A stretch of DNA of 56,485 nucleotides from Bacteroidota bacterium (lineage in GTDB: Bacteria > Bacteroidota > Rhodothermia > Rhodothermales > JABDKH01), in the NCBI GenBank assembly GCA_020437385.1, contig JAGQWL010000109.1, positions 1 through 56,485 of the forward strand. The letters run 5' to 3'. The notes below the pieces were generated by a model that worked only from the letters and a program-made list of their open reading frames with translations, did no database searches and was not told where the DNA came from. The translations under genes were made by a program, and so were the position numbers. This document shows positions 1 to 56,485 of this stretch, piece after piece; position 1 is the first letter of the stretch; the number at the start of each line of letters is the position of its first letter.

Positions 1-336
1 GGACTCGCCTACTTCCGCGAGAAGAGTGACAACCCGCCGACGGCAGTCACGTGCTACAACGACCTCGTGGCGATCGGACTGATGCGAGCCCTTCGGGAGC
101 TCAACATCAAGGTGCCGGACGACGTGTCGGTAATAGGATATGACGACATCGCGATGTCGAGCTATTGCTGTGTCCCGTTGACGTCAGTCAGGGTGCCGAG
201 GAAGCAGATCGGCAACCGGGCCGCGGAGATGCTGATTCAGCACATCGAGTCGTCCGATACGTGGAAGATCGAGCGTCTTTCACTGAAGGCCGAGCTGATC
301 GTGCGCGAGTCGACGCGCGCCTTGACCGAAAGCTGA
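1..336 (+). CDS. LacI-family transcriptional regulator, C-terminal part (5' end outside window)
   Basis: The frame is open from base 1 and ends at TGA 334-336, giving 111 residues of the periplasmic-binding-protein-like effector domain of a LacI/GalR repressor. Visible signatures are CYNDLVAIGLMRAL, then VPDDVSVIGYDD, then a PLTSVRVP segment and a GNRAAEMLIQ helix, in the usual order of the family's last third. The N-terminal HTH lies upstream of the window, so its operator preference cannot be read. The arabinose-type genes next door suggest it controls them (inference). It is convergent with the symporter gene at 402-2156. Confidence 0.88.
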   Translation, partial: GLAYFREKSDNPPTAVTCYNDLVAIGLMRALRELNIKVPDDVSVIGYDDIAMSSYCCVPLTSVRVPRKQIGNRAAEMLIQHIESSDTWKIERLSLKAELIVRESTRALTES

Positions 337-359
337 CGCGGGTCCGACAATTCGTCAAA

Positions 360-381
360 CCGGAAACGAGCATCGTTCCGG
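360..381. terminator. Hairpin between convergent genes
   Basis: The arms CCGGAA-CG and CG-TTCCGG flank a five-base loop, with one bulged A. It sits in the 65-base gap between the LacI stop and the symporter stop, where a bidirectional terminator is expected. There is no clear T-tract, so the call is tentative. Confidence 0.35.
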
Positions 382-401
382 GCTCTCGTCGAATGAACAG
401 A

Positions 402-2156
402 CTAGCCGTTGAAGTAGAGGTACGCGGCGAGGATCAGAACGAGTACGAGGGCTGATGCTGCCACGTCTCTCCAGTCCCAGCTCCGGCGCGATTCAGCTCG
501 ATGCTCGGCGGTCAATGTTCCGTACGTGAGGCCGCTGATCTGCTCGTAGACTGGCGGTGCCGTCGCATAGCTCACCGCAAACATCACGAGTATGCAGATC
601 ACCGTGATCGCGAGGCTGTAGTACTGGAAGAAGATGTTGTTGATGATCCAGAGGAAGCTCCCCGGGTCATAAGCGAATCCGTCCATCATCGCCACGGGCG
701 TGTCGACAGCGAGCCTGAACAATCCGAGGGCAAACCCGACGAGCAGCGCCGAAAGGCAGCCTTCCTTATTAAGCCGCTTGTTGAAAACGCCGAGGAAGAA
801 CACGACGAAGATCGGCGGCGCCAGGTACGACTGCACTCCCTGCAGGTAGTCGTAGAGTCCGCGGCCGCCCTGAATCACCGGGATCCACGCGAGTCCGATG
901 ACGACCATCACGACGGTTGCCACGCGCCCCATCCACACGAGGTGCGTCTGCGATGCATTCGGCCGCAGCCGGCTGTAGAAGTCCATCGTGAACAACGTCG
1001 ACGAAGCGTTGAAGACACCCGCCAGCGAACTCATCAGCGCCGCCAGCAGACCGGCGACGACGATGCCGCGAATACCGACAGGAAGAATGTGGGCGACCAG
1101 GAGTGGGAATGCGGCCTGTGCGTTCTCGCGAATCAACTCGCCGTTGGAATCAAGCAGCGCGTTCTGGATTTCAGCAATCTGACCGGTTTCCGCCAGGGCA
1201 AACGTGATGATCCCCGGGATGATAAAGATGAACACGGGAAGCAGCTTGAGGACGGCTGCTGCGATCGAGCCTCGTCTGGCTTCCGTTTCATTCTTGGCGC
1301 CGAGCGCACGCTGCACGATGTACTGGTCCGTGGTCCAGTACCAGAGTCCAATAATCGGCGCGCAGAAGAGCATGCTCAGCCACGGGTACTGGTCGTTGAA
1401 GTACCAGGCCATTTCGGACGACGTTCGGACCGGCGCCCACGTCGATGCCATTCCATCGGGGACAAGCGGCTTCCAGAGGTTGAACATTTCGGAGCCTACG
1501 ACCGCCTTGAGTTGCGCCCATCCGCCGATTGCATCGAGGCCATACACGAGCACGAGGCCGGAGCCGATGACGAGGATCACCGTCTGCAGGGCTTCAGTGT
1601 ACGCGACAGCCCGAAGGCCGCCAAGAACCGTATAGATCCCCGTGAAGACGATGACAAGGATCGACCCGATCCAGAAGCTGTTCAGACCCATGATCGACAG
1701 CTCGGGCATGAGGACGCTGAAAACGACGCCGCCCGCGAAGATGCCCACTGCAATTTTGGTGAGCACGTACGCAACGAGGGAGATGACGGAGAGGATCGTA
1801 CGGGCGACCGGCGAATAGCGGCGCTCCAGGAATTCCGGCATCGTGAACACCTTCGACCGCATGTAGAACGGAACCATGACCCAGCCCAGCACGAGCAGGC
1901 ACCAGGCGTGCAGTTCGTAGTGTGCGAGCGCGACGCCGTCCGTTGCGCCGGAGCCCGCCAGCCCGACGAGGTGTTCCGAGCCGATATTGGAGGCGAAGAT
2001 CGACGCGCCCACAATGAGCCAACCGAGGTGGCGTCCCGCAAGGAAGTAGTCTGTCGTGGTGTCGTTCTTCTGGCGGATGACCCACCAGGCGAGTCCAAGA
2101 ATGATGCAGAAATAGCCTGCAATGACGATCCAGTCGACGGTAGCCAGTGTGCTCAT
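402..2156 (-). CDS. SGLT-type sodium:sugar symporter (SSS family)
   Basis: A 584-residue multi-spanning protein of the solute:sodium symporter family, predicted to import a sugar with Na+ across the inner membrane. The SGLT signature near residues 50-70 (ASNIGSEHLVGLAGSGA) closely resembles animal and Vibrio sugar symporters. A second typical block is SLAGVFNASSTLFTMDFY, in the region that holds the Na+ site. About 14 hydrophobic segments are visible, the last at the extreme C-terminus. It is transcribed away from the isomerase-kinase-epimerase genes across a 517-base region, so the imported sugar is probably the arabinose-type substrate of those enzymes (inference). The start ATG at 2156 gives a standard N-terminus. 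Confidence 0.92.
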   Translation of the reverse strand: MSTLATVDWIVIAGYFCIILGLAWWVIRQKNDTTTDYFLAGRHLGWLIVGASIFASNIGSEHLVGLAGSGATDGVALAHYELHAWCLLVLGWVMVPFYMRSKVFTMPEFLERRYSPVARTILSVISLVAYVLTKIAVGIFAGGVVFSVLMPELSIMGLNSFWIGSILVIVFTGIYTVLGGLRAVAYTEALQTVILVIGSGLVLVYGLDAIGGWAQLKAVVGSEMFNLWKPLVPDGMASTWAPVRTSSEMAWYFNDQYPWLSMLFCAPIIGLWYWTTDQYIVQRALGAKNETEARRGSIAAAVLKLLPVFIFIIPGIITFALAETGQIAEIQNALLDSNGELIRENAQAAFPLLVAHILPVGIRGIVVAGLLAALMSSLAGVFNASSTLFTMDFYSRLRPNASQTHLVWMGRVATVVMVVIGLAWIPVIQGGRGLYDYLQGVQSYLAPPIFVVFFLGVFNKRLNKEGCLSALLVGFALGLFRLAVDTPVAMMDGFAYDPGSFLWIINNIFFQYYSLAITVICILVMFAVSYATAPPVYEQISGLTYGTLTAEHRAESRRSWDWRDVAASALVLVLILAAYLYFNG

Positions 2157-2296
2157 TGCTTTCGGTTGGCTGCTTGCGGACGATTTGCTGAACGGGCGGG
2201 CGCCCGGTTCCGTCGCGAAGATACTCTACTTGTTGAAAAAAATGCGCGATGCCCCCTTTTCGGTCTCGCTGCCACGAAACATAACGCAAAGTAATA

Positions 2297-2329
2297 TTGA
2301 AACGCATCAACCTTTTGCCTTACGTTTCA
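2297..2329. promoter_or_regulatory. Candidate LacI-family operator
   Basis: TTGAAACG/CATCAA at 2297-2310 is an imperfect palindrome centred on CG, as in many LacI-family sites. Its TGAAACG half (2298-2304) is repeated in inverse orientation as CGTTTCA at 2323-2329. It lies about 140 bases upstream of the symporter start, in the control region of the sugar genes. The assignment to the LacI protein at base 1 is inference. Confidence 0.35.
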
Positions 2330-2583
2330 GCGAACAAATCGGCAAGGGCGCGGAAATGCGGCCGGAAGCGCTATTCCAGTCGTGGAACACAGCCGAAATA
2401 ATCCGCACATCCGATAGGTAATGACCGTGAAAACACGGATTTTAGGGTTCTTCAGGGCCGTTGAAGCAATTTGAACGAGTTTGAACAAAATTGCCGAAGG
2501 GCCAGTCGGTACGTCGCACGCATTTTTGAAGTCGAGACCGGTCGGGTTGCAGGACGCGGCTGGGGCAGTGGGTAGAAGGAAAT

Positions 2584-2666
2584 CGAACGACAGGCCCGAG
2601 CGGCGCCGAACGAGGTGCTCAGGCATCGAACGAGCGACGTACGACCGAACGAAGCGCACCGAACGA
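2584..2666 (+). repeat. Five CGAACGA heptamers upstream of the isomerase
   Basis: Exact CGAACGA copies begin at 2584, 2607, 2627, 2646 and 2660 (spacings 23, 20, 19, 14). The last ends eight bases before the GTG start at 2674. All are in one orientation and would lie in the 5' leader. Their role is unknown. Confidence 0.5.
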
Positions 2667-2673
2667 GAAAGAA

Positions 2674-4134
2674 GTGGACGAACCAGTGACTACGAAGAAC
2701 AGCGTTGGCGAAAGCAGCCGAACCGATCGACCTATCACACTCGGCGTAATCGTCGGCAACCGCGGCTTTTTTCCGAGCCACTTGTGTGAGTCAGGACGAA
2801 AGACCATTCTCGACGTGCTCGAAAAGGCCGGAATTCGGGCAGTGATCACGCACGAGGAGACCACGAACAACGGTGCAATCGAAAGCCTCGAGGAGGCACG
2901 GCGATGTGCCGACCTGTTCAAGCAGAAGCGCGACGAGATTGACGGCATTCTCGTGACACTGCCCAACTTCGGAGACGAGCGGGCAATTGCGAACGTGATC
3001 CGTTGGTCGGGGCTCGACGTTCCGGTCCTCGTTCACGCCTTCAACGACGCACCCGGCAAGATGTCGCTGCAGTACCGGCGCGATAGTTTCTGCGGGAAGA
3101 TGTCGGCCTGCAACAACCTCCATCAGTACGGAATCAAGTATTCCCTCACCACGCATCACACGATGGATCCCGAGTCAGAGACGTTCGCTCGGGACCTGCA
3201 GCGTTTTGCCGCAACCTGCCGAGTAACCCGATCGCTCAAGAGCGTCCGACTGGGTCAAATCGGTGCGCGACCTGCTGCGTTCAACACCGTTCGATACAGC
3301 GAGAAGCTCTTTGAACGCTCGGGCATCTCCGTCGAAACCCTCGACCTTTCCGAATTGATGGGGTGGATTCGCCAGATGGGTGACGACGACGCTGCCGTCA
3401 AAGCGAAGCTGGACGAAATCGGAGACTATACGACCGTAACAGGTGTCCCGCAGGAGAGTCTCGTGAAGATGGCCAAGCTCGGTGTCGCCGTTGATCGCTT
3501 CATGAACGACCAGGGACTGGCGGCTACTGCGATCCAGTGTTGGACGTCACTCGAGGAGTTCTACGGTGTTGTTCCGTGTACCTGCATGAGCATGCTCAGC
3601 AACAACTTGATGGCGAGCGCGTGCGAAGCCGACATCGCCGGCACCGTCAGTATGTATGCGCTGCAGCAAGCCTCCGGCGTGCCGGCGGCGTTGCTCGACT
3701 GGAACAACAACTACGGTGAGGAGCTCGACAAGGGCGTCGTGTTTCATTGTTCGAACCTTCCGAACGCGTTCTTTGGTGACGCGCGGAAAATGGACTTCCA
3801 GGAGATCATCGCCGGAACGGTGGGCAAAGAGAATACGTTCGGCACAATCGTCGGCCGCATCGATCCAGGTCCGTTCACCTATTGCCGTGTTTCAACGGAC
3901 GACTACACGGGCGCCATCCGTGCGTATGTCGGCGAAGGCAATTTCACCGACGACACGATGGAGACATTTGGCGGCTACGGCGTGTTCGAAGTTCCTCGGA
4001 TGCAGCAGCTCCTTGCCCACATCTGCGAAAACGGATTCGAGCACCACGTCGCGGCAACCCGTGCGGAAGTTGCCGCCCCGCTGAAAGAAGCACTCGGAAA
4101 GTATCTCGACTGGAGTGTCTATCTGCACACCTGA
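2674..4134 (+). CDS. L-fucose/L-arabinose isomerase-family sugar isomerase
   Basis: A 486-residue protein of the FucI/AraA superfamily, which converts aldoses to ketoses with a divalent metal. The N-terminal Rossmann-like part has GILVTLPNFGDERA (about residues 92-105), followed by DSFCGKMSACNNLHQYGIKY and IGARPAAFNTVRYSEKL, blocks I associate with FucI-related isomerases rather than classical AraA. Its position just before ribulokinase and ribulose-phosphate epimerase genes (30-base gap) implies that it acts as the L-arabinose isomerase of this pathway (inference). The start is the GTG at 2674, since no ATG occurs early in the frame; a GTG at 2686 is an alternative. GAGAAAG just upstream is a weak ribosome site. 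Confidence 0.85.
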   Translation: MDEPVTTKNSVGESSRTDRPITLGVIVGNRGFFPSHLCESGRKTILDVLEKAGIRAVITHEETTNNGAIESLEEARRCADLFKQKRDEIDGILVTLPNFGDERAIANVIRWSGLDVPVLVHAFNDAPGKMSLQYRRDSFCGKMSACNNLHQYGIKYSLTTHHTMDPESETFARDLQRFAATCRVTRSLKSVRLGQIGARPAAFNTVRYSEKLFERSGISVETLDLSELMGWIRQMGDDDAAVKAKLDEIGDYTTVTGVPQESLVKMAKLGVAVDRFMNDQGLAATAIQCWTSLEEFYGVVPCTCMSMLSNNLMASACEADIAGTVSMYALQQASGVPAALLDWNNNYGEELDKGVVFHCSNLPNAFFGDARKMDFQEIIAGTVGKENTFGTIVGRIDPGPFTYCRVSTDDYTGAIRAYVGEGNFTDDTMETFGGYGVFEVPRMQQLLAHICENGFEHHVAATRAEVAAPLKEALGKYLDWSVYLHT

Positions 4135-4164
4135 TGAGCGCGCGACGCTCAACAGACAGATACC

Positions 4165-5844
4165 ATGAGTGACAAATTCTCGATCGGACTCGACTACGGG
4201 ACGAACTCAGTTCGAGCACTCGTCGTGAAGGTTCACAGCGGCGAGGAAGTTGGCAGCCACGTGTTCAACTATCCGTCGGGCAAGAGTGGTATCCTGCTCG
4301 ATGTGTCTAACCCGGACCTCGCCCGTCAGCGACCGGCGGACTATGTGCTGGGGTTGGAGGAGAGCATCCGAGGTGCGTTGGATGCTGCTGCCGAACGACC
4401 CGGTTTCGACCGTGCATTGGTGATCGGCATCGGTATCGACACGACCGGTTCCACTCCAATTCCTGTTGATGCGGATGGACGGCCCTTGTCGTTCGATCCT
4501 CGATTCACCGACAATCTCAACGCGCAGGCGTGGCTCTGGAAGGATCACACCGGTCACGCCGAAGCTGCCGAGATTACGGCCCTTGCCGAACGCATCCGCC
4601 CCGAGTTTCTCGCGAAGTGCGGCGGCACGTATTCCTCGGAGTGGTTCTGGTCGAAGATTCTCCACTGCCTGCGTGCGGACCCGACCGTTTTTGACGCCGC
4701 TGCAACATGGGTCGAACATGCCGATTGGATGCCTGCGGTCCTCACCGGAACCGAACATCCGGACGTGCTCAAACGATCGATCTGTGCGGCCGGACACAAG
4801 GCCATGTTCAACGCGTCCTGGTCGGGCTACCCTGATGCCGACTTTCTTTCGGAGCTCGATCCGAAGCTTGCGCGCGTTGCAGCGTCGCTGCCTTCCAGGG
4901 CGCACAATGTTTCTGAGCCGGCCGGCGGGCTCACCGCTGAATGGGCGCAGCGACTCGGGCTGACGCCCGGAATACCCGTGGCAGTTGGCGCGTTCGATGC
5001 GCATCTCGGCGCGGTCGGTTCGGGCATACGTCCCGGCACCCTTGTAAAAATTATCGGAACGTCAACGTGTGATCTCATGATCGCTCCGACCGGCGAGGCG
5101 CTGCCCGATATTCCGGGTCTCTGTGGAATCGTCCCGGAATCGGTAGTGCCGGGGTTCTTCGGTCTTGAGGCGGGTCAGTCCGCAGTAGGAGACATCTTCA
5201 ACTGGTTTGTGGATGTCGTGCGACCGGAAGGAATGGACCACGAGCACCTCACGGAAGCGGCGGAAGCACTTCGTCCGGGCGAAAGCGGATTGCTTTCGCT
5301 CGATTGGCACAATGGCAATCGGACAGTTCTCGTCGACCAGCGACTGACGGGGATGATTCTGGGTTTGACGCTCCATTCGTCGCCGGCGGAGATTTACAGG
5401 GCACTGATCGAAAGCACGGCATTCGGCGCGCGCGTCATCGTGGAGCGACTCGAGGAGTACGGCGTGCCGGTCGAGCGCATCGTCAACTGCGGCGGTATTT
5501 CGGCGAAGAACCGACTGGTCATGCAGATCTACGCGGACATTCTGGGACGTCCGCAGATGATTTCGCGCAGCAAGCAGACGCCCGCGCTCGGTGCCGCAAT
5601 CGCCGGGGCCGTCGTGGCCGGTGAATCGGCCGGAGGGCACGGTTCGTTCGGAGCTGCGGCGGATGCGATGACTGGGATCGACGACGCGGTCTTCCATCCG
5701 ATTGCGGAAAATCAACGTGTTTACGACCGACTGTACAAGGTCTACCGAAAGCTCCACGATGCGTTTGGTGTCGAGGGCGAGCAGCACGACCTTTACGGCG
5801 TCATGAAAGAACTGCTGCAGATCCGAGACGAGGTGCGCCACTGA
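4165..5844 (+). CDS. araB: Ribulokinase (FGGY family)
   Basis: A 559-residue FGGY carbohydrate kinase that phosphorylates L-ribulose to L-ribulose 5-phosphate. The N-terminal ATPase-fold signature is IGLDYGTNSVRALVV (about residues 7-21), with GIDTTGSTPIPVD following as in ribulokinases. The C-terminal half has GAFDAHLGAVGSG, IIGTSTCDL and GGISAKNRLVMQI, typical of the second FGGY domain. Length matches the family. Its stop codon overlaps the epimerase start by one base (TGATG at 5842-5846), so the two are translationally coupled. Together with the isomerase and epimerase this completes the route from L-arabinose to D-xylulose 5-phosphate. Confidence 0.95.
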   Translation: MSDKFSIGLDYGTNSVRALVVKVHSGEEVGSHVFNYPSGKSGILLDVSNPDLARQRPADYVLGLEESIRGALDAAAERPGFDRALVIGIGIDTTGSTPIPVDADGRPLSFDPRFTDNLNAQAWLWKDHTGHAEAAEITALAERIRPEFLAKCGGTYSSEWFWSKILHCLRADPTVFDAAATWVEHADWMPAVLTGTEHPDVLKRSICAAGHKAMFNASWSGYPDADFLSELDPKLARVAASLPSRAHNVSEPAGGLTAEWAQRLGLTPGIPVAVGAFDAHLGAVGSGIRPGTLVKIIGTSTCDLMIAPTGEALPDIPGLCGIVPESVVPGFFGLEAGQSAVGDIFNWFVDVVRPEGMDHEHLTEAAEALRPGESGLLSLDWHNGNRTVLVDQRLTGMILGLTLHSSPAEIYRALIESTAFGARVIVERLEEYGVPVERIVNCGGISAKNRLVMQIYADILGRPQMISRSKQTPALGAAIAGAVVAGESAGGHGSFGAAADAMTGIDDAVFHPIAENQRVYDRLYKVYRKLHDAFGVEGEQHDLYGVMKELLQIRDEVRH

Positions 5845-6545
5845 TGCCATATGAAGCGCTGAAGGAAGCGGTCTGGAAGGCGAATCGCGACATCGTCGAG
5901 GCGGGACTGGTTGTCTTGACGTGGGGCAATGCCAGCGGTGCGGACAGGAGAGACGGTGTGTTCGCCATCAAACCGAGCGGCGTCAGCTACGAACACATGC
6001 AGCCGTCGGACATGGTCGTGCTGTCGATCGAAACGGGAGAGGTGGTTGAGGGTTCGCTGCGGCCGTCATCGGACACGCCGACGCATCTACATCTGTACCG
6101 AAGCTTCGAGGCCATCGGCGGAATCGTTCACACGCACTCGACAAATGCCGTAAGCTGGGCGCAGGCAGACAGCGATCTTCCGTGTTTCGGGACAACACAC
6201 GCGGATCACTTTCATGGCCCCGTGCCCGTCACGCGTCGGATGTGGGAGGACGAGATCCGGTCGAACTACGAGCACAACACCGGTGTCGTGATTGTCGAGC
6301 GCTTCGAGGAGCTTGGCGTCGACGCGCTGTCGATTCCGGCCGTACTCGTTGCCGGTCACGGTCCGTTCGCATGGGGCGACACGGTGGAGTCTGCCGTCGA
6401 AAACGCGATCGTTCTCGAAGAGTCCGCTAACATGGCGGTACGGACCCTCATCGTTAATCGGAATGCCGAACCGATCGGCAAAGCGCTGATCGACAAACAT
6501 TTTCTGCGTAAGCACGGCACGGACGCCTACTACGGCCAGGGTTAG
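5844..6545 (+). CDS. araD: L-ribulose-5-phosphate 4-epimerase
   Basis: A 233-residue class II aldolase-fold epimerase converting L-ribulose 5-phosphate to D-xylulose 5-phosphate. The metal-binding HTHST block, the THADHFHGPVPVTR segment and the GHGPFAWG block with the third metal His are all present and in order. Other recognisable pieces are WGNASGADR and KPSGVSYEHMQPSDMV near the N-terminus. Length is standard. The ATG overlaps the kinase stop. Fifty-two bases separate it from the next gene, so the aldose epimerase may be co-transcribed. Confidence 0.95.
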   Translation: MPYEALKEAVWKANRDIVEAGLVVLTWGNASGADRRDGVFAIKPSGVSYEHMQPSDMVVLSIETGEVVEGSLRPSSDTPTHLHLYRSFEAIGGIVHTHSTNAVSWAQADSDLPCFGTTHADHFHGPVPVTRRMWEDEIRSNYEHNTGVVIVERFEELGVDALSIPAVLVAGHGPFAWGDTVESAVENAIVLEESANMAVRTLIVNRNAEPIGKALIDKHFLRKHGTDAYYGQG

Positions 6546-6597
6546 ACGCATTGCCCGCTAAACATTCGTTCTGCGACGACGCCAAACCTCATTAATC

Positions 6598-7758
6598 ATG
6601 AACAACAAAATGACCTGGGTATTCGCATCCTGTATTGCCATCGTTCTTTTTGCTGCCGCGTGTGCATCGCCGCAGCCGGCGGGCGAGACGGCTACCGCCG
6701 ACGAGGAAGTATTTACTCAACTGCCGGATGGGAGAGCGGTCAAGCTGTTCACGCTGACAAATGCCAATGGAATAGAGGTGCGCGCGATCGAGTACGGCGG
6801 GATCATCCTCTCCCTGAAGGTCCCGGATCGCAACGGAACCGTCGCCGACATCGCACTAGGGTACGATTCCCTGCAGGGCTACCTGGATGTGACGCCCTAT
6901 TTCGGCGCGATCATCGGCCGCTACGGAAATCGGATTGATGCCGCACGTTTCGTCCTCGACGGAAACGAGTACCAGCTCGCCGCGAACGACGGGGAGAACC
7001 ACCTGCACGGCGGACTTGTCGGTTTCGACAAGGTTCTCTGGAAGGGCGAGACATTCGAAAACGCTGACGGTGTCGGCGTCGTTTTTACGTACACAAGTCC
7101 GGACGGCGAGGAAGGGTACCCCGGCACGCTCAACGCAAAGGTTACCTACACGCTTACCGATGACAACGATCTGATCTTTGCTTACGAGGCGACAACCGAT
7201 AAGGCAACTCCGGTGAATCTCACGCAGCACACCTACTTCAATCTCGCGGGACAGGATAGCGGCACGATTCTCGACCAGCTCATGATGATCAACGCGTCGC
7301 ACTACACGCCGATCAACTCGGGGCTGATTCCGACCGGCGAAGTTGCGCGTGTCGAGGGAACGCCGTTCGATTTCCGTCAACCGACCGCGATCGGCGCACA
7401 TATTGCCGACGATAACGAGCAACTCCGATTCGGACGCGGCTTCGACCACAACTTCGTGCTGGATCGCGGCGATGCGTCGCCAGACAGCCTTGTCCTTGCG
7501 GCACGGGCAGTCGATCCGACTTCCGGTCGTGTGATGGAGGTCCGAACGACTGAGCCGGCGATCCAGTTCTACTCGGGTAATTTCCTGGACGGCACGATTA
7601 CCGGGAAGGGAGGAACCGTGTACGAATATCGAACCGGCTTTTGCCTCGAAACGCAGCATTACCCCGACTCGCCCAACAAGCCTGAGTTTCCAAACACGAT
7701 TCTCCGACCGGGTGAAACGTATTCGTCGAAGACGGTCTATTCGTTCTCGACTGAGTAA
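6598..7758 (+). CDS. galM: Aldose 1-epimerase (mutarotase), lipoprotein
   Basis: A 386-residue galactose-mutarotase-fold enzyme that interconverts alpha and beta anomers of aldoses. The first 22 residues form a lipoprotein signal ending in FAAAC, so it should be exported and lipid-anchored, probably in the periplasm. Catalytic-region motifs are visible: NHLHGG, the His in LTQHTYFNL, the Asp in GFDHNFVLD and the Glu in FCLETQHYPDSPN. It follows araD on the same strand and probably prepares the sugar anomer for uptake or isomerisation (inference). The export signal is unlike the cytoplasmic E. coli enzyme but common in Bacteroidota. Confidence 0.93.
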   Translation: MNNKMTWVFASCIAIVLFAAACASPQPAGETATADEEVFTQLPDGRAVKLFTLTNANGIEVRAIEYGGIILSLKVPDRNGTVADIALGYDSLQGYLDVTPYFGAIIGRYGNRIDAARFVLDGNEYQLAANDGENHLHGGLVGFDKVLWKGETFENADGVGVVFTYTSPDGEEGYPGTLNAKVTYTLTDDNDLIFAYEATTDKATPVNLTQHTYFNLAGQDSGTILDQLMMINASHYTPINSGLIPTGEVARVEGTPFDFRQPTAIGAHIADDNEQLRFGRGFDHNFVLDRGDASPDSLVLAARAVDPTSGRVMEVRTTEPAIQFYSGNFLDGTITGKGGTVYEYRTGFCLETQHYPDSPNKPEFPNTILRPGETYSSKTVYSFSTE

Positions 7759-7885
7759 ATCCGGCTTCCCGGGGCTTGCCGTCGCCGGCCGCGACTCCTG
7801 CGTGGCGCTTCAGGCCCAAGCCAGACGATACAACTCTACTGCGAAAAAATCCCCTGACTCCTGTCAACTCTTTGTGCGCCGGAGC

Positions 7886-7917
7886 GTTAATTGCCCCTCC
7901 GGAAATCGGCAATTAAC
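7886..7917. promoter_or_regulatory. Perfect 10-bp inverted repeat ahead of yaaA
   Basis: GTTAATTGCC at 7886-7895 and GGCAATTAAC at 7908-7917 are perfect inverse copies separated by 12 bases. The right arm ends 14 bases before the yaaA ATG. It could be an operator, a leader hairpin that limits translation, or a terminator for the upstream gene; no T-tract follows. Confidence 0.45.
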
Positions 7918-7931
7918 AGAACCACGGATCC

Positions 7932-8705
7932 ATGCTGTCCCTGATCTCTCCCGCAAAGACCCTTGATTTTGACACGCCCGCCCCGATCGGCACCTCGACC
8001 AAACCAGCGATGCTCGACGATTCGCAGCTCCTCATCGACGAGCTTCGCGAGCTGTCGGCCGCTCGGATCTCAAGCCTGATGGGTATCAGTGATTCGCTCG
8101 GGGAGCTCAATCGCGATCGCTACGCCGCCTGGAGCACGCCCTTCACACGCTCAAACGCAAAGCAGGCCCTGTTCGCGTTCATGGGCGATGTCTACCGCGG
8201 CATCGACGCTGCCTCACTGGCAGAGGACGATCTGAAATACGCCCAGCAGCATCTTCGAATTCTCTCTGGCCTCTATGGTGTGCTTCGTCCGCTTGACCTG
8301 ATCCAGGCATACCGGCTTGAGATGGGGACGAAGCTGACGAACGAGCGGGGCGAAGACCTCTACGCGTTCTGGGGCGACAAGATCACCAAAGAGCTTAACA
8401 AGCAGCTGAAGTCAATCAAATCGGGCGTTGTCGCGAACCTCGCTTCAAACGAATACTTCAAGTCGGTCCGCAAGGACGCGCTCAAGGCGGATATCGTGGC
8501 TCCCGTGTTCCTCGATGAGAAGAACGGCAAGTACAAAATTATCAGCTTCTATGCGAAGAAAGCACGCGGCTTCATGACCGCCTGGATCATGCAGAATCGG
8601 ATCGAAGACCCCAATGACCTGAAGAAGTTCAAGGTCGAGGGGTACCGGTATTCGGCTGAGCTATCCAGGCCCGGCGAACCCGCCTTTGTCAGGGACGAGC
8701 AGTAA
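7932..8705 (+). CDS. yaaA: YaaA family peroxide-stress protein (UPF0246)
   Basis: A 257-residue member of the YaaA/UPF0246 family, which in E. coli limits intracellular free iron during hydrogen peroxide stress. The N-terminal [18 protein letters not shown] is diagnostic, and [22 protein letters not shown] and [15 protein letters not shown] are the other conserved blocks. Length equals the usual family length. It has no signal peptide and is cytoplasmic. A perfect inverted repeat lies directly upstream. No other oxidative-stress gene is adjacent, so the role is taken from the family alone. Confidence 0.94.
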
Positions 8706-8743
8706 ATTCGAAAAGGTTGATTCGGGGTCAGGTCCCTATTCCC

Positions 8744-9430
8744 ATGCACGGAATCTTGAGCGATGTCGCGGCGCTTGGTATCAGCGTCGGACTCATCGGC
8801 CTCTACCATCTCTACATCTGGATCAGGCAGCGCCGAACACCTTTCTACACGACACAGGCCGTGAATCATGACGTCCGCGCCGAGTGGGTTCGCTGGATTC
8901 ATGACGACGAATCGCGTTCGATTCTGGCGATCCAGACGCTGCGCAATTCGACAATGGCCGCAACCTTCCTTGCGTCAACGGCGGTTCTGCTGATGATGGG
9001 CACGCTGAACCTGATGCAGCAAGCGGACAAGCTGTCGGGCATCCTCGTTTCGGCAGGAATGCCGGATCCAGAGGGCTCGGCCCTGTGGCTGACGAAGATG
9101 CTTTTTCTGGTCGCCGACTACTTCATCGCATTCTTCTGTTTTGCAATGTCGGTTCGCCTTTACAACCACGTCGGGTACCAGATCAATGTACCCGCCGATC
9201 CGCGAAAGGAGTATCGGGATGTGAACTACGTGCTCGGCCAGATGAAAAATGCGGGCCGCTACTACACGCTGGGCATGCGTGCGTATTACATCTCCGTCCC
9301 ATTCGTGTTCTGGATCTTCGGTGCGCACCTGATGGTGATCACATCGATCCTGCTTGTCTTCGTCCTGTTCGTGAACGACCGGGCACCTCAGCAGAAGAAT
9401 CGGAAGGCGGGCCCCCGAAAGAAGGCTTAG
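8744..9430 (+). CDS. DUF599-family membrane protein
   Basis: A 228-residue integral membrane protein that I assign to DUF599. Four hydrophobic segments are visible: the N-terminal SVGLIGLYHLYIW, TFLASTAVLLMMGTLN, FLVADYFIAFFCFAMSV, and the C-terminal pair around YISVPFVFWIFGAHLMVI. The RNSTMAATFLAS and MRAYYISVPFVFW blocks are the family's recognisable stretches. Function is unknown. A TTG at 8717 would add nine residues, but ATG 8744 gives a typical N-terminus. Its TAG stop overlaps the stop of the minus-strand subtilase remnant. Confidence 0.8.
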   Translation: MHGILSDVAALGISVGLIGLYHLYIWIRQRRTPFYTTQAVNHDVRAEWVRWIHDDESRSILAIQTLRNSTMAATFLASTAVLLMMGTLNLMQQADKLSGILVSAGMPDPEGSALWLTKMLFLVADYFIAFFCFAMSVRLYNHVGYQINVPADPRKEYRDVNYVLGQMKNAGRYYTLGMRAYYISVPFVFWIFGAHLMVITSILLVFVLFVNDRAPQQKNRKAGPRKKA

Positions 9431-9993
9431 AACGTTGTTGCAGAATGTTGCGCAATGGCGGCCGGCGGACCGAGTTGGGCAGGGAAGTAGAAGGCGGCCT
9501 CAGCCGGCTGTCCGTCGTGAGCGGGCGCCCCCTCCGACGTGAACTTGACGATGATGAGATTCGCATCCGGGGCCACACCCGTCCACATTCCGGATGACTT
9601 GCGTCCGTTGCCGGCAGCAATGCCCGCCGTAAGCGTCCCGTGACCGACGGCGTCCCGTGTACCGAGTGGCGTTCCCGACGTGAGTGCCGCATTGATTTCA
9701 TCTTCAGTATAAACTGTACCCACAGTCAGGGGATTGTCCGGATCGTTTGCCCCCGTATTGTCACTCAGGTCCAGAATGTAGAGTATCCGCGTGCTGCCGT
9801 CTTCGTTTCGAAAATCGTCATGGGTGTAGTCAATTCCGCGATCGAAAACGGCAACGATCGTTCCGGCGCCGGTGAGGCCGAGCTCTGACTGCGCGCGGTC
9901 AGCCCCGGACTCTGCAAGAAACTGGGCCGAGGACTGATGCGTGACACACGCGACAAGTAGAAACAGGGCTGAGATGCGGATTCGGCTGTTCAT
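9427..9993 (-). pseudogene. Truncated secreted subtilase (S8) lacking the catalytic Ser
   Basis: A 188-residue product with a signal peptide ending in SSAQ, the first part of a subtilase domain, and then an abrupt end. The catalytic Asp (VAVFDRGIDYTHDDF) and His (GHGTLTAGIAAGN) blocks are intact. The protein stops about 60 residues past the His, so the oxyanion Asn and the nucleophilic Ser (GTS) are absent. The frame ends inside the stop codon of the convergent DUF599 gene, and no remainder of the domain is visible downstream. This fits loss of the 3' two-thirds by deletion. The start at 9993 is chosen because the signal peptide begins there and longer forms run into the neighbouring gene. 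Confidence 0.75.
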
Positions 9994-10066
9994 CGATCTG
10001 CGGGGGTTGGTTGGGTTCAGACTCGGTTCCGGTCCCGGCGCCTGCGCGTCGGGTACGGTGAGCGTG

Positions 10067-11590
10067 TTATCGCTGCACAACGAACTGGCGCGTCGCAACC
10101 TGACTGCCAGATTGTGCGCGTGCCAGATACAAACCATTCGTGAGTTCGGAGATGTCTATCGACAGCTCAGTCTCGCCGGCAATCACGCCGTCGTAGACGG
10201 CTTTCACTTTCCGCCCGAGGAGATCGTAGACCGAAAGTGATGCCGAACCGGTGGCGCCGCCATTAAGCCGCACGTTGACGCGCTCCGTTGACGGATTCGG
10301 ATAGAGATCGATCGACAGCGACGTGCCGTCGGCCGTCGGCTCGATGGAAGTAAACTGATCGAATAGATCGTGTGCCGGCCAGGACGTGAAGTTCGCTTGC
10401 GCATTCCAGTAGAGTGCGTCGACCTCTCCGTTGAACTGACTTAGTTGGTTTCCGGGTCGCGTGTTGAAGAGGAAGACAAAGTTGACACCGTTGTTGATGC
10501 GTGCCCACATTGCAGTCGCGCCGGGGATCGAGCCCATGTGCCACCAGTTGTCGAACTGGTTTGTCGAAAATCCGAAAGCATATCCGGCACTCTGCGGAGT
10601 TGTACTTGTCATCGCCGCGATTCCCGAACTGGTGAGAATATCGGGTCGTGTCGAAAAGCCGTCCACGGCCGTCAGGAGTCGAAGCAGGTCGACGGCGCTG
10701 GCGGCCCAGCCGCCGTGCGAATCAAACGTCTCGACATTCATCCCGCCGTATGTCCAGGGTACGCTCGCGCCGGTGCCGTAGACACTCGTAACGTTCGGTG
10801 CCTGCGGATAGTCGTAGTACAGTACTTCACCCGGCAGTCGGTTCTCGAGCAGCGAGTTGCCCATCTTGATCGAGGTGATACCAAGTGGCTCAAACAAGGC
10901 GGTACGACAGTAGTCGGCATACGACATACCGGTCACCTGCTCAATAACGCGCCCGAGAATCAGATAGCCGAGATTTGAATACTCGTATGCCGTTCCGGGC
11001 TCCCTCTTGAGTGTCTGCTTCTGGAGGTAGAACTCAATCTTGTCCTCCGGGCTGTGAGGAAGTCCGAAGTGCATGATTGATTCCTCGTAGATGTCGGCAA
11101 ATACCGGATCTCTTCCGTTTCCAAGCGTTCCGAATCCCGCCGTGTGGTGAAGCAGGTCGCCGACAGTAATGTTCTGCATTCGGACATCAACAAGCGTGTC
11201 ATATCGCGAACCGGTGAGAATCCCTCCTTCGCCGAAGACCTTGTCGGCGGTCGAGAGCAATCCCTCCTCGATCAGCTTTGCCATTGCGATGCCCGTAATC
11301 GACTTGGAAACACTGGCGATTCGAAACAGGCTGGTGGGCTCGACGGGGATCTGATTGTCAACATCCGCATAGCCGAAGCCCCGTGCATAAACGAGTCGTC
11401 CCTGGTACGTGACCGCAGCGGCGCCGCCCGGTACGTCCCATTGGTTCATGAACGTGTTGACAACGTCATCAAGCGCTGACATCTCCGGGACTGCTGGACC
11501 CGTTTGAGCTGACGTGAGGCGGGGATTCGCGCACAGAAGCGACAGTATTGCAAATACCGATGCTGATACGAGGCTACGCGGAGTACTCAT
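10067..11590 (-). CDS. Beta-lactamase-fold serine hydrolase with T9SS sorting domain
   Basis: A 507-residue secreted protein: signal peptide (residues 1-28, ending TSAQ), a class C beta-lactamase/esterase domain (about 35-400), and a T9SS type A C-terminal sorting domain (about 425-507). The SxxK nucleophile motif is SVSK in FRIASVSKSITG, and the YxN motif is YEYSNLGY. The tail begins LYPNPSTERVNVRL and contains SVYDLLGRKV and GLYLARAQSGS, as in proteins exported and attached to the surface by T9SS. The substrate is unknown; such domains include D-aminopeptidases, carboxypeptidases and esterases. The truncated subtilase lies just downstream on the same strand. Confidence 0.92.
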   Translation of the reverse strand: MSTPRSLVSASVFAILSLLCANPRLTSAQTGPAVPEMSALDDVVNTFMNQWDVPGGAAAVTYQGRLVYARGFGYADVDNQIPVEPTSLFRIASVSKSITGIAMAKLIEEGLLSTADKVFGEGGILTGSRYDTLVDVRMQNITVGDLLHHTAGFGTLGNGRDPVFADIYEESIMHFGLPHSPEDKIEFYLQKQTLKREPGTAYEYSNLGYLILGRVIEQVTGMSYADYCRTALFEPLGITSIKMGNSLLENRLPGEVLYYDYPQAPNVTSVYGTGASVPWTYGGMNVETFDSHGGWAASAVDLLRLLTAVDGFSTRPDILTSSGIAAMTSTTPQSAGYAFGFSTNQFDNWWHMGSIPGATAMWARINNGVNFVFLFNTRPGNQLSQFNGEVDALYWNAQANFTSWPAHDLFDQFTSIEPTADGTSLSIDLYPNPSTERVNVRLNGGATGSASLSVYDLLGRKVKAVYDGVIAGETELSIDISELTNGLYLARAQSGSQVATRQFVVQR

Positions 11591-11816
11591 TCGTTTTCGG
11601 GGATTTCATTAAGGATGGTTTGTCTCGAGGATCGTTTGTCTCTGTCGACGAGCGTCGACCACGCAGGACTCAGCGCCAGAAGCGTCCCACGCCTACACTC
11701 TCCAAACGAAAATGGCGGACAAAAAGGCTCAAGCATGACCCGTCTGGTCGGCGAAATCCGATTGTAGGTTCAACAAGCACAAGTGTTGTGCAGGCGTCCT
11801 TTCAGGAGTGATCCAG
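11591..11816. other. Intergenic region with two perfect hairpins
   Basis: This gap separates divergent genes and holds GTCGAC-GAGC-GTCGAC at 11644-11659 and GCACAA-GTG-TTGTGC at 11777-11791. The second lies 25 bases before the ATG at 11817. A good ribosome site, AGGAG at 11804-11808, serves that ATG. Confidence 0.45.
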
Positions 11817-12047
11817 ATGGCGGGAGATGAAAAGCGAGACGAGCGGTGGGTTCGGGTTTCGGAGCTCGTGCTTCGGGCGTTGGCCGTCCCATCAATCCGT
11901 CGGGACCGACTGCTCGAAGAGGGATGTCGCGGTCGCGATGGTAGAATCGACGTGGCGCTCCTGGCGGACGTGAAGAGTCTGGTACGTGCGTCCGAAGATG
12001 CGGAACGTACCGGCGCACTGTTATCACCCGTTCGGCGAACGGATTAG
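11817..12047 (+). pseudogene. Orphan fragment resembling the N-terminal leader of Ser/Thr kinases
   Basis: A 76-residue frame with a strong ribosome site (AGGAG, eight bases before ATG). It resembles the helical leader that precedes the catalytic domain in many bacterial Ser/Thr kinases with TPR repeats: a W-x-x-V/I-x-E-L start, a R-x-x-x-L-E-E-x-C middle, and a V-x-S-L-V-x-A-x-E end. No kinase domain follows; the frame stops at 12047, overlapping by four bases the stop of the next minus-strand gene. It is either the remnant of a deleted kinase gene or a small free-standing protein. The resemblance is by eye only. Confidence 0.5.
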
Positions 12048-13240
12048 GCCTCGTACCACACGCGATAGATGCGTCCGCCCCAGTCATCCGAGATCAGGAC
12101 TGATCCGTCCGGCAGTACTTCAACGTCGACCGGCCGCCCCCAAACCGTTTCACCCTGCAGCCATCCCGTGGCGAACGGTTCGTAGGCCGTCATGCTGCCG
12201 CCCGACACTTCAGCCTGCATGACCCGGTATCCGATCTTCTCCGATCGATTCCACGATCCGTGTTGCGCAATCAGAAGCCGATTCCTGTATTCGCGCGGGA
12301 AGTTGTCGCCCGCGTAGAATTCGAGGCCTAGAGGGGCGACGTGCGGACCGAGCTTGCCCGCGGGCTCCACGTAGTCCGCGGCCGATTTGTTTCCGCCGAA
12401 CTCCGGATCCGGGATCGTGCCCTCATGAAAGTACGGATAGCCGAAGTGCATGCCCGCGGCTGGAGCATGGTTGAGTTCGCAGTTAGGGATGTCGTCTCCC
12501 ATCATGTCCCGGCCATTGTCCGTGAACCACATGTCCCCCGTTTCCGGATCCCATGTGAAACCAACCGAGTTTCGGACCCCGCGCGCGTAGGTTTCGAGTC
12601 CGGAGCCATCTGGATTCATCCGCATGATCGAAGCGTACGGTTCATCCGGATCGCAGATGTTACACGGTGCGCCAACGGGCACATACAATTTTCCATCAGG
12701 GCCGAAGGCAATGAATTTCCATCCGTGATGCCGATCAGAAGGAAAGGCATCCGAGATGAGAACGGGTTCGGGTCCGCGCGAGGCGTCCCCACCAGTTGCC
12801 GTCAGTCGTGACGCAACATCATCGTATCGCCAGACTTTGTCCACCTCTGCGACAAACAGGTCGCCGTCGCGCAGAGCGATTCCGTTCGGCATGTTAAGTC
12901 CGCTCGCCAGCGTGTCGACGGTCTCGGCGAAGCCGTCTCCGTTGAGGTCGCGGACGGCGTAAACCGAGCCGCGATTGCGAGTCGAGACATAGAGCGTGCC
13001 GTCAGGCCCATAGACGAGCGATCGTGCATTCGGAATTCCGCGAGCGTAAAGTGCGATCCGAAACCCGTCCGGCAATACGATCTTCGCGAGGCTGGAGTCG
13101 GCGAACGCTGGCGACGACTGATCAGGTGTTACGAGGACGGGACTGGACCGATCGGGCTCACAACCTTTTCCCGCCATCGTCACGATCAGCAGCAGGAGTA
13201 CAAAGGTGAAAGACGAGCGGTGCGGTTCGGGAACGAACAT
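12044..13240 (-). CDS. Secreted PQQ-type sorbosone/glucose dehydrogenase-like beta-propeller protein
   Basis: A 398-residue exported protein of the glucose/sorbosone dehydrogenase family, six-bladed propellers that often bind PQQ and oxidise sugars in the periplasm. The N-terminus is a hydrophobic signal followed by GKGC; the Cys could be lipidated, but the residues before it are not a standard lipobox. Conserved blocks are LPDGFRIALYARGIPNARSL, HHGWKFIAFGPDGKLYVPVG, RGVRNSVGFTWDPETGDMWF and LIAQHGSWNRSEKIGYRV. The CNICDPDEPYASI segment is typical of this subfamily. The real electron acceptor and substrate cannot be told from sequence. Confidence 0.87.
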   Translation of the reverse strand: MFVPEPHRSSFTFVLLLLIVTMAGKGCEPDRSSPVLVTPDQSSPAFADSSLAKIVLPDGFRIALYARGIPNARSLVYGPDGTLYVSTRNRGSVYAVRDLNGDGFAETVDTLASGLNMPNGIALRDGDLFVAEVDKVWRYDDVASRLTATGGDASRGPEPVLISDAFPSDRHHGWKFIAFGPDGKLYVPVGAPCNICDPDEPYASIMRMNPDGSGLETYARGVRNSVGFTWDPETGDMWFTDNGRDMMGDDIPNCELNHAPAAGMHFGYPYFHEGTIPDPEFGGNKSAADYVEPAGKLGPHVAPLGLEFYAGDNFPREYRNRLLIAQHGSWNRSEKIGYRVMQAEVSGGSMTAYEPFATGWLQGETVWGRPVDVEVLPDGSVLISDDWGGRIYRVWYEA

Positions 13241-13292
13241 TCGATGTTTCAGGGTCGGCGGATTCGTTTGCGTCCGAGGTTGGAGGTTGGTC

Positions 13293-15089
13293 CTACCTGG
13301 CTGCGGCGGTCGTAAGCCAGGCTTTCCGGATTCGATCCTGGGTGGCGGATGACCCGTCGAGAACTACCAGATCTGCGAATTTGCGTGGTTCGCGGATTTC
13401 GAGTTCACCCGTCATCGTTTCGCCGTCGCGGGTGAACGCGATGTCGACCCGGTCGCCCGGGCTGTGCCGCGACACGGCTTCCTGAAGGGATTCGGTGTCT
13501 GTGACAGGCGCGCCGCCAACGGTTGTCAGTACGTCGCCCTCCTGTAATCCAGCCTGTCCGCCGGGTCCGTTCGGGTCGATCGCCATGACGGACATACCGC
13601 CGAAATAAATACGCATCCACGCTCCCGGATCCGGATTCTGCTTTTCGACCAACTTCATTCCGGCGTTTGCGAAGTAACTGTTCCAGTCGACGTCCTTCGT
13701 GCCGTAGATGTGGTCCTCGAAGAACGCGGCGAACGATTCACCCGTGACGGACTCCAGGGCCTTCTCGAATCCGTCCTCCGGAACGCCGCGATTGTTGGCT
13801 GGATACTCGGCGTACAGCCACTGAAAGACATCGTCGAGCGATTTGGCCCCGTTTGTGAGACCGCGAACTTTCATGTCAAGAATGGCGCCCATCGCCTTAC
13901 CTGCGGTGTAGAAGGAGTAGAACGTTCCGGGAGGTGCACCTTCCTGTTTGGTCCAGCTATCGAAGCTGGACATGGCGATCGACGTAACTTTTCTCCCTGG
14001 ATCCTGATCGAACGACTGTATCGTCCCGGCAATTCCGCGAAGGAACGATTCCTCGGAGCGAAGGCCGGCGCGAAGAAGCGCAACGTCTCCGAAGTAGTCG
14101 GTAATGCCCTCGAAGATCCACATCTGAGTTGTGTACTGCTCCCTGCTGTAATCCGTCGGGTACATCGCTGCAGGCCGGATACGTTCAACGTTCCACGCAT
14201 GGAAGAGCTCGTGTGACGCGACGCCAAGGAAACCGTTGTACAGGCCGCTCGGGTATTCACCGTCGGCCGGCATCGTCATAGCCGACGCCGGGCCGAGCAC
14301 GATCGAAGTCGAATTTTTGTGCTCGACACCGTGTCCCATTGAATGATCGAGAACATGGTACAGGAACAGATAGCTCTTGAAGGGGACGATTCCCATTATT
14401 TCCCCCTGGGCCCGAACGATTGCGCGATGATCCGCAATCAGGCGATCCTTGTCATAGTTCCAGTCGCCTTGAACGGCGATGTTGATCGTCGCGCCGCTTT
14501 CGCGGAAGGAAACGGTTCGCAGATTTGGACTCGTCATGGTCGGCGAATCGACAAGTTCGTGATAGTCCTCTGCGAGAAACATGTCGCCGCTTGCGCTGCG
14601 TTCGAGGGGTGAGACGATTTTCCACCCGTCTGGTTGTTTGAGCTTGAGACCCACCGGCTCTGTCATTCGATCGCGAACATAGACAAGGATCGAGACGGGA
14701 TTGACATAGGCCTCTCCCTCGTCGAGGTAGCTCTCGCCCGCGTCGAGAACGTTCGCATAGGTCTTGTAATGAGCCGTTACCGATTTATTCCCCAGCGTTA
14801 CGATTCGCCAGGTGTCCTTGTCAACCTTTTCGAAGGGAAGAGGGGATCCGTCAGGTGCAGTAGCGGCGAAGTCGATGACGTACTTCGAGTAGTTCTGCAG
14901 GATGTACCTGCCTGGCCGCCATGCGGGCATTGCTACCTCTACGGTTTCGCGCGTCAGGTCGCCGACGTCCACGGAGACGGAGTAGTAATGATCGGATGCG
15001 TTGTCCCACGACACGTCGTAGACGATTGAGGGTGGCTCAGAGGAGTTCATCGTTGTAGTGGTCAGAAGCGCTAGTAGCAGACTCAGCAT
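13293..15089 (-). CDS. M61-family metallopeptidase with PDZ domain
   Basis: A 598-residue peptidase of the M61 (glycyl aminopeptidase-like) family. A short hydrophobic signal is followed by a beta-rich N-terminal domain. The zinc motif is HELFH within GVASHELFHAWNVERIRP (about residues 290-307), and the third ligand Glu lies in WIFEGITDYFGD. Near the C-terminus a PDZ domain is visible (GPGGQAGLQEGDVLTTVGG, about 505-525). Order and length match the family. Probably periplasmic, acting on peptides. It stands alone, divergent from the membrane/winged-helix cassette at 15234. Confidence 0.92.
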   Translation of the reverse strand: MLSLLLALLTTTTMNSSEPPSIVYDVSWDNASDHYYSVSVDVGDLTRETVEVAMPAWRPGRYILQNYSKYVIDFAATAPDGSPLPFEKVDKDTWRIVTLGNKSVTAHYKTYANVLDAGESYLDEGEAYVNPVSILVYVRDRMTEPVGLKLKQPDGWKIVSPLERSASGDMFLAEDYHELVDSPTMTSPNLRTVSFRESGATINIAVQGDWNYDKDRLIADHRAIVRAQGEIMGIVPFKSYLFLYHVLDHSMGHGVEHKNSTSIVLGPASAMTMPADGEYPSGLYNGFLGVASHELFHAWNVERIRPAAMYPTDYSREQYTTQMWIFEGITDYFGDVALLRAGLRSEESFLRGIAGTIQSFDQDPGRKVTSIAMSSFDSWTKQEGAPPGTFYSFYTAGKAMGAILDMKVRGLTNGAKSLDDVFQWLYAEYPANNRGVPEDGFEKALESVTGESFAAFFEDHIYGTKDVDWNSYFANAGMKLVEKQNPDPGAWMRIYFGGMSVMAIDPNGPGGQAGLQEGDVLTTVGGAPVTDTESLQEAVSRHSPGDRVDIAFTRDGETMTGELEIREPRKFADLVVLDGSSATQDRIRKAWLTTAAAR

Positions 15090-15233
15090 GACGGTACGGG
15101 AAGTCGATGGTAGCTAGTTGGGCACATACGGTTAAGGGATCGCGAGGTTGCCGCGACGCCGATGCAACATTTGAGTTAGTTTGCCGTGCAAAGTAATATG
15201 TATCGCAAACATCACCTCAACCTGGTGTCTCCA

Positions 15234-15824
15234 ATGAATCTTGACAGACTCGAAGAAAAGGCCTTCGGCTCCCTATGGGACGACGGCCTCATCGACGCAA
15301 TCTCAGGAATCGGGTTAGTCGGAGTCGGCGCCATGTGGTATTTCGACCTGATACAGCTCACAGCAGCACTCCCGCTGATCCTCATACCCGCGTGGCAGAT
15401 TACCCGGCGACGTATTGCGATCCCGCGGGCCGGCTTCGTGCGACCTTCGGTCGAGCGGCAAGTGAAGAGCAGTCGCCGCTTGACACAGTCCCTGGCAATC
15501 GGCCTGACCGTACTCCCCTTCTTCGTCGCGGCCATCATCATTCAGATGCGAGATGGCGGAAGTGGTACGAGCGAGCTGCTACGGCGACTCGCACCGGCAA
15601 TTCCGACAGTCATTCTCGGCGCCCTCCTTTTCATGACCGCCGCCTTGACGGGTCGGCACGCATTCCGGCTGTACGGCTTGATCGCATTGGTCGCGGCGTT
15701 CGTCGGTTTCCTGACCGGCATTGACCCATGGATTCAGATTGTTGCCCTCGGCGCCATCGTGACCGCGATTGGCGGCTACCACGTAGCGGCATTTATCAGT
15801 ACGCACCCCATCCGCGAACTATGA
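15234..15824 (+). CDS. Membrane protein of a regulator-linked cassette
   Basis: About 196 residues with five or more hydrophobic segments (for example AISGIGLVGVGAMW, LTAALPLILIPAWQI, LAIGLTVLPFFVAAIII, IPTVILGALLFMTAAL, GLIALVAAFVGFLTGI). The N-terminal LEEKAFGSLWDDGLID precedes the first membrane span. I do not recognise a named family. Its TGA overlaps the ATG of the winged-helix gene by four bases (ATGA at 15821-15824), so the pair is coupled. Earlier starts at 15186 (GTG) and 15198 (ATG) are possible; 15234 was chosen because a GGTG lies upstream and the next residues look like a natural N-terminus. Confidence 0.7.
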   Translation: MNLDRLEEKAFGSLWDDGLIDAISGIGLVGVGAMWYFDLIQLTAALPLILIPAWQITRRRIAIPRAGFVRPSVERQVKSSRRLTQSLAIGLTVLPFFVAAIIIQMRDGGSGTSELLRRLAPAIPTVILGALLFMTAALTGRHAFRLYGLIALVAAFVGFLTGIDPWIQIVALGAIVTAIGGYHVAAFISTHPIREL

Positions 15825-16135
15825 ACAGAATCGCTGACCTCGATGCTGTCTTCAAGGTCGTCGAGCTTGACAGGCTTGTCCACGAACCGGCTCGGCATCT
15901 GCTGCTGGCGCACCTCTCCGTCGTTGAGGAGGCAGACTTTACGTATTTGCTGAACGCAACCGGGCTGTCCTCCGGTAACATTTCGTCACACATGGCAAAA
16001 CTCGAGGAGGCAGGCTACGTTGCGGTACGGAAGGGATTCTCAGGTAAGCGACCGTTGACAACGTTCTCGCTTACGAAGAAAGGTCGCGGCGCATTCGACA
16101 ACTACCGCAGGAATATGAGGCAGATCGTAAACTGA
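15821..16135 (+). CDS. Winged-helix transcriptional regulator (HTH_34/ArsR-MarR type)
   Basis: A 104-residue DNA-binding protein. The HTH is LLNATGLSSGNISSHMAKLEEAG (residues about 43-65), followed by the wing VRKGFSGKRPLTTFSLTKKGR. This is the short winged-helix type often found next to small membrane proteins in Bacteroidota and Actinobacteria. No sensor domain is present, so it may respond through dimerisation or through its membrane partners (inference). It is coupled to the upstream membrane gene by an ATGA overlap and followed after 12 bases by a second membrane gene. Confidence 0.85.
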   Translation: MNRIADLDAVFKVVELDRLVHEPARHLLLAHLSVVEEADFTYLLNATGLSSGNISSHMAKLEEAGYVAVRKGFSGKRPLTTFSLTKKGRGAFDNYRRNMRQIVN

Positions 16136-16147
16136 CTGCAAAACGTC

Positions 16148-16615
16148 ATGAACAAAAAACCGAAATCGTACCTGGCGCTGCTCTTGCTGTCCTGCGCCGT
16201 ACTCTACTTCGCCCTCGATCTGAGTAAAGAAGACCGAGGCACCGTGGATTATGTTGTTCTCCTGCTGATTTCGGGAGCAATCATGTACAACGTGATCAGA
16301 CTGGCTCGTCGCTTGTTCGCCGCCGGCGGACTGAAAGATGTCTGGCACTTGATCCGAACGATGGGCTTCTGGGCTATCGGACTGCTGAACACGGCACTCG
16401 CACGTTCGTCGGATGTCGGCTCGTGGAAGTACTGGCTTGGTTGGGGTGTTCTCGGCCTCGCGGTGTATGACACGTACGCCATTTTCCGCAAGGAGCGTTC
16501 GGCAATGGCCTCGATCTCAGCAGCGGCAGTCCGCGACCCCGAGTCTCCAAATGATGAAACAACCACGAACCCGGCATCGGAAGATGACGGGCGGGCAACG
16601 GCCCCGGTCGCCTGA
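16148..16615 (+). CDS. Small membrane protein of the same cassette
   Basis: A 155-residue protein with four predicted membrane segments (SYLALLLLSCAVLYFAL, VVLLLISGAIMYNVIRL, GFWAIGLLNTAL, WLGWGVLGLAVYDTYAIF) and a polar, acidic C-terminal tail of about 45 residues. No named family is recognised. It is the last gene of the three-gene cassette and ends close to the convergent T9SS protein gene. Confidence 0.7.
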   Translation: MNKKPKSYLALLLLSCAVLYFALDLSKEDRGTVDYVVLLLISGAIMYNVIRLARRLFAAGGLKDVWHLIRTMGFWAIGLLNTALARSSDVGSWKYWLGWGVLGLAVYDTYAIFRKERSAMASISAAAVRDPESPNDETTTNPASEDDGRATAPVA

Positions 16616-16643
16616 GTCAGGATCAGATTCTGCGACGTCCAGG

Positions 16644-19600
16644 TTAGTGCGCAACAAGTAACTGACGCGTGCTCCGCGAGCCGCCTGACTCAAGAACGAG
16701 TAGGTATACGCCGGACGGCCAGGCGCGGGTATCCCATGAGAGCCGGTGTTGCCCCGCGGCCAGGCTTTCGTTGATCAGAACCGACAACCTTCGTCCCACG
16801 ATATCGAAGGCCGAGACGGTCACAAATTCGTCGGACCGCGTGGTGAACCCCAGATTCAGATTGGTGTTTGCCGGGTTCGGATAAAGGAAGTCGAATCCCG
16901 AATTCTCTGCGCCTGGTCGTTCGACTTCCACGCCCGTCGGGAGGATCGACTCGATGTCGAGTACATCCAGCGTCAGTCCCGGGCCATTCTGATTGGCAGC
17001 AGGATCAACAAACCCACGCAGCGCCAGTACCGAGATCCCCGGCGCGAAATCAGCCGTCCATGTTCCGAGGGTTGAGCCCGCCGGGTCGCGGATTTCAACG
17101 GTGTGGGTGCCCGCGTCTACAGCAAGTGGTTGCTCCCCAGCGCCTCCGTAGACGACGGATTCCGAAACCACTTCTCCGTCGATCAGAATGTCGACAGCAG
17201 GGGAATCCGTTGAGCCATTCTGGAATACGATTCCTGTGGTCAGGGCACTGGCTTCGGGAGAGAGGCGAGGAAGCGAAACGACGCTCATCGTCAATTCTGT
17301 CGATCGACCATCGGGATTGGGGGCATAGGACGAGGGCGCGTCGAGCCCGGTCACAAACGCGATTGATCTACCCGTCAGCTCAAAAAACACACTGTCGACA
17401 GTCTGTACAAGGTTGCCATCCGCAAAGAAATCCAGCGAATATGGCACACCAGTCGGCGGATCGAAATCAACGGCAACCACACCGCCGTAGTCGAGATCCG
17501 AGAACAGATCGGATAGCGGGTACTTTGCGAGCCGTCCGCCACATGGTTCCGGCTGCGGACCGATCACTTCGACCGAACAGTTCCTGCAGGGAACGCTGGC
17601 ATTCAGCACGACGAGCCTTGGCGGCTGACTGTTTGTGGAGTACGACCACTTCGCGATGCCGCGGGTCGAGTCCGCCCCGGCAACGCGGAACGCACCGCCG
17701 ATATATCCCGTTTCGCCGTCCCGCGTGTCGCCACAGACCGGCAGTGTGGCAGTGTACACGGGCCCGTCCGTACCAGAACCAAAGGGTCTAAATTCTTCGC
17801 GTGCAATCGAACTCGGGAGATCGAACAACGGTTCATCATCGACGAGTAAGCCAATATTGTTCAGGCGCACTGGTATTCCATCACTACCCGTACCGAACTC
17901 GAACGCTCCGCCTACCACAAGCGCCACCTGCTGCAGGTAGCGCGAGACCGTCAGCCCGGGATGGACCGTCAGCGAATAGACGTCTCCATCCATACCGTTG
18001 TCAACAGCATTTTGTCCCAGGATCGACCATTCGTCTGTGTCGATGCGCCACTTGGCGACGTGGTTCGCGGGGAGATCGGAACCTGACGCCTGTTTTACGA
18101 CACTAAAAGCGCCGCCGGCGTACAGCACTCCACGGTTGTATAGCGTCGGTGACAGATCGGAGGGCCAGACCGGATGCCGAACGTACTGCAAGGCAAACAC
18201 GGTGCTGTCCGTTCCCTGCCCGGCGGCTCGCCAGATCTCTTCGCGGGCGCTGAACCATGCGACATTCTTCGAACCACTGACGGCCGTTCCATCGAGATTC
18301 ACAACACGGTCAAATCGACCGCCGACGAAGACATCGTGATCGTATGGCTTGCGTCCGTCCGGTGCGTTCGCCAGCCGGGCCGCGACATCAAGCGCATAAA
18401 CAACAGATTTCGAGAGGTCAATGTTGGTTCCAAGTCCGCTTCCGAGTCGTTCCCAGCGGTTGTCGGCTACGACCCATCTTGCGACTCCATACGTGTTGAT
18501 GGCGGTACCGTCGGCATTGTAGACCTGGGTGAATTCGCCACCTACGTACAGTACCTCGTCATCGCTGGCCGGACCGTCCCACCAGGCGAGTGCGCGAACG
18601 GGGCCGTTCACCCCCTGACCGAGACTGGCCCAGGAGCCAGACTGTCGGCTGAAGACAGCAACGTTTGAGACCGGTAGTGCCGTTCCGTCGGGCTGTCGCA
18701 CCTCGTCGAAGTCGCCGCCCACGAAAATGAGGGACGGAATCAAGTGTGGATCAGGATTGCTGGACTCAATGGCGTAGACCAATGCCGAGTCTGGTGACGT
18801 AATGCCGCCGGCGAGATTCGTCCAGGACTCGCCGTCGAAGAATGCTGCACGGCGGGCGGGCAATGGGCCGAGGGTGCGAAACCTGCCGCCGAAAAGAATC
18901 CCGTACGTGTCGCCTCCCGCGTTCGCGCTCGCGTGTACGACATCATCCACGAAGCGCGTCGTACTGTCGTCCATGGCGCGCCATGACGTGCCGTCCCACC
19001 GTGCGTTGTTGCTGGTCGGAAGGTATGGCGTTGGCGGACCGTCTAGACCATCGAACCGTCCGCCGATGTACAGCTCTTCCGCCGAAAACGACGTTGTGGC
19101 GATGGGCGCGATAAACGGCGAACGGACCGGATCTGCCAGACGCGCAAGCACTGACCATGCGGTATCCGCGGGCACGCGACGGTAGGCCGTGTTGTTGTCG
19201 GCCGCGTAGGCGGTTTCGTTTCCGGAGATTGCGACAGATCGAATCGACACATTGCCCATCACGCTGGTTGAATTCCGCGACCAGTCGGTGCCGTTCCATT
19301 CCAGTATGTTGCCGGATACTGTCCCGGAACCCGTTGCGGCCTCTACGTTAATTCCGCTGGCGAGGACGTTTGACGGCGAGTGTATTGCTATGGAGAACGG
19401 AAGGGTGTTCAGCCCGCCGCCGATGTCGTTCCATGTTGCGCCATCCCAGAGAGCAATACCGTTGCGCGAGACGCCGGACGACGCGGGCGTATCAAATGAC
19501 TCGATCGGATTCCCCGTAACGACAATCTCGCCTGTGGGGCTTATCGCCATGCGCGTGACGACGGGGAAGCCGAATCCGCCGATCCCACCGCCGACCGGAT

Positions 19601-20231
19601 ACCACGTACCGCCATCAAAACATCCGATATTCCGAAGAGCGACCTGGCCACCGGATCTTCCGGTTCCCGTGGCAAAACTACCGGCCACACAGATGTCGCC
19701 GCTGGGAAGCTCACCGACAGCCTCGGCAGGCCCATCAAGTCCGCCACCAAGATCGTCCCAGGATTGTGCTGCGTCATTCCATCTGGCGATCGCCGAAACC
19801 GGGACGGACACCCCGCTCGGGTTGACCGCTTCAACGAAATTGCCGGCGACATAAATGTCACCGTCTGCTTTCGCGACGACGCCGCGAACACCCGAAATCT
19901 GGAAAGCGATGGTGCCGCCGATAAGCGTCCAGTCACCCGCAGTTGTGTCGTACCGGGCAAGAACCACGAAGCCGGCGCTGGAGGTCAGGCTTGGAACCAC
20001 GTTGAACGCGACGGTGATGCGCCCTAACTCATCGATAGCGGCAGCAGTTGGGATCTGCGAACCGGCGAAGCTCCGCGTTCCGGGAACGGGCACCCAGTGT
20101 GAGTCATCTCTTGGCGGAGTGCTCTGTGCGGTTGCGGGTGACGGCAGGAATACGCTGATCGTGACCAGCAGTGTCACGGCACAGCGGCCGGCACTTCCGC
20201 GACAAGGCGATGGTATAGGGTTCCGAGTCAT
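16644..20231 (-). CDS. Large secreted beta-propeller-repeat protein with T9SS sorting domain
   Basis: A 1195-residue exported protein. A signal peptide (ending SPATAQ) is followed by many repeats of about 50-70 residues, each carrying a W-D/N-G-x-x-W strand and a V-G-G-x-F-D/E strand (for example IALWDGATWNDIGGGL, LYVGGEFTQV, VFVGGRFDRV), a kelch/propeller-like pattern. Near the C-terminus a DUF4397-like segment (ILIDGEVVSESVVYGG, VDAGTHTVEIRD) is followed by a T9SS type A tail (FLYPNPANTNLNLGF to GVYLLVLESGG). Probably surface-displayed. No catalytic motif is seen; adhesion or ligand binding is a guess. Start ATG 20231 gives a clean signal peptide. Confidence 0.88.
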   Translation of the reverse strand: MTRNPIPSPCRGSAGRCAVTLLVTISVFLPSPATAQSTPPRDDSHWVPVPGTRSFAGSQIPTAAAIDELGRITVAFNVVPSLTSSAGFVVLARYDTTAGDWTLIGGTIAFQISGVRGVVAKADGDIYVAGNFVEAVNPSGVSVPVSAIARWNDAAQSWDDLGGGLDGPAEAVGELPSGDICVAGSFATGTGRSGGQVALRNIGCFDGGTWYPVGGGIGGFGFPVVTRMAISPTGEIVVTGNPIESFDTPASSGVSRNGIALWDGATWNDIGGGLNTLPFSIAIHSPSNVLASGINVEAATGSGTVSGNILEWNGTDWSRNSTSVMGNVSIRSVAISGNETAYAADNNTAYRRVPADTAWSVLARLADPVRSPFIAPIATTSFSAEELYIGGRFDGLDGPPTPYLPTSNNARWDGTSWRAMDDSTTRFVDDVVHASANAGGDTYGILFGGRFRTLGPLPARRAAFFDGESWTNLAGGITSPDSALVYAIESSNPDPHLIPSLIFVGGDFDEVRQPDGTALPVSNVAVFSRQSGSWASLGQGVNGPVRALAWWDGPASDDEVLYVGGEFTQVYNADGTAINTYGVARWVVADNRWERLGSGLGTNIDLSKSVVYALDVAARLANAPDGRKPYDHDVFVGGRFDRVVNLDGTAVSGSKNVAWFSAREEIWRAAGQGTDSTVFALQYVRHPVWPSDLSPTLYNRGVLYAGGAFSVVKQASGSDLPANHVAKWRIDTDEWSILGQNAVDNGMDGDVYSLTVHPGLTVSRYLQQVALVVGGAFEFGTGSDGIPVRLNNIGLLVDDEPLFDLPSSIAREEFRPFGSGTDGPVYTATLPVCGDTRDGETGYIGGAFRVAGADSTRGIAKWSYSTNSQPPRLVVLNASVPCRNCSVEVIGPQPEPCGGRLAKYPLSDLFSDLDYGGVVAVDFDPPTGVPYSLDFFADGNLVQTVDSVFFELTGRSIAFVTGLDAPSSYAPNPDGRSTELTMSVVSLPRLSPEASALTTGIVFQNGSTDSPAVDILIDGEVVSESVVYGGAGEQPLAVDAGTHTVEIRDPAGSTLGTWTADFAPGISVLALRGFVDPAANQNGPGLTLDVLDIESILPTGVEVERPGAENSGFDFLYPNPANTNLNLGFTTRSDEFVTVSAFDIVGRRLSVLINESLAAGQHRLSWDTRAWPSGVYLLVLESGGSRSTRQLLVAH

Positions 20232-20306
20232 GGATGAGTCCTGATTTTGGCAACAGTCTCACCCTTCTAGGCCGGAATCCGCTGATCAGAGGCTCATGTT
20301 GTCCGT

Positions 20307-21662
20307 TCAGTTCCAGTAGCTGACGGCAACAACACTTTCGTTTCCGTCTCGCCCCACCGACGCAACGCCAAACAGGTAGTTGTCCACAACCAGGTTCTCG
20401 AACACGAACGAGGTTTCCTTTCCGACAAAACGCGAATGTTGCCACTGCGGCGCTGTCGTATCGCGCCAGTAGACACGGTATCCGGCAAGGTTTCTGTCGG
20501 CAACAGCACTCCATTCCAGTTTCGCGCTCGCCTGGACTGCGCCGCCGAGTCGGACGGTGTCCGGCGCAGCCGGTGCCCAGGCAAGGCTGGCCAGCGTGAT
20601 CGCGTTGACCGCCGTCAATTTCGCCGCGTAATCAAAATTGACGCCTTCGATCACATCACCGTATGCGATACCGTTTTCAGATCGGATGTTCTGATGTTGA
20701 CGAACGTAATTCTCGTGCGTCTCCATGATCCGCACGCCCGCAAACCCGGCGTCGTTGAACGGTCGATGATGTCCGCCGCGCCCAAATCTGTCGAGGCGAT
20801 AAACCATCATCGCAGTCAGGTTGGTGAAGTATTTGTTTGTGAGCCGATGAACGTATCGCGCGATCTGGCGCGAAGGCCCGTCGACCTCGCCGCCGAAAAC
20901 ACGCATGCGCCGCAGGTCCGCATCGGTAGCGCCCGCCGGTATGGCCTCAGACAACACCCGAAACGTCGTGTTGTCGATCACACCGTCTACACCTTCGATA
21001 TTGCCAATCATGTCATTGTTCAGAACGGCCGTTATCTCCCACCCTTCGTCCTTTGCCAGCGCCGCCAGGTGCTGTCCGCCGAAGAGGCCCTGCTCCTCGC
21101 CCGAAAGTCCGGCATACACGATCGTTGACGGGAACGTGTACTGTGTGAGCAGGCGGGCTGCCTCCAGCGTCCCGGCGAGGCCCGACGCGTTGTCGTTGGC
21201 CCCGGGCGCGTCGCCCGTTCCATCCATCGCATCACTGTTGCGCGAATCGATGTCGCCTGACATGATTACATAGCGATTCGGGAACGTTGAGCCGCGCTGG
21301 ATTGCAATCACGGACACGATCCATGTGTCCGACGGAATCCGTCGATTACCCTCGGATGCGACGAGGGTCCGTACATACCGAACATCCAGACATCCACCAC
21401 ACGCCTCCGAGATCCGGCTGAACTCATCGAATGCCCAGCGACGCGCAGCGCCTATGCCCCGGCTTGTCGACACGGTGTCGGAGAGCGTCGACCGCGTTCC
21501 GAACCCGGCAAGTGTGCGGATGTCGTTCTCTATACGCGTTGCGCTCGACGACGCAATAATCTCGAACAACCGGGAATCCTGATCCGGTGGAAGTTCTTGT
21601 CCGAGCGCCGATGGGGAGAGCGTGGCAAGTGTCAGGAGGGCAACCAGGGGTAGCGTTCGCAT
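20307..21662 (-). CDS. M28-family zinc peptidase with fibronectin-like C-terminus
   Basis: A 451-residue secreted peptidase: signal peptide (ending SALGQ), M28 catalytic domain (about 50-330) and an fn3-like tail (about 350-450). Metal-site blocks are PGANDNASG (Asp), SGEEQGLFGG (Glu), LNNDMIGN (Asp) and ETHENYVRQHQ (His). The position normally occupied by the first ligand His (GHxDS) reads GDIDSR here; Asp may serve instead and may be a subfamily trait. CGGC about 50 residues before it could form a disulfide. The chosen ATG starts the signal peptide; upstream in-frame starts add 48 residues without one. Confidence 0.9.
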   Translation of the reverse strand: MRTLPLVALLTLATLSPSALGQELPPDQDSRLFEIIASSSATRIENDIRTLAGFGTRSTLSDTVSTSRGIGAARRWAFDEFSRISEACGGCLDVRYVRTLVASEGNRRIPSDTWIVSVIAIQRGSTFPNRYVIMSGDIDSRNSDAMDGTGDAPGANDNASGLAGTLEAARLLTQYTFPSTIVYAGLSGEEQGLFGGQHLAALAKDEGWEITAVLNNDMIGNIEGVDGVIDNTTFRVLSEAIPAGATDADLRRMRVFGGEVDGPSRQIARYVHRLTNKYFTNLTAMMVYRLDRFGRGGHHRPFNDAGFAGVRIMETHENYVRQHQNIRSENGIAYGDVIEGVNFDYAAKLTAVNAITLASLAWAPAAPDTVRLGGAVQASAKLEWSAVADRNLAGYRVYWRDTTAPQWQHSRFVGKETSFVFENLVVDNYLFGVASVGRDGNESVVAVSYWN

Positions 21663-21917
21663 CGTCTTCGGGATTGCTGGGGACGTTGAGGTGTCGACAA
21701 CCGACATCCATTTGCTGGAAGGTAAGATCTCGCCCCAAGTCGGGCTTTGGTCATCCGTAGGAACGCAAAACCACGCTTGAGTTGGCCAGAACGGGTCGAT
21801 TCGCACATCTGCTGGTCAAAATACCACTCGTTGGGCTCGCAGTGCGAGCAGGTGCCTTGGACTTGCTGATCGGATATGTATATGTTTGAGCGCCTCCCAC
21901 ACACCGAATCCCTCGTC

Positions 21918-24800
21918 ATGAAGAAGACTCAGCTGGTGACTGCCGTTGCGGCGGTCGTTGTTGTCGCCCTGTTCGGCGCGATCCCTGAAACAAGCAGCGC
22001 GCAGACCACCGGCAGCCCAAAGGTCGATCGCGAATACACCCTTATTGCTTCGATACTTGGTTATCGCGGAAAGGGCGGTGCCATTGAGGGCATCCGCAAT
22101 CCGCTGCTTCAGGCAAAAAAAGGGGAGCGTGTACGGATAACCATTATCAATGGCGAGACGCTCACACACGACATCACGATGGAGAAAGCCGGCGTCAAGA
22201 GCGAAACGCTGAACGACGAGGGCTCGTCGACCTCGATCACATTCGTTGCCGAGCAGTCCGATACCTACTACTGCTCGATTCCCGGTCATCGGGCGGCGGG
22301 AATGGAAGGGCGCTTCCAACTCATGGAAGAGCAGGGTGCGGTGGTTGCCGGAAGGGCAGTGGTGGAGGAGGCGAAGGCGGTCAACCTTGGTTTCGAGGAC
22401 GGAACCTTCAATGACTGGACGGCAACCGGAGACGCGTTCGGCTCGAAGCCAATTGAGGGCGATGCCGTGTTTGCGCGGACTGCCGAGACGCGAAGCCAGC
22501 ATGATGGAATTTTCTGGGCGAGCAGTGCCGAGGCAGCGGGTCATCAGGCGCGCGGAACGCTTACGTCAAAACCGTTCCGCGTCGCGGAGCCCTATGCGAG
22601 CTTCCTGGTTGCCGGCGGTGCGCTCAAGGACACGCGCGTCGAAATCGTCCGCGCCGGTACGAACGACACGTTCTTCGAAATATCGGGCTACAACGGTGCC
22701 GCACTGCGTCCAGTCGTCGTCGATCTCCGCCAGATCCAGGGTCAGCAGATCTACGTTCGGCTCGTCGATAACGAGACCGGTGTCTCCGAAATCCCGTATA
22801 TCCGCGACAACACGAATGCCTACATCGCGTTCGACGACTTCCGGTTTTATCCCGAACGACCTACGTTCGTCAATGAACTTCACCCCGACGACGTCGTCAT
22901 CCTGCCGCCTATCGATCCGGTTATCAATATCAACGGACTCTCCGGAAAGGATGCCGTTGCTGCGATGGAGGTGCCGGACGGATTCAAGGTGACGCTGGCC
23001 GCAGCCGAGCCGGACGTCGTTCGCCCGATCACGTTCACGTTTGATGATCGCGGGCGACTCTGGGTTGTCGAGGCGCACACGTATCCAGTGCCCGCGCCCG
23101 AAGGTGAAGGCGAGGATCGGATTCTGATCTTCGAGGATACGGACGGCGATGGCACACTCGACAGTCGAAAGGTCTTCATCGAAGGGCTCAATCTTGTAAG
23201 TGGAATGGAGGTCGGTTTCGGCGGCGTGTGGGTCGGCGCAGCGCCGAAGTTTCTCTTCATCCCGATCAAGCCCGGGACGGACGAGCCGGCGGGTCCGCCG
23301 CAGGTGTTGCTCGACGGATGGGGCACGCAGGACACGCACGAAACACTGAACAGCTTCCGATGGGGACCCGACGGCTGGCTCTACGGCGCACACGGTGTCT
23401 TCACCCACTCACTGGTCGGCAAGCCGGGCACTCCAGACGACGAACGGATTCCGTTCAACGCAGGTGTGTGGCGGTATCATCCGACGAAACACATCTTCGA
23501 GGCATTTGCTCAAGGCAGTAGTAACCCGTGGGGGCTGGACTTCAATGACTACGGCCACGGCTTCATCACCGCTTGTGTTATTCCGCACCTGTACAACGTG
23601 ATTCAGGGTGCTCGATATCAGCGGCAGGGAGGCCAGCATTTCAACCCGTACACCTACGACGACATCAAGACCCACGCGGATCACGTGCACTGGGTCGGGG
23701 ATCGCGGTCCGCATGCCGGGAATCATCGATCCGGTGCGGCCGGAGGCGGACATGCACACGTCGGCGCGATGGTTTACCTGGGCGGGTCCTGGCCCGAACA
23801 GTATCGAAACCAGATCTTCACGACGAACATCCACGGGTTCCGCACGAACATGGATATTCTGGAACGCGATGGATCGGGTTATGTCGGGCATCACGGAGAC
23901 GACTTCCTGTTTGCCAATGACTCGTGGTCCCAGCAGCTTAACAACAAGTACGGGCCGGACGGTTCCGTGTTTGTGATAGACTGGTACGACAAGAACCAGT
24001 GCCACAGCCCGAACCCGGATGTCCATGACAAGACACTCGGGCGGATTTTCAAGATCACGTACAAAGACGACAAGTGGGTGCAGGTTGATCTTCAGGCGAT
24101 GTCCAGTACTGAGCTGGTGAAGCTGCAACTCCACGAGAACGACTGGTACGTCAGGCATTCGCGCCGCATCCTCATGGAGCGCGGATCGGATCCGAAGGTG
24201 CACAAAGCGCTGAAGAAGATCCTGAACGAGAATCCGGATGTTACTCGAAGGCTTCGCGCGTTATGGGCCTTGCAGGTGACTGACGGTCTCGACGACGCGG
24301 AGTTGGTGAAGTTGCTGGGCGACAGGGACGAATACATGCGGAGCTGGGCGATTCAATTCCTGGCAGAGGACAAGGCCGTACCCGAAGCGGCCCGGGTTCG
24401 TTTTGCCGAGCTATCGCGGACGGATCCGTCGCAGATGGTTCGCCTCTACCTGACCAGTGCCTTGCAGCGGATGCCGGAGAACGAGCGGTGGGAGGTGGTC
24501 GAAGGATTGTATTCTCACACAGAAGACGCCAATGATCACAACCTGCCGCTGATGGACTGGTACGCAGCGGAGCCGCTCGTCCCGCTGGACATGGACCGTG
24601 CGCTGGGGCTTGCACTGAAGACCGAGATTCCGAACATCCTGCCGTTCACGATTCGGCGGATGACCGCGACGGGGGGGACAGAGGCGCTGCGCGTTCTCGC
24701 TCGAGCACTCGAGACGGAGACGGATCCGGCGAAACAGGCCGAGCTGGTTAAGGGACTGAATCTGCTGATTCCGACGGACGAGCCAGTAGGGAGTGAGTAG
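21918..24800 (+). CDS. Cupredoxin-PVC-type dehydrogenase fusion with HEAT-like repeats
   Basis: A 960-residue secreted protein. After the signal peptide (ending SSAQ) comes a cupredoxin domain with copper ligands LTHDITM, YYCSIPGH and GMEG, then a beta-sandwich linker (about 150-330). Next is a putative membrane-bound dehydrogenase propeller of the TIGR02604 type (from VPDGFKVTLAAAEPDV to LGRIFKITYKDD), then alpha-helical HEAT-like repeats (RRLRALWALQV, MRSWAIQFLAED). I would expect more HEAT repeats and often a CxxCH haem domain afterwards; here the protein ends at a run of 8-bp tandem repeats, so it may be 3'-truncated. An electron-transfer role in the periplasm is likely, but the substrate is unknown. 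Confidence 0.88.
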   Translation: MKKTQLVTAVAAVVVVALFGAIPETSSAQTTGSPKVDREYTLIASILGYRGKGGAIEGIRNPLLQAKKGERVRITIINGETLTHDITMEKAGVKSETLNDEGSSTSITFVAEQSDTYYCSIPGHRAAGMEGRFQLMEEQGAVVAGRAVVEEAKAVNLGFEDGTFNDWTATGDAFGSKPIEGDAVFARTAETRSQHDGIFWASSAEAAGHQARGTLTSKPFRVAEPYASFLVAGGALKDTRVEIVRAGTNDTFFEISGYNGAALRPVVVDLRQIQGQQIYVRLVDNETGVSEIPYIRDNTNAYIAFDDFRFYPERPTFVNELHPDDVVILPPIDPVININGLSGKDAVAAMEVPDGFKVTLAAAEPDVVRPITFTFDDRGRLWVVEAHTYPVPAPEGEGEDRILIFEDTDGDGTLDSRKVFIEGLNLVSGMEVGFGGVWVGAAPKFLFIPIKPGTDEPAGPPQVLLDGWGTQDTHETLNSFRWGPDGWLYGAHGVFTHSLVGKPGTPDDERIPFNAGVWRYHPTKHIFEAFAQGSSNPWGLDFNDYGHGFITACVIPHLYNVIQGARYQRQGGQHFNPYTYDDIKTHADHVHWVGDRGPHAGNHRSGAAGGGHAHVGAMVYLGGSWPEQYRNQIFTTNIHGFRTNMDILERDGSGYVGHHGDDFLFANDSWSQQLNNKYGPDGSVFVIDWYDKNQCHSPNPDVHDKTLGRIFKITYKDDKWVQVDLQAMSSTELVKLQLHENDWYVRHSRRILMERGSDPKVHKALKKILNENPDVTRRLRALWALQVTDGLDDAELVKLLGDRDEYMRSWAIQFLAEDKAVPEAARVRFAELSRTDPSQMVRLYLTSALQRMPENERWEVVEGLYSHTEDANDHNLPLMDWYAAEPLVPLDMDRALGLALKTEIPNILPFTIRRMTATGGTEALRVLARALETETDPAKQAELVKGLNLLIPTDEPVGSE

Positions 24801-24822
24801 TCGCGCCGTCTTCTGGGAGAAT

Positions 24823-24886
24823 GAATGGGTGAATGGGTGAATGGGAGAATGAGGGAATGATGGAATGATGGAATGATGGAATGATG
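24823..24886. repeat. 8-bp tandem repeat, eight units
   Basis: Units in order: GAATGGGT twice, GAATGGGA, GAATGAGG, then GAATGATG four times, with no interruptions. It begins 22 bases after the stop of the cupredoxin-dehydrogenase gene. The graded change along the array looks like slippage of a drifting minisatellite. Confidence 0.9.
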
Positions 24887-25007
24887 GAAGCTCGCATGGC
24901 GAGCCGCAATACCGTGCCGCCGCGGTTTCCTCGATGCACAACACACGCGGGTCTTAAGTCGCCGAGGTTATTGTTGTGCTTCGATGGCGCGTCCGGAGCT
25001 CGGGTTG

Positions 25008-25046
25008 CCCGCGGCGAGACGGCGCAGACCCCGCGGCGAGACGGCG
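25008..25046. repeat. 17-bp direct repeat, two copies
   Basis: CCCGCGGCGAGACGGCG occurs exactly at 25008-25024 and 25030-25046, separated by five bases (period 22). It lies in the same noncoding stretch as the 8-bp array. Confidence 0.85.
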
Positions 25047-25112
25047 AATCGCCATTCTGATCACTGGTCACTGATGACTGCTCACTTCGCGAGCGAAGCG
25101 AGCGTCCCCCAT

Positions 25113-27116
25113 TCATTCCTTCATCTTCCCCGCCCAGACACCGCGCGTACGACCGTTCGACGCGGTGAACCCGGAGATCTCGCCGTTCGGGTCCCGATAA
25201 AACTTGACGTCCGTCATGAACCAGATGCCGCCGGTGAATTCATCGCCGCTGCGGTGCGTGAGCTCGAACGGGTCATAGCGCACGTGCTCCATCATCAATT
25301 TGCCGTCACGCAGCGTAACCGTATAGACGGTTTCCAGCTCTTCCATAAAATACCGTCCGGTGTAGGCGCGCTTCTCCTCGTCCGTCATCTCCACGGGTTC
25401 GAGACGCTTGATTGGTGAGTTGCCGCCCTGATGGTGCATGCCGCGTTTCACACTTCCATCCGCTTCGTAATGGAAGGTCACAGACGCCGGAACGCCGACG
25501 AAGCTGAATGTTGAATCGCTCGTCGCGTCCAATGCGAACCGAGGCTGATTCGTCGCCTGACCGTACAGCCTGCCGTTCTCGACCGTGTATTCGATGACGA
25601 GCGATGCGCCGACGAACTGGTACTTGCCCGTGATCGCTTCGAGCTGCGCAGCGGTGGGTCCGGTGGTTGGCGCTGTCTTCTGCGCAGCAGGCGCCTCTTC
25701 CGCATCGAGCAGCTCGCCAAAAAACGCATCAGCGATGTCGTTCCAGACCTCACGCGAAAAGGACGGATGATTACTGGAGATGAAGACGCCACAATCAATC
25801 TCCGGGAAATAGGCGAAGTAGGAACGATGCGACGTTTCGCCGCCACTGTGTGAATACCGCGTTTGACCGCGCCATTTTCCCACGCCGAGCCCGAGCGCAT
25901 ACCCTGTCGTATCGCCGCTCGTCAGGATGCCTCGCGTTGTTAGCTTATCGATCGCGTCCCGACCGCCGACCTTCGCGTCCCGGTAGTTGAGCATCCACTT
26001 CGTCATGTCCAGTGCGGTGGAGTTGACGCCGCTGGCCCCGTAGAGCGAGGCAAAATCGGTCACGTATTTGAACCCACCATCTTCCGCGTTGTCGTAGCCT
26101 TGCGAGCTTCCCGGAATGACCTGTCCCTGATGCGTTTTGATTGTCGTGTGATCCATGCCCAGAGGCCGGAAGATCCGCCGCTCCATAAACGGTCGAAAGT
26201 CTTCGCCGGACGCGCGCTCGACGACCGTAGCAAGCAGGCCGAACGCGGTGTTGTTGTAGTTGTATTCCGCTCCGGGGGTGTTCTGCAGTTGTGGCTGCCT
26301 CTGGATGACCTTTATCAACTGGTCCCGTGACATCGCGTCAGTGGCATCCCATCCATCGAAAGGAAGCATGTTTAGTATTTCACGATAACCCGAAGTGTGG
26401 TTCAGCAAATTGCGGAGCGTGACCGGCGTACCAAAATCCTTGAGCTCGGGGATGTACTTGCGGACATCGTCGTCGAGCGACAGTTTGCCGTCCTGCTCCA
26501 GGAGCACGATCGCCATCGCAGTAAATTGCTTCGAAACGGAGGCGATGCTCATCCCGCTGTTCTCCGTCATTGGGACACCATCCGTCAGGTTCGCCATTCC
26601 ATACCCCTTCGCAAACACAACCTTGCCGTTCTTCAGAACCGAAACAGCAACACCCGGACGATCGGTGCCACTGAACGGCCGCATGAGTTGGTCAACGAGC
26701 TTCTTCGGATTCGTCTGCTTCCGCTCGTTCGTAACAAGCTCAATCCGATAACGTCCCTGAGCGCGCTCGAACGGAGTGACCTCGACCTTGTATTCCCCCG
26801 ATTCGTCGGTGAAGAACTGGAAGGTTTCCGGTCCGCGTCGCGGACTGTCGAACGTTCCGATCACCAATCCACTCGGTGCCGTCACCTTGACCACAACATC
26901 GACACTGATCTGATCCGCAAATCCGTACACGTACCGGTTGGCTTCAGCGTTGATCGTGTAGCTGTGAGCGGACTCAGCGCTCAACGAGTCCGCCATGCCC
27001 TGGCCAACGCGCAGCTCCTGCGCGGAAGCAATTTCTATTGTGACGAGCGCAGTAAACAGTAAAGCAGTTGCGTAGCGGGCAATTCCGAAAAGTGCTGGTG
27101 TCAGACGCGGTTTCAT
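25113..27116 (-). CDS. Secreted serine hydrolase (beta-lactamase/D-aminopeptidase fold)
   Basis: A 667-residue exported protein. After the signal peptide (ending ASAQ) there is a pre-peptidase-like beta domain (about 40-135, with QFFTDESGEYKVEVTPFE), then a beta-lactamase-related domain with the SxxK motif SVSK in GMSIASVSKQFTAMA, the YxN motif in AEYNYNNTAFGLL, and a HSGGETSHRSYF block. The last 150 residues form a lipocalin-like domain typical of larger class C-like hydrolases. Substrate unknown; peptidoglycan peptides, D-amino peptides or esters are all possible. The ATG at 27116 was chosen because the upstream TTG only adds five residues. Confidence 0.9.
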   Translation of the reverse strand: MKPRLTPALFGIARYATALLFTALVTIEIASAQELRVGQGMADSLSAESAHSYTINAEANRYVYGFADQISVDVVVKVTAPSGLVIGTFDSPRRGPETFQFFTDESGEYKVEVTPFERAQGRYRIELVTNERKQTNPKKLVDQLMRPFSGTDRPGVAVSVLKNGKVVFAKGYGMANLTDGVPMTENSGMSIASVSKQFTAMAIVLLEQDGKLSLDDDVRKYIPELKDFGTPVTLRNLLNHTSGYREILNMLPFDGWDATDAMSRDQLIKVIQRQPQLQNTPGAEYNYNNTAFGLLATVVERASGEDFRPFMERRIFRPLGMDHTTIKTHQGQVIPGSSQGYDNAEDGGFKYVTDFASLYGASGVNSTALDMTKWMLNYRDAKVGGRDAIDKLTTRGILTSGDTTGYALGLGVGKWRGQTRYSHSGGETSHRSYFAYFPEIDCGVFISSNHPSFSREVWNDIADAFFGELLDAEEAPAAQKTAPTTGPTAAQLEAITGKYQFVGASLVIEYTVENGRLYGQATNQPRFALDATSDSTFSFVGVPASVTFHYEADGSVKRGMHHQGGNSPIKRLEPVEMTDEEKRAYTGRYFMEELETVYTVTLRDGKLMMEHVRYDPFELTHRSGDEFTGGIWFMTDVKFYRDPNGEISGFTASNGRTRGVWAGKMKE

Positions 27117-27231
27117 AGTTCTCGATTGCAATGGACTTGTATCACAGGTTCTCAGTATCCAGACCCAGCGACTTGTGGCCTGGACAGAAAGGGGCGGATG
27201 CTAGTTGCAGGCCTGGGCCGAACGGGCGCCG

Positions 27232-29244
27232 TTAGTCGCGGACCTGCGTGAGCAGCGTCGTTCCCTTCTTGTTTCCGACGATCACATCCGGGAGCGAGTC
27301 GCCGTTGATATCGCCGGCCACAATCTGGACGCCGACACCGGAGTCATCGTCAATGAGGTGCGGGACAAACTCGACACCACCATCGGTTCGAACGGTCTGG
27401 AGCCAATACAGCACTGCGCGGGGGTTGATGTCGGGATCACCCTCCACGCCATGCGACCACCATCGCTTTCCGGTCACGACATCCAAAACGCCGTCGCCGT
27501 CCATGTCGGCGAGGTCGACGGCATGAATCTCGGCAAAGACGACCCCGTATGGATTATCCTCGGCCGTTTCTCCGATGATCACCTGCTTTCGAAACGAGAT
27601 CGGTGCGGCAGAAACCATGGAGCCGCTGTCGGTCGATCGCCTTGCGCCATTGGCACGACCTTCCTTATCGGATCGTCCGGAGTCGATGACGAGATTTTCG
27701 TACAACACAAACCCGTAGCCGTGGGCGGCGAGTCCGGTGAGGACATCGTTGTCGCCGTCTCCATCGAAGTCGTACGCATACATCTGCGAACCGCCGCGTT
27801 CGCTGAAGGGCACCTCGTGAAACGACCAGATCGGGTTCCCGCGCAGCGAGGCCGGTTGCTCCCACCAGCCTGCACGCTCGATGAGATCCATCCGCCCGTC
27901 GTTGTTGATGTCGCCGACGCCGAGGCCGTGAGTGAACCGCTGCCATCCGTTCTCCGGCGAGATTGGTGTGAACGGCCACGGCTTTTCGGGTGCGGTCCAA
28001 TCCGGTTCGATGTAGCCGTATCGACCGTTATTTATGGCGACGATTTCGGGTTTTCCATCACCGGTGAGATCCGTCCACCAGGGCGATTCATTGTCAACAA
28101 TATCGAAAACAACGTGCGCGGCCCAGTAACGTGTTGTGTCTTTGGTTGCCGGTGCAGGCGCGTCGTCCATCGGAAGCGGCCAGACACCGTCGTGTCTAGC
28201 AGGTGGCACCGGGATATCCAGGTACGGTGGACCGGGATTCTCAAACCAGGTGGCTGTCTGTCCGGGGAATCCGATGATCAGAATGTCGTTGCGCGAGTCG
28301 CCGTTGAAGTCGAGAACGTGCGCGAAGAAGTTGTCGGAATAGTGAGCCGGGTCGTAGGCTTTCGGCTTGTAGTACTCATGCCGGATTGAGAAGTCAGGGC
28401 CCTCGTACCAGTACGGACCCGACACGAGGTCGTGAATACCGTCCCCGTTCAGGTCGCCGAAGTTCGCACCTTCGCCATAAAAAAAGTCGTCCAGTCTTGT
28501 GCGTTCGAATGCGACGTAACTGCCCGGCAGTTCTTTGATGCGGATATTTCGGTGTGCAATTTCAGTCGGGGCGCCGCTGTGAACCTGCAGGCAGATGTTA
28601 CCCGCTTGAGGCACATGGGCTTTTTCGAGGTAGTCGACAGTCTGCTGCCCATTCAGCAGAATCCGGATTCGGGGGCCTTCGGCGCGCACGGTGAGTTCGT
28701 TCCATCCGTCGTTCAACAGTCGGTTGACGTCATCCGGCATTCCCCAGGCCAGATACCGGTTGCGTCGCGACTCATCGTATAGCGATCCCCAGACGGGAGA
28801 CCGGGCGTCTGGCGCGACGGGTCCTTCAATGCCGATGACGGAATTGAACCATTCGCTTCCGACCGTTCCAGCGTCTGCCTGATAGCCGGACACCTCGAAA
28901 TGTGCTGGAAGTCGACGGCTCCGGAACTGGATGCCACCGTTGTCGCCGGGACCGTCGATCTTCACATCGAGCTTCAATTCGAAGTCGCTGTACTCGCGAG
29001 TCGTGCACAAGAAGGCGTTTTCAGGAATCGACTCATCGAGGCGTCCGGCGACGATCGATCCGTTTTCGACGCGAAAGAGGTCACTCGATCCCTCCCATCC
29101 GGCAAAACTCTCACCGTCAAACAGCGCATGATAGTCGTGTGACTGCGCGTGCGCGGTTCGTGCGGAAATTGAAAGGAGGGAGGCGGCGCACAACAGAACG
29201 GCTGGAATCGCGACGCTGTCGGCCCGGCGAATCGAAGGAGGCAT
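27232..29244 (-). CDS. DUF1080 (3-keto-disaccharide hydrolase type) protein with FG-GAP/VCBS repeats
   Basis: A 670-residue exported protein. The signal peptide ends in AHAQ. Residues about 35-230 form a DUF1080/3-keto-disaccharide hydrolase domain (LFDGESFAGWEG, SDFELKLDVKIDGPGDNGGI, VCLQVHSG-like blocks). The rest consists of FG-GAP/VCBS repeats with calcium-type D-x-N/D-x-D-G loops: FGDLNGDGIHDLVSG, DFNGDSRNDILIIG, DLTGDGKPEIVA, DINNDGRMDL, DFDGDGDNDVLTG, DMDGDGVLDVVTG, DINGDSLPDVIVG. DUF1080 members have been shown in gut Bacteroides to act on 3-keto-glycosides. It is divergent from the Gfo/Idh/MocA dehydrogenase gene, which fits a keto-sugar role (inference). Confidence 0.9.
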   Translation of the reverse strand: MPPSIRRADSVAIPAVLLCAASLLSISARTAHAQSHDYHALFDGESFAGWEGSSDLFRVENGSIVAGRLDESIPENAFLCTTREYSDFELKLDVKIDGPGDNGGIQFRSRRLPAHFEVSGYQADAGTVGSEWFNSVIGIEGPVAPDARSPVWGSLYDESRRNRYLAWGMPDDVNRLLNDGWNELTVRAEGPRIRILLNGQQTVDYLEKAHVPQAGNICLQVHSGAPTEIAHRNIRIKELPGSYVAFERTRLDDFFYGEGANFGDLNGDGIHDLVSGPYWYEGPDFSIRHEYYKPKAYDPAHYSDNFFAHVLDFNGDSRNDILIIGFPGQTATWFENPGPPYLDIPVPPARHDGVWPLPMDDAPAPATKDTTRYWAAHVVFDIVDNESPWWTDLTGDGKPEIVAINNGRYGYIEPDWTAPEKPWPFTPISPENGWQRFTHGLGVGDINNDGRMDLIERAGWWEQPASLRGNPIWSFHEVPFSERGGSQMYAYDFDGDGDNDVLTGLAAHGYGFVLYENLVIDSGRSDKEGRANGARRSTDSGSMVSAAPISFRKQVIIGETAEDNPYGVVFAEIHAVDLADMDGDGVLDVVTGKRWWSHGVEGDPDINPRAVLYWLQTVRTDGGVEFVPHLIDDDSGVGVQIVAGDINGDSLPDVIVGNKKGTTLLTQVRD

Positions 29245-29328
29245 GGCAGTATCCGGACAATGTCTGGGCAAGATACGCGGGTGCATATGACTTTTTCTCG
29301 CCAAGTTCCTACACTGCAACGCTCATTC

Positions 29329-29387
29329 GGCTGCGAGCAGTTCAAGGCAGCCACGCACATCCGTCGACATAATACACGCTCGCAGCC
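29329..29387. promoter_or_regulatory. 10-bp perfect inverted repeat abutting the dehydrogenase start
   Basis: GGCTGCGAGC at 29329-29338 and GCTCGCAGCC at 29378-29387 are exact inverse copies 39 bases apart; the right arm ends at the base before ATG 29388. It lies in the divergent promoter region shared with the DUF1080 gene. Either a repressor site pair or a leader stem masking the ribosome site is possible. No Shine-Dalgarno sequence is visible otherwise. Confidence 0.5.
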
Positions 29388-30503
29388 ATGGTGGAAGCAT
29401 CTCGCAAGATCAAGGTCGCCGTTGTCGGACTCGGGTTCGGCGCGGAGTTCATACCAATATATCAGCGTCACCCGGACGCCGAGCTGCACGCCATCTGTCA
29501 GCGGAACGAGCAACACCTCAACGAAATCGGCGATGCCTTTGGAGTCGAGCGCCGGTTCACCAGCTTCGACGAGCTGTTGCAGGATCCGGATCTTGACGCC
29601 GTACACATCAATTCGCCGATCGCCGATCACGGCCACATGTCGTTGCAGGCGTTGAACGCGGGCAAACACACGGCATGCACAGTTCCGATGGCGACGACGG
29701 TTGAGGAGTGTCTGCAGCTCGTGGAGGCTCGCGATCGCTCGGGGAAGGTCTACATGATGATGGAGACCGCGATTTTCACGCGGGAGTTTCTTTACGCCAA
29801 GGATCTGCACGACTCAGGCAAGCTGGGGCGGATTCAATTCATGCGGGGTTCGCATCAACAGAACATGGGCCTGCCGGGCTGGCCTCCGTACTGGTACGGA
29901 TTTCCACCGATGCACTACGCGACGCATGCGGTGAGTCCGTTGCTCGCGATCTCGGACACGATGGCGGAATCGGTCGTGTGTTTCGGTTCGGGGCGCATCA
30001 AGGACGAGTACGTCGAGAAGTACAACTCGCCGTTTGCCGCAGAGACGACGCTGATCAAGCTCCGGGACTCGAACCTTGCGTGTGAGGTGACCCGGTCGCT
30101 GTTCGATACGATTCGCCAGTATCGTGAGAGTTTCGACGTCTACGGGACGGAGCGCTCCTTCGAGTGGGAACAGCTCATTGGGGACGGTCCCGTGATTTTC
30201 TCCGGGTACGAAGACGCAGAGCGAATCGAGGTACCCGACTTCGGCCACCTGCTCCCGCCGGAGATTGCGCCGTTTACGCTTGCCGGCGTCTACGACGACG
30301 AAAACGAGCACACGTCTTTCATCCAGGGCGGCGGACACGGAGGGTCGCATCCTCACCTCGTCCACGAATTTGTCCGGGCGATCGTGGAGGATCGTCACTC
30401 GGTCGCCGACGCGCGACGCGCAGCCAACTGGACGATGACGGGTGTCTGTGCACACGAGTCCGCATTGCAAGGAGGAAAGCGGATTGACATCCCGGTTGCC
30501 TGA
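29388..30503 (+). CDS. Gfo/Idh/MocA-family NAD(P)-dependent oxidoreductase
   Basis: A 371-residue cytoplasmic dehydrogenase. The N-terminal nucleotide-binding motif is VAVVGLGFGAEF (G-x-G-x-x-A/G type, residues 10-21), followed by DAVHINSPIADHGHMSLQALNAGKH. The usual EKP stretch is replaced by TVPMATT, as in one branch of the family. The C-terminal half is the alpha/beta domain with THAVSPLLAI and ends with VHEFVRAIVEDRHSVADARRA. Family members oxidise or reduce sugars and inositols, often at C3. Divergent from DUF1080 and followed by an MFS transporter, which suggests a keto-sugar catabolic unit (inference). Confidence 0.92.
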   Translation: MVEASRKIKVAVVGLGFGAEFIPIYQRHPDAELHAICQRNEQHLNEIGDAFGVERRFTSFDELLQDPDLDAVHINSPIADHGHMSLQALNAGKHTACTVPMATTVEECLQLVEARDRSGKVYMMMETAIFTREFLYAKDLHDSGKLGRIQFMRGSHQQNMGLPGWPPYWYGFPPMHYATHAVSPLLAISDTMAESVVCFGSGRIKDEYVEKYNSPFAAETTLIKLRDSNLACEVTRSLFDTIRQYRESFDVYGTERSFEWEQLIGDGPVIFSGYEDAERIEVPDFGHLLPPEIAPFTLAGVYDDENEHTSFIQGGGHGGSHPHLVHEFVRAIVEDRHSVADARRAANWTMTGVCAHESALQGGKRIDIPVA

Positions 30504-30629
30504 TGTTGTTCACGATTCGCAGGGACCGGACGCATGCGGTTGTCGGCGCCGCGCCCGTGTCCCTCTCGAGCCGTCGCTTTGGCGGCAAACCAGTTCTCTA
30601 TCCACACATCGCGCACGTGCGCTGCCCCC

Positions 30630-32135
30630 ATGTCTGCTCCAACAGAAACCACAGCCTCACCGGTTGATCTGACCGGAATCAATCGCGAAAAACTGTTCAT
30701 CGCAAGTTGCTTCGCACTTGCCGTCTCTGCGGTGGCATTTGCCGTGATCGGAGATATCCTTGCGACCCTCAAGACCCGATTCATTCTGTCCAATCTGGAG
30801 GTGGGTTACATCGGGGGCGCGGCCGTCTGGGGCTTCACGATCTCGATTCTCATTTTCGGACCGCTGTGCGACACATTGGGCATGCGTTTTCTGCTGCGTT
30901 CGGCCGTGGTGTGCCACATCGTCGGCGTCATCACAATGATCGCGGCGAGCGGATTCTGGATGCTGCTTTGGGGTGCGCTCATTCTCTCGCTCGGCAACGG
31001 GCTCGTCGAGGCGGCCTGCAACCCGCTTGTGGCAACGCTGTATCCGGATAACAAAACCGTCAAGCTGAATCAGTTCCACGTGTGGTGGCCGGCCGGGATT
31101 GTGCTCGGTGGACTCGCGAGTTACGGTCTGAATGCGCTCGGCGTCGGCACGTGGCAGGTGCGGCTCGCCCTGATCCTGATCCCCGCTGTCATCTACGGCT
31201 TCCTCATGGCGCGCGAGACGTTCCCGAAGACAGAGAACGCGCAGGCCGGCGTCAGCTTCGGCGAGATGATCAAGGCGACGGTCACGACGCCGCTCTTCCT
31301 CCTGATGTTATTCGCGATGTTCATCACTGCGTCGATTGAGCTGGGTCCGAATCGATGGATCCCCGCCGTGCTGGAGTCCGGCGGGATCCCCGGTATTCTT
31401 GTTCTCGTGTGGATCAGCGGACTGATGGCAGTACTTCGGCTCTGGGCATCGGGTCCGCTTGTTCACAGACTCTCACCCACGGGAATTCTCGTGATATCGA
31501 CCGCGCTGACCGGCGTCGGATTGCTCTGGCTGAGCTACGCAGAGACGGGTGTCGCTGCGTTCGCGTCTGCGACCGTCTTTGCCCTGGGGATCTGCTTCAT
31601 CTGGCCGACGATGCTTGGATTTGTCTCTGAACGGATCCCGCGAACCGGAGCAATGGGCCTCGCGCTTATGGGTGGCGCCGGCATGGGCATCGTCGGACTC
31701 GTAACCGCGCCGATTCTGGGTGAGGTTGCAGACAGTATTGCGCACGAGCGCTTCGCGCCACAACAGACCGTGGAGCTGCTGGAGCGTTCGGAATCTCACC
31801 TGAAAGCAGAGCTGGCAAGTGTACCCGAAGACCAGCAAGCGGATGTCACCGCAACGATCGCCCACATCGAAGGCGTGCTGACCTACTACCGCACGTCAGG
31901 GAAGCTTCCGGAGGTTGAAACGGCGAATGCGTATCGCGCGATTATCGGAAGCGGGGTTAAGGGCGAGGTCGTTGAGGAGGCGAAGTCGATTCTTGGCCCA
32001 GCAGAGAATTATGGCGGCCGGCTCTCGTTCCGCTATCTCGTTCCGCTTGCAGCACTTGTAACGCTGATCTTCGCCGGATTGTATTTCAACGACCGAAAGA
32101 AGGGCGGCTACAAGGCTCAGGTACTTTCAAGCTAG
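30630..32135 (+). CDS. MFS transporter
   Basis: A 501-residue membrane protein with two bundles of hydrophobic helices and a central loop, typical of the major facilitator superfamily. The first bundle contains GGAAVWGFTISILIFGPLCD followed by LGMRFLL, the usual loop 2-3 motif region. LSLGNGLVEAACNPLVATLYP and NQFHVWWPAGIVLGGL resemble FucP/sugar-porter-like carriers. An unusual soluble insertion of about 90 residues (roughly 385-470, from HERFAPQQTVELLERSE to the SILGPAENYGG segment) precedes the last membrane spans. It lies 126 bases after the oxidoreductase gene and probably carries a sugar or its product (inference). The ATG at 30630 starts the natural N-terminus. Confidence 0.9.
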   Translation: MSAPTETTASPVDLTGINREKLFIASCFALAVSAVAFAVIGDILATLKTRFILSNLEVGYIGGAAVWGFTISILIFGPLCDTLGMRFLLRSAVVCHIVGVITMIAASGFWMLLWGALILSLGNGLVEAACNPLVATLYPDNKTVKLNQFHVWWPAGIVLGGLASYGLNALGVGTWQVRLALILIPAVIYGFLMARETFPKTENAQAGVSFGEMIKATVTTPLFLLMLFAMFITASIELGPNRWIPAVLESGGIPGILVLVWISGLMAVLRLWASGPLVHRLSPTGILVISTALTGVGLLWLSYAETGVAAFASATVFALGICFIWPTMLGFVSERIPRTGAMGLALMGGAGMGIVGLVTAPILGEVADSIAHERFAPQQTVELLERSESHLKAELASVPEDQQADVTATIAHIEGVLTYYRTSGKLPEVETANAYRAIIGSGVKGEVVEEAKSILGPAENYGGRLSFRYLVPLAALVTLIFAGLYFNDRKKGGYKAQVLSS

Positions 32136-32144
32136 CGGAAAATG

Positions 32145-32184
32145 CAAACGCGGATGCAGTTCCCTTCTGCACCCGCGTTTGTTC
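32145..32184. terminator. Strong hairpin between convergent genes
   Basis: Arms CAAACGCGGATGCAG (32145-32159) and CTGCACCCGCGTTTG (32167-32181) pair at 14 of 15 positions around a seven-base loop, followed by TTCCCC. It stands between the MFS stop and the convergent DUF5666 gene stop, so it probably ends transcription from both sides. Confidence 0.75.
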
Positions 32185-32230
32185 CCCTGCTCGGCGGAAT
32201 GGTGGGGCGTACCGCCGACGTGATTCCGGC

Positions 32231-34984
32231 CTATCGAACCAGAATCATCGTCCGTACTTCTGATGCTTCCCCATTTCGCACCTTGTAGAAGTACAGTCCG
32301 CTGGCGACGGCGCGTCCGGCATCGTCGCGTGCATCCCAGGTGACCGAGTGCAGACCCGTCGAGGTGGCGCCCTTCGCGAGCGTTCGCACGCGCCGGCCCG
32401 TCAGGTCGAAAATCTCGATCGTTGTTTCGAACGTGGCTCGCTCCTCCGGTACCGTGTACTCGATTGTTGTTTTGTCACTGAACGGATTTGGATAGTTCGA
32501 GTGCAAAACGAGTCCGGACCCCGTCGGTAGGTCGGCAGTTTCGGTACCAACAAGCTGTCCGGAAAGGATTTTCACCTTTGTGACGGTAAAGACACCTTCG
32601 TCTACCTGGCTCCCGCGGATTTCGACGAACATGCCGTCCTGAAGACCGCCGCCGTCGACGGTGACATTGTCATCGCTGATCACGAGCGCGTCCGCGGCGA
32701 GTTCGTACGTGGCACCGAGTACCGAGATCGTCCCGTCTCCGGCAACTGCGAGGTCACCCGAAGACACAACCACGTCGAGGAGCTGGACGGTTTTGGCCAG
32801 TCTCGTTCCGTTCGGCTGGCCCTCCGCATTCACAAGCACGGTCTGGCCCACGTTGAGGTTGGCCAACGACACCTCGTTGCGGTTGAGGTCATAGATCTTC
32901 GTGCTGCCGTCGACGAAGAAGTGGACGCCGATAACTTCGAGTGTTGATGTGCCAACGCTTTCGATCGGTCCGAGGGCCTTGATCGTTTTTACGTCGTTCC
33001 GCAACTCCTGAACATGAAGTGCAACGAGCGTTCCGCCGGCAAGCAACTCCCCGCGCAGCGCGACCGGTCTTCCGATCTCAAGATCCGTGAATGCGATCTT
33101 TGTCCCGTCAACGTCGCGGGAAACGGTGTTCGGGAGAACGTGGAAGGACTGACCCAGGATTACGAGGGACGAATCCTCGATGGCCTCGAGCACACCCGCA
33201 ACGCCGACCTCGTCTTCAAGTCGCGGCAGCAGTCGAATGCGTGTCGCAACGACTCCGTCGCTCGTCTTGACAACGTGCATGGCCGCGAGCGCACCAACCT
33301 CGAGGGCGTCGATCCCGATAGGGTCGCCGGCCTCGTTCAGAATCCTGGTCTCCGGCGTGATTGCTGCGCGAACAGAAGCAATCACAATCGATGTTTCGGA
33401 TACTTCGCGAATCCGACCAACAACACGCGTTTCGCGGGGCGGAAGAACCTGGATGCGTTCAGCCACAAGAACAGGCTCGAGAGCCGGCGTGTCGGCGAGC
33501 GCGAATACCACAGCCCGCACCTGGACCCTCATTCCCACTTCAAGCTGCGAGAACTTGATCACGTCTCCGTTGACGCCAATGATTTCCGTCCGGTCCGAGA
33601 CATCGATCAAGTGGTTGTTCACGACGATGTCCAACTCGCCGATGCGTTCGATGAATCCAGTGATTGTGCGGTATTCGACGGACGGCCGCAGCACAACGAT
33701 TCGCAACGCAACGAGTTGATTGCTCGTGTTGGTGGCGGTCCCCTCGACGACGACCCGGAATCCGACGCGGAGGTCACTGAAGGTCAGCTCGGCTCCGGCC
33801 AGGGTGACGATCTTTGTGTCCTCGACTACGCGGAACGGAATGCCCTCGACAACAACCGTTCGTTCGATAATCTCTTCGATCGAACCTTCGACCACGATAC
33901 GGCTGTCTTCGACCACCTTGATCCGCTTGGCCATGAATTCGTACTGATCCGTCTCCGGCACGAACGCCACAACGTGGATCAGCATGCCGACACGCAGGTC
34001 CGCAAACCGAATCGGCTCGCCGTTCTTGCCGATAATTTCCGTGCTGTCGTTCACGCCGATGTGCCGGCCGAGAAGGACGAACGAACCCTCACGCAGCTCC
34101 TGAATCGCTCCGGAGAATTCGTACTCGTCCGGATGCGAGGACTCGCGCTGGATCACCGCGGCGAGGATGCTGTTGTCGTCCAGCAGCGTGCCCTTGACAC
34201 TGATCAGGTCACCCACGGCAAGCTGGGAGAACCGGATGAGCTGACCGTATTCGTCGCGCACCACCGTTGCGGAATCCGCGATGACGGTCCGTTCAAGAAG
34301 TACCAGTTGCGTCTCGCGGATCTCCTGAATCTTTCCGCGAAGTGCAATGTCCGTGTTCGGTGACCGACGCTGAATACGGCGTGCGATCAGTTCGCCGCTG
34401 AATGAGACGGAAATGTTGACCACGACGCGGTCTCCAATCTTCAGCTCGCTGAAGTCGAGGAGGTTGCCGTTCTGGTCGACAATCTCGGTATCGTTGTTCA
34501 CGAAGATCCTGCGTTCGGAGACGACAAGAGAAGCGTCGCCGAGTTCCGTTATCAGGCCCTCGGCACGCAATTCGACGGGATCCGTGGCGGGACCGATCCG
34601 GAACGTCGCGTCTCCCTCGAAGCCGGCTCCCTTGCTGTCTGCAATGACCGCGCGGATGTACCACATGCCGTTGCCGAGCGAGTCAATGGCTGCCGTATAC
34701 GTTCCGTCGAGATTGTTCTTGAACGACATCGACCACGTCGACGCCGCATCTGATGCGATGTTTGCGCTGGAGATGCGGAGTTCGTTCACATCGACATCTG
34801 CAGGATCGATTTCGGGTGCCGTTACGCGAACGTAAACGACGTCGCCGGACTCGAACTCGCGGTTCGCCGTAGAGAAGTCCGCCGAGCGTGACAGCGTGAG
34901 CGACGCGTCCTGTCCGACTGCCGATGACAATGGAAGCGACAGAAACAACGCCGCCATGAAGAATGAGCTGTACCGGATACGCAT
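32231..34984 (-). CDS. Giant DUF5666 tandem-repeat surface protein with T9SS sorting domain
   Basis: A 917-residue exported protein. The signal peptide ends in AVGQ; an N-terminal Ig-like domain (about 25-130) is followed by about eight tandem DUF5666 units of roughly 75 residues and one degenerate ninth. Each unit has a G-x-I-x-E/R opening, a V-x-x-x-T-x-I core with a G-D/E turn, a F-S-x-L-x-V-G-x-x-V/I-x-V block and a VA-x-R-I end (for example FSELKIGDRVVVNI, FSQLAVGDLISVKG, FADLRVGMLIHVVA, FSQLEVGMRVQVRA). The C-terminus is a T9SS type A tail (NYPNPFSDKTTIEYTV, GLYFYKVRNGEASEVRT). Probably a rod-like surface protein. A sigma-54-type promoter lies 37 bases upstream of the ATG. Confidence 0.9.
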   Translation of the reverse strand: MRIRYSSFFMAALFLSLPLSSAVGQDASLTLSRSADFSTANREFESGDVVYVRVTAPEIDPADVDVNELRISSANIASDAASTWSMSFKNNLDGTYTAAIDSLGNGMWYIRAVIADSKGAGFEGDATFRIGPATDPVELRAEGLITELGDASLVVSERRIFVNNDTEIVDQNGNLLDFSELKIGDRVVVNISVSFSGELIARRIQRRSPNTDIALRGKIQEIRETQLVLLERTVIADSATVVRDEYGQLIRFSQLAVGDLISVKGTLLDDNSILAAVIQRESSHPDEYEFSGAIQELREGSFVLLGRHIGVNDSTEIIGKNGEPIRFADLRVGMLIHVVAFVPETDQYEFMAKRIKVVEDSRIVVEGSIEEIIERTVVVEGIPFRVVEDTKIVTLAGAELTFSDLRVGFRVVVEGTATNTSNQLVALRIVVLRPSVEYRTITGFIERIGELDIVVNNHLIDVSDRTEIIGVNGDVIKFSQLEVGMRVQVRAVVFALADTPALEPVLVAERIQVLPPRETRVVGRIREVSETSIVIASVRAAITPETRILNEAGDPIGIDALEVGALAAMHVVKTSDGVVATRIRLLPRLEDEVGVAGVLEAIEDSSLVILGQSFHVLPNTVSRDVDGTKIAFTDLEIGRPVALRGELLAGGTLVALHVQELRNDVKTIKALGPIESVGTSTLEVIGVHFFVDGSTKIYDLNRNEVSLANLNVGQTVLVNAEGQPNGTRLAKTVQLLDVVVSSGDLAVAGDGTISVLGATYELAADALVISDDNVTVDGGGLQDGMFVEIRGSQVDEGVFTVTKVKILSGQLVGTETADLPTGSGLVLHSNYPNPFSDKTTIEYTVPEERATFETTIEIFDLTGRRVRTLAKGATSTGLHSVTWDARDDAGRAVASGLYFYKVRNGEASEVRTMILVR

Positions 34985-35020
34985 GGGAGTGGGATTCTTG
35001 TTGTGGGCTCGGCCTAGCCT

Positions 35021-35036
35021 TGCAACGACGATGCCA
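35021..35036 (-). promoter_or_regulatory. Sigma-54 (-24/-12) promoter for the DUF5666 gene
   Basis: On the minus strand the bases read TGGCATC-GTCG-TTGCA against the consensus TGGCACG-N4-TTGCW, with exact GG-to-GC spacing and only two mismatches outside the invariant dinucleotides; the preceding base is C, as preferred. Transcription would start about 25 bases before the ATG at 34984. A sigma-54 activator gene lies three genes upstream in the same locus. Confidence 0.75.
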
Positions 35037-35099
35037 GTTATCAATGTGATAAACAAAGGCTTCTGGCAAGCAAAATTCGGCGATATCAGGAGCGTGCCT

Positions 35100-35157
35100 T
35101 GCGCACGGGGCTTTGGACACTGCGCATGAATCAACGCGAGTGCGCATGATTTGCGCA
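35100..35157. promoter_or_regulatory. Phased TGCGCA boxes, likely activator-binding sites
   Basis: Four TGCGCA palindromes begin at 35100, 35121, 35141 and 35152 (spacings 21, 20 and 11 bases, near whole helical turns). The outer pair of three forms an ACTGCGCA/TGCGCAGT inverted repeat. They lie about 65-120 bases upstream of the -24 element, the usual place for enhancer sites of sigma-54 activators. Confidence 0.6.
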
Positions 35158-35171
35158 GTCCAACGAGGTGC

Positions 35172-36017
35172 TCAGTGCTGCCTGTTCTCGCCGAAGCGCC
35201 AGGCGACGCCAACGCCGAGTTCCTGGCCCGGAACAACCGACAAACGCGACGGCGCAATGCGTGTGTCGCCTGGAGATGCCAGTGCGTCGACATATGCGGC
35301 CAACCATACGACTGCCATGGACGCAAGGAAGGTCTTCCGCATCTTCTGACGCGAGTTCCACGTGTCGAACCGCGCGGCCACCTGGTTCGGGTCCGTTTCG
35401 TCGAGGTACAGGTTGCGTGCGCGCCGCTCGGCGATGGCGCTCGCAACGGTTGCGCCGGATGTTCCTACCCATGCCGTGGATGCGACGAAGCCCTTTGTCC
35501 GTTCTCCCTTGTAGAACTGGCCCCAGCCCGGCAAGACCATCGAACGCAGCGCTGCGGCCGGTCGGTTGTCCACGATCGTTACGTAGCGAATGTCGGCATC
35601 CGAACGAACGACGGCCTCTGCCTGGAGCGTTCCGAAAAATGAAACGATCTTCGGGCTTACGGTACGAGGATCCGGCTTGATCGACGGGTCGAGTTGCAGC
35701 GCGCTAACGAACCGCGAACGTGCATTCTGGATATTGTTTTCAGAGTAGTCCACAATACCCAGCAACAGGTGCGCCCTGGCAAGGTCAGCAATCGTCAATG
35801 ATGACGGATTGCTGATGAGTGCCTCGAGTTCGGTCCGGGCACGCGTGTAGTCCAGCGCCTCCACGGCGCGCTCCGCCCGGTCAAGCGGGCGCACGATATC
35901 CTGTGCGCTTCCGGCGTTCACCGAAAGCATCGTACACAGCACGACGAAGAGGGCCGGGATCAGTGCCGTCGAAGCTGCGCGGCTCGATGGAACTGTTGTC
36001 ACCTTGACTTCCGGCAT
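35172..36017 (-). CDS. DUF5683-domain exported membrane protein
   Basis: A 281-residue protein with a signal peptide (ending SAGSAQ), a TPR-like helical region (about 40-115: ALDYTRARTELEALI, ARAHLLLGIVDYSENN) and a C-terminal DUF5683 domain (LRSMVLPGWGQFYKGERTKGF, with two membrane segments after it). DUF5683 proteins are common in Bacteroidota/Rhodothermota and of unknown function. It starts 13 bases after the kinase stop and is probably co-transcribed with it. Start ATG 36017 gives the signal peptide; longer frames overlap the kinase. Confidence 0.85.
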   Translation of the reverse strand: MPEVKVTTVPSSRAASTALIPALFVVLCTMLSVNAGSAQDIVRPLDRAERAVEALDYTRARTELEALISNPSSLTIADLARAHLLLGIVDYSENNIQNARSRFVSALQLDPSIKPDPRTVSPKIVSFFGTLQAEAVVRSDADIRYVTIVDNRPAAALRSMVLPGWGQFYKGERTKGFVASTAWVGTSGATVASAIAERRARNLYLDETDPNQVAARFDTWNSRQKMRKTFLASMAVVWLAAYVDALASPGDTRIAPSRLSVVPGQELGVGVAWRFGENRQH

Positions 36018-36030
36018 GTGAAGGGGTTGT

Positions 36031-37857
36031 TCATCGGTCCAACAGGTCGTACAAATTGAAGCTGAGATTATAGGTTGTATCGGCCTTGAAGTTAATGAGA
36101 TCATCCCAGGTGCCGAGTTCCGGGTGTCTGAGCGTGAGTTTGCGCATTCCCGGTCGTATGATGAGCGGCGCGTTGAGCGGTATCGTGTCGCGAACAACGT
36201 CATCAACAAGAACTTCGGCCCACGGCGTGACGGACAGGTTCACTCTCGCGACCGTCGACCACATCGACACGGTCACGTACGTCGTGTCCCCGGGCGCGAT
36301 GACAATCTGGCGGCTCAGATCAGGAAACATCGGATTTGAGAATAGCACGCGATGCGCGCCGGAGTCCAGCGTGATGGCTTCGCGAAGGGGTGTGGTTCCA
36401 GCCCCTGAGCCGTCGATCTCCACGACTGCCCACGGCGCCGCCGCAACTACTGCATAGCCGGTCGCGCGGCGGGCCGGCGATTCGCTTTCGGCGCTCTTGT
36501 CATTCGCTTCGCTGTCGATTAGACCAGCGACTTCGCCCCCGTCTTCGGGCGGCGCCGTCTGTTCGCCCTCATCGGACGTGATCGCTGCAGCCGGGATGCC
36601 TGGATCCTCAGAGATCTCATCATTTGCCGGCTCCAGTGGTTCGGGTGAACCGGATTCCGCCGTCCCATCGAATGATGCCGTTGTTCCGGCGGTCGATGCA
36701 GTTGTACCACCGGTGGATGCCGTTGCCTCGCGTTCCGGAGTGTCGACCGGGGATGCCCCATCCTCGACGGCTGCTGCCGAGTCGCTCGCTGCCGACGTTA
36801 TGGGTGAATCGGCCGATTGCTGCTTCCTCACGAGAAAGACCACGAGCGCCCACGTGATCAGAAGCGCCGCGATATGCCATCCGCGAATGCGGAAAAGAAC
36901 CGACTTGCGGCGGTCGTTCACGCTCGCCGAAATCGACGCCACGAGGTTCCCGGAGTCGCTCGTCGTGTCCTGGTCGATCATTCGTCGCGGAAGCGTCATC
37001 CTTTCTCCCGAGATCCATCGCGAAAGGGTATCCCGGTTGATCTTCGGGCGGTAGCCGTTGAGGATTGCGTCGAGCCGATTAAGCACATCGTCGCAGTTTG
37101 CCGGACGGAGTGCGGGGTCCGATGCGACGAGTTGCTGATGCAGCGAGGCGAGGTCCGCGTCCGCAGACGCCAGCAGATCGCCGAAGTGCATCGCCAACGA
37201 CTGTTGCCCCGGTCGAGCCTGTCGCGGTTTCTGTCCGGTCGCGGCCTCCAGCAGGGTGATTCCGACTGAAAAGAGGTCGGAGGTACGAGTAGCCGCGTTG
37301 CCGGCCAGCACCTCCGGGGCGATGTACCCCGGTGTACCGGCGGCGGTCACTGTCGGGTTTGCGGCGGAGTCGACAAGCCCCAGATCGACGAGCTTCACGC
37401 CGCCGTCGTCCCCGACGAGAATGTTTGATGATTTGAAGTCTCGATGGATCAGGCCCGCATCATGGAGTGCACACAGACCCACAACTGCCTCACGGATGAT
37501 CCATGCGCCAAGTATTGCGGGAACCGTGCGCTCGGCAATGAGCGCTTCGAGCGTCCTCCCTTCGACGAATTCGGTGATGATGTAGGGACCCGACTCCGAA
37601 TCGCCGTGTTCGAGAATGTGCACGACGTGATCGCTGTTGACAGCCGCAAGCGCATCCGCCTCAGCCTTGAACCGCTGCACCAGATCGACGTCATCCGCCC
37701 ACTCGCTCCGGAGAACCTTCACCACGACGGTTCGGTCCGACGCCTCGTCGTGACCTTTTAGCACACTGGTCGCCGCCCCCCGCGCGAGTTCCGCGAACGG
37801 GCGGACGGATCCTATTCGTCCGGGGATTCCCATTCCTTGAGGCGGTAGTGCAGCCAT
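36031..37857 (-). CDS. Membrane Ser/Thr protein kinase with two PEGA domains
   Basis: A 608-residue protein. The kinase domain (about 20-265) has the ATP-binding Lys in VVVKVL (K47), catalytic HRDFKSSN (H138-N144), DLG in place of DFG (158-160), and GTPGYIAPE (174-182). A single membrane span lies at about 327-343. A Ser/Thr/Glu-rich linker (about 345-465) leads to two PEGA domains ([35 protein letters not shown]). The kinase domain should be cytoplasmic and the PEGA domains outside the inner membrane. The 5' end overlaps the upstream activator gene by 46 bases; ATG 37833 (22-base overlap) is an alternative start. It probably modifies the neighbouring activator (inference). Confidence 0.92.
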
Positions 37858-39296
37858 CGTCGCGAAACGCCCAGCGCCTCGGCCGTCGCCGTCACGTTTC
37901 CATCGTTGGCCTCCATTGTCTGGAGTACGAATCTGCGCTCCATTTCTTTGAGCGGGAGTCCAGGGGCGTAAGGCAGCGCGTCGATGTCCTTCGGGAGGCG
38001 CAGGTCTGCCGCATCGATCGTCTCGCCCTTTGCCAGCACGACAGCTCGTTCAATCGTGTTCTCCAGCTCACGGACATTGCCCGGCCAGGGATACGACTTC
38101 AGCGCTGTCTGCGCATCAATCGTGAAGCGCTTCACATAGTCTCTGGATCCCGTGGCGAACCGCTCGAGGAAGTGATCGGCCAGCAGGACGACGTCGCTGC
38201 GTCGTTGGCGCAGCGGTGGCAGTGTGATCTCGATCGTGTTGAGGCGATAGTACAGGTCCTCACGGAAATCACCTTCGGCAATCAATTCCTTGAGCGGCCG
38301 ATTCGTAGCGGACAAGACGCGGACATCTATCTTGCGAATGGTCTCTTCTCCGACGCGCTTGATTTCACCTTCCTGCAAAACGCGCAGCAGACTTGTCTGC
38401 ATCCGGGCACTCAATTCGCTGACCTCGTCGAGGAAGATGGTTCCGCCGTTGGCTGCTTCGAACAACCCTCGCTTGTCAGCGGTGGCGCCGGTAAACGAAC
38501 CCTTTTTGTGTCCGAACAACTCACTTTCGAGAAGGCTCTCAGGAATTGATCCGCAGAAGACCGCAATGAACGGCTTGTCGCGTCGTTCGCCGTTGTAGTG
38601 AAGTGCTCGGGCAACGAGCTCCTTGCCCGTTCCACTTTCGCCGGTGAGCATCACCGTTGCCGACGTGTCCAGCACTTGCGTCATGGTTTCGAAAACCTCT
38701 CGCATGGCTGCACTCTGACCGATGATGCCCTCAAAGCCATGCATGCGCTGAACTTCCGATCGCAGTCGCCTGTTCTCGTCACGCAGCGACTGGTAGAGTT
38801 CGGCGTTCTCCAGCGCAACGGCTGCCTGGTTCGCGACGGCCGAGAGAAACGGGAGGTGCACGGGCGTAAACCTCCCTCTTCGCGTCACGCTGTCGAGATA
38901 GATGGCGCCGATCTGCTTTTCCTTCCGCTTTAGTGGAACACACGCAATCGACTGGATCTTCTCGATGACGATGCTTTCGGATGATCCGTACCGACCGTCG
39001 TTCTCTGTTTCGAAAACGAGGATCGGTTCGCCCGAGTCGAGCACTTCCCGGACGACGCTGGTTGAGATCCGCATGATCTCTCCGAGATGGTCCGCCGCGA
39101 TGTTGAATTGGGCGCGCACCTCGAAGAGTTCGTCATCTTCCGGGCGATGCAGCAGAACAAACCCGCGTTCGGCGTCCAGTGTCTCGACCGCGACGCGCAG
39201 CACCCGCTCGAGGACCTCTCCCGGGTCCTGAAGCGAGTTGATCGTAAGCGCGATCTCGGAGAGTGCCGCGAAGGGGCTGTAGTCCGATGACTCCAT
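37812..39296 (-). CDS. GAF-domain sigma-54-dependent transcriptional activator
   Basis: A 494-residue enhancer-binding protein. An N-terminal GAF sensor domain (about 8-165) is followed by a helical linker and the AAA+ domain: Walker A GESGTGKE (219-226), the sigma-54 loop GSFTGA (266-271; usually GAFTGA), Walker B GGTIFLDE (284-291), and the [10 protein letters not shown] block. The C-terminal Fis-type HTH is [20 protein letters not shown]. It opens sigma-54 promoters with ATP. It starts four bases after the lipoprotein gene and overlaps the kinase gene, so the three are an operon. The promoter it controls may be the one at 35021-35036. Confidence 0.95.
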
Positions 39297-39300
39297 TCAC

Positions 39301-40272
39301 TTATGGTACGATAAAACCGGCTTCTCTCGACCGGCTGCGGTTGCCAAACCCATCTACAACGGAGACGGTCCAGTAGTATTGACCCGTCGCAAGCGCTTCG
39401 GATAGCTGGACCGAATTCGACGACCCGTCGATCCCGTCGGTGAGCAGAACACGCGTTTCGACACCTGCGTCCACGCGGTACACTTCGATCAGGTAGGTGT
39501 GGCTGAATGGTACGTCCGCAACTACCCAGGTTAGCAGCGGCGTCCCGCCCGGTACTTCCTGCGATCCGGATGGGCTCGACGTTTCCGGTTCGTAGTCGAT
39601 GATACGCGAAATGAACCACGGCCCGTCCGTGACCGAAGACCCGAATTGGTCCGTGACGCTGAAATAAAACGGGTGACCAGATAGCTCGTGCACCGTCGAT
39701 CCAGGTATCTCCTCCTCCGAGAGCGTAATTGAGAAAGTGCCTGCGGGCGCGGAGGGCTGGAGGTCAACGGCAAAGGAAAGATGTGGGAGCGAAAGCGAAA
39801 CCCCACCGATGTCAACGATTCCGTCTGCGTCCGCAACGTCTACGGCGATGTCCAGCCGGTACAGGTCGTTGGCCGGCCACCATCGACTGATGTGACTGGT
39901 AACCATCGTTCCGGATGAGACGCTCGGAAGGTGGTTGAGCGTAAGGGAGGTTGTCGTCGAAGTTGCGAGCGTGACGACGACGTTGGCGGCCTCCGGCTCC
40001 AGGTCTTCGCGTGATGCCGCAAGCGTATAGCTCCCGGGCTCCACAGCATCGAAGATGAACTGCCCTGCCGCGTTGGTTGTCGCGGTTGCGCCTCCGGGTG
40101 AGAGCGAGACCACGACACCTTCAAGTGGACGAAATCCCCGGTCGGCCACGGTGCCATCGATCGCCCCGACGTTCTCAAATTCGGCAGACAGCGGATCGAG
40201 GGGATTCAGATGCTCTGCGTCGCTCCAGCAACCACAAAGGGCAAGCAGAGAGATAAGCGGTACCGTGCGCAT
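39301..40272 (-). CDS. Lipoprotein with carboxypeptidase-regulatory-like domain
   Basis: A 323-residue exported protein with a lipobox (LCGC) at its N-terminus. Residues about 35-110 form a carboxypeptidase regulatory-like beta-sandwich (GTVADRGFRPLEGVVVSLSPG, TNAAGQFIFDAVEPGSYTL). The rest is beta-rich, ending with an fn3-like segment (VELSEALATGQYYWTVSV-type strands). No enzyme motif. It is the first gene of the operon with the activator and kinase and may be the outer sensor or ligand-binding part (inference). Confidence 0.82.
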   Translation of the reverse strand: MRTVPLISLLALCGCWSDAEHLNPLDPLSAEFENVGAIDGTVADRGFRPLEGVVVSLSPGGATATTNAAGQFIFDAVEPGSYTLAASREDLEPEAANVVVTLATSTTTSLTLNHLPSVSSGTMVTSHISRWWPANDLYRLDIAVDVADADGIVDIGGVSLSLPHLSFAVDLQPSAPAGTFSITLSEEEIPGSTVHELSGHPFYFSVTDQFGSSVTDGPWFISRIIDYEPETSSPSGSQEVPGGTPLLTWVVADVPFSHTYLIEVYRVDAGVETRVLLTDGIDGSSNSVQLSEALATGQYYWTVSVVDGFGNRSRSREAGFIVP

Positions 40273-40301
40273 GGACTGAGGCAGTGGATTGCGGACAGGT
40301 T

Positions 40302-40318
40302 ATGCCTTGTTGAGGCAT
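40302..40318. promoter_or_regulatory. Inverted repeat upstream of the lipoprotein-activator-kinase operon
   Basis: ATGCCT-TGTTG-AGGCAT is a perfect 6-bp inverted repeat about 30 bases before the lipoprotein ATG at 40272. It is a candidate operator in the presumed promoter region. Confidence 0.35.
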
Positions 40319-40353
40319 GCTGTTCCTCAATTATCGTCCACAAACCTCCAACA

Positions 40354-40388
40354 CCGAAGCCCGCGGCCAAAGGCCACGGTGCCTTCGG
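40354..40388. terminator. GC-rich hairpin after the M23 gene
   Basis: CCGAAG...CGCGGCC-AAA-GGCC(A)CGG...CTTCGG folds into a long, slightly bulged stem 32 bases beyond the stop of the minus-strand M23 gene. No T-tract is seen, so it may be a terminator or a mRNA-stabilising structure. Confidence 0.45.
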
Positions 40389-40419
40389 GGTCACGCACAG
40401 ACCCTATGTGCTGCTGTGA

Positions 40420-41079
40420 TCACCACGGTTTTGCTTCATAGCGGGTTCCTTCGTCAAGAATCCGGTCGGCAGGGCTCGCGTTCCCGAAGGTGACCGGCAC
40501 TGGCTTGTACGGCCAGGAAGGGTTATCGCGCACAAGAATGAAATGCAGGTGGGGATACCCCGCGAGCCCGGTCGCTCCGCTGTATCCGATGCTGTCACCC
40601 TTCTCGACCATGTCACCGTTCTTCACGACCGCGCCGTTGTGGGTAAGGTGCATATACTCGGCATACGTCCCGTCTCCATGGTCGACGACCACGAGATTGT
40701 TGACCGATGAATTGAAGTCCACGCCGCTCTCCACGACCATGAACACGCGTCCGGCTCGGGAAGCTGTTATAAGCGTACCGATCGGCATATCAAAATCGTA
40801 GGCATAGCGATCCGGGTACTCGGCGGCGTGGTACGAGGTCGAGCAGTTGCCGAGGTTCATCTTATACCTCTTTCCAACGGGATACGGCAAAACGTAGGGT
40901 GTTTCTTCGATCGACAGGTAGTCCTGTCCGTCGCAACCGCGGCGCTCCCACGGAGGATCATAGCCCGTGTCGTTCTTCTTCTTGTCTGAGTCGATGAAGG
41001 AACAGCCGATAAGTGCGGCAACAAACAAGATGACCGACCCGGATCGGGACGCGAGTCGGAAAAAATTCGAATGGGACAT
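40420..41079 (-). CDS. M23-family (LytM-type) metallopeptidase lipoprotein
   Basis: A 219-residue lipoprotein: the signal ends in ALIGC. The peptidase core has RYAYDFDMPIGTLITA (metal Asp region), NNLVVVDHGDGTYAEYMHL, and the YPHLHF block with the HxH motif. GDSIGYSGATGLAGYPH matches the usual M23 turn. Such enzymes cleave peptidoglycan cross-links or act as activators of amidases. Two extra Cys (RRGCDGQ, LGNCSTS) could form a disulfide. It is separate from its neighbours by intergenic gaps. Confidence 0.9.
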   Translation of the reverse strand: MSHSNFFRLASRSGSVILFVAALIGCSFIDSDKKKNDTGYDPPWERRGCDGQDYLSIEETPYVLPYPVGKRYKMNLGNCSTSYHAAEYPDRYAYDFDMPIGTLITASRAGRVFMVVESGVDFNSSVNNLVVVDHGDGTYAEYMHLTHNGAVVKNGDMVEKGDSIGYSGATGLAGYPHLHFILVRDNPSWPYKPVPVTFGNASPADRILDEGTRYEAKPW

Positions 41080-41132
41080 CGGCCTCGAGGATTAATGCAC
41101 AAATCCGCAAACTTGCGGGAATCGTGGAAATA

Positions 41133-42221
41133 TCAGTGAGCCGAGTGCCGTGTGTCGTCCCGAATCGCGAGTTGGGACGTATGGGCCCTTCGAAATGCAC
41201 TGGGGGTCTGCCCAGTCACTTCCTTAAAAACGCGATTGAAGGCCGATTTGGAGTTGAAGCCGGCGTCGTGAAGAATGGCGAGTATGGTATCGTTTTGACG
41301 AGCTGGAGAAACGAGCAGCTCCCGGGCATAGTCTACCCGCAGCCGATTGATGTAGTCTGTGAAGGATACCCCAAGGTGCGCATTCAGCACGTACGAGACG
41401 TGTCGTTGCGGTACACCCAGCCTCGTCGCGAGATCGGCAATCGTAAGGGTCGGATCCAGGAATTCGTGATGCGACTCCATGTGGCTACTGAGCTTGGCGG
41501 ATACGACCGCAGTCTCTTCGGCCGAAAGAAGGTCAGCGGATACTGTCCCCGCATCGTAAAGCGGCAGCGCCCTGATTCCCGAAACGGCAGCGCTGCCGGC
41601 GAAAATCAGGAGGAGCAGGATCGAAACAAACTCGAGTGACGCAGCTATCGCCGGTATTGCCCGGCTGAGGCCCGCAATGCTGGATCCTGCACTGAACAGC
41701 CAGTGCACACCGAAGAGCAGCAGGATCGAGCGAATCCGGGACAAGCCTGTCACGGGCCTGGCCGACTTCCGACGACTCAGGTGGCGCCACGCCGCACCGT
41801 AGTACAACAGGAAGCTGATCTGAATGAAAAACAGCACTACTACTCCCGGCGTTCTCGGAAAAACCATCAAGCAGAATGCGAGGGTCGCAGCGGGTACGAA
41901 ATGCACGAGCGGTCCGTACGAGCCTGAAGCAGTTGGGGCGCCTGAAGAACCCGAGGAGCCGGAGGCGACTCTTTCCCAAAGAAAAACCAGGGCAGGGATT
42001 GCGGCGAACAGGCCGGTAGCAATCGCACGCACCGGTACTGCGGTCAAGAAGGGGACGGGTGTAGATGCAGCCAAAGCAAAGCGCAAAACGATCAGCGCAT
42101 TTGCAAGAAGAATTGCCGCCAGATATCTGTTTGACGCGACCGAGCGATTGCCGCTTCCAAGCAAGGCAATCGCAAAAACCATCAGGAGTGCGAAGGTGCT
42201 GTAATAAAGTGCCGTAAACAT
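41133..42221 (-). CDS. Membrane-bound AraC-type transcriptional regulator
   Basis: A 362-residue protein whose N-terminal half has about seven hydrophobic segments (residues 1-215) and whose C-terminal 110 residues are an AraC-type DNA-binding domain. The two HTHs are visible: TIADLATRLGVPQRHVSYVLN and ILAILHDAGFNSKSAFNRVFKE, followed by TGQTPSAFRR. This membrane-plus-AraC architecture is common in Bacteroidota, and the signal is unknown. It begins 80 bases after the lone Fis-type protein and may be co-transcribed with it. Confidence 0.92.
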   Translation of the reverse strand: MFTALYYSTFALLMVFAIALLGSGNRSVASNRYLAAILLANALIVLRFALAASTPVPFLTAVPVRAIATGLFAAIPALVFLWERVASGSSGSSGAPTASGSYGPLVHFVPAATLAFCLMVFPRTPGVVVLFFIQISFLLYYGAAWRHLSRRKSARPVTGLSRIRSILLLFGVHWLFSAGSSIAGLSRAIPAIAASLEFVSILLLLIFAGSAAVSGIRALPLYDAGTVSADLLSAEETAVVSAKLSSHMESHHEFLDPTLTIADLATRLGVPQRHVSYVLNAHLGVSFTDYINRLRVDYARELLVSPARQNDTILAILHDAGFNSKSAFNRVFKEVTGQTPSAFRRAHTSQLAIRDDTRHSAH

Positions 42222-42301
42222 CTGGGCGTCGAACGGGACAGGCTCAATGACACGTGCAAGGTAGGTTCTTCACTGCCTCACTGCCAGCCCAATCGACGGC
42301 A

Positions 42302-42601
42302 TCAGCTCTCGCTGCGCTTATGAAATCCGAGCTGTTTCATCCGCTTCCACAGATGTACGCGGTTGATGCCGAGTGCATCCGCCGTTTCATTGATGCGCCA
42401 TGCGTGCAGTTCCAGGATGTGCCGAATGTAGTTGGCCTCAAAGCGATCCCGCGCACGCTTCAGACTATCGGGCTGTCCTTCACGACAGATCAGGGCGATA
42501 AGGTGTCGGTAAAGCTGGTCGTCGAAGGAGTCGGATTGGCCATTTCGATTGTCGGATTGTACGTCTCGTACTGCCTCTTTCTGCGCCTCGGATGCTTGCA
42601 T
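42302..42601 (-). CDS. Stand-alone Fis-type HTH protein
   Basis: A 99-residue protein whose last 55 residues are a Fis/HTH_8 domain: FEANYIRHILELHAWRINETADALGINRVHLWKRMKQLG. This is the DNA-binding module normally fused to sigma-54 activators, here without receiver or AAA+ domain. The first 45 residues are polar and unrecognised. AGAGGT upstream of ATG 42601 is a fair ribosome site. It may act as a nucleoid-type or operator-binding protein, or heterodimerise with an activator (inference). Confidence 0.82.
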   Translation of the reverse strand: MQASEAQKEAVRDVQSDNRNGQSDSFDDQLYRHLIALICREGQPDSLKRARDRFEANYIRHILELHAWRINETADALGINRVHLWKRMKQLGFHKRSES

Positions 42602-43059
42602 GGCTGGACCTCTGCATAATTACCAGTCTGGTTGCGTCCTCACGCCAGGTTCGCCGATGGCCCGCGTGCATTCGGGCCACCGACGATACTGCCTGGCGCT
42701 TCGCGGAGGGCGCTACCATTCAAGACACAGAGTTGCCCAAACGTAACCTCGCTCGGGCCGAAAAAAGTTCAGATCGAAGGTGTTGTTTGAAAAACAGACA
42801 TTTTTGAGTCATTTTTTGGCCTGACACGCAGACGCAGCGGGCTCGAAGGCGTCGTTCTGTGCCGTGGAAAGGGGTAAGCCGGTGAGGTGGATCGGTAGCG
42901 TTCGACGCCGCGGTCGGCATTTTGCCGTCACGATTATCATACCTGACCTTGCTGGTTGCTCAACCGGAATGCCGGAAGTTCACGGTGTCCAATCACGGTG
43001 TCCAATCACGGTGTCCAATCACGGTGTCTAATCACGGTGTCCAAATCTGGAGATACCCG
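42602..43059. other. Intergenic region before the ankyrin gene
   Basis: No gene is visible in these 458 bases between divergent genes. Near the 3' end lies a five-copy 13-bp tandem repeat; AT-rich GTTTGAAAAACAGACATTTTTGAG around 42783-42807 could contain promoter elements, and CGGCA-TTT-TGCCG at 42914-42926 is a small hairpin. A ribosome site (GGAG) lies seven bases before ATG 43060. Confidence 0.55.
42980..43044. repeat. 13-bp tandem repeat, five copies
   Basis: TCACGGTGTCCAA is repeated five times head to tail; only the fourth copy differs (TCTAA for TCCAA). It ends 15 bases before ATG 43060, between the likely promoter and the ribosome site or overlapping the promoter. Copy-number changes would alter spacing by 13 bases. 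Confidence 0.9.
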
Positions 43060-45162
43060 ATGCGCGCACTCCCATACTGTCGTCCGTCACGTTACCGGTG
43101 CCTGCTCCCGACGATGCTCATCGCGTTGCTGGCACTCGCGACCGATTCCCGGGCACAGGACCGACCGTCGCACGATGTAGATGAGGAGCGGGCAGAAGCG
43201 CTCCGCAGCATACTTGACGACATTCCGCCGACCCGGCTTGGATACGAGTCGGCCGTCAGGGAAAGCGAGGCCCTTCGCGACCTCGTCTTTTTTCGCGCTG
43301 AGATCGCTGCGCGTCACGGTGACATCGGAATACTCGACAGTACACTCCGCGCGATCGAGTCTCTTGGCGGCAGTGCGGATTCGCGACTGGGCAAGCGCGT
43401 ATTCGAGTTTCCCACCGGTGTGGACGACACCGTTGAGCGCCGGATTTTTCTCCTCGACTCGGTGTTGCCTTTTCTGTTTCCGGCATGGGAAGCGGCTACG
43501 TACAACTGTGGTCCGACCGCTCTATTCACCCAGACAATCTATATCCAGGGAGTGCTCTACACGGGTGAGCAGCAGTCGTCGTATGTCTGTCGATCCGGGG
43601 CACTCAGCGTCGCACATGCGGTCCGCAAGATTGTTTTCGCTGACAGTTCCGGAACGAGTGCGGGCGTCGTGACCAGCCTCGAGTTCGATTCGCCATGGAT
43701 GAACGTTTATTATCCGGATCGCGAGACCTTCACGGTAACGCCATCCGATATATCCGCCCACACGCTGCTCGCCGCTGCCGCGGTCACCGGACAGATCGAC
43801 GTGATGGCAGTCCTGGTGGATCGCGGTGCTTCCATCGACCTTCCATCCGATTCCGGATATACTGCGCTGCACCTTGCAGCCCTCGCCGGACAGAACGCCT
43901 CGACATCGTGGCTTCTGGAAGCAGGAGCGGATCCGAACGCGGCTACCGATACCGGCCGCACGCCGCTTCACTCGGCCGTCGGGCGCGGTGACGCTGAGTT
44001 GATCCGAACCCTCGTTTCGTTCGGCGCCAGTGTTGACAGGGTTGCCGACGACGGTGACACTGCCTTGCTTGCAGCAATTCGATCAGGTAGGGCGGATCTC
44101 GTACGGGTACTTCTGGACCTCGGCGCCGACCCGGAGATCAAGGATGCGAATGGGAATACGGCACTGATGTTGGCAGTCAGTCGCATGCCGCAGTTGATAC
44201 CGGCGATGGTCGAGGCCGGCGCGAACCCGAACACCAAAGGTCCGAGTGACTGGACAGCCCTGCACTTCGCGGCCGAATCGGGGGTAACGGATGTAATCGA
44301 CGATCTCCTGCGCCTCGGTGCGGACCTGTCTCTTCGGAGCGAACGGGGGAGAACCGCGTTGTCTGTTGCGGCGGCGCACGCCAACACGGATGCGGTGCGT
44401 CTGCTGATCGACAACGGAGCAGAAGTGGACGCGGCAGACGACGAAAGCAACACACCGTTGATGTTGGCGTCCGGCGCCGGCAGCGCCCGGACGGTAGAAG
44501 TGCTTCTCCGATCCGGAGCTTCACGGAAAGCGCGAAATGAAGACGGCAAGCGTGCTGTGGACGTCGCGAAGTCCCGTAAGCGCATACCGGTTCTGCAGCT
44601 TTACAAGCACATCGAGCCGGTGCATGTCGCGTTTGCGAAAGCGTCGGTAAATCTCGCCCGGCTTGAACACCCGCAGCACGAATCATCTCCGGGGGTCGAC
44701 CTTGGAATGTCGCTGGCGGTTCGAGTGCAGCGGCGCATCCGATTGCAGACCGATGTCGGTTTGGCGTTTCGGGCGACTGACCCCGTTGAAGAGGGCGAGA
44801 TCCAGCTTCCGCCTAACGGCGACTGGTACTACTGGCTTACGTCAGTCGACGTGCGCCCGCAAATCCGATACGCAATCGGCAATCCGTATCGGCACCACCT
44901 CTACGTTCTTGGAGGTGTGGGGTACAGTGCTGTTCTCGACAACGTTCTGAGAGACTGGACCAAAGACAACGAGGACGTTGACGTACTCGATACAACCGAT
45001 GATTCCTTCGTGTCGATAAATGCGGGTCTGGGTGTTGAGTTTGCCAGGTCTCGAAGCGTCTGGACTCTGGAACTTACCTACATGCGAGTGCCCTCGTTTC
45101 AGCTCGATCGATTCGACGGCGCACTCGGTTCGTGGGGCTTCTCCATTGGATTCGGGAAATAA
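43060..45162 (+). CDS. Exported ankyrin-repeat protein fused to an outer-membrane beta-barrel
   Basis: A 700-residue protein. The signal peptide ends in SRAQ; a helical N-terminal domain of unknown type has two Cys (YNCGPTAL, SYVCRSG). About nine ankyrin repeats follow (residues ~225-520, for example GYTALHLAALAGQ, GRTPLHSAVGRGD, GNTALMLAVSRM, DWTALHFAAESG). The last 170 residues look like a small outer-membrane barrel of alternating hydrophobic strands ending in WGFSIGFGK. Ankyrins are normally cytosolic; here they should face the periplasm or the outside. Function unknown. The start ATG has GGAG seven bases upstream. Confidence 0.88.
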   Translation: MRALPYCRPSRYRCLLPTMLIALLALATDSRAQDRPSHDVDEERAEALRSILDDIPPTRLGYESAVRESEALRDLVFFRAEIAARHGDIGILDSTLRAIESLGGSADSRLGKRVFEFPTGVDDTVERRIFLLDSVLPFLFPAWEAATYNCGPTALFTQTIYIQGVLYTGEQQSSYVCRSGALSVAHAVRKIVFADSSGTSAGVVTSLEFDSPWMNVYYPDRETFTVTPSDISAHTLLAAAAVTGQIDVMAVLVDRGASIDLPSDSGYTALHLAALAGQNASTSWLLEAGADPNAATDTGRTPLHSAVGRGDAELIRTLVSFGASVDRVADDGDTALLAAIRSGRADLVRVLLDLGADPEIKDANGNTALMLAVSRMPQLIPAMVEAGANPNTKGPSDWTALHFAAESGVTDVIDDLLRLGADLSLRSERGRTALSVAAAHANTDAVRLLIDNGAEVDAADDESNTPLMLASGAGSARTVEVLLRSGASRKARNEDGKRAVDVAKSRKRIPVLQLYKHIEPVHVAFAKASVNLARLEHPQHESSPGVDLGMSLAVRVQRRIRLQTDVGLAFRATDPVEEGEIQLPPNGDWYYWLTSVDVRPQIRYAIGNPYRHHLYVLGGVGYSAVLDNVLRDWTKDNEDVDVLDTTDDSFVSINAGLGVEFARSRSVWTLELTYMRVPSFQLDRFDGALGSWGFSIGFGK

Positions 45163-45181
45163 CGCCCGCGAAGTACCCGTG

Positions 45182-47209
45182 CTACGCGACGGCTACCTGA
45201 TCGGCCGACCAGCCAAGTTCCTCTGCCTTGGCGCGCGCCATGGCAGGGATGTCTTCTGATAGTAGCGACTCGTGAATAATCTGGATGCCGAGCGCGTGAT
45301 TGATCAGCGCATCGAGTTGGACAAGCGTTGATCGAGGCGTTTCGTCAGAGTAATACAGGTCCAGGAGCCGACCGACGTTCTTGTGATCGAGCACACCGGC
45401 GTCGGCGATGTGATCGGGCGTGAGGTACGTCGCCGCCAGTTCTTTCATCGCGTTGAGTTTATCATCGTCGGTATGCGCAGGAGGTGCCATGAAGGCAAAC
45501 TTCTCCCGCTCGTAGAGTTCAGTTGGCAGAAGTCCCTTCATTGCCTCGCGTAGAACGTACTTCTCAGTCCGGCCCTTGATTCGGTATCGCGGCGGGATCG
45601 TGGCCGCGTACTCTGCAAGATGGTGGTCGAGAAACGCGGGTCGGGCCTCCATCGAATTGGCCATGTCGACGCGGTCGCCACCCCATGTCAGGATCTGGCC
45701 CTCGAGCATCGTTTTGATCCAGACGTATTGGGCAATGTCGAGCGGATGTCGGTCCTCGATCTGGCTCCGGTCGAGCGCGTCGGCAATCGCGCTGCCCGGT
45801 GAATAGCCGTCGAGTGCTCCTCGGATGTGCGGCGACAAGAGTGCCGGCACGCGAACGGCAGCGGCGAGCCATGGCTGCAGGCAGGAAGGGGTAAACCCGC
45901 AGAGAGCTGTCAAGGCCGGATCGTCTACTGCCTCCGCAGCAAGCATGGCGCCGGAGAACAACTCGTTCGATTCGGAAAGCATTCGCGTCCAGGTTTCCCG
46001 TTCGGTCGCCGGTAACGAGTCGAGACCGTACAGAAACATGTCGCGCCGGAAACTGGGATAGCCCGCAAACAGCTCGTCCGATCCCTCGCCCGTTACCACA
46101 ACCTTGTAGCCGCTTTCATGCACGTGCCTGCTCATGAGCAGTTTGGCGACGCCCAGGGTATTGTAGATGGTGCGTTCGGTATGCCAATGCGTTTCGACGA
46201 AATGATCGTACAGAAGTGAGGCGTCGACCCGAAGGATGTCCTGCGCAGCGCCCACCGATTCGGCCATCCGCGTTGCGATGGCGCTTTCGTCGTAGTCGTC
46301 GTGGTCAAATCCGATCGTGAACGCGCGAACGGAGTCCTGCCGGCAAGCCGAGGCAAGACCAAGAATTGAACACGAGTCGATGCCGCCCGAGAGATAACAT
46401 CCAACAGGCACATCCGCTACGAGACGCAACTGAACAGCCTCGAGGAGTCTTGCACGCGTTTCCTCGATGCACTCCTGTTCAGACATCACCGCGCGCGCAT
46501 CCTCGTGCCTCGGGAACGGCATATCCCAGTAGGCCTGATCGGAAATCTTGAATCCGTTCTCACCGCGTTGGATAACAAGCGCGTGACCGGGCTGGACCTG
46601 ATTCACGCCCGCATACGGCGTGGTCCCCGGCACAATCGTCTGCATGAGCTGATGAAACACACCCTCGTTCGAGAAATTCCGATCAACTTCCGGATGGGCA
46701 AAAAGAACCTTGACTTCGGAGCCGAAAACAATGGTGTCGCCCGCCTGCGTCCAGTAGAGCGGCTTGATCCCAAAGCGGTCGCGGACGAGAATCAGTCGGT
46801 CGCGCTCGCGGTCATAGAGGGCAAAGGCAAACTCTCCGCGCAGGTGCGACAGCATGCCGAACAGATCCAGCCGCGGATAGAGGTGCAGGAGTAGCTCGGA
46901 GTCCGACTTCGTCTGGAATCGGGCTCCCCGAGCGGTGAGATCGGCACGTATTCGTTGATAGTCGTAGAACTCGCCGTTGTGAGTGGTCATCAAACGGCCG
47001 TCCGACGAGGTGATCGGCTGGTTACCCGAATCGTGAAGGTCGATGATAGCGAGGCGGGCGTGACTGAAACCGACTCCGGCATCGTCCATCGATGCGACTC
47101 CGAAGCCGTCCGGGCCACGGTGATGCTGGATCGCCGCCATCGAGACGAGAAGATCCGGGTCAATAGGGCGATTTCGGTCCAGGTTGATATATCCGGCTAT
47201 GCCGCACAT
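45182..47209 (-). CDS. asnB: Glutamine-dependent asparagine synthetase-like amidotransferase
   Basis: A 675-residue class II glutamine amidotransferase with an ATP-dependent synthetase domain. Cys2 of MCGIAGY is the glutaminase nucleophile; HHRGPDGFG, ARLAIIDL, NGEFYDY and SDSELLL complete the glutamine site. The synthetase P-loop is LSGGIDSCSI (about residue 270), and TGEGSDELFAGY is present. It activates a carboxylate with ATP and transfers ammonia. AsnB usually makes asparagine, but relatives amidate other acceptors. It is the last gene of a tight operon (six bases after the carbamoyltransferase), so the substrate may not be aspartate (inference). Confidence 0.9.
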   Translation of the reverse strand: MCGIAGYINLDRNRPIDPDLLVSMAAIQHHRGPDGFGVASMDDAGVGFSHARLAIIDLHDSGNQPITSSDGRLMTTHNGEFYDYQRIRADLTARGARFQTKSDSELLLHLYPRLDLFGMLSHLRGEFAFALYDRERDRLILVRDRFGIKPLYWTQAGDTIVFGSEVKVLFAHPEVDRNFSNEGVFHQLMQTIVPGTTPYAGVNQVQPGHALVIQRGENGFKISDQAYWDMPFPRHEDARAVMSEQECIEETRARLLEAVQLRLVADVPVGCYLSGGIDSCSILGLASACRQDSVRAFTIGFDHDDYDESAIATRMAESVGAAQDILRVDASLLYDHFVETHWHTERTIYNTLGVAKLLMSRHVHESGYKVVVTGEGSDELFAGYPSFRRDMFLYGLDSLPATERETWTRMLSESNELFSGAMLAAEAVDDPALTALCGFTPSCLQPWLAAAVRVPALLSPHIRGALDGYSPGSAIADALDRSQIEDRHPLDIAQYVWIKTMLEGQILTWGGDRVDMANSMEARPAFLDHHLAEYAATIPPRYRIKGRTEKYVLREAMKGLLPTELYEREKFAFMAPPAHTDDDKLNAMKELAATYLTPDHIADAGVLDHKNVGRLLDLYYSDETPRSTLVQLDALINHALGIQIIHESLLSEDIPAMARAKAEELGWSADQVAVA

Positions 47210-47215
47210 GGTGGG

Positions 47216-48328
47216 TTACTGGGTTTGAGTTTTTTCGTTGACTGTTGCCGCAGGAAGCGGGACGTCCACAACCTGTGAGATCCGGCTGGTGATGCACGTG
47301 AGCAGGGCCATCCGGATGAATACGGCTCCCCTGGCTTGCGCGAAGTACCAGTTGTGTGGGGTAGAGTCGAGCGTGACATCGAGTTCGGGTCCGCGGGCAA
47401 GCGGATGAAGAACGATCGCTCCTTCCTTGAGAGGCGAGTCGGCCGTCAGTCGCAAGTCGCCGGTCAACCGTTCGAACGTGTCGCCGACCCACGCGATCGA
47501 GTTGATGTAAACGATGTCGAGGTCCGGCAGAACGCTGGCAAGATTGCTCTCCGTATTCAAGTTGAGCCCGGACGCTTCGAGCTCCTCACGCTGACCGTCA
47601 TCAAACAAGTCGTCATCGTGATTGATGACGACCACCTCCTCGATGGCGTGCGATATCATGGAAAGCAGAATCAGCAGGCTGCGCACGGTTCGCATACGGG
47701 CCGGCGTGCCGATGATGCCGATGCGCACCTTTTCCTTCGGGGACGCGGTGGCGAGATCCGGCCGCCACTTGAAGATCGCGTACAGGTCCGCCAGCGCCTG
47801 GGTCGGATGTTCGTCGATCCCGTTGCCGGCATTGATGATCGGGATGCGCAGGCCGTTCAGCGTCTCATAAATCGCACCCTCACTGTTGTCGCGCAGCACC
47901 ACGAGGTCGCCATAGCTGCTGAACATCTCTGCGACATCGCGCAGGCTTTCACCTTTGGCGATACCGGTTGTCAGCGGATCCGTAATCGAGATGACGTCGC
48001 CCCCGAGCCGGTGCCAGGCACTCTCGAAAGAGAGGCGCGTTCGGGTGCTCGGCTCGTAGAACGCCGTGATCATGATCTTGCCGGAAAGCGGCTGATGAAG
48101 CAGCGTCGGCTGCCGCTCCATGTCTGCTGCAAGTCTGGAAAGCTGGACGAGCGTTTCCCGGTCAAATTGACGTGCCGACACAACGTGTCGGTTCGCCAGG
48201 TTCAACAGCGGCTCGGCGTTTTCACGAACGGCGTCAAGGAGCGCGAGGGGTCGTTCAATTCCGGACACGCCGCTTCGCACCTCGATCGGTCGTTCGAGCA
48301 GCGTGGGGTCGGTTGTAACTTCTACCAT
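47216..48328 (-). CDS. Aspartate carbamoyltransferase-like enzyme, substrate probably altered
   Basis: A 370-residue ATCase/OTCase-fold protein. Carbamoyl-phosphate residues are kept: FYEPSTRTRLSFESA, KGES (80s loop), LRDNSEGA, GNGIDEHPTQALADLY and RTVRSL. In the second substrate site the E. coli TRVQKER stretch (Arg229, Gln231) reads NSIAWVGDTFER, so both aspartate-contacting side chains seem lost; HPLPR is HPLARG. It may carbamoylate another amino compound. Its start overlaps the stop of the 39-residue peptide gene by seven bases (GAGG ribosome site upstream). Housekeeping pyrB with pyrI or pyrC is not nearby. Confidence 0.85.
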   Translation of the reverse strand: MVEVTTDPTLLERPIEVRSGVSGIERPLALLDAVRENAEPLLNLANRHVVSARQFDRETLVQLSRLAADMERQPTLLHQPLSGKIMITAFYEPSTRTRLSFESAWHRLGGDVISITDPLTTGIAKGESLRDVAEMFSSYGDLVVLRDNSEGAIYETLNGLRIPIINAGNGIDEHPTQALADLYAIFKWRPDLATASPKEKVRIGIIGTPARMRTVRSLLILLSMISHAIEEVVVINHDDDLFDDGQREELEASGLNLNTESNLASVLPDLDIVYINSIAWVGDTFERLTGDLRLTADSPLKEGAIVLHPLARGPELDVTLDSTPHNWYFAQARGAVFIRMALLTCITSRISQVVDVPLPAATVNEKTQTQ

Positions 48329-48441
48329 AGCGAACCTCGCTTCCAGTCAATTACCAGCATGACGAGGAGAATAATGGGTGCCGCGGCGCTGACGATCAGC
48401 GCCGCAAGGACAATTGTTTTAAGCAGTGCGGCTGATATCAT
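48322..48441 (-). CDS. 39-residue single-span membrane peptide, probable symporter accessory protein
   Basis: The frame ATG 48441 to TAG 48322 encodes 39 residues: a hydrophobic helix of about 25 residues (LLKTIVLAALIVSAAAPI then ILLVMLVI) followed by a DWKRGSLW tail. It has a strong ribosome site (AGGTGG about five bases before ATG), starts 13 bases after the symporter stop and overlaps the carbamoyltransferase start by seven bases. The gene order and the hydrophobic-helix-plus-WxxG ending resemble small accessory subunits annotated next to SSS symporters in other bacteria (by memory). Confidence 0.72.
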   Translation of the reverse strand: MISAALLKTIVLAALIVSAAAPIILLVMLVIDWKRGSLW

Positions 48442-48454
48442 CTTACCACCTGTG

Positions 48455-49909
48455 TTATGATGTCTGAGCCAGGGGCGAATCCGCCGGTTCAACCTCTTCT
48501 CGTAGCAGATCCCAGTCGAACGGAGCCGGATGAATCAGCGTAGTCAACAAGACGGTCGTCATCGAAACAGCGGAGCCGACAAGAGCCGCCACATAGAATC
48601 CAATGATGAAATAGGCGGAGAGTCCCGCGAGGCTGCCAAGCACCATCGCCATCGTCGCACCGGTCGGGTTCGTTTTGCGCCAGTAGAGTCCGGCGGCGAT
48701 CGGCCAGATCGTTGACGCCACAAACGCGCCGGTGAAATGCAACAGACTACCCAGTGTCGTCAGGTTGAGCATGCAAAGCAGCCACGTGCCGAAACCGAGA
48801 ATCAGGATTGTTCGCGATGCGGCTCCTCGCATCTGTTTCGGAGTCGCGTTGGGACGAATATGCTTGTGATAAATGTCTTCGACAATCAGGTCGCTCGTCG
48901 CCGCCAGCAGTGAGTCGAGGCTGGACGCCAGCGCCGAGAAGACGATGATGAAGACAAGGATCGCGCCGGCTTCACCGAGCAGGTTGGCCGCCATCAGCGG
49001 ACCAACCATGTCCGCTCGCGGAACGTTGAAGCCGAGGGCCGGAGCACCGAGCGCGATAAATCCTGCTGCGATCGGAATGGGCGTCCAGAAGAGTCCGGCG
49101 ATCAGGTAGGCCTTGAAACCGACGCCCTCGCCGAAGGCGAATGCCCTGCTCCACCACACGTTTGAATGAAAAATCTCGCCGATGCCGAAAAGCAGATTAT
49201 TAAACAGGAACATGATCGCGGCGGGCATCAGGAAGTTGAGAAGCTCGGGGCGATCCGTTGCCAGCGTATCGTGAATTTCGTCGAATCCGATGTAGCGGAT
49301 GGTCAGAAAGCCAAGTACAACAATGCCTGCGATGATGACGATCGTCTGAACGAAGTCGGTGCCGATGACCGCACGGAGGCCGCCGAGCAGCGTATAACAC
49401 ACGCAGATGCCAAGAATGACGGTCATTCCGATCCAGTACGGAATGCCACTGAGTGCCTGGATGAGGATGCCACCGGCCATGCCAAGGCTGATCAGCCACC
49501 CGCCGCCGTAGACCAATGAAATCACGAGAAACACACGCCACGCTGTCGTGCCGAATCGCAGCCGAAAGAAGTCGCCGCTGGTAAAACCTCCCGGCATCAG
49601 TCGCCGAATCCGTGCGGCCATCGGTGCGAAGAGGAAGAGGCCGACAGCGCCAAGCGAATAGCCGAGCATTCCCCAGATTCCGAGCTGGTAGGTGAGTTGT
49701 GGCGCGACCATCGTTGTGTTGGACGTGACCCACGTCGCCATTGCGGTTGCCGTACCGAGGGCCAGGCCGACACTCCGGCCGGCGAGCATGTAGTCCTCAA
49801 GCTCGTTCGCATTGCGACCCCACCACCAACCAAGCAGCACCCAGACAATGCTGAGCACAACGAGTATCAGTCCGGCAACGCCCGGATTCAGAATTGCTTC
49901 ATTGACCAT
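48455..49909 (-). CDS. Sodium:solute symporter (SSS family), possibly urea/ureide type
   Basis: A 484-residue carrier with about 13 membrane segments. Conserved blocks are DYMLAGRSVGLALGTATAMATW (AGR start), GGFTSGDFFRLRFG, LLGGLRAVIGTDFVQT and SALASSLDSLLAATSDLI. The arrangement is closer to the urea/Dur3-like branch than to SGLT sugars (by eye). The ATG at 49909 has a perfect AGGAGG five bases upstream, inside the end of the fn3 gene (11-base overlap). It probably takes up the product of this operon or a precursor (inference). The small peptide gene directly follows. Confidence 0.88.
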   Translation of the reverse strand: MVNEAILNPGVAGLILVVLSIVWVLLGWWWGRNANELEDYMLAGRSVGLALGTATAMATWVTSNTTMVAPQLTYQLGIWGMLGYSLGAVGLFLFAPMAARIRRLMPGGFTSGDFFRLRFGTTAWRVFLVISLVYGGGWLISLGMAGGILIQALSGIPYWIGMTVILGICVCYTLLGGLRAVIGTDFVQTIVIIAGIVVLGFLTIRYIGFDEIHDTLATDRPELLNFLMPAAIMFLFNNLLFGIGEIFHSNVWWSRAFAFGEGVGFKAYLIAGLFWTPIPIAAGFIALGAPALGFNVPRADMVGPLMAANLLGEAGAILVFIIVFSALASSLDSLLAATSDLIVEDIYHKHIRPNATPKQMRGAASRTILILGFGTWLLCMLNLTTLGSLLHFTGAFVASTIWPIAAGLYWRKTNPTGATMAMVLGSLAGLSAYFIIGFYVAALVGSAVSMTTVLLTTLIHPAPFDWDLLREEVEPADSPLAQTS

Positions 49910-50423
49910 CAGAACCTCCTGTGGCGTCGGGACGGGTTGATTTCGACGTACGTGTTTCGTCCCGGCTGTTGCCGCCCAGGATCAAACCAAGCGTTGCGAA
50001 GAAGACGACGGCACCGATTCCGAGGAACGTGAAGGCGCGTCCGAGGGAGTGGTGCGCAACAGTGACTGCGTGCACATTACTGTAGGCACCGTCATCGCCA
50101 AGGCGAATTCGATAGAGGTAAACACCATTCGGCTTTCCGCTGACAGTCGTTGCGAGATCGGGGCCCCGATAGACAAGCGTCTGGTTTTCGAACGAGCGGT
50201 TGTCTGACTCAAAAAGCTCGAAATCCGGAGTGACATCGCCGGGTAGATCGGCACTCCAGGACAACGTGTAGTACCCCTCGGTTGAGAGCTGGCTGGCGGA
50301 GCCGCTATTCAGGATGACCGGGATGTCAGCGCCGTGGTCGTCCGCGGATGTTTGCGCACCGGCGAGCCGGATGGGGAAAAGCAGCAGGGCGACGCCCAGC
50401 CACACGAGCCTGTTCCGATACAT
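49899..50423 (-). CDS. Exported fn3-like protein with C-terminal membrane anchor
   Basis: A 174-residue protein: signal peptide (ending RLAGAQ), one fibronectin type III-like domain (about 35-125; SLSWSADLPGD-type strand, YRIRLGDDGAYSNVHAVTV), and one membrane segment (AFTFLGIGAVVFFATLGLIL) with a short charged tail. It should place the domain outside the inner membrane. It overlaps the symporter gene by 11 bases, so it is likely a partner of the symporter or of its assembly (inference). No enzyme motif. Confidence 0.78.
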   Translation of the reverse strand: MYRNRLVWLGVALLLFPIRLAGAQTSADDHGADIPVILNSGSASQLSTEGYYTLSWSADLPGDVTPDFELFESDNRSFENQTLVYRGPDLATTVSGKPNGVYLYRIRLGDDGAYSNVHAVTVAHHSLGRAFTFLGIGAVVFFATLGLILGGNSRDETRTSKSTRPDATGGSDGQ

Positions 50424-50507
50424 GAATCTCTACTTGTCACATGAATCCTTTGCCGCACCTGCCGTCACGGCACCACGCGGGAATGCCGCCCCGCCCCGGG
50501 CAGCAAT

Positions 50508-50837
50508 TCACGAAGCCGTTTCCGACGCCTCGATTTCGATCACCTTTTCGAGTGCTGTGACAACGATCCTCCCGTTGCCACGCTGTTCCGTCTGACCGGC
50601 CTGCAGGAACAGGTCAACGATCGAGTCGACAGTTTCATCTTCGGCGTGTACAACTACAAGCGACGTTGGCGTCATATCGAGTGCGAACTCCGTTCCCGAG
50701 AAGACGTCAGCGTGCGTCTTTACACTGCTGAATTCGTTCGCTGGAACGACACGGAATCGTTCGATCCCGGCCTCCACGAGCGCGCTTTTGATGGCTTCGA
50801 CAGTGAAGGGCTTGACGAACGCTTCGATCTTTTTCAT
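50508..50837 (-). CDS. Divergent PII-family regulator
   Basis: A 109-residue protein aligning without gaps to GlnB over its first 50 residues (MKKIEAFVKPF, EALVEAGI-like). Differences are striking: T-loop Tyr46 and Tyr51 are both Phe, Gln39 is Val, Gly37 and Arg38 are Ser, and in the C-terminal half Lys90 is Arg and Arg101/Arg103 are Glu (numbering of E. coli GlnB). It therefore cannot be uridylylated at Tyr51 and may not bind ATP/2-oxoglutarate in the usual way. Such PII-like proteins often sit next to and control transporters. Here the neighbour is an Na+ symporter. Confidence 0.87.
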   Translation of the reverse strand: MKKIEAFVKPFTVEAIKSALVEAGIERFRVVPANEFSSVKTHADVFSGTEFALDMTPTSLVVVHAEDETVDSIVDLFLQAGQTEQRGNGRIVVTALEKVIEIEASETAS

Positions 50838-50861
50838 CTACAAAATGGCTGGGTCGGCTGA

Positions 50862-52238
50862 CTAGTTGAGCTTCAGGTTCATCACACGTCGCTCCTGTCG
50901 GACGCCGTGCTGCCGATGTGTACCCTTTTCCTGCTCAAAGAAGAAACGCTCTCTCCCGAATGCCGGCTTCAGTTGCGACAGCCACGTAGCGTTGGGATCA
51001 AAGCGTGCGAAGAACGGTCGCTTGACATGGTCGGGATTGCGGGCTTGCAGGAACGATAGTACGAATACGCGTTCACCACGAATTTCGGAGATGCCCTCGA
51101 CGGCAACCTTGCCCGGGAAAGCTGACATCGACGGTCCGCGGACGGTTCGTGCCAGGCCGGACACCTGCTGGAAGGCCTTCTGGTAGATTTCCCACGCGTC
51201 GACCAGCGGAACGGCGAAATAGTGTTTGGATCCCGTGTCGCGTTCTACAAACATATAGTAGGGGACGCACCCGAGACGTACCTGTTCCTTCCACATCCGT
51301 GCCCAGACGGTCGATCTGTCGTTGATATTTCGAATAAGCGGCGACTGGGTTCGAATCTGCGCCCCCGTCGACCGCACCCGGCGAATCGCTTCATGCACTG
51401 CGGGAGTCGCCAGCTCCTGCCAATGGTTGAAGTGTGCCATGATCGCAAGATGCTTGCCGGAGCGAACAATCTTGTCGAAGAGACGCATGATGTCGTCAGA
51501 ATCCTTGTCTGTCACAAAGCGGTAGGGCCAGTATCCAAGCGACTTCGTACCGATTCTGATGCTCTGAATATGCTCAAACTCGGGTTCGAGGAGCGGCTCG
51601 ATGTAGCGAGCGATGTTGCGGGCGGACATCACCATCGGGTCGCCACCGGTGAACAGAACATCGGTGAGTTCGGTGTGCTGCCGGATGTACTGCTGGAACC
51701 GTGCGGATTCGTCGGTCGCAAATTTCAGGTCGTTCATACCAACAAACTGCGGCCACCTGAAACAGAACGTGCAGTACGCATGACACGTCTGGCCATTGGA
51801 CGGAAAGACCAGGCAGGTTTCGCGATATTTGTGTTGAATCCCCGGGACGGCTTCGCCCTCCAGTCTGGGCACATTGGCGGTCATCTGCCCGGCAGGATGG
51901 GGATTCAGGTCAAGCCGGATCTCTCTCGCGATTCGATCCAGATCCGCCTTCGGGAGCTCCCGTTTCACTGCATCGGCCATCTTATCGAAGTGCGTCGCAC
52001 GCAGCATTTCCTTCTGCATGAACGTGAGCTGGAAAACGGGATCGTCAGGAACGTTTGACCAATCGATCAATTCGTCGACGACGTAATTGTTGACTCGAAA
52101 GGGCAGAACGCGCCCGACCACCTTCAGTGCAAATTGTTCGTCGTCACTGAGAAGACCGAACTGCGGCAGTTTATCGATGTTGTGGATGCCGTAGAAGCGA
52201 GGCTTGCCTGGCGTCCCGATATCTGTTCTTGGTCTCAT
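50862..52238 (-). CDS. KamA-family radical SAM 2,3-aminomutase-like enzyme
   Basis: A 458-residue radical SAM protein of the lysine 2,3-aminomutase family, which moves an alpha-amino group to the beta carbon using SAM and PLP. The iron-sulfur motif is CHAYCTFC (Cys152, 156, 159), followed by FTGGDPM. The likely PLP Lys is K377 in FPGK. In the ungapped PYY...P block (326-344) the lysine-binding Asp293 of the clostridial enzyme is Arg333, and Asp330 before the PLP Lys is Ser; the substrate is therefore probably not lysine but perhaps glutamate/glutamine (inference). GAGAGGTGAGAA precedes ATG 52238. First gene of the operon. Confidence 0.85.
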   Translation of the reverse strand: MRPRTDIGTPGKPRFYGIHNIDKLPQFGLLSDDEQFALKVVGRVLPFRVNNYVVDELIDWSNVPDDPVFQLTFMQKEMLRATHFDKMADAVKRELPKADLDRIAREIRLDLNPHPAGQMTANVPRLEGEAVPGIQHKYRETCLVFPSNGQTCHAYCTFCFRWPQFVGMNDLKFATDESARFQQYIRQHTELTDVLFTGGDPMVMSARNIARYIEPLLEPEFEHIQSIRIGTKSLGYWPYRFVTDKDSDDIMRLFDKIVRSGKHLAIMAHFNHWQELATPAVHEAIRRVRSTGAQIRTQSPLIRNINDRSTVWARMWKEQVRLGCVPYYMFVERDTGSKHYFAVPLVDAWEIYQKAFQQVSGLARTVRGPSMSAFPGKVAVEGISEIRGERVFVLSFLQARNPDHVKRPFFARFDPNATWLSQLKPAFGRERFFFEQEKGTHRQHGVRQERRVMNLKLN

Positions 52239-52844
52239 TTCTCACCTCTCGTCAAATTTGTGTCGCGTACACGTAACTGCGAACGGGGCAGATCTCTGCC
52301 TGGTGTTTGGCCCTCGGACAGTCCTTCCCGGAGCCTCGCAGCTAAGGAGCGAAGGGTTTCGGTGCGCGTATTGGCGCTCAAGCTCCTTTTCCCGGGATTA
52401 TCAGACGTCAAGTCGACGTCCCGTGCGGAGCAGCAATGGCGAGCAATTTGTGCTCAAGACCGAACTTGCCGGTCATCCCGCGATGATGGTCGTAGACCTA
52501 TCGCTGTTGCTGAATGTCGTCGAGCAGAACGAACGTCTGTCGCAAACACGTCAGCGGCGACGCAGTGCGTCGGGTGATCGGCTCAACCAATGGTTGCCAG
52601 TAAACTGACACATTACGATCCGGTAAATAACGTGTGCCGAGGAATTAGAGAGTCTTTGCGAAACCCGGTTCGTCTTGCCGCACAAGGCCTGAGCCAGATC
52701 AACCGGGAGCAGATGGATCACTCCGGATACGCGCCGTCACAAAACGGCAGTCTTTCAAGATAGCAGAATACGGTAGAAATGCAAGTTTGATGGAAACGCA
52801 GGCGGCGCTCCCGCGTCGACACACGCCCGACTTCGATCGTGTTG
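52239..52844. other. Upstream region of the KamA operon, no gene seen
   Basis: These 606 bases lie between the operon's first gene and the TlpA gene, both on the minus strand. Frames on either strand have no family resemblance. It should hold the operon promoter. I searched for a -24/-12 sigma-54 site on the minus strand and found none convincing. No repeats or stable hairpin stands out. Confidence 0.5.
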
Positions 52845-53531
52845 TTACGGTCGCATCGCGAGTTGTTCTTGTAACGTCCTGGCCAGATTCTCCGTCCGTA
52901 GTTCGCCTTCGCGCGCAACGATAACCCCGTTCGGATCGATCAAGAGCGTCGTTGGATAGCCCGTAATGCGATACGCGTCAAGTACGTTCGACAGGCTGTC
53001 ACTTCCTTCCATCTGCGGTACCTGCGTCCACGGAAGCTCCTCGCGTTCCACAAACGCTCGCAAACTGTCGACATCGTCGTTCGCTATCGCGAGAATCTCA
53101 AACTGATCGCGCGGCCACGTTTCGTATGCCGCCTTCAGGTAGGGAACCTCTCCGAGACATGGCGAACACCAGGTGCCCCAGAAATCGATCAGAACAAATT
53201 TGCCACGGTAATCGGAAAGACGAATCGTCGATCCTTCGAGGGTCCGCGCCTCGAAGTCCGGAGCCGTCAGTCCGGTTCGAAGTCCATATTCACTGGACTC
53301 CGTTCGAACGAGCGTCACTTGTGTGCCCAGGGGACTGATCGAGACAAATCGATACGTGGCGTCGCCGATCGGAATGAGGTCGTCGATCTTGTAAGGTTCA
53401 TCGACGCCGGGCAAGAACTGCGGAGGAAATCCGCTCGTGTCGAACGTCGAGTCCGCCTTCAGTCTTTGCAGTACCGCTTCCTGCCGTGCAGCGTGATCGG
53501 TACGTCGCCACCAACAATCGGTTCTACCCAT
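52845..53531 (-). CDS. TlpA/ResA-type thioredoxin domain, 3' part of a frameshifted gene
   Basis: The C-terminal part is a TlpA/ResA-like thiol-disulfide oxidoreductase: LTAPDFEARTLEGSTIRLSDYRGKFVLIDFWGTWCSPC carries the CSPC active site (WCSPC), followed by ITGYPTTLLIDPNG with the cis-Pro. About 70 residues before it belong to a beta-rich domain. It overlaps by 73 bases the end of the preceding frame, and homologous proteins have the two halves in one chain, so this is best read as the continuation of the lipoprotein starting at 54343 after a -1 shift near 53475. The listed start (53531) is only the first ATG of the frame. Confidence 0.75.
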   Translation of the reverse strand: MGRTDCWWRRTDHAARQEAVLQRLKADSTFDTSGFPPQFLPGVDEPYKIDDLIPIGDATYRFVSISPLGTQVTLVRTESSEYGLRTGLTAPDFEARTLEGSTIRLSDYRGKFVLIDFWGTWCSPCLGEVPYLKAAYETWPRDQFEILAIANDDVDSLRAFVEREELPWTQVPQMEGSDSLSNVLDAYRITGYPTTLLIDPNGVIVAREGELRTENLARTLQEQLAMRP

Positions 53532-54343
53532 AACAACGCCTCATCCGGTTCGATGGCACCGACGTTTGACATCCCGGCCCAGACGGCGTATCGATCACCG
53601 TTCAGCTCCAGAACACCGTCATAGGATTCGGATCCGCCGAATCCGAGTCCGTGCATGCCAGGTGGCAGCGGCAGGTACGGGTTGATAAGGATCTTGCTCG
53701 ACTTCGTACGAATGGCCGATCGATCGAATACCTCGTACTCAACGGGAATTCTCGGAAGCGAAAGAAGGTTCTCGATCCAGGAACCCGGCGCATCCGCCGG
53801 GATCGTGTAGGATCGTTCGCCCGCAAAGCTCTCGTCATTGTTTGCGTCGGCAATGACGACATAGCTTCCGTCAGCAGCTCGGGCGACGAGGTACTGGATC
53901 TTCTGATCGACCGATTCGGTCGTGTACAGGGACTCGTCCAATCCTGAACCCCCGACCCAGGAGGCATAGTACGTCGAGTCCATCACGCCGGACTTGAAGC
54001 TTTGATAGACGAGCTGCCGGATCTGCATGTTTTCGTCGTAGACGACGGCATCTCCGAGAGAGTCCGGAATGTCAGTTACCTGTTCGATTGTGGCCGAGAA
54101 GACATCTCCGCGAGTCGGATCGGGCGGGTGGGCAATCGTAAACCCTTCCGCGAATGGTCCGCGCGATTGACTGGGTTCGAGGCGGACTACAATGGTGTCT
54201 GATGAAGATTCGGGTGGCGTCGTCCTGCAGGCGGTGGTGCCGACTGCGACTACACAAAGAAGGGCATACCGCAACGCACGCGGCAGCACACCGGGCAGCG
54301 CACTGGTCATCACACTGGGCAGCGCACAAGGTTGGATCTTCAT
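53459..54343 (-). pseudogene. Lipoprotein N-terminal half of the frameshifted TlpA-family gene
   Basis: A 294-residue frame with a lipoprotein signal (VGTTAC, about residues 34-39) and a beta-rich domain. Toward its end it reads ITLHGRKRYCKD and stops, while the -1 frame continues with RQEAVLQRLKAD into the thioredoxin domain. One missing base near CACGGC/AGGAAG (for example a lost C giving H-G-Q-E-A-V) would join them. The signal region contains a near-repeat GGGCAGCGCAC twice (54292-54325 area). Neither a slippery heptamer nor a downstream stem is visible, so a mutation or sequence error is more likely than programmed frameshifting. Start may also be ATG 54310. Confidence 0.65.
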
Positions 54344-54464
54344 TCGGAAGGCGGGCTGGAAGAGAGTGAATGATTGAATACAGAAAAATCTCGTACGTCT
54401 GTCCCCGCTGCTCGATCTCGTTCGTTATGGAGTGTATCATCTAAATAACCAAAACGCGATTCCG

Positions 54465-54809
54465 ATGAAAGACTTCATGCTGATCTTCAAGGGCACTGAC
54501 TATTCAGGACTTGGCTTGTCTCCCGACGAGATTCAGGCAAAGATGGGAAAATGGTTTGTCTGGGTTGAGAAACTGCAACAGCAGGATCGCTACGTATCCG
54601 GCGAAGCGCTCGAGGCCGTCGGCAAGACCGTAAAATCGGCCGATACGGTAATCGATGGTCCATTTGCGGAGACCAAGGAGGTCGTGGGTGGCTATTTCGT
54701 AGTGAAGGCGGAGGATATCGACGACGCAGCCTCACTGTGCGTCGACTTTCCTGATTTCGATCTGGGAAGCTGGGTTGAAGTCCGCGAAGTTGTTGTCTTC
54801 GAAGGTTGA
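54465..54809 (+). CDS. DGPF/YCII-related protein linked to ECF42 sigma
   Basis: A 114-residue protein of the YCII-related DGPF group. The motif DGPFAETKEVVGGYFVV (residues about 65-81) is diagnostic. DGPF proteins are the usual partners and targets of ECF42 sigma factors; their own role is unclear. Its TGA overlaps the sigma factor ATG by one base (TGATG at 54807-54811), so the pair is coupled. ATG 54465 gives the standard MKDFMLIFKG-type start; a GTG at 54432 would add eleven residues. Confidence 0.9.
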   Translation: MKDFMLIFKGTDYSGLGLSPDEIQAKMGKWFVWVEKLQQQDRYVSGEALEAVGKTVKSADTVIDGPFAETKEVVGGYFVVKAEDIDDAASLCVDFPDFDLGSWVEVREVVVFEG

Positions 54810-56056
54810 TGGACTCACGATCGCACCGAGAACTGGTTGACCATCTTTTCCGCTCGGAGTACGGAAGGATGGTCGCCGTTCTCACGCGGCTGTTTGGATT
54901 TGAGCAGCTTGAACTTGTCGAGGACGTTGTTCAGGATGCGTTCGTTCACGCGTTGAGATCGTGGCGAACCGGCGTTCCCCCCAACCCCGGCGGATGGTTG
55001 ATGCAGACAGCACGCAACCGGGCAATCGATCAACTCCGTCGAGGCAAACTGCACCTCAAGTTTGCGTCCACGGTCGATCCGGGTGCCGCCGCTATCGGGA
55101 TGGCCGATCTCTTTCACGAATCGGAGATTTCGGACAGTCAGCTTCGATTGATCTTCGCGTGTTGCCATCCGGTACTCGACGAGCGCGATCAGATTGCGGT
55201 CACGCTGCAGCTCGCGTCGGGCTTTGGTGTTCGCGAGATCGCTCGGGCTCTCCTGACCCGGGAGGAGACGATCAAGAAGAGACTGCAGCGATCCAAACAG
55301 CGAATCAAGGAGGCCGCCGTCAAGCTCGAAATCCCGGCTGGAGCCCAGCTGAAATCGCGCGTCGATTCCGTGCTGAAGGTGCTCTATCTGACATTCAACG
55401 AAGGGTACCTCGCGTCGGCAGGCGACGCGGCAATTCGGCGAGACCTGTGCGCGGAAGCGATGCGTCTCACGAAGCTGGTTTGCGAACACCCGATGTCGAT
55501 TTCGTCCGACGCAAACGCGCTGATGGCGTTGATGTGTTATCATGCCGCCCGGTTTGATGCGCGTTTAGGCGACAACAACGAGCTGATCCTACTAGCCGAT
55601 CAGGACCGGTCGAAGTGGGATAAGGAATTGGTATCGGTGGGACACGTGTACCTTGCTCGATCAAACCCGGGTGACAATCCGAGCGCCTATGTTCTCGAGG
55701 CTGCAATCGCTGCACAGCATTCTGTCGCCGAAGCGTATGGCGATACCCGGTGGGACTACCTCTTGACACTGTACGACCGATTGGTCGAGGTGAAGACAAC
55801 GGCCTTCGTGCGTCTGAATCGGCTTGTCGTATTGGCAGAGCAGCGAGGTGCGGATGTCGCATTGCGAGAGTTGGCTTCCCTGGATGCCGAATCATTCGTC
55901 GGCAACGAGCACCTGTATCACAGCGTCTCGGCTCGTCTTCACGAAATGGCAGGCGACACTGAGGGGCAACGGAGCAACCTCGAAAAGGCCCTCAGTCATG
56001 CCGCAAGTAGCAGCGAGCGGAGGCTGATCGAGGCGAGGCTCTTGTCGATACGCTGA
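54809..56056 (+). CDS. ECF42-type RNA polymerase sigma factor with TPR-like C-terminal domain
   Basis: A 415-residue sigma factor. Region 2 (about residues 1-75) has EYGRMVAVLTRLFGFEQLELVEDVVQDAF and ARNRAIDQLRRGK; region 4 (about 120-170) has LQLASGFGVREIARALLTREETIKKRLQRSKQRI. The long helical C-terminal extension (about 190-415; SVAEAYGDTRWDYLLTLYDRL, HEMAGDTEGQRSNLEKAL) is the TPR-like domain that defines ECF42 and replaces an anti-sigma factor. It should direct transcription of its DGPF partner. The ATG at 54809 is inside the TGATG overlap; a TTG at 54806 adds one residue. Confidence 0.92.
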   Translation: MDSRSHRELVDHLFRSEYGRMVAVLTRLFGFEQLELVEDVVQDAFVHALRSWRTGVPPNPGGWLMQTARNRAIDQLRRGKLHLKFASTVDPGAAAIGMADLFHESEISDSQLRLIFACCHPVLDERDQIAVTLQLASGFGVREIARALLTREETIKKRLQRSKQRIKEAAVKLEIPAGAQLKSRVDSVLKVLYLTFNEGYLASAGDAAIRRDLCAEAMRLTKLVCEHPMSISSDANALMALMCYHAARFDARLGDNNELILLADQDRSKWDKELVSVGHVYLARSNPGDNPSAYVLEAAIAAQHSVAEAYGDTRWDYLLTLYDRLVEVKTTAFVRLNRLVVLAEQRGADVALRELASLDAESFVGNEHLYHSVSARLHEMAGDTEGQRSNLEKALSHAASSSERRLIEARLLSIR

Positions 56057-56240
56057 TACGCCTGGTAATGAACTGACACCCGATGGCGCAGGCGAATTAG
56101 AGAACCAGGTGAGCTATATCCGGGTTAAACCACGCATGTGTAGGTACCGGTGGTGCCTGAAACCGCAGCCGCCCGCTGTTCGCCTGACGGAAATCACGGC
56201 CACCGCATCATAATTACACAAATAAACGCCGCGCAGGATC

Positions 56241-56485
56241 ATGCCTACTGCATCTCCCCGACGACGCCAACTGTTGGTTGGTGCATTATTGTTCACGACC
56301 GCGCTCGCCGTTCTTGTTTCGACGACTGGAACTGCCTCGGCCCAAACGGCTGACTCCATCGGTCCGCTCACCAACAAACACATCGACATGTTCGCTGACG
56401 CCATGCGTAGCCTCAAAGCATGGTCGGATGAGTACACCGAGCAGGGCGAGGCGCTTTCCGAGCGACTGAAAGCGCAGGGTGCCGA
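56241..56485 (+). CDS. Secreted protein, 5' part (continues past the window)
   Basis: From ATG 56241 the frame stays open to the last base (81 codons). The first 38 residues are a signal peptide: RRR, a hydrophobic stretch (LLVGALLFTTALAVLV) and a cleavage region ending GTASAQ. The mature part begins TADSIGPLTNKHIDMFADAM and is helical and charged (SLKAWSDEYTEQGEALSERL). No family can be named from this much. AGGA at 56235-56238 is a weak ribosome site close to the ATG. Confidence 0.7.
   Translation, partial: MPTASPRRRQLLVGALLFTTALAVLVSTTGTASAQTADSIGPLTNKHIDMFADAMRSLKAWSDEYTEQGEALSERLKAQGA

Follow-up and report, generated by a model that had tools for sequence, protein, structure and literature searches.

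A core of five genes, encoding an FN3-like membrane anchor (fn3), an SSS symporter, a membrane peptide of about 40 residues, a carbamoyltransferase and an AsnB-like amidotransferase, has the same order and orientation in ten genomes belonging to two phyla. On balance, the reading that we favor is that this core is a putative system for the synthesis and recapture of an amino acid osmolyte with an N-carbamoyl group and a carboxamide cap, whose backbone would be glutamine or beta-glutamate.

In the window, by which we refer to the whole stretch of 56,485 nucleotides analyzed here (contig JAGQWL010000109.1), the core is part of an operon of seven genes located on the minus strand at positions 45182-52238. 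The host genome measures 4.69 Mb and is 93.7% complete, and its kinship to genomes of Saprospiraceae and Ignavibacteria points to Bacteroidota as GTDB defines the phylum. All seven ORFs are present, and they are listed below in their order within the operon.

50862..52238, minus strand: KamA-family radical SAM protein of a divergent subfamily, 458 aa (TIGR00238, match to 2a5h, invariant residues)
50508..50837, minus strand: PII-like protein, 109 aa (Pfam P-II, 39.9 bits, cut-off 25)
49899..50423, minus strand: fn3 anchor with a signal peptide, an FN3-like domain and a C-terminal membrane helix, 174 aa (ten loci, AlphaFold and Foldseek)
48455..49909, minus strand: SSS symporter, DUR3-like, 484 aa (Pfam SSF, 97 bits)
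48322..48441, minus strand: single-span membrane peptide with a C-terminal Trp, 39 aa (found in ten loci)
47216..48328, minus strand: carbamoyltransferase, ATCase-like, 370 aa (OTCace_N, 136 bits)
45182..47209, minus strand: AsnB-like glutamine-dependent amidotransferase, 675 aa (Asn_synthase, 285 bits; TIGR01536, a broad model, 411 bits, cut-off 267)

The gaps between these genes are 24 bases (KamA-PII), 84 bases (PII-fn3), 13 bases (symporter-peptide) and 6 bases (carbamoyltransferase-AsnB), while fn3 and the symporter overlap by 11 bases and the peptide and the carbamoyltransferase by 7. The ORF coordinates and family searches bear out the original prediction of seven genes separated by 6-84 bases, with two overlaps instead of the three that it counted. 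On the plus strand, positions 42922-45162 of the window hold a 746-aa ORF with ankyrin repeats, which is convergent with the AsnB-like gene and whose C-terminus has a weak match to an outer-membrane beta-barrel.

The distribution of the operon was studied from two of its genes. A scan of 85,000 genomes for homologs of the KamA protein gave 137 relatives, 80 of which were kept for locus reading; the rest of the cluster was present in only one of these 80 loci, that of the Lewinella MAG L092, and the neighborhood of the KamA homolog was consequently discarded as a guide to the core. With the carbamoyltransferase as the query, the 395 genomes searched in the phylum of the window gave the core only in the window itself. 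It was found in 5 of 298 genomes in the family to which the Lewinella MAG belongs, taken as Saprospiraceae, in 4 of 125 genomes of the Nitrosomonas family and, in a search of 40 genomes that have the KamA homolog, in N. marina Nm71 and Nm22. The ten core genomes are thus that of the window, five Saprospiraceae and four Nitrosomonadaceae (including Nitrosomonas marina Nm22 and Nm71), and the recurrence of the same order in two phyla is therefore not due to chance. In all ten loci, the membrane peptide has 39-40 residues and a C-terminal Trp, and the last 7 bases of its gene are shared with the beginning of the carbamoyltransferase gene. A search of plasmids with the carbamoyltransferase returned, among the matches listed, only ordinary carbamoyltransferases with less than 35% identity.

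The divergence of the symporter, the carbamoyltransferase and the AsnB-like protein is congruent, with correlations between pairwise identities of 0.97-0.98; the values are 0.83-0.90 when fn3 is involved and 0.70-0.82 when the KamA homolog is. Moreover, in the genome G814 the core is the closest to that of the window (57% identity in the carbamoyltransferase), and the KamA homolog is closest to those of Nitrosomonas, following the host lineage and not the core. Based on these correlations and on the split observed in G814, the five core genes travel together and the KamA homolog does not. The seven genes were accordingly rejected as one conserved unit: the KamA homolog adjoins the core in two of the ten genomes, and the PII gene is absent from the nine other core operons. 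The comparison of gene order across genomes that had been proposed as a check did not recover the seven-gene order elsewhere. Variations within the core loci were also observed. In G517, an insert of 2.9 kb with a 970-aa ORF that lacks any Pfam family separates the carbamoyltransferase from the AsnB-like gene (L155:6244-9156). In two Nitrosomonadaceae loci (L166 and L167), two different core lineages lie near similar TPR and TetR genes, as if one version of the core had replaced the other in place.

The best matches of the carbamoyltransferase are ATCases, and its score against the PyrB model TIGR00670 is 184.8 bits, below the equivalog cut-off of 237. In the alignment to solved ATCases, the residues for carbamoyl phosphate (STRT, Lys84, Arg105 and His134) are kept, and S94-T97, K125, R146 and H174 are invariant in the ten carbamoyltransferases of the core. 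The equivalent of ATCase Arg167 is also kept (R213), whereas the ATCase motif Thr-Arg-Val/Ile-Gln is replaced by Asn-Ser/Ala-Ile-Ala in all ten proteins, with the loss of Arg229 and Gln231, which we take to be the residues that recognize the aspartate side chain. As judged from these residues, the active site argues against aspartate as the acceptor, and the combination of a kept Arg167 with the loss of Arg229 and Gln231 fits an acceptor that carries a single carboxylate and whose side chain is neutral.

A similar pattern is found in the AsnB-like protein. The N-terminal catalytic Cys and the SGGxDS ATP loop are present, Met1-Cys2 and the SGGIDS loop being invariant, and a YNTL motif occurs in all ten proteins. 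On the other hand, Arg325 of the TTIR motif of E. coli AsnB, presumably an aspartate-binding residue according to the mutagenesis literature, is replaced by Gly or Ala in ten out of ten. The protein scores 302.9 bits against the amidotransferase model for N-acetylglutaminylglutamine amide (NAGGN), TIGR03104, and does not reach the equivalog cut-off of 570. The loss of Arg325 argues against aspartate chemistry.

It was stated in the original prediction that it would fail if the carbamoyltransferase and the AsnB-like enzyme acted only on aspartate; in a comparison limited to residues, those that recognize aspartate are lost from both enzymes in ten of ten genomes. The same losses bear on ordinary aspartate and asparagine metabolism, in which a second ATCase and the asparagine synthetase of the cell would share an operon with a transporter by chance. 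We regard this as very improbable, even though the AsnB-like protein is the only Asn_synthase homolog found in the 93.7% complete genome and passes the TIGR01536 cut-off, and the carbamoyltransferase has its best matches among ATCases. Besides the lost residues, the host genome encodes two other carbamoyltransferases, the PyrB-like one at L002 having an ATCase-type R-I-Q motif, and both enzymes stand in fixed association with the symporter, FN3 and peptide genes.

Among families with solved structures, the profile of the symporter gives its highest score to the DUR3 urea symporters, with 159 bits against 65 bits for the next one. The fn3 protein of the window has no Pfam match; the best PDB matches of its AlphaFold model are FN3 domains (Foldseek probability 1.00, E-value 6e-4), and it is conserved in the ten core loci as a partner of the symporter. 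We infer that the symporter is a Na+-coupled carrier of a ureido or amide solute with two small partners, the FN3 anchor and the peptide. The PII-like protein scores 68 and 63 bits against the canonical GlnB and GlnK equivalogs, whose cut-offs are 202 and 181. In an ungapped comparison with E. coli GlnB, a Phe stands at what we take to be the position of the uridylylated Tyr51, and the protein may be a non-modified relative of PII. Since none of the other nine core operons was seen to carry the gene, any control by PII would be a local feature of the window genome; of the regulation originally proposed, the PII-like gene in the operon stands, and its presence is private to the window among the ten.

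Some copies of the core are adjoined by genes with osmotic or hydrolytic functions. In N. marina, an Asparaginase_2/beta-aspartyl peptidase gene lies upstream and a gene for a 1180-aa MscK-type mechanosensitive channel lies downstream; in G814, an amidase of the hydantoinase/carbamoylase family (an N-carbamoyl-amino-acid amidohydrolase; 348 bits, cut-off 204) adjoins fn3. MarR regulators are found beside the core in two Saprospiraceae. Each osmotic or hydrolase neighbor belongs to one lineage and some may be there by chance, so they are only suggestive. The Rfam search covered the window operon and eight further core loci and gave no credible match there to a riboswitch or other RNA control element, the TPP and RNase P matches of L162 both lying away from the operon, and the counts from promoter and terminator scans were at the level of chance. 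A defense system was also considered and discarded, with no PADLOC match.

The urea-transporter affinity of the symporter, the PII gene of the window and the carbamoylase of G814 could also be explained by uptake and catabolism: the symporter would import urea or a ureido compound, the carbamoyltransferase would run in reverse, its carbamoyl phosphate serving as a source of nitrogen or ATP, and PII would report the nitrogen state. We consider this improbable. Every core contains an AsnB-like synthetase, which consumes ATP and glutamine, the PII gene is missing from the nine other core operons, and no urease-like or carbamate-kinase-like gene was recognized beside the window operon or in the other loci that were read by eye.

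The KamA homolog scores 131.7 bits against TIGR00238, under the cut-off of 199, and its best solved relative is the lysine 2,3-aminomutase 2a5h, which is also the best structural match of its AlphaFold model (pLDDT 88.6). Cys152, Cys156, Cys159, Arg161, Arg333, Ser372 and Lys377 are invariant in 41 sequences, and the protein has the features of lysine 2,3-aminomutase in the CxxxCxxC motif, the carboxylate-binding Arg134 (R161) and the PLP Lys337 (K377). However, Asp293 and Asp330, which serve the epsilon-amino group of lysine, correspond to the invariant Arg333 and Ser372; the Asp293 position was ambiguous by one residue in single-sequence HMMER alignments and was settled by a profile comparison and by the invariance of Arg333. 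Glutamate 2,3-aminomutase reportedly has Lys and Asn at these two positions (Ruzicka and Frey 2007). The pocket looks made for an acidic and not a basic side chain, and the protein is a candidate glutamate-type 2,3-aminomutase; its score of 93 bits against the glutamate 2,3-aminomutase (Eam) model TIGR04368, with an equivalog cut-off of 650, places it in a subfamily separate from Eam. In the AblA-like KamA proteins from the order of the window (alignment A2, L006-L034), an invariant Gln occupies the Asp293 position, and due to this residue they may not be lysine 2,3-aminomutases.

Two independent arrangements place the KamA homolog next to the core, upstream in the window and downstream in L092, and this gene also co-occurs with the core in genomes. 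In Saprospiraceae, 4 of 5 core-positive and 2 of 37 sampled core-negative genomes have it (Fisher p 6e-4). For Nitrosomonadaceae, where the count was limited to the core-positive genomes not found through KamA (G805 and G814), the values are 2 of 2 and 7 of 41 (p 0.04). The pooled values are 6 of 7 and 9 of 78 (p 7e-5), the core-positive genome in which it was not found being G697. A shared marine habitat could account for part of this co-occurrence. The shift of the amino group from alpha to beta that was part of the original prediction is favored by the co-occurrence and by the acidic-looking pocket, and it has become less certain given adjacency in 2 of 10 genomes and a gene that is normally found alone.

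Among the 80 loci, the KamA homolog is usually a stand-alone gene. In five of them (L056, L060, L061, L067 and L094, from four Marinospirillum and one MAG labeled Pseudomonadaceae), it lies at about 10000-11370 and immediately follows, on the same strand, a gene for an MscS-type mechanosensitive channel. In six diverse loci (L064, L088, L089, L099, L108 and L112), it is closely followed on the same strand by a class I/II aminotransferase gene. By itself, the stand-alone gene is a candidate for making beta-glutamate as an osmolyte, and in the core genomes it could likewise be a separate beta-glutamate gene that is merely near the core, which we judge rather unlikely. Its solitary occurrence, its place beside MscS in Marinospirillum and its inheritance apart from the core in G814 favor such a separation, as does the carbamoyltransferase, whose Arg167 equivalent and missing Arg229 and Gln231 are expected for a one-carboxylate, neutral-side-chain acceptor. 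Against it stand the two independent arrangements next to the core, the co-occurrence, and the result that no core carbamoyltransferase was found in 14 genomes from the family of an Ectothiorhodospiraceae MAG, a search without a positive control in which E. mobilis was not confirmed in the set. This result also weighs against the osmolyte reading that we favor, Ectothiorhodospiraceae being the group from which carbamoyl-glutamine amide is known.

In the osmolyte system that we favor, the carbamoyltransferase would transfer the carbamoyl group of carbamoyl phosphate to the amino group of an amino acid, and the AsnB-like enzyme would convert a carboxylate into an amide at the expense of glutamine and ATP, giving a compatible solute that is capped at both ends and has little or no charge. 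Re-uptake or scavenging of the ureido or amide compound would fall to the DUR3-like symporter together with the FN3 anchor and the small membrane peptide. Candidate acceptors are glutamine, beta-glutamate and beta-glutamine. Where the KamA homolog is present, it probably supplies a beta-amino acid backbone (beta-glutamate); glutamine as the backbone would instead lead to N-alpha-carbamoyl-glutamine amide. From the observed gene order, conservation, residue losses and co-occurrence, we infer the two chemical steps, their order, the acceptor, the direction of transport and the osmotic role. More tentatively, the joint product of the core and the KamA homolog could be an osmolyte that has not been described before, namely a beta-glutamate derivative with an N-carbamoyl and a carboxamide group (for example N-carbamoyl-beta-glutamine or its amide). 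These genes would then form the first set assigned to a carbamoylated compatible solute.

Nitrosomonas marina is a salt-requiring ammonia oxidizer from sea water. The presence of the core in this organism and in Saprospiraceae, the loss of aspartate-recognizing residues in both enzymes, the closeness of the symporter to urea transporters with solved structures, and the osmotic or ureido/amide-hydrolyzing genes that adjoin some copies strengthen the part of the original osmolyte or nitrogen-store proposal that concerns N-carbamoylation and amidation; the conserved unit of seven genes did not hold, and the beta shift is weakened. Carbamoylated osmolytes are known as compounds with no assigned genes in the literature searched, and the question can be tested directly, the core being compact, conserved and present in two N. 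marina strains that are in culture. If the reading is true, the core would allow a nitrogen-rich solute to be predicted from the genomes of marine nitrifiers and Bacteroidota. The stand-alone KamA homolog, found in many marine and halophilic bacteria, is a candidate source of the osmolyte beta-glutamate.

N-alpha-carbamoyl-glutamine amide is known from Ectothiorhodospiraceae (Ectothiorhodospira), and we know of no genes for it; its N-carbamoyl and carboxamide caps correspond to both chemistries offered by the core enzymes. To our knowledge, the NAGGN system includes neither a carbamoyltransferase nor an SSS symporter. Our literature search found no paper on the genes for carbamoyl-glutamine amide or on the osmolytes of N. 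marina, and PMC7824335 names this solute without carbamoyltransferase or asparagine-synthetase genes. According to the mention of Sagot 2010 in PMC13060819, AsnO makes the NAGGN amide. That system resembles the core in using an AsnB-type enzyme for an osmolyte with an N-cap and a carboxamide cap, and differs from it in that the N-cap is acetyl instead of carbamoyl and in that the AsnB-like protein of the window is below the TIGR03104 cut-off. In the AblA/AblB pathway for N-epsilon-acetyl-beta-lysine, as proposed for the window, a KamA-family aminomutase feeds an N-capped beta-amino acid osmolyte; however, the KamA homolog lacks the lysine-binding Asp positions and the operon has no AblB. Eam (TIGR04368) shares with the KamA homolog the KamA fold and the replacement of the Asp pair of lysine 2,3-aminomutase, by Lys/Asn in Eam and by Arg/Ser here. 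In some bacteria, ablA and eam are under the control of Na+ riboswitches (PMC9337991), an earlier example of aminomutase genes linked to osmotic stress. Finally, DUR3 is the closest solved relative of the core symporter, which differs from it in being bacterial, in its length of about 480 aa and in its constant association with the genes of the FN3 anchor and the peptide of about 40 aa.
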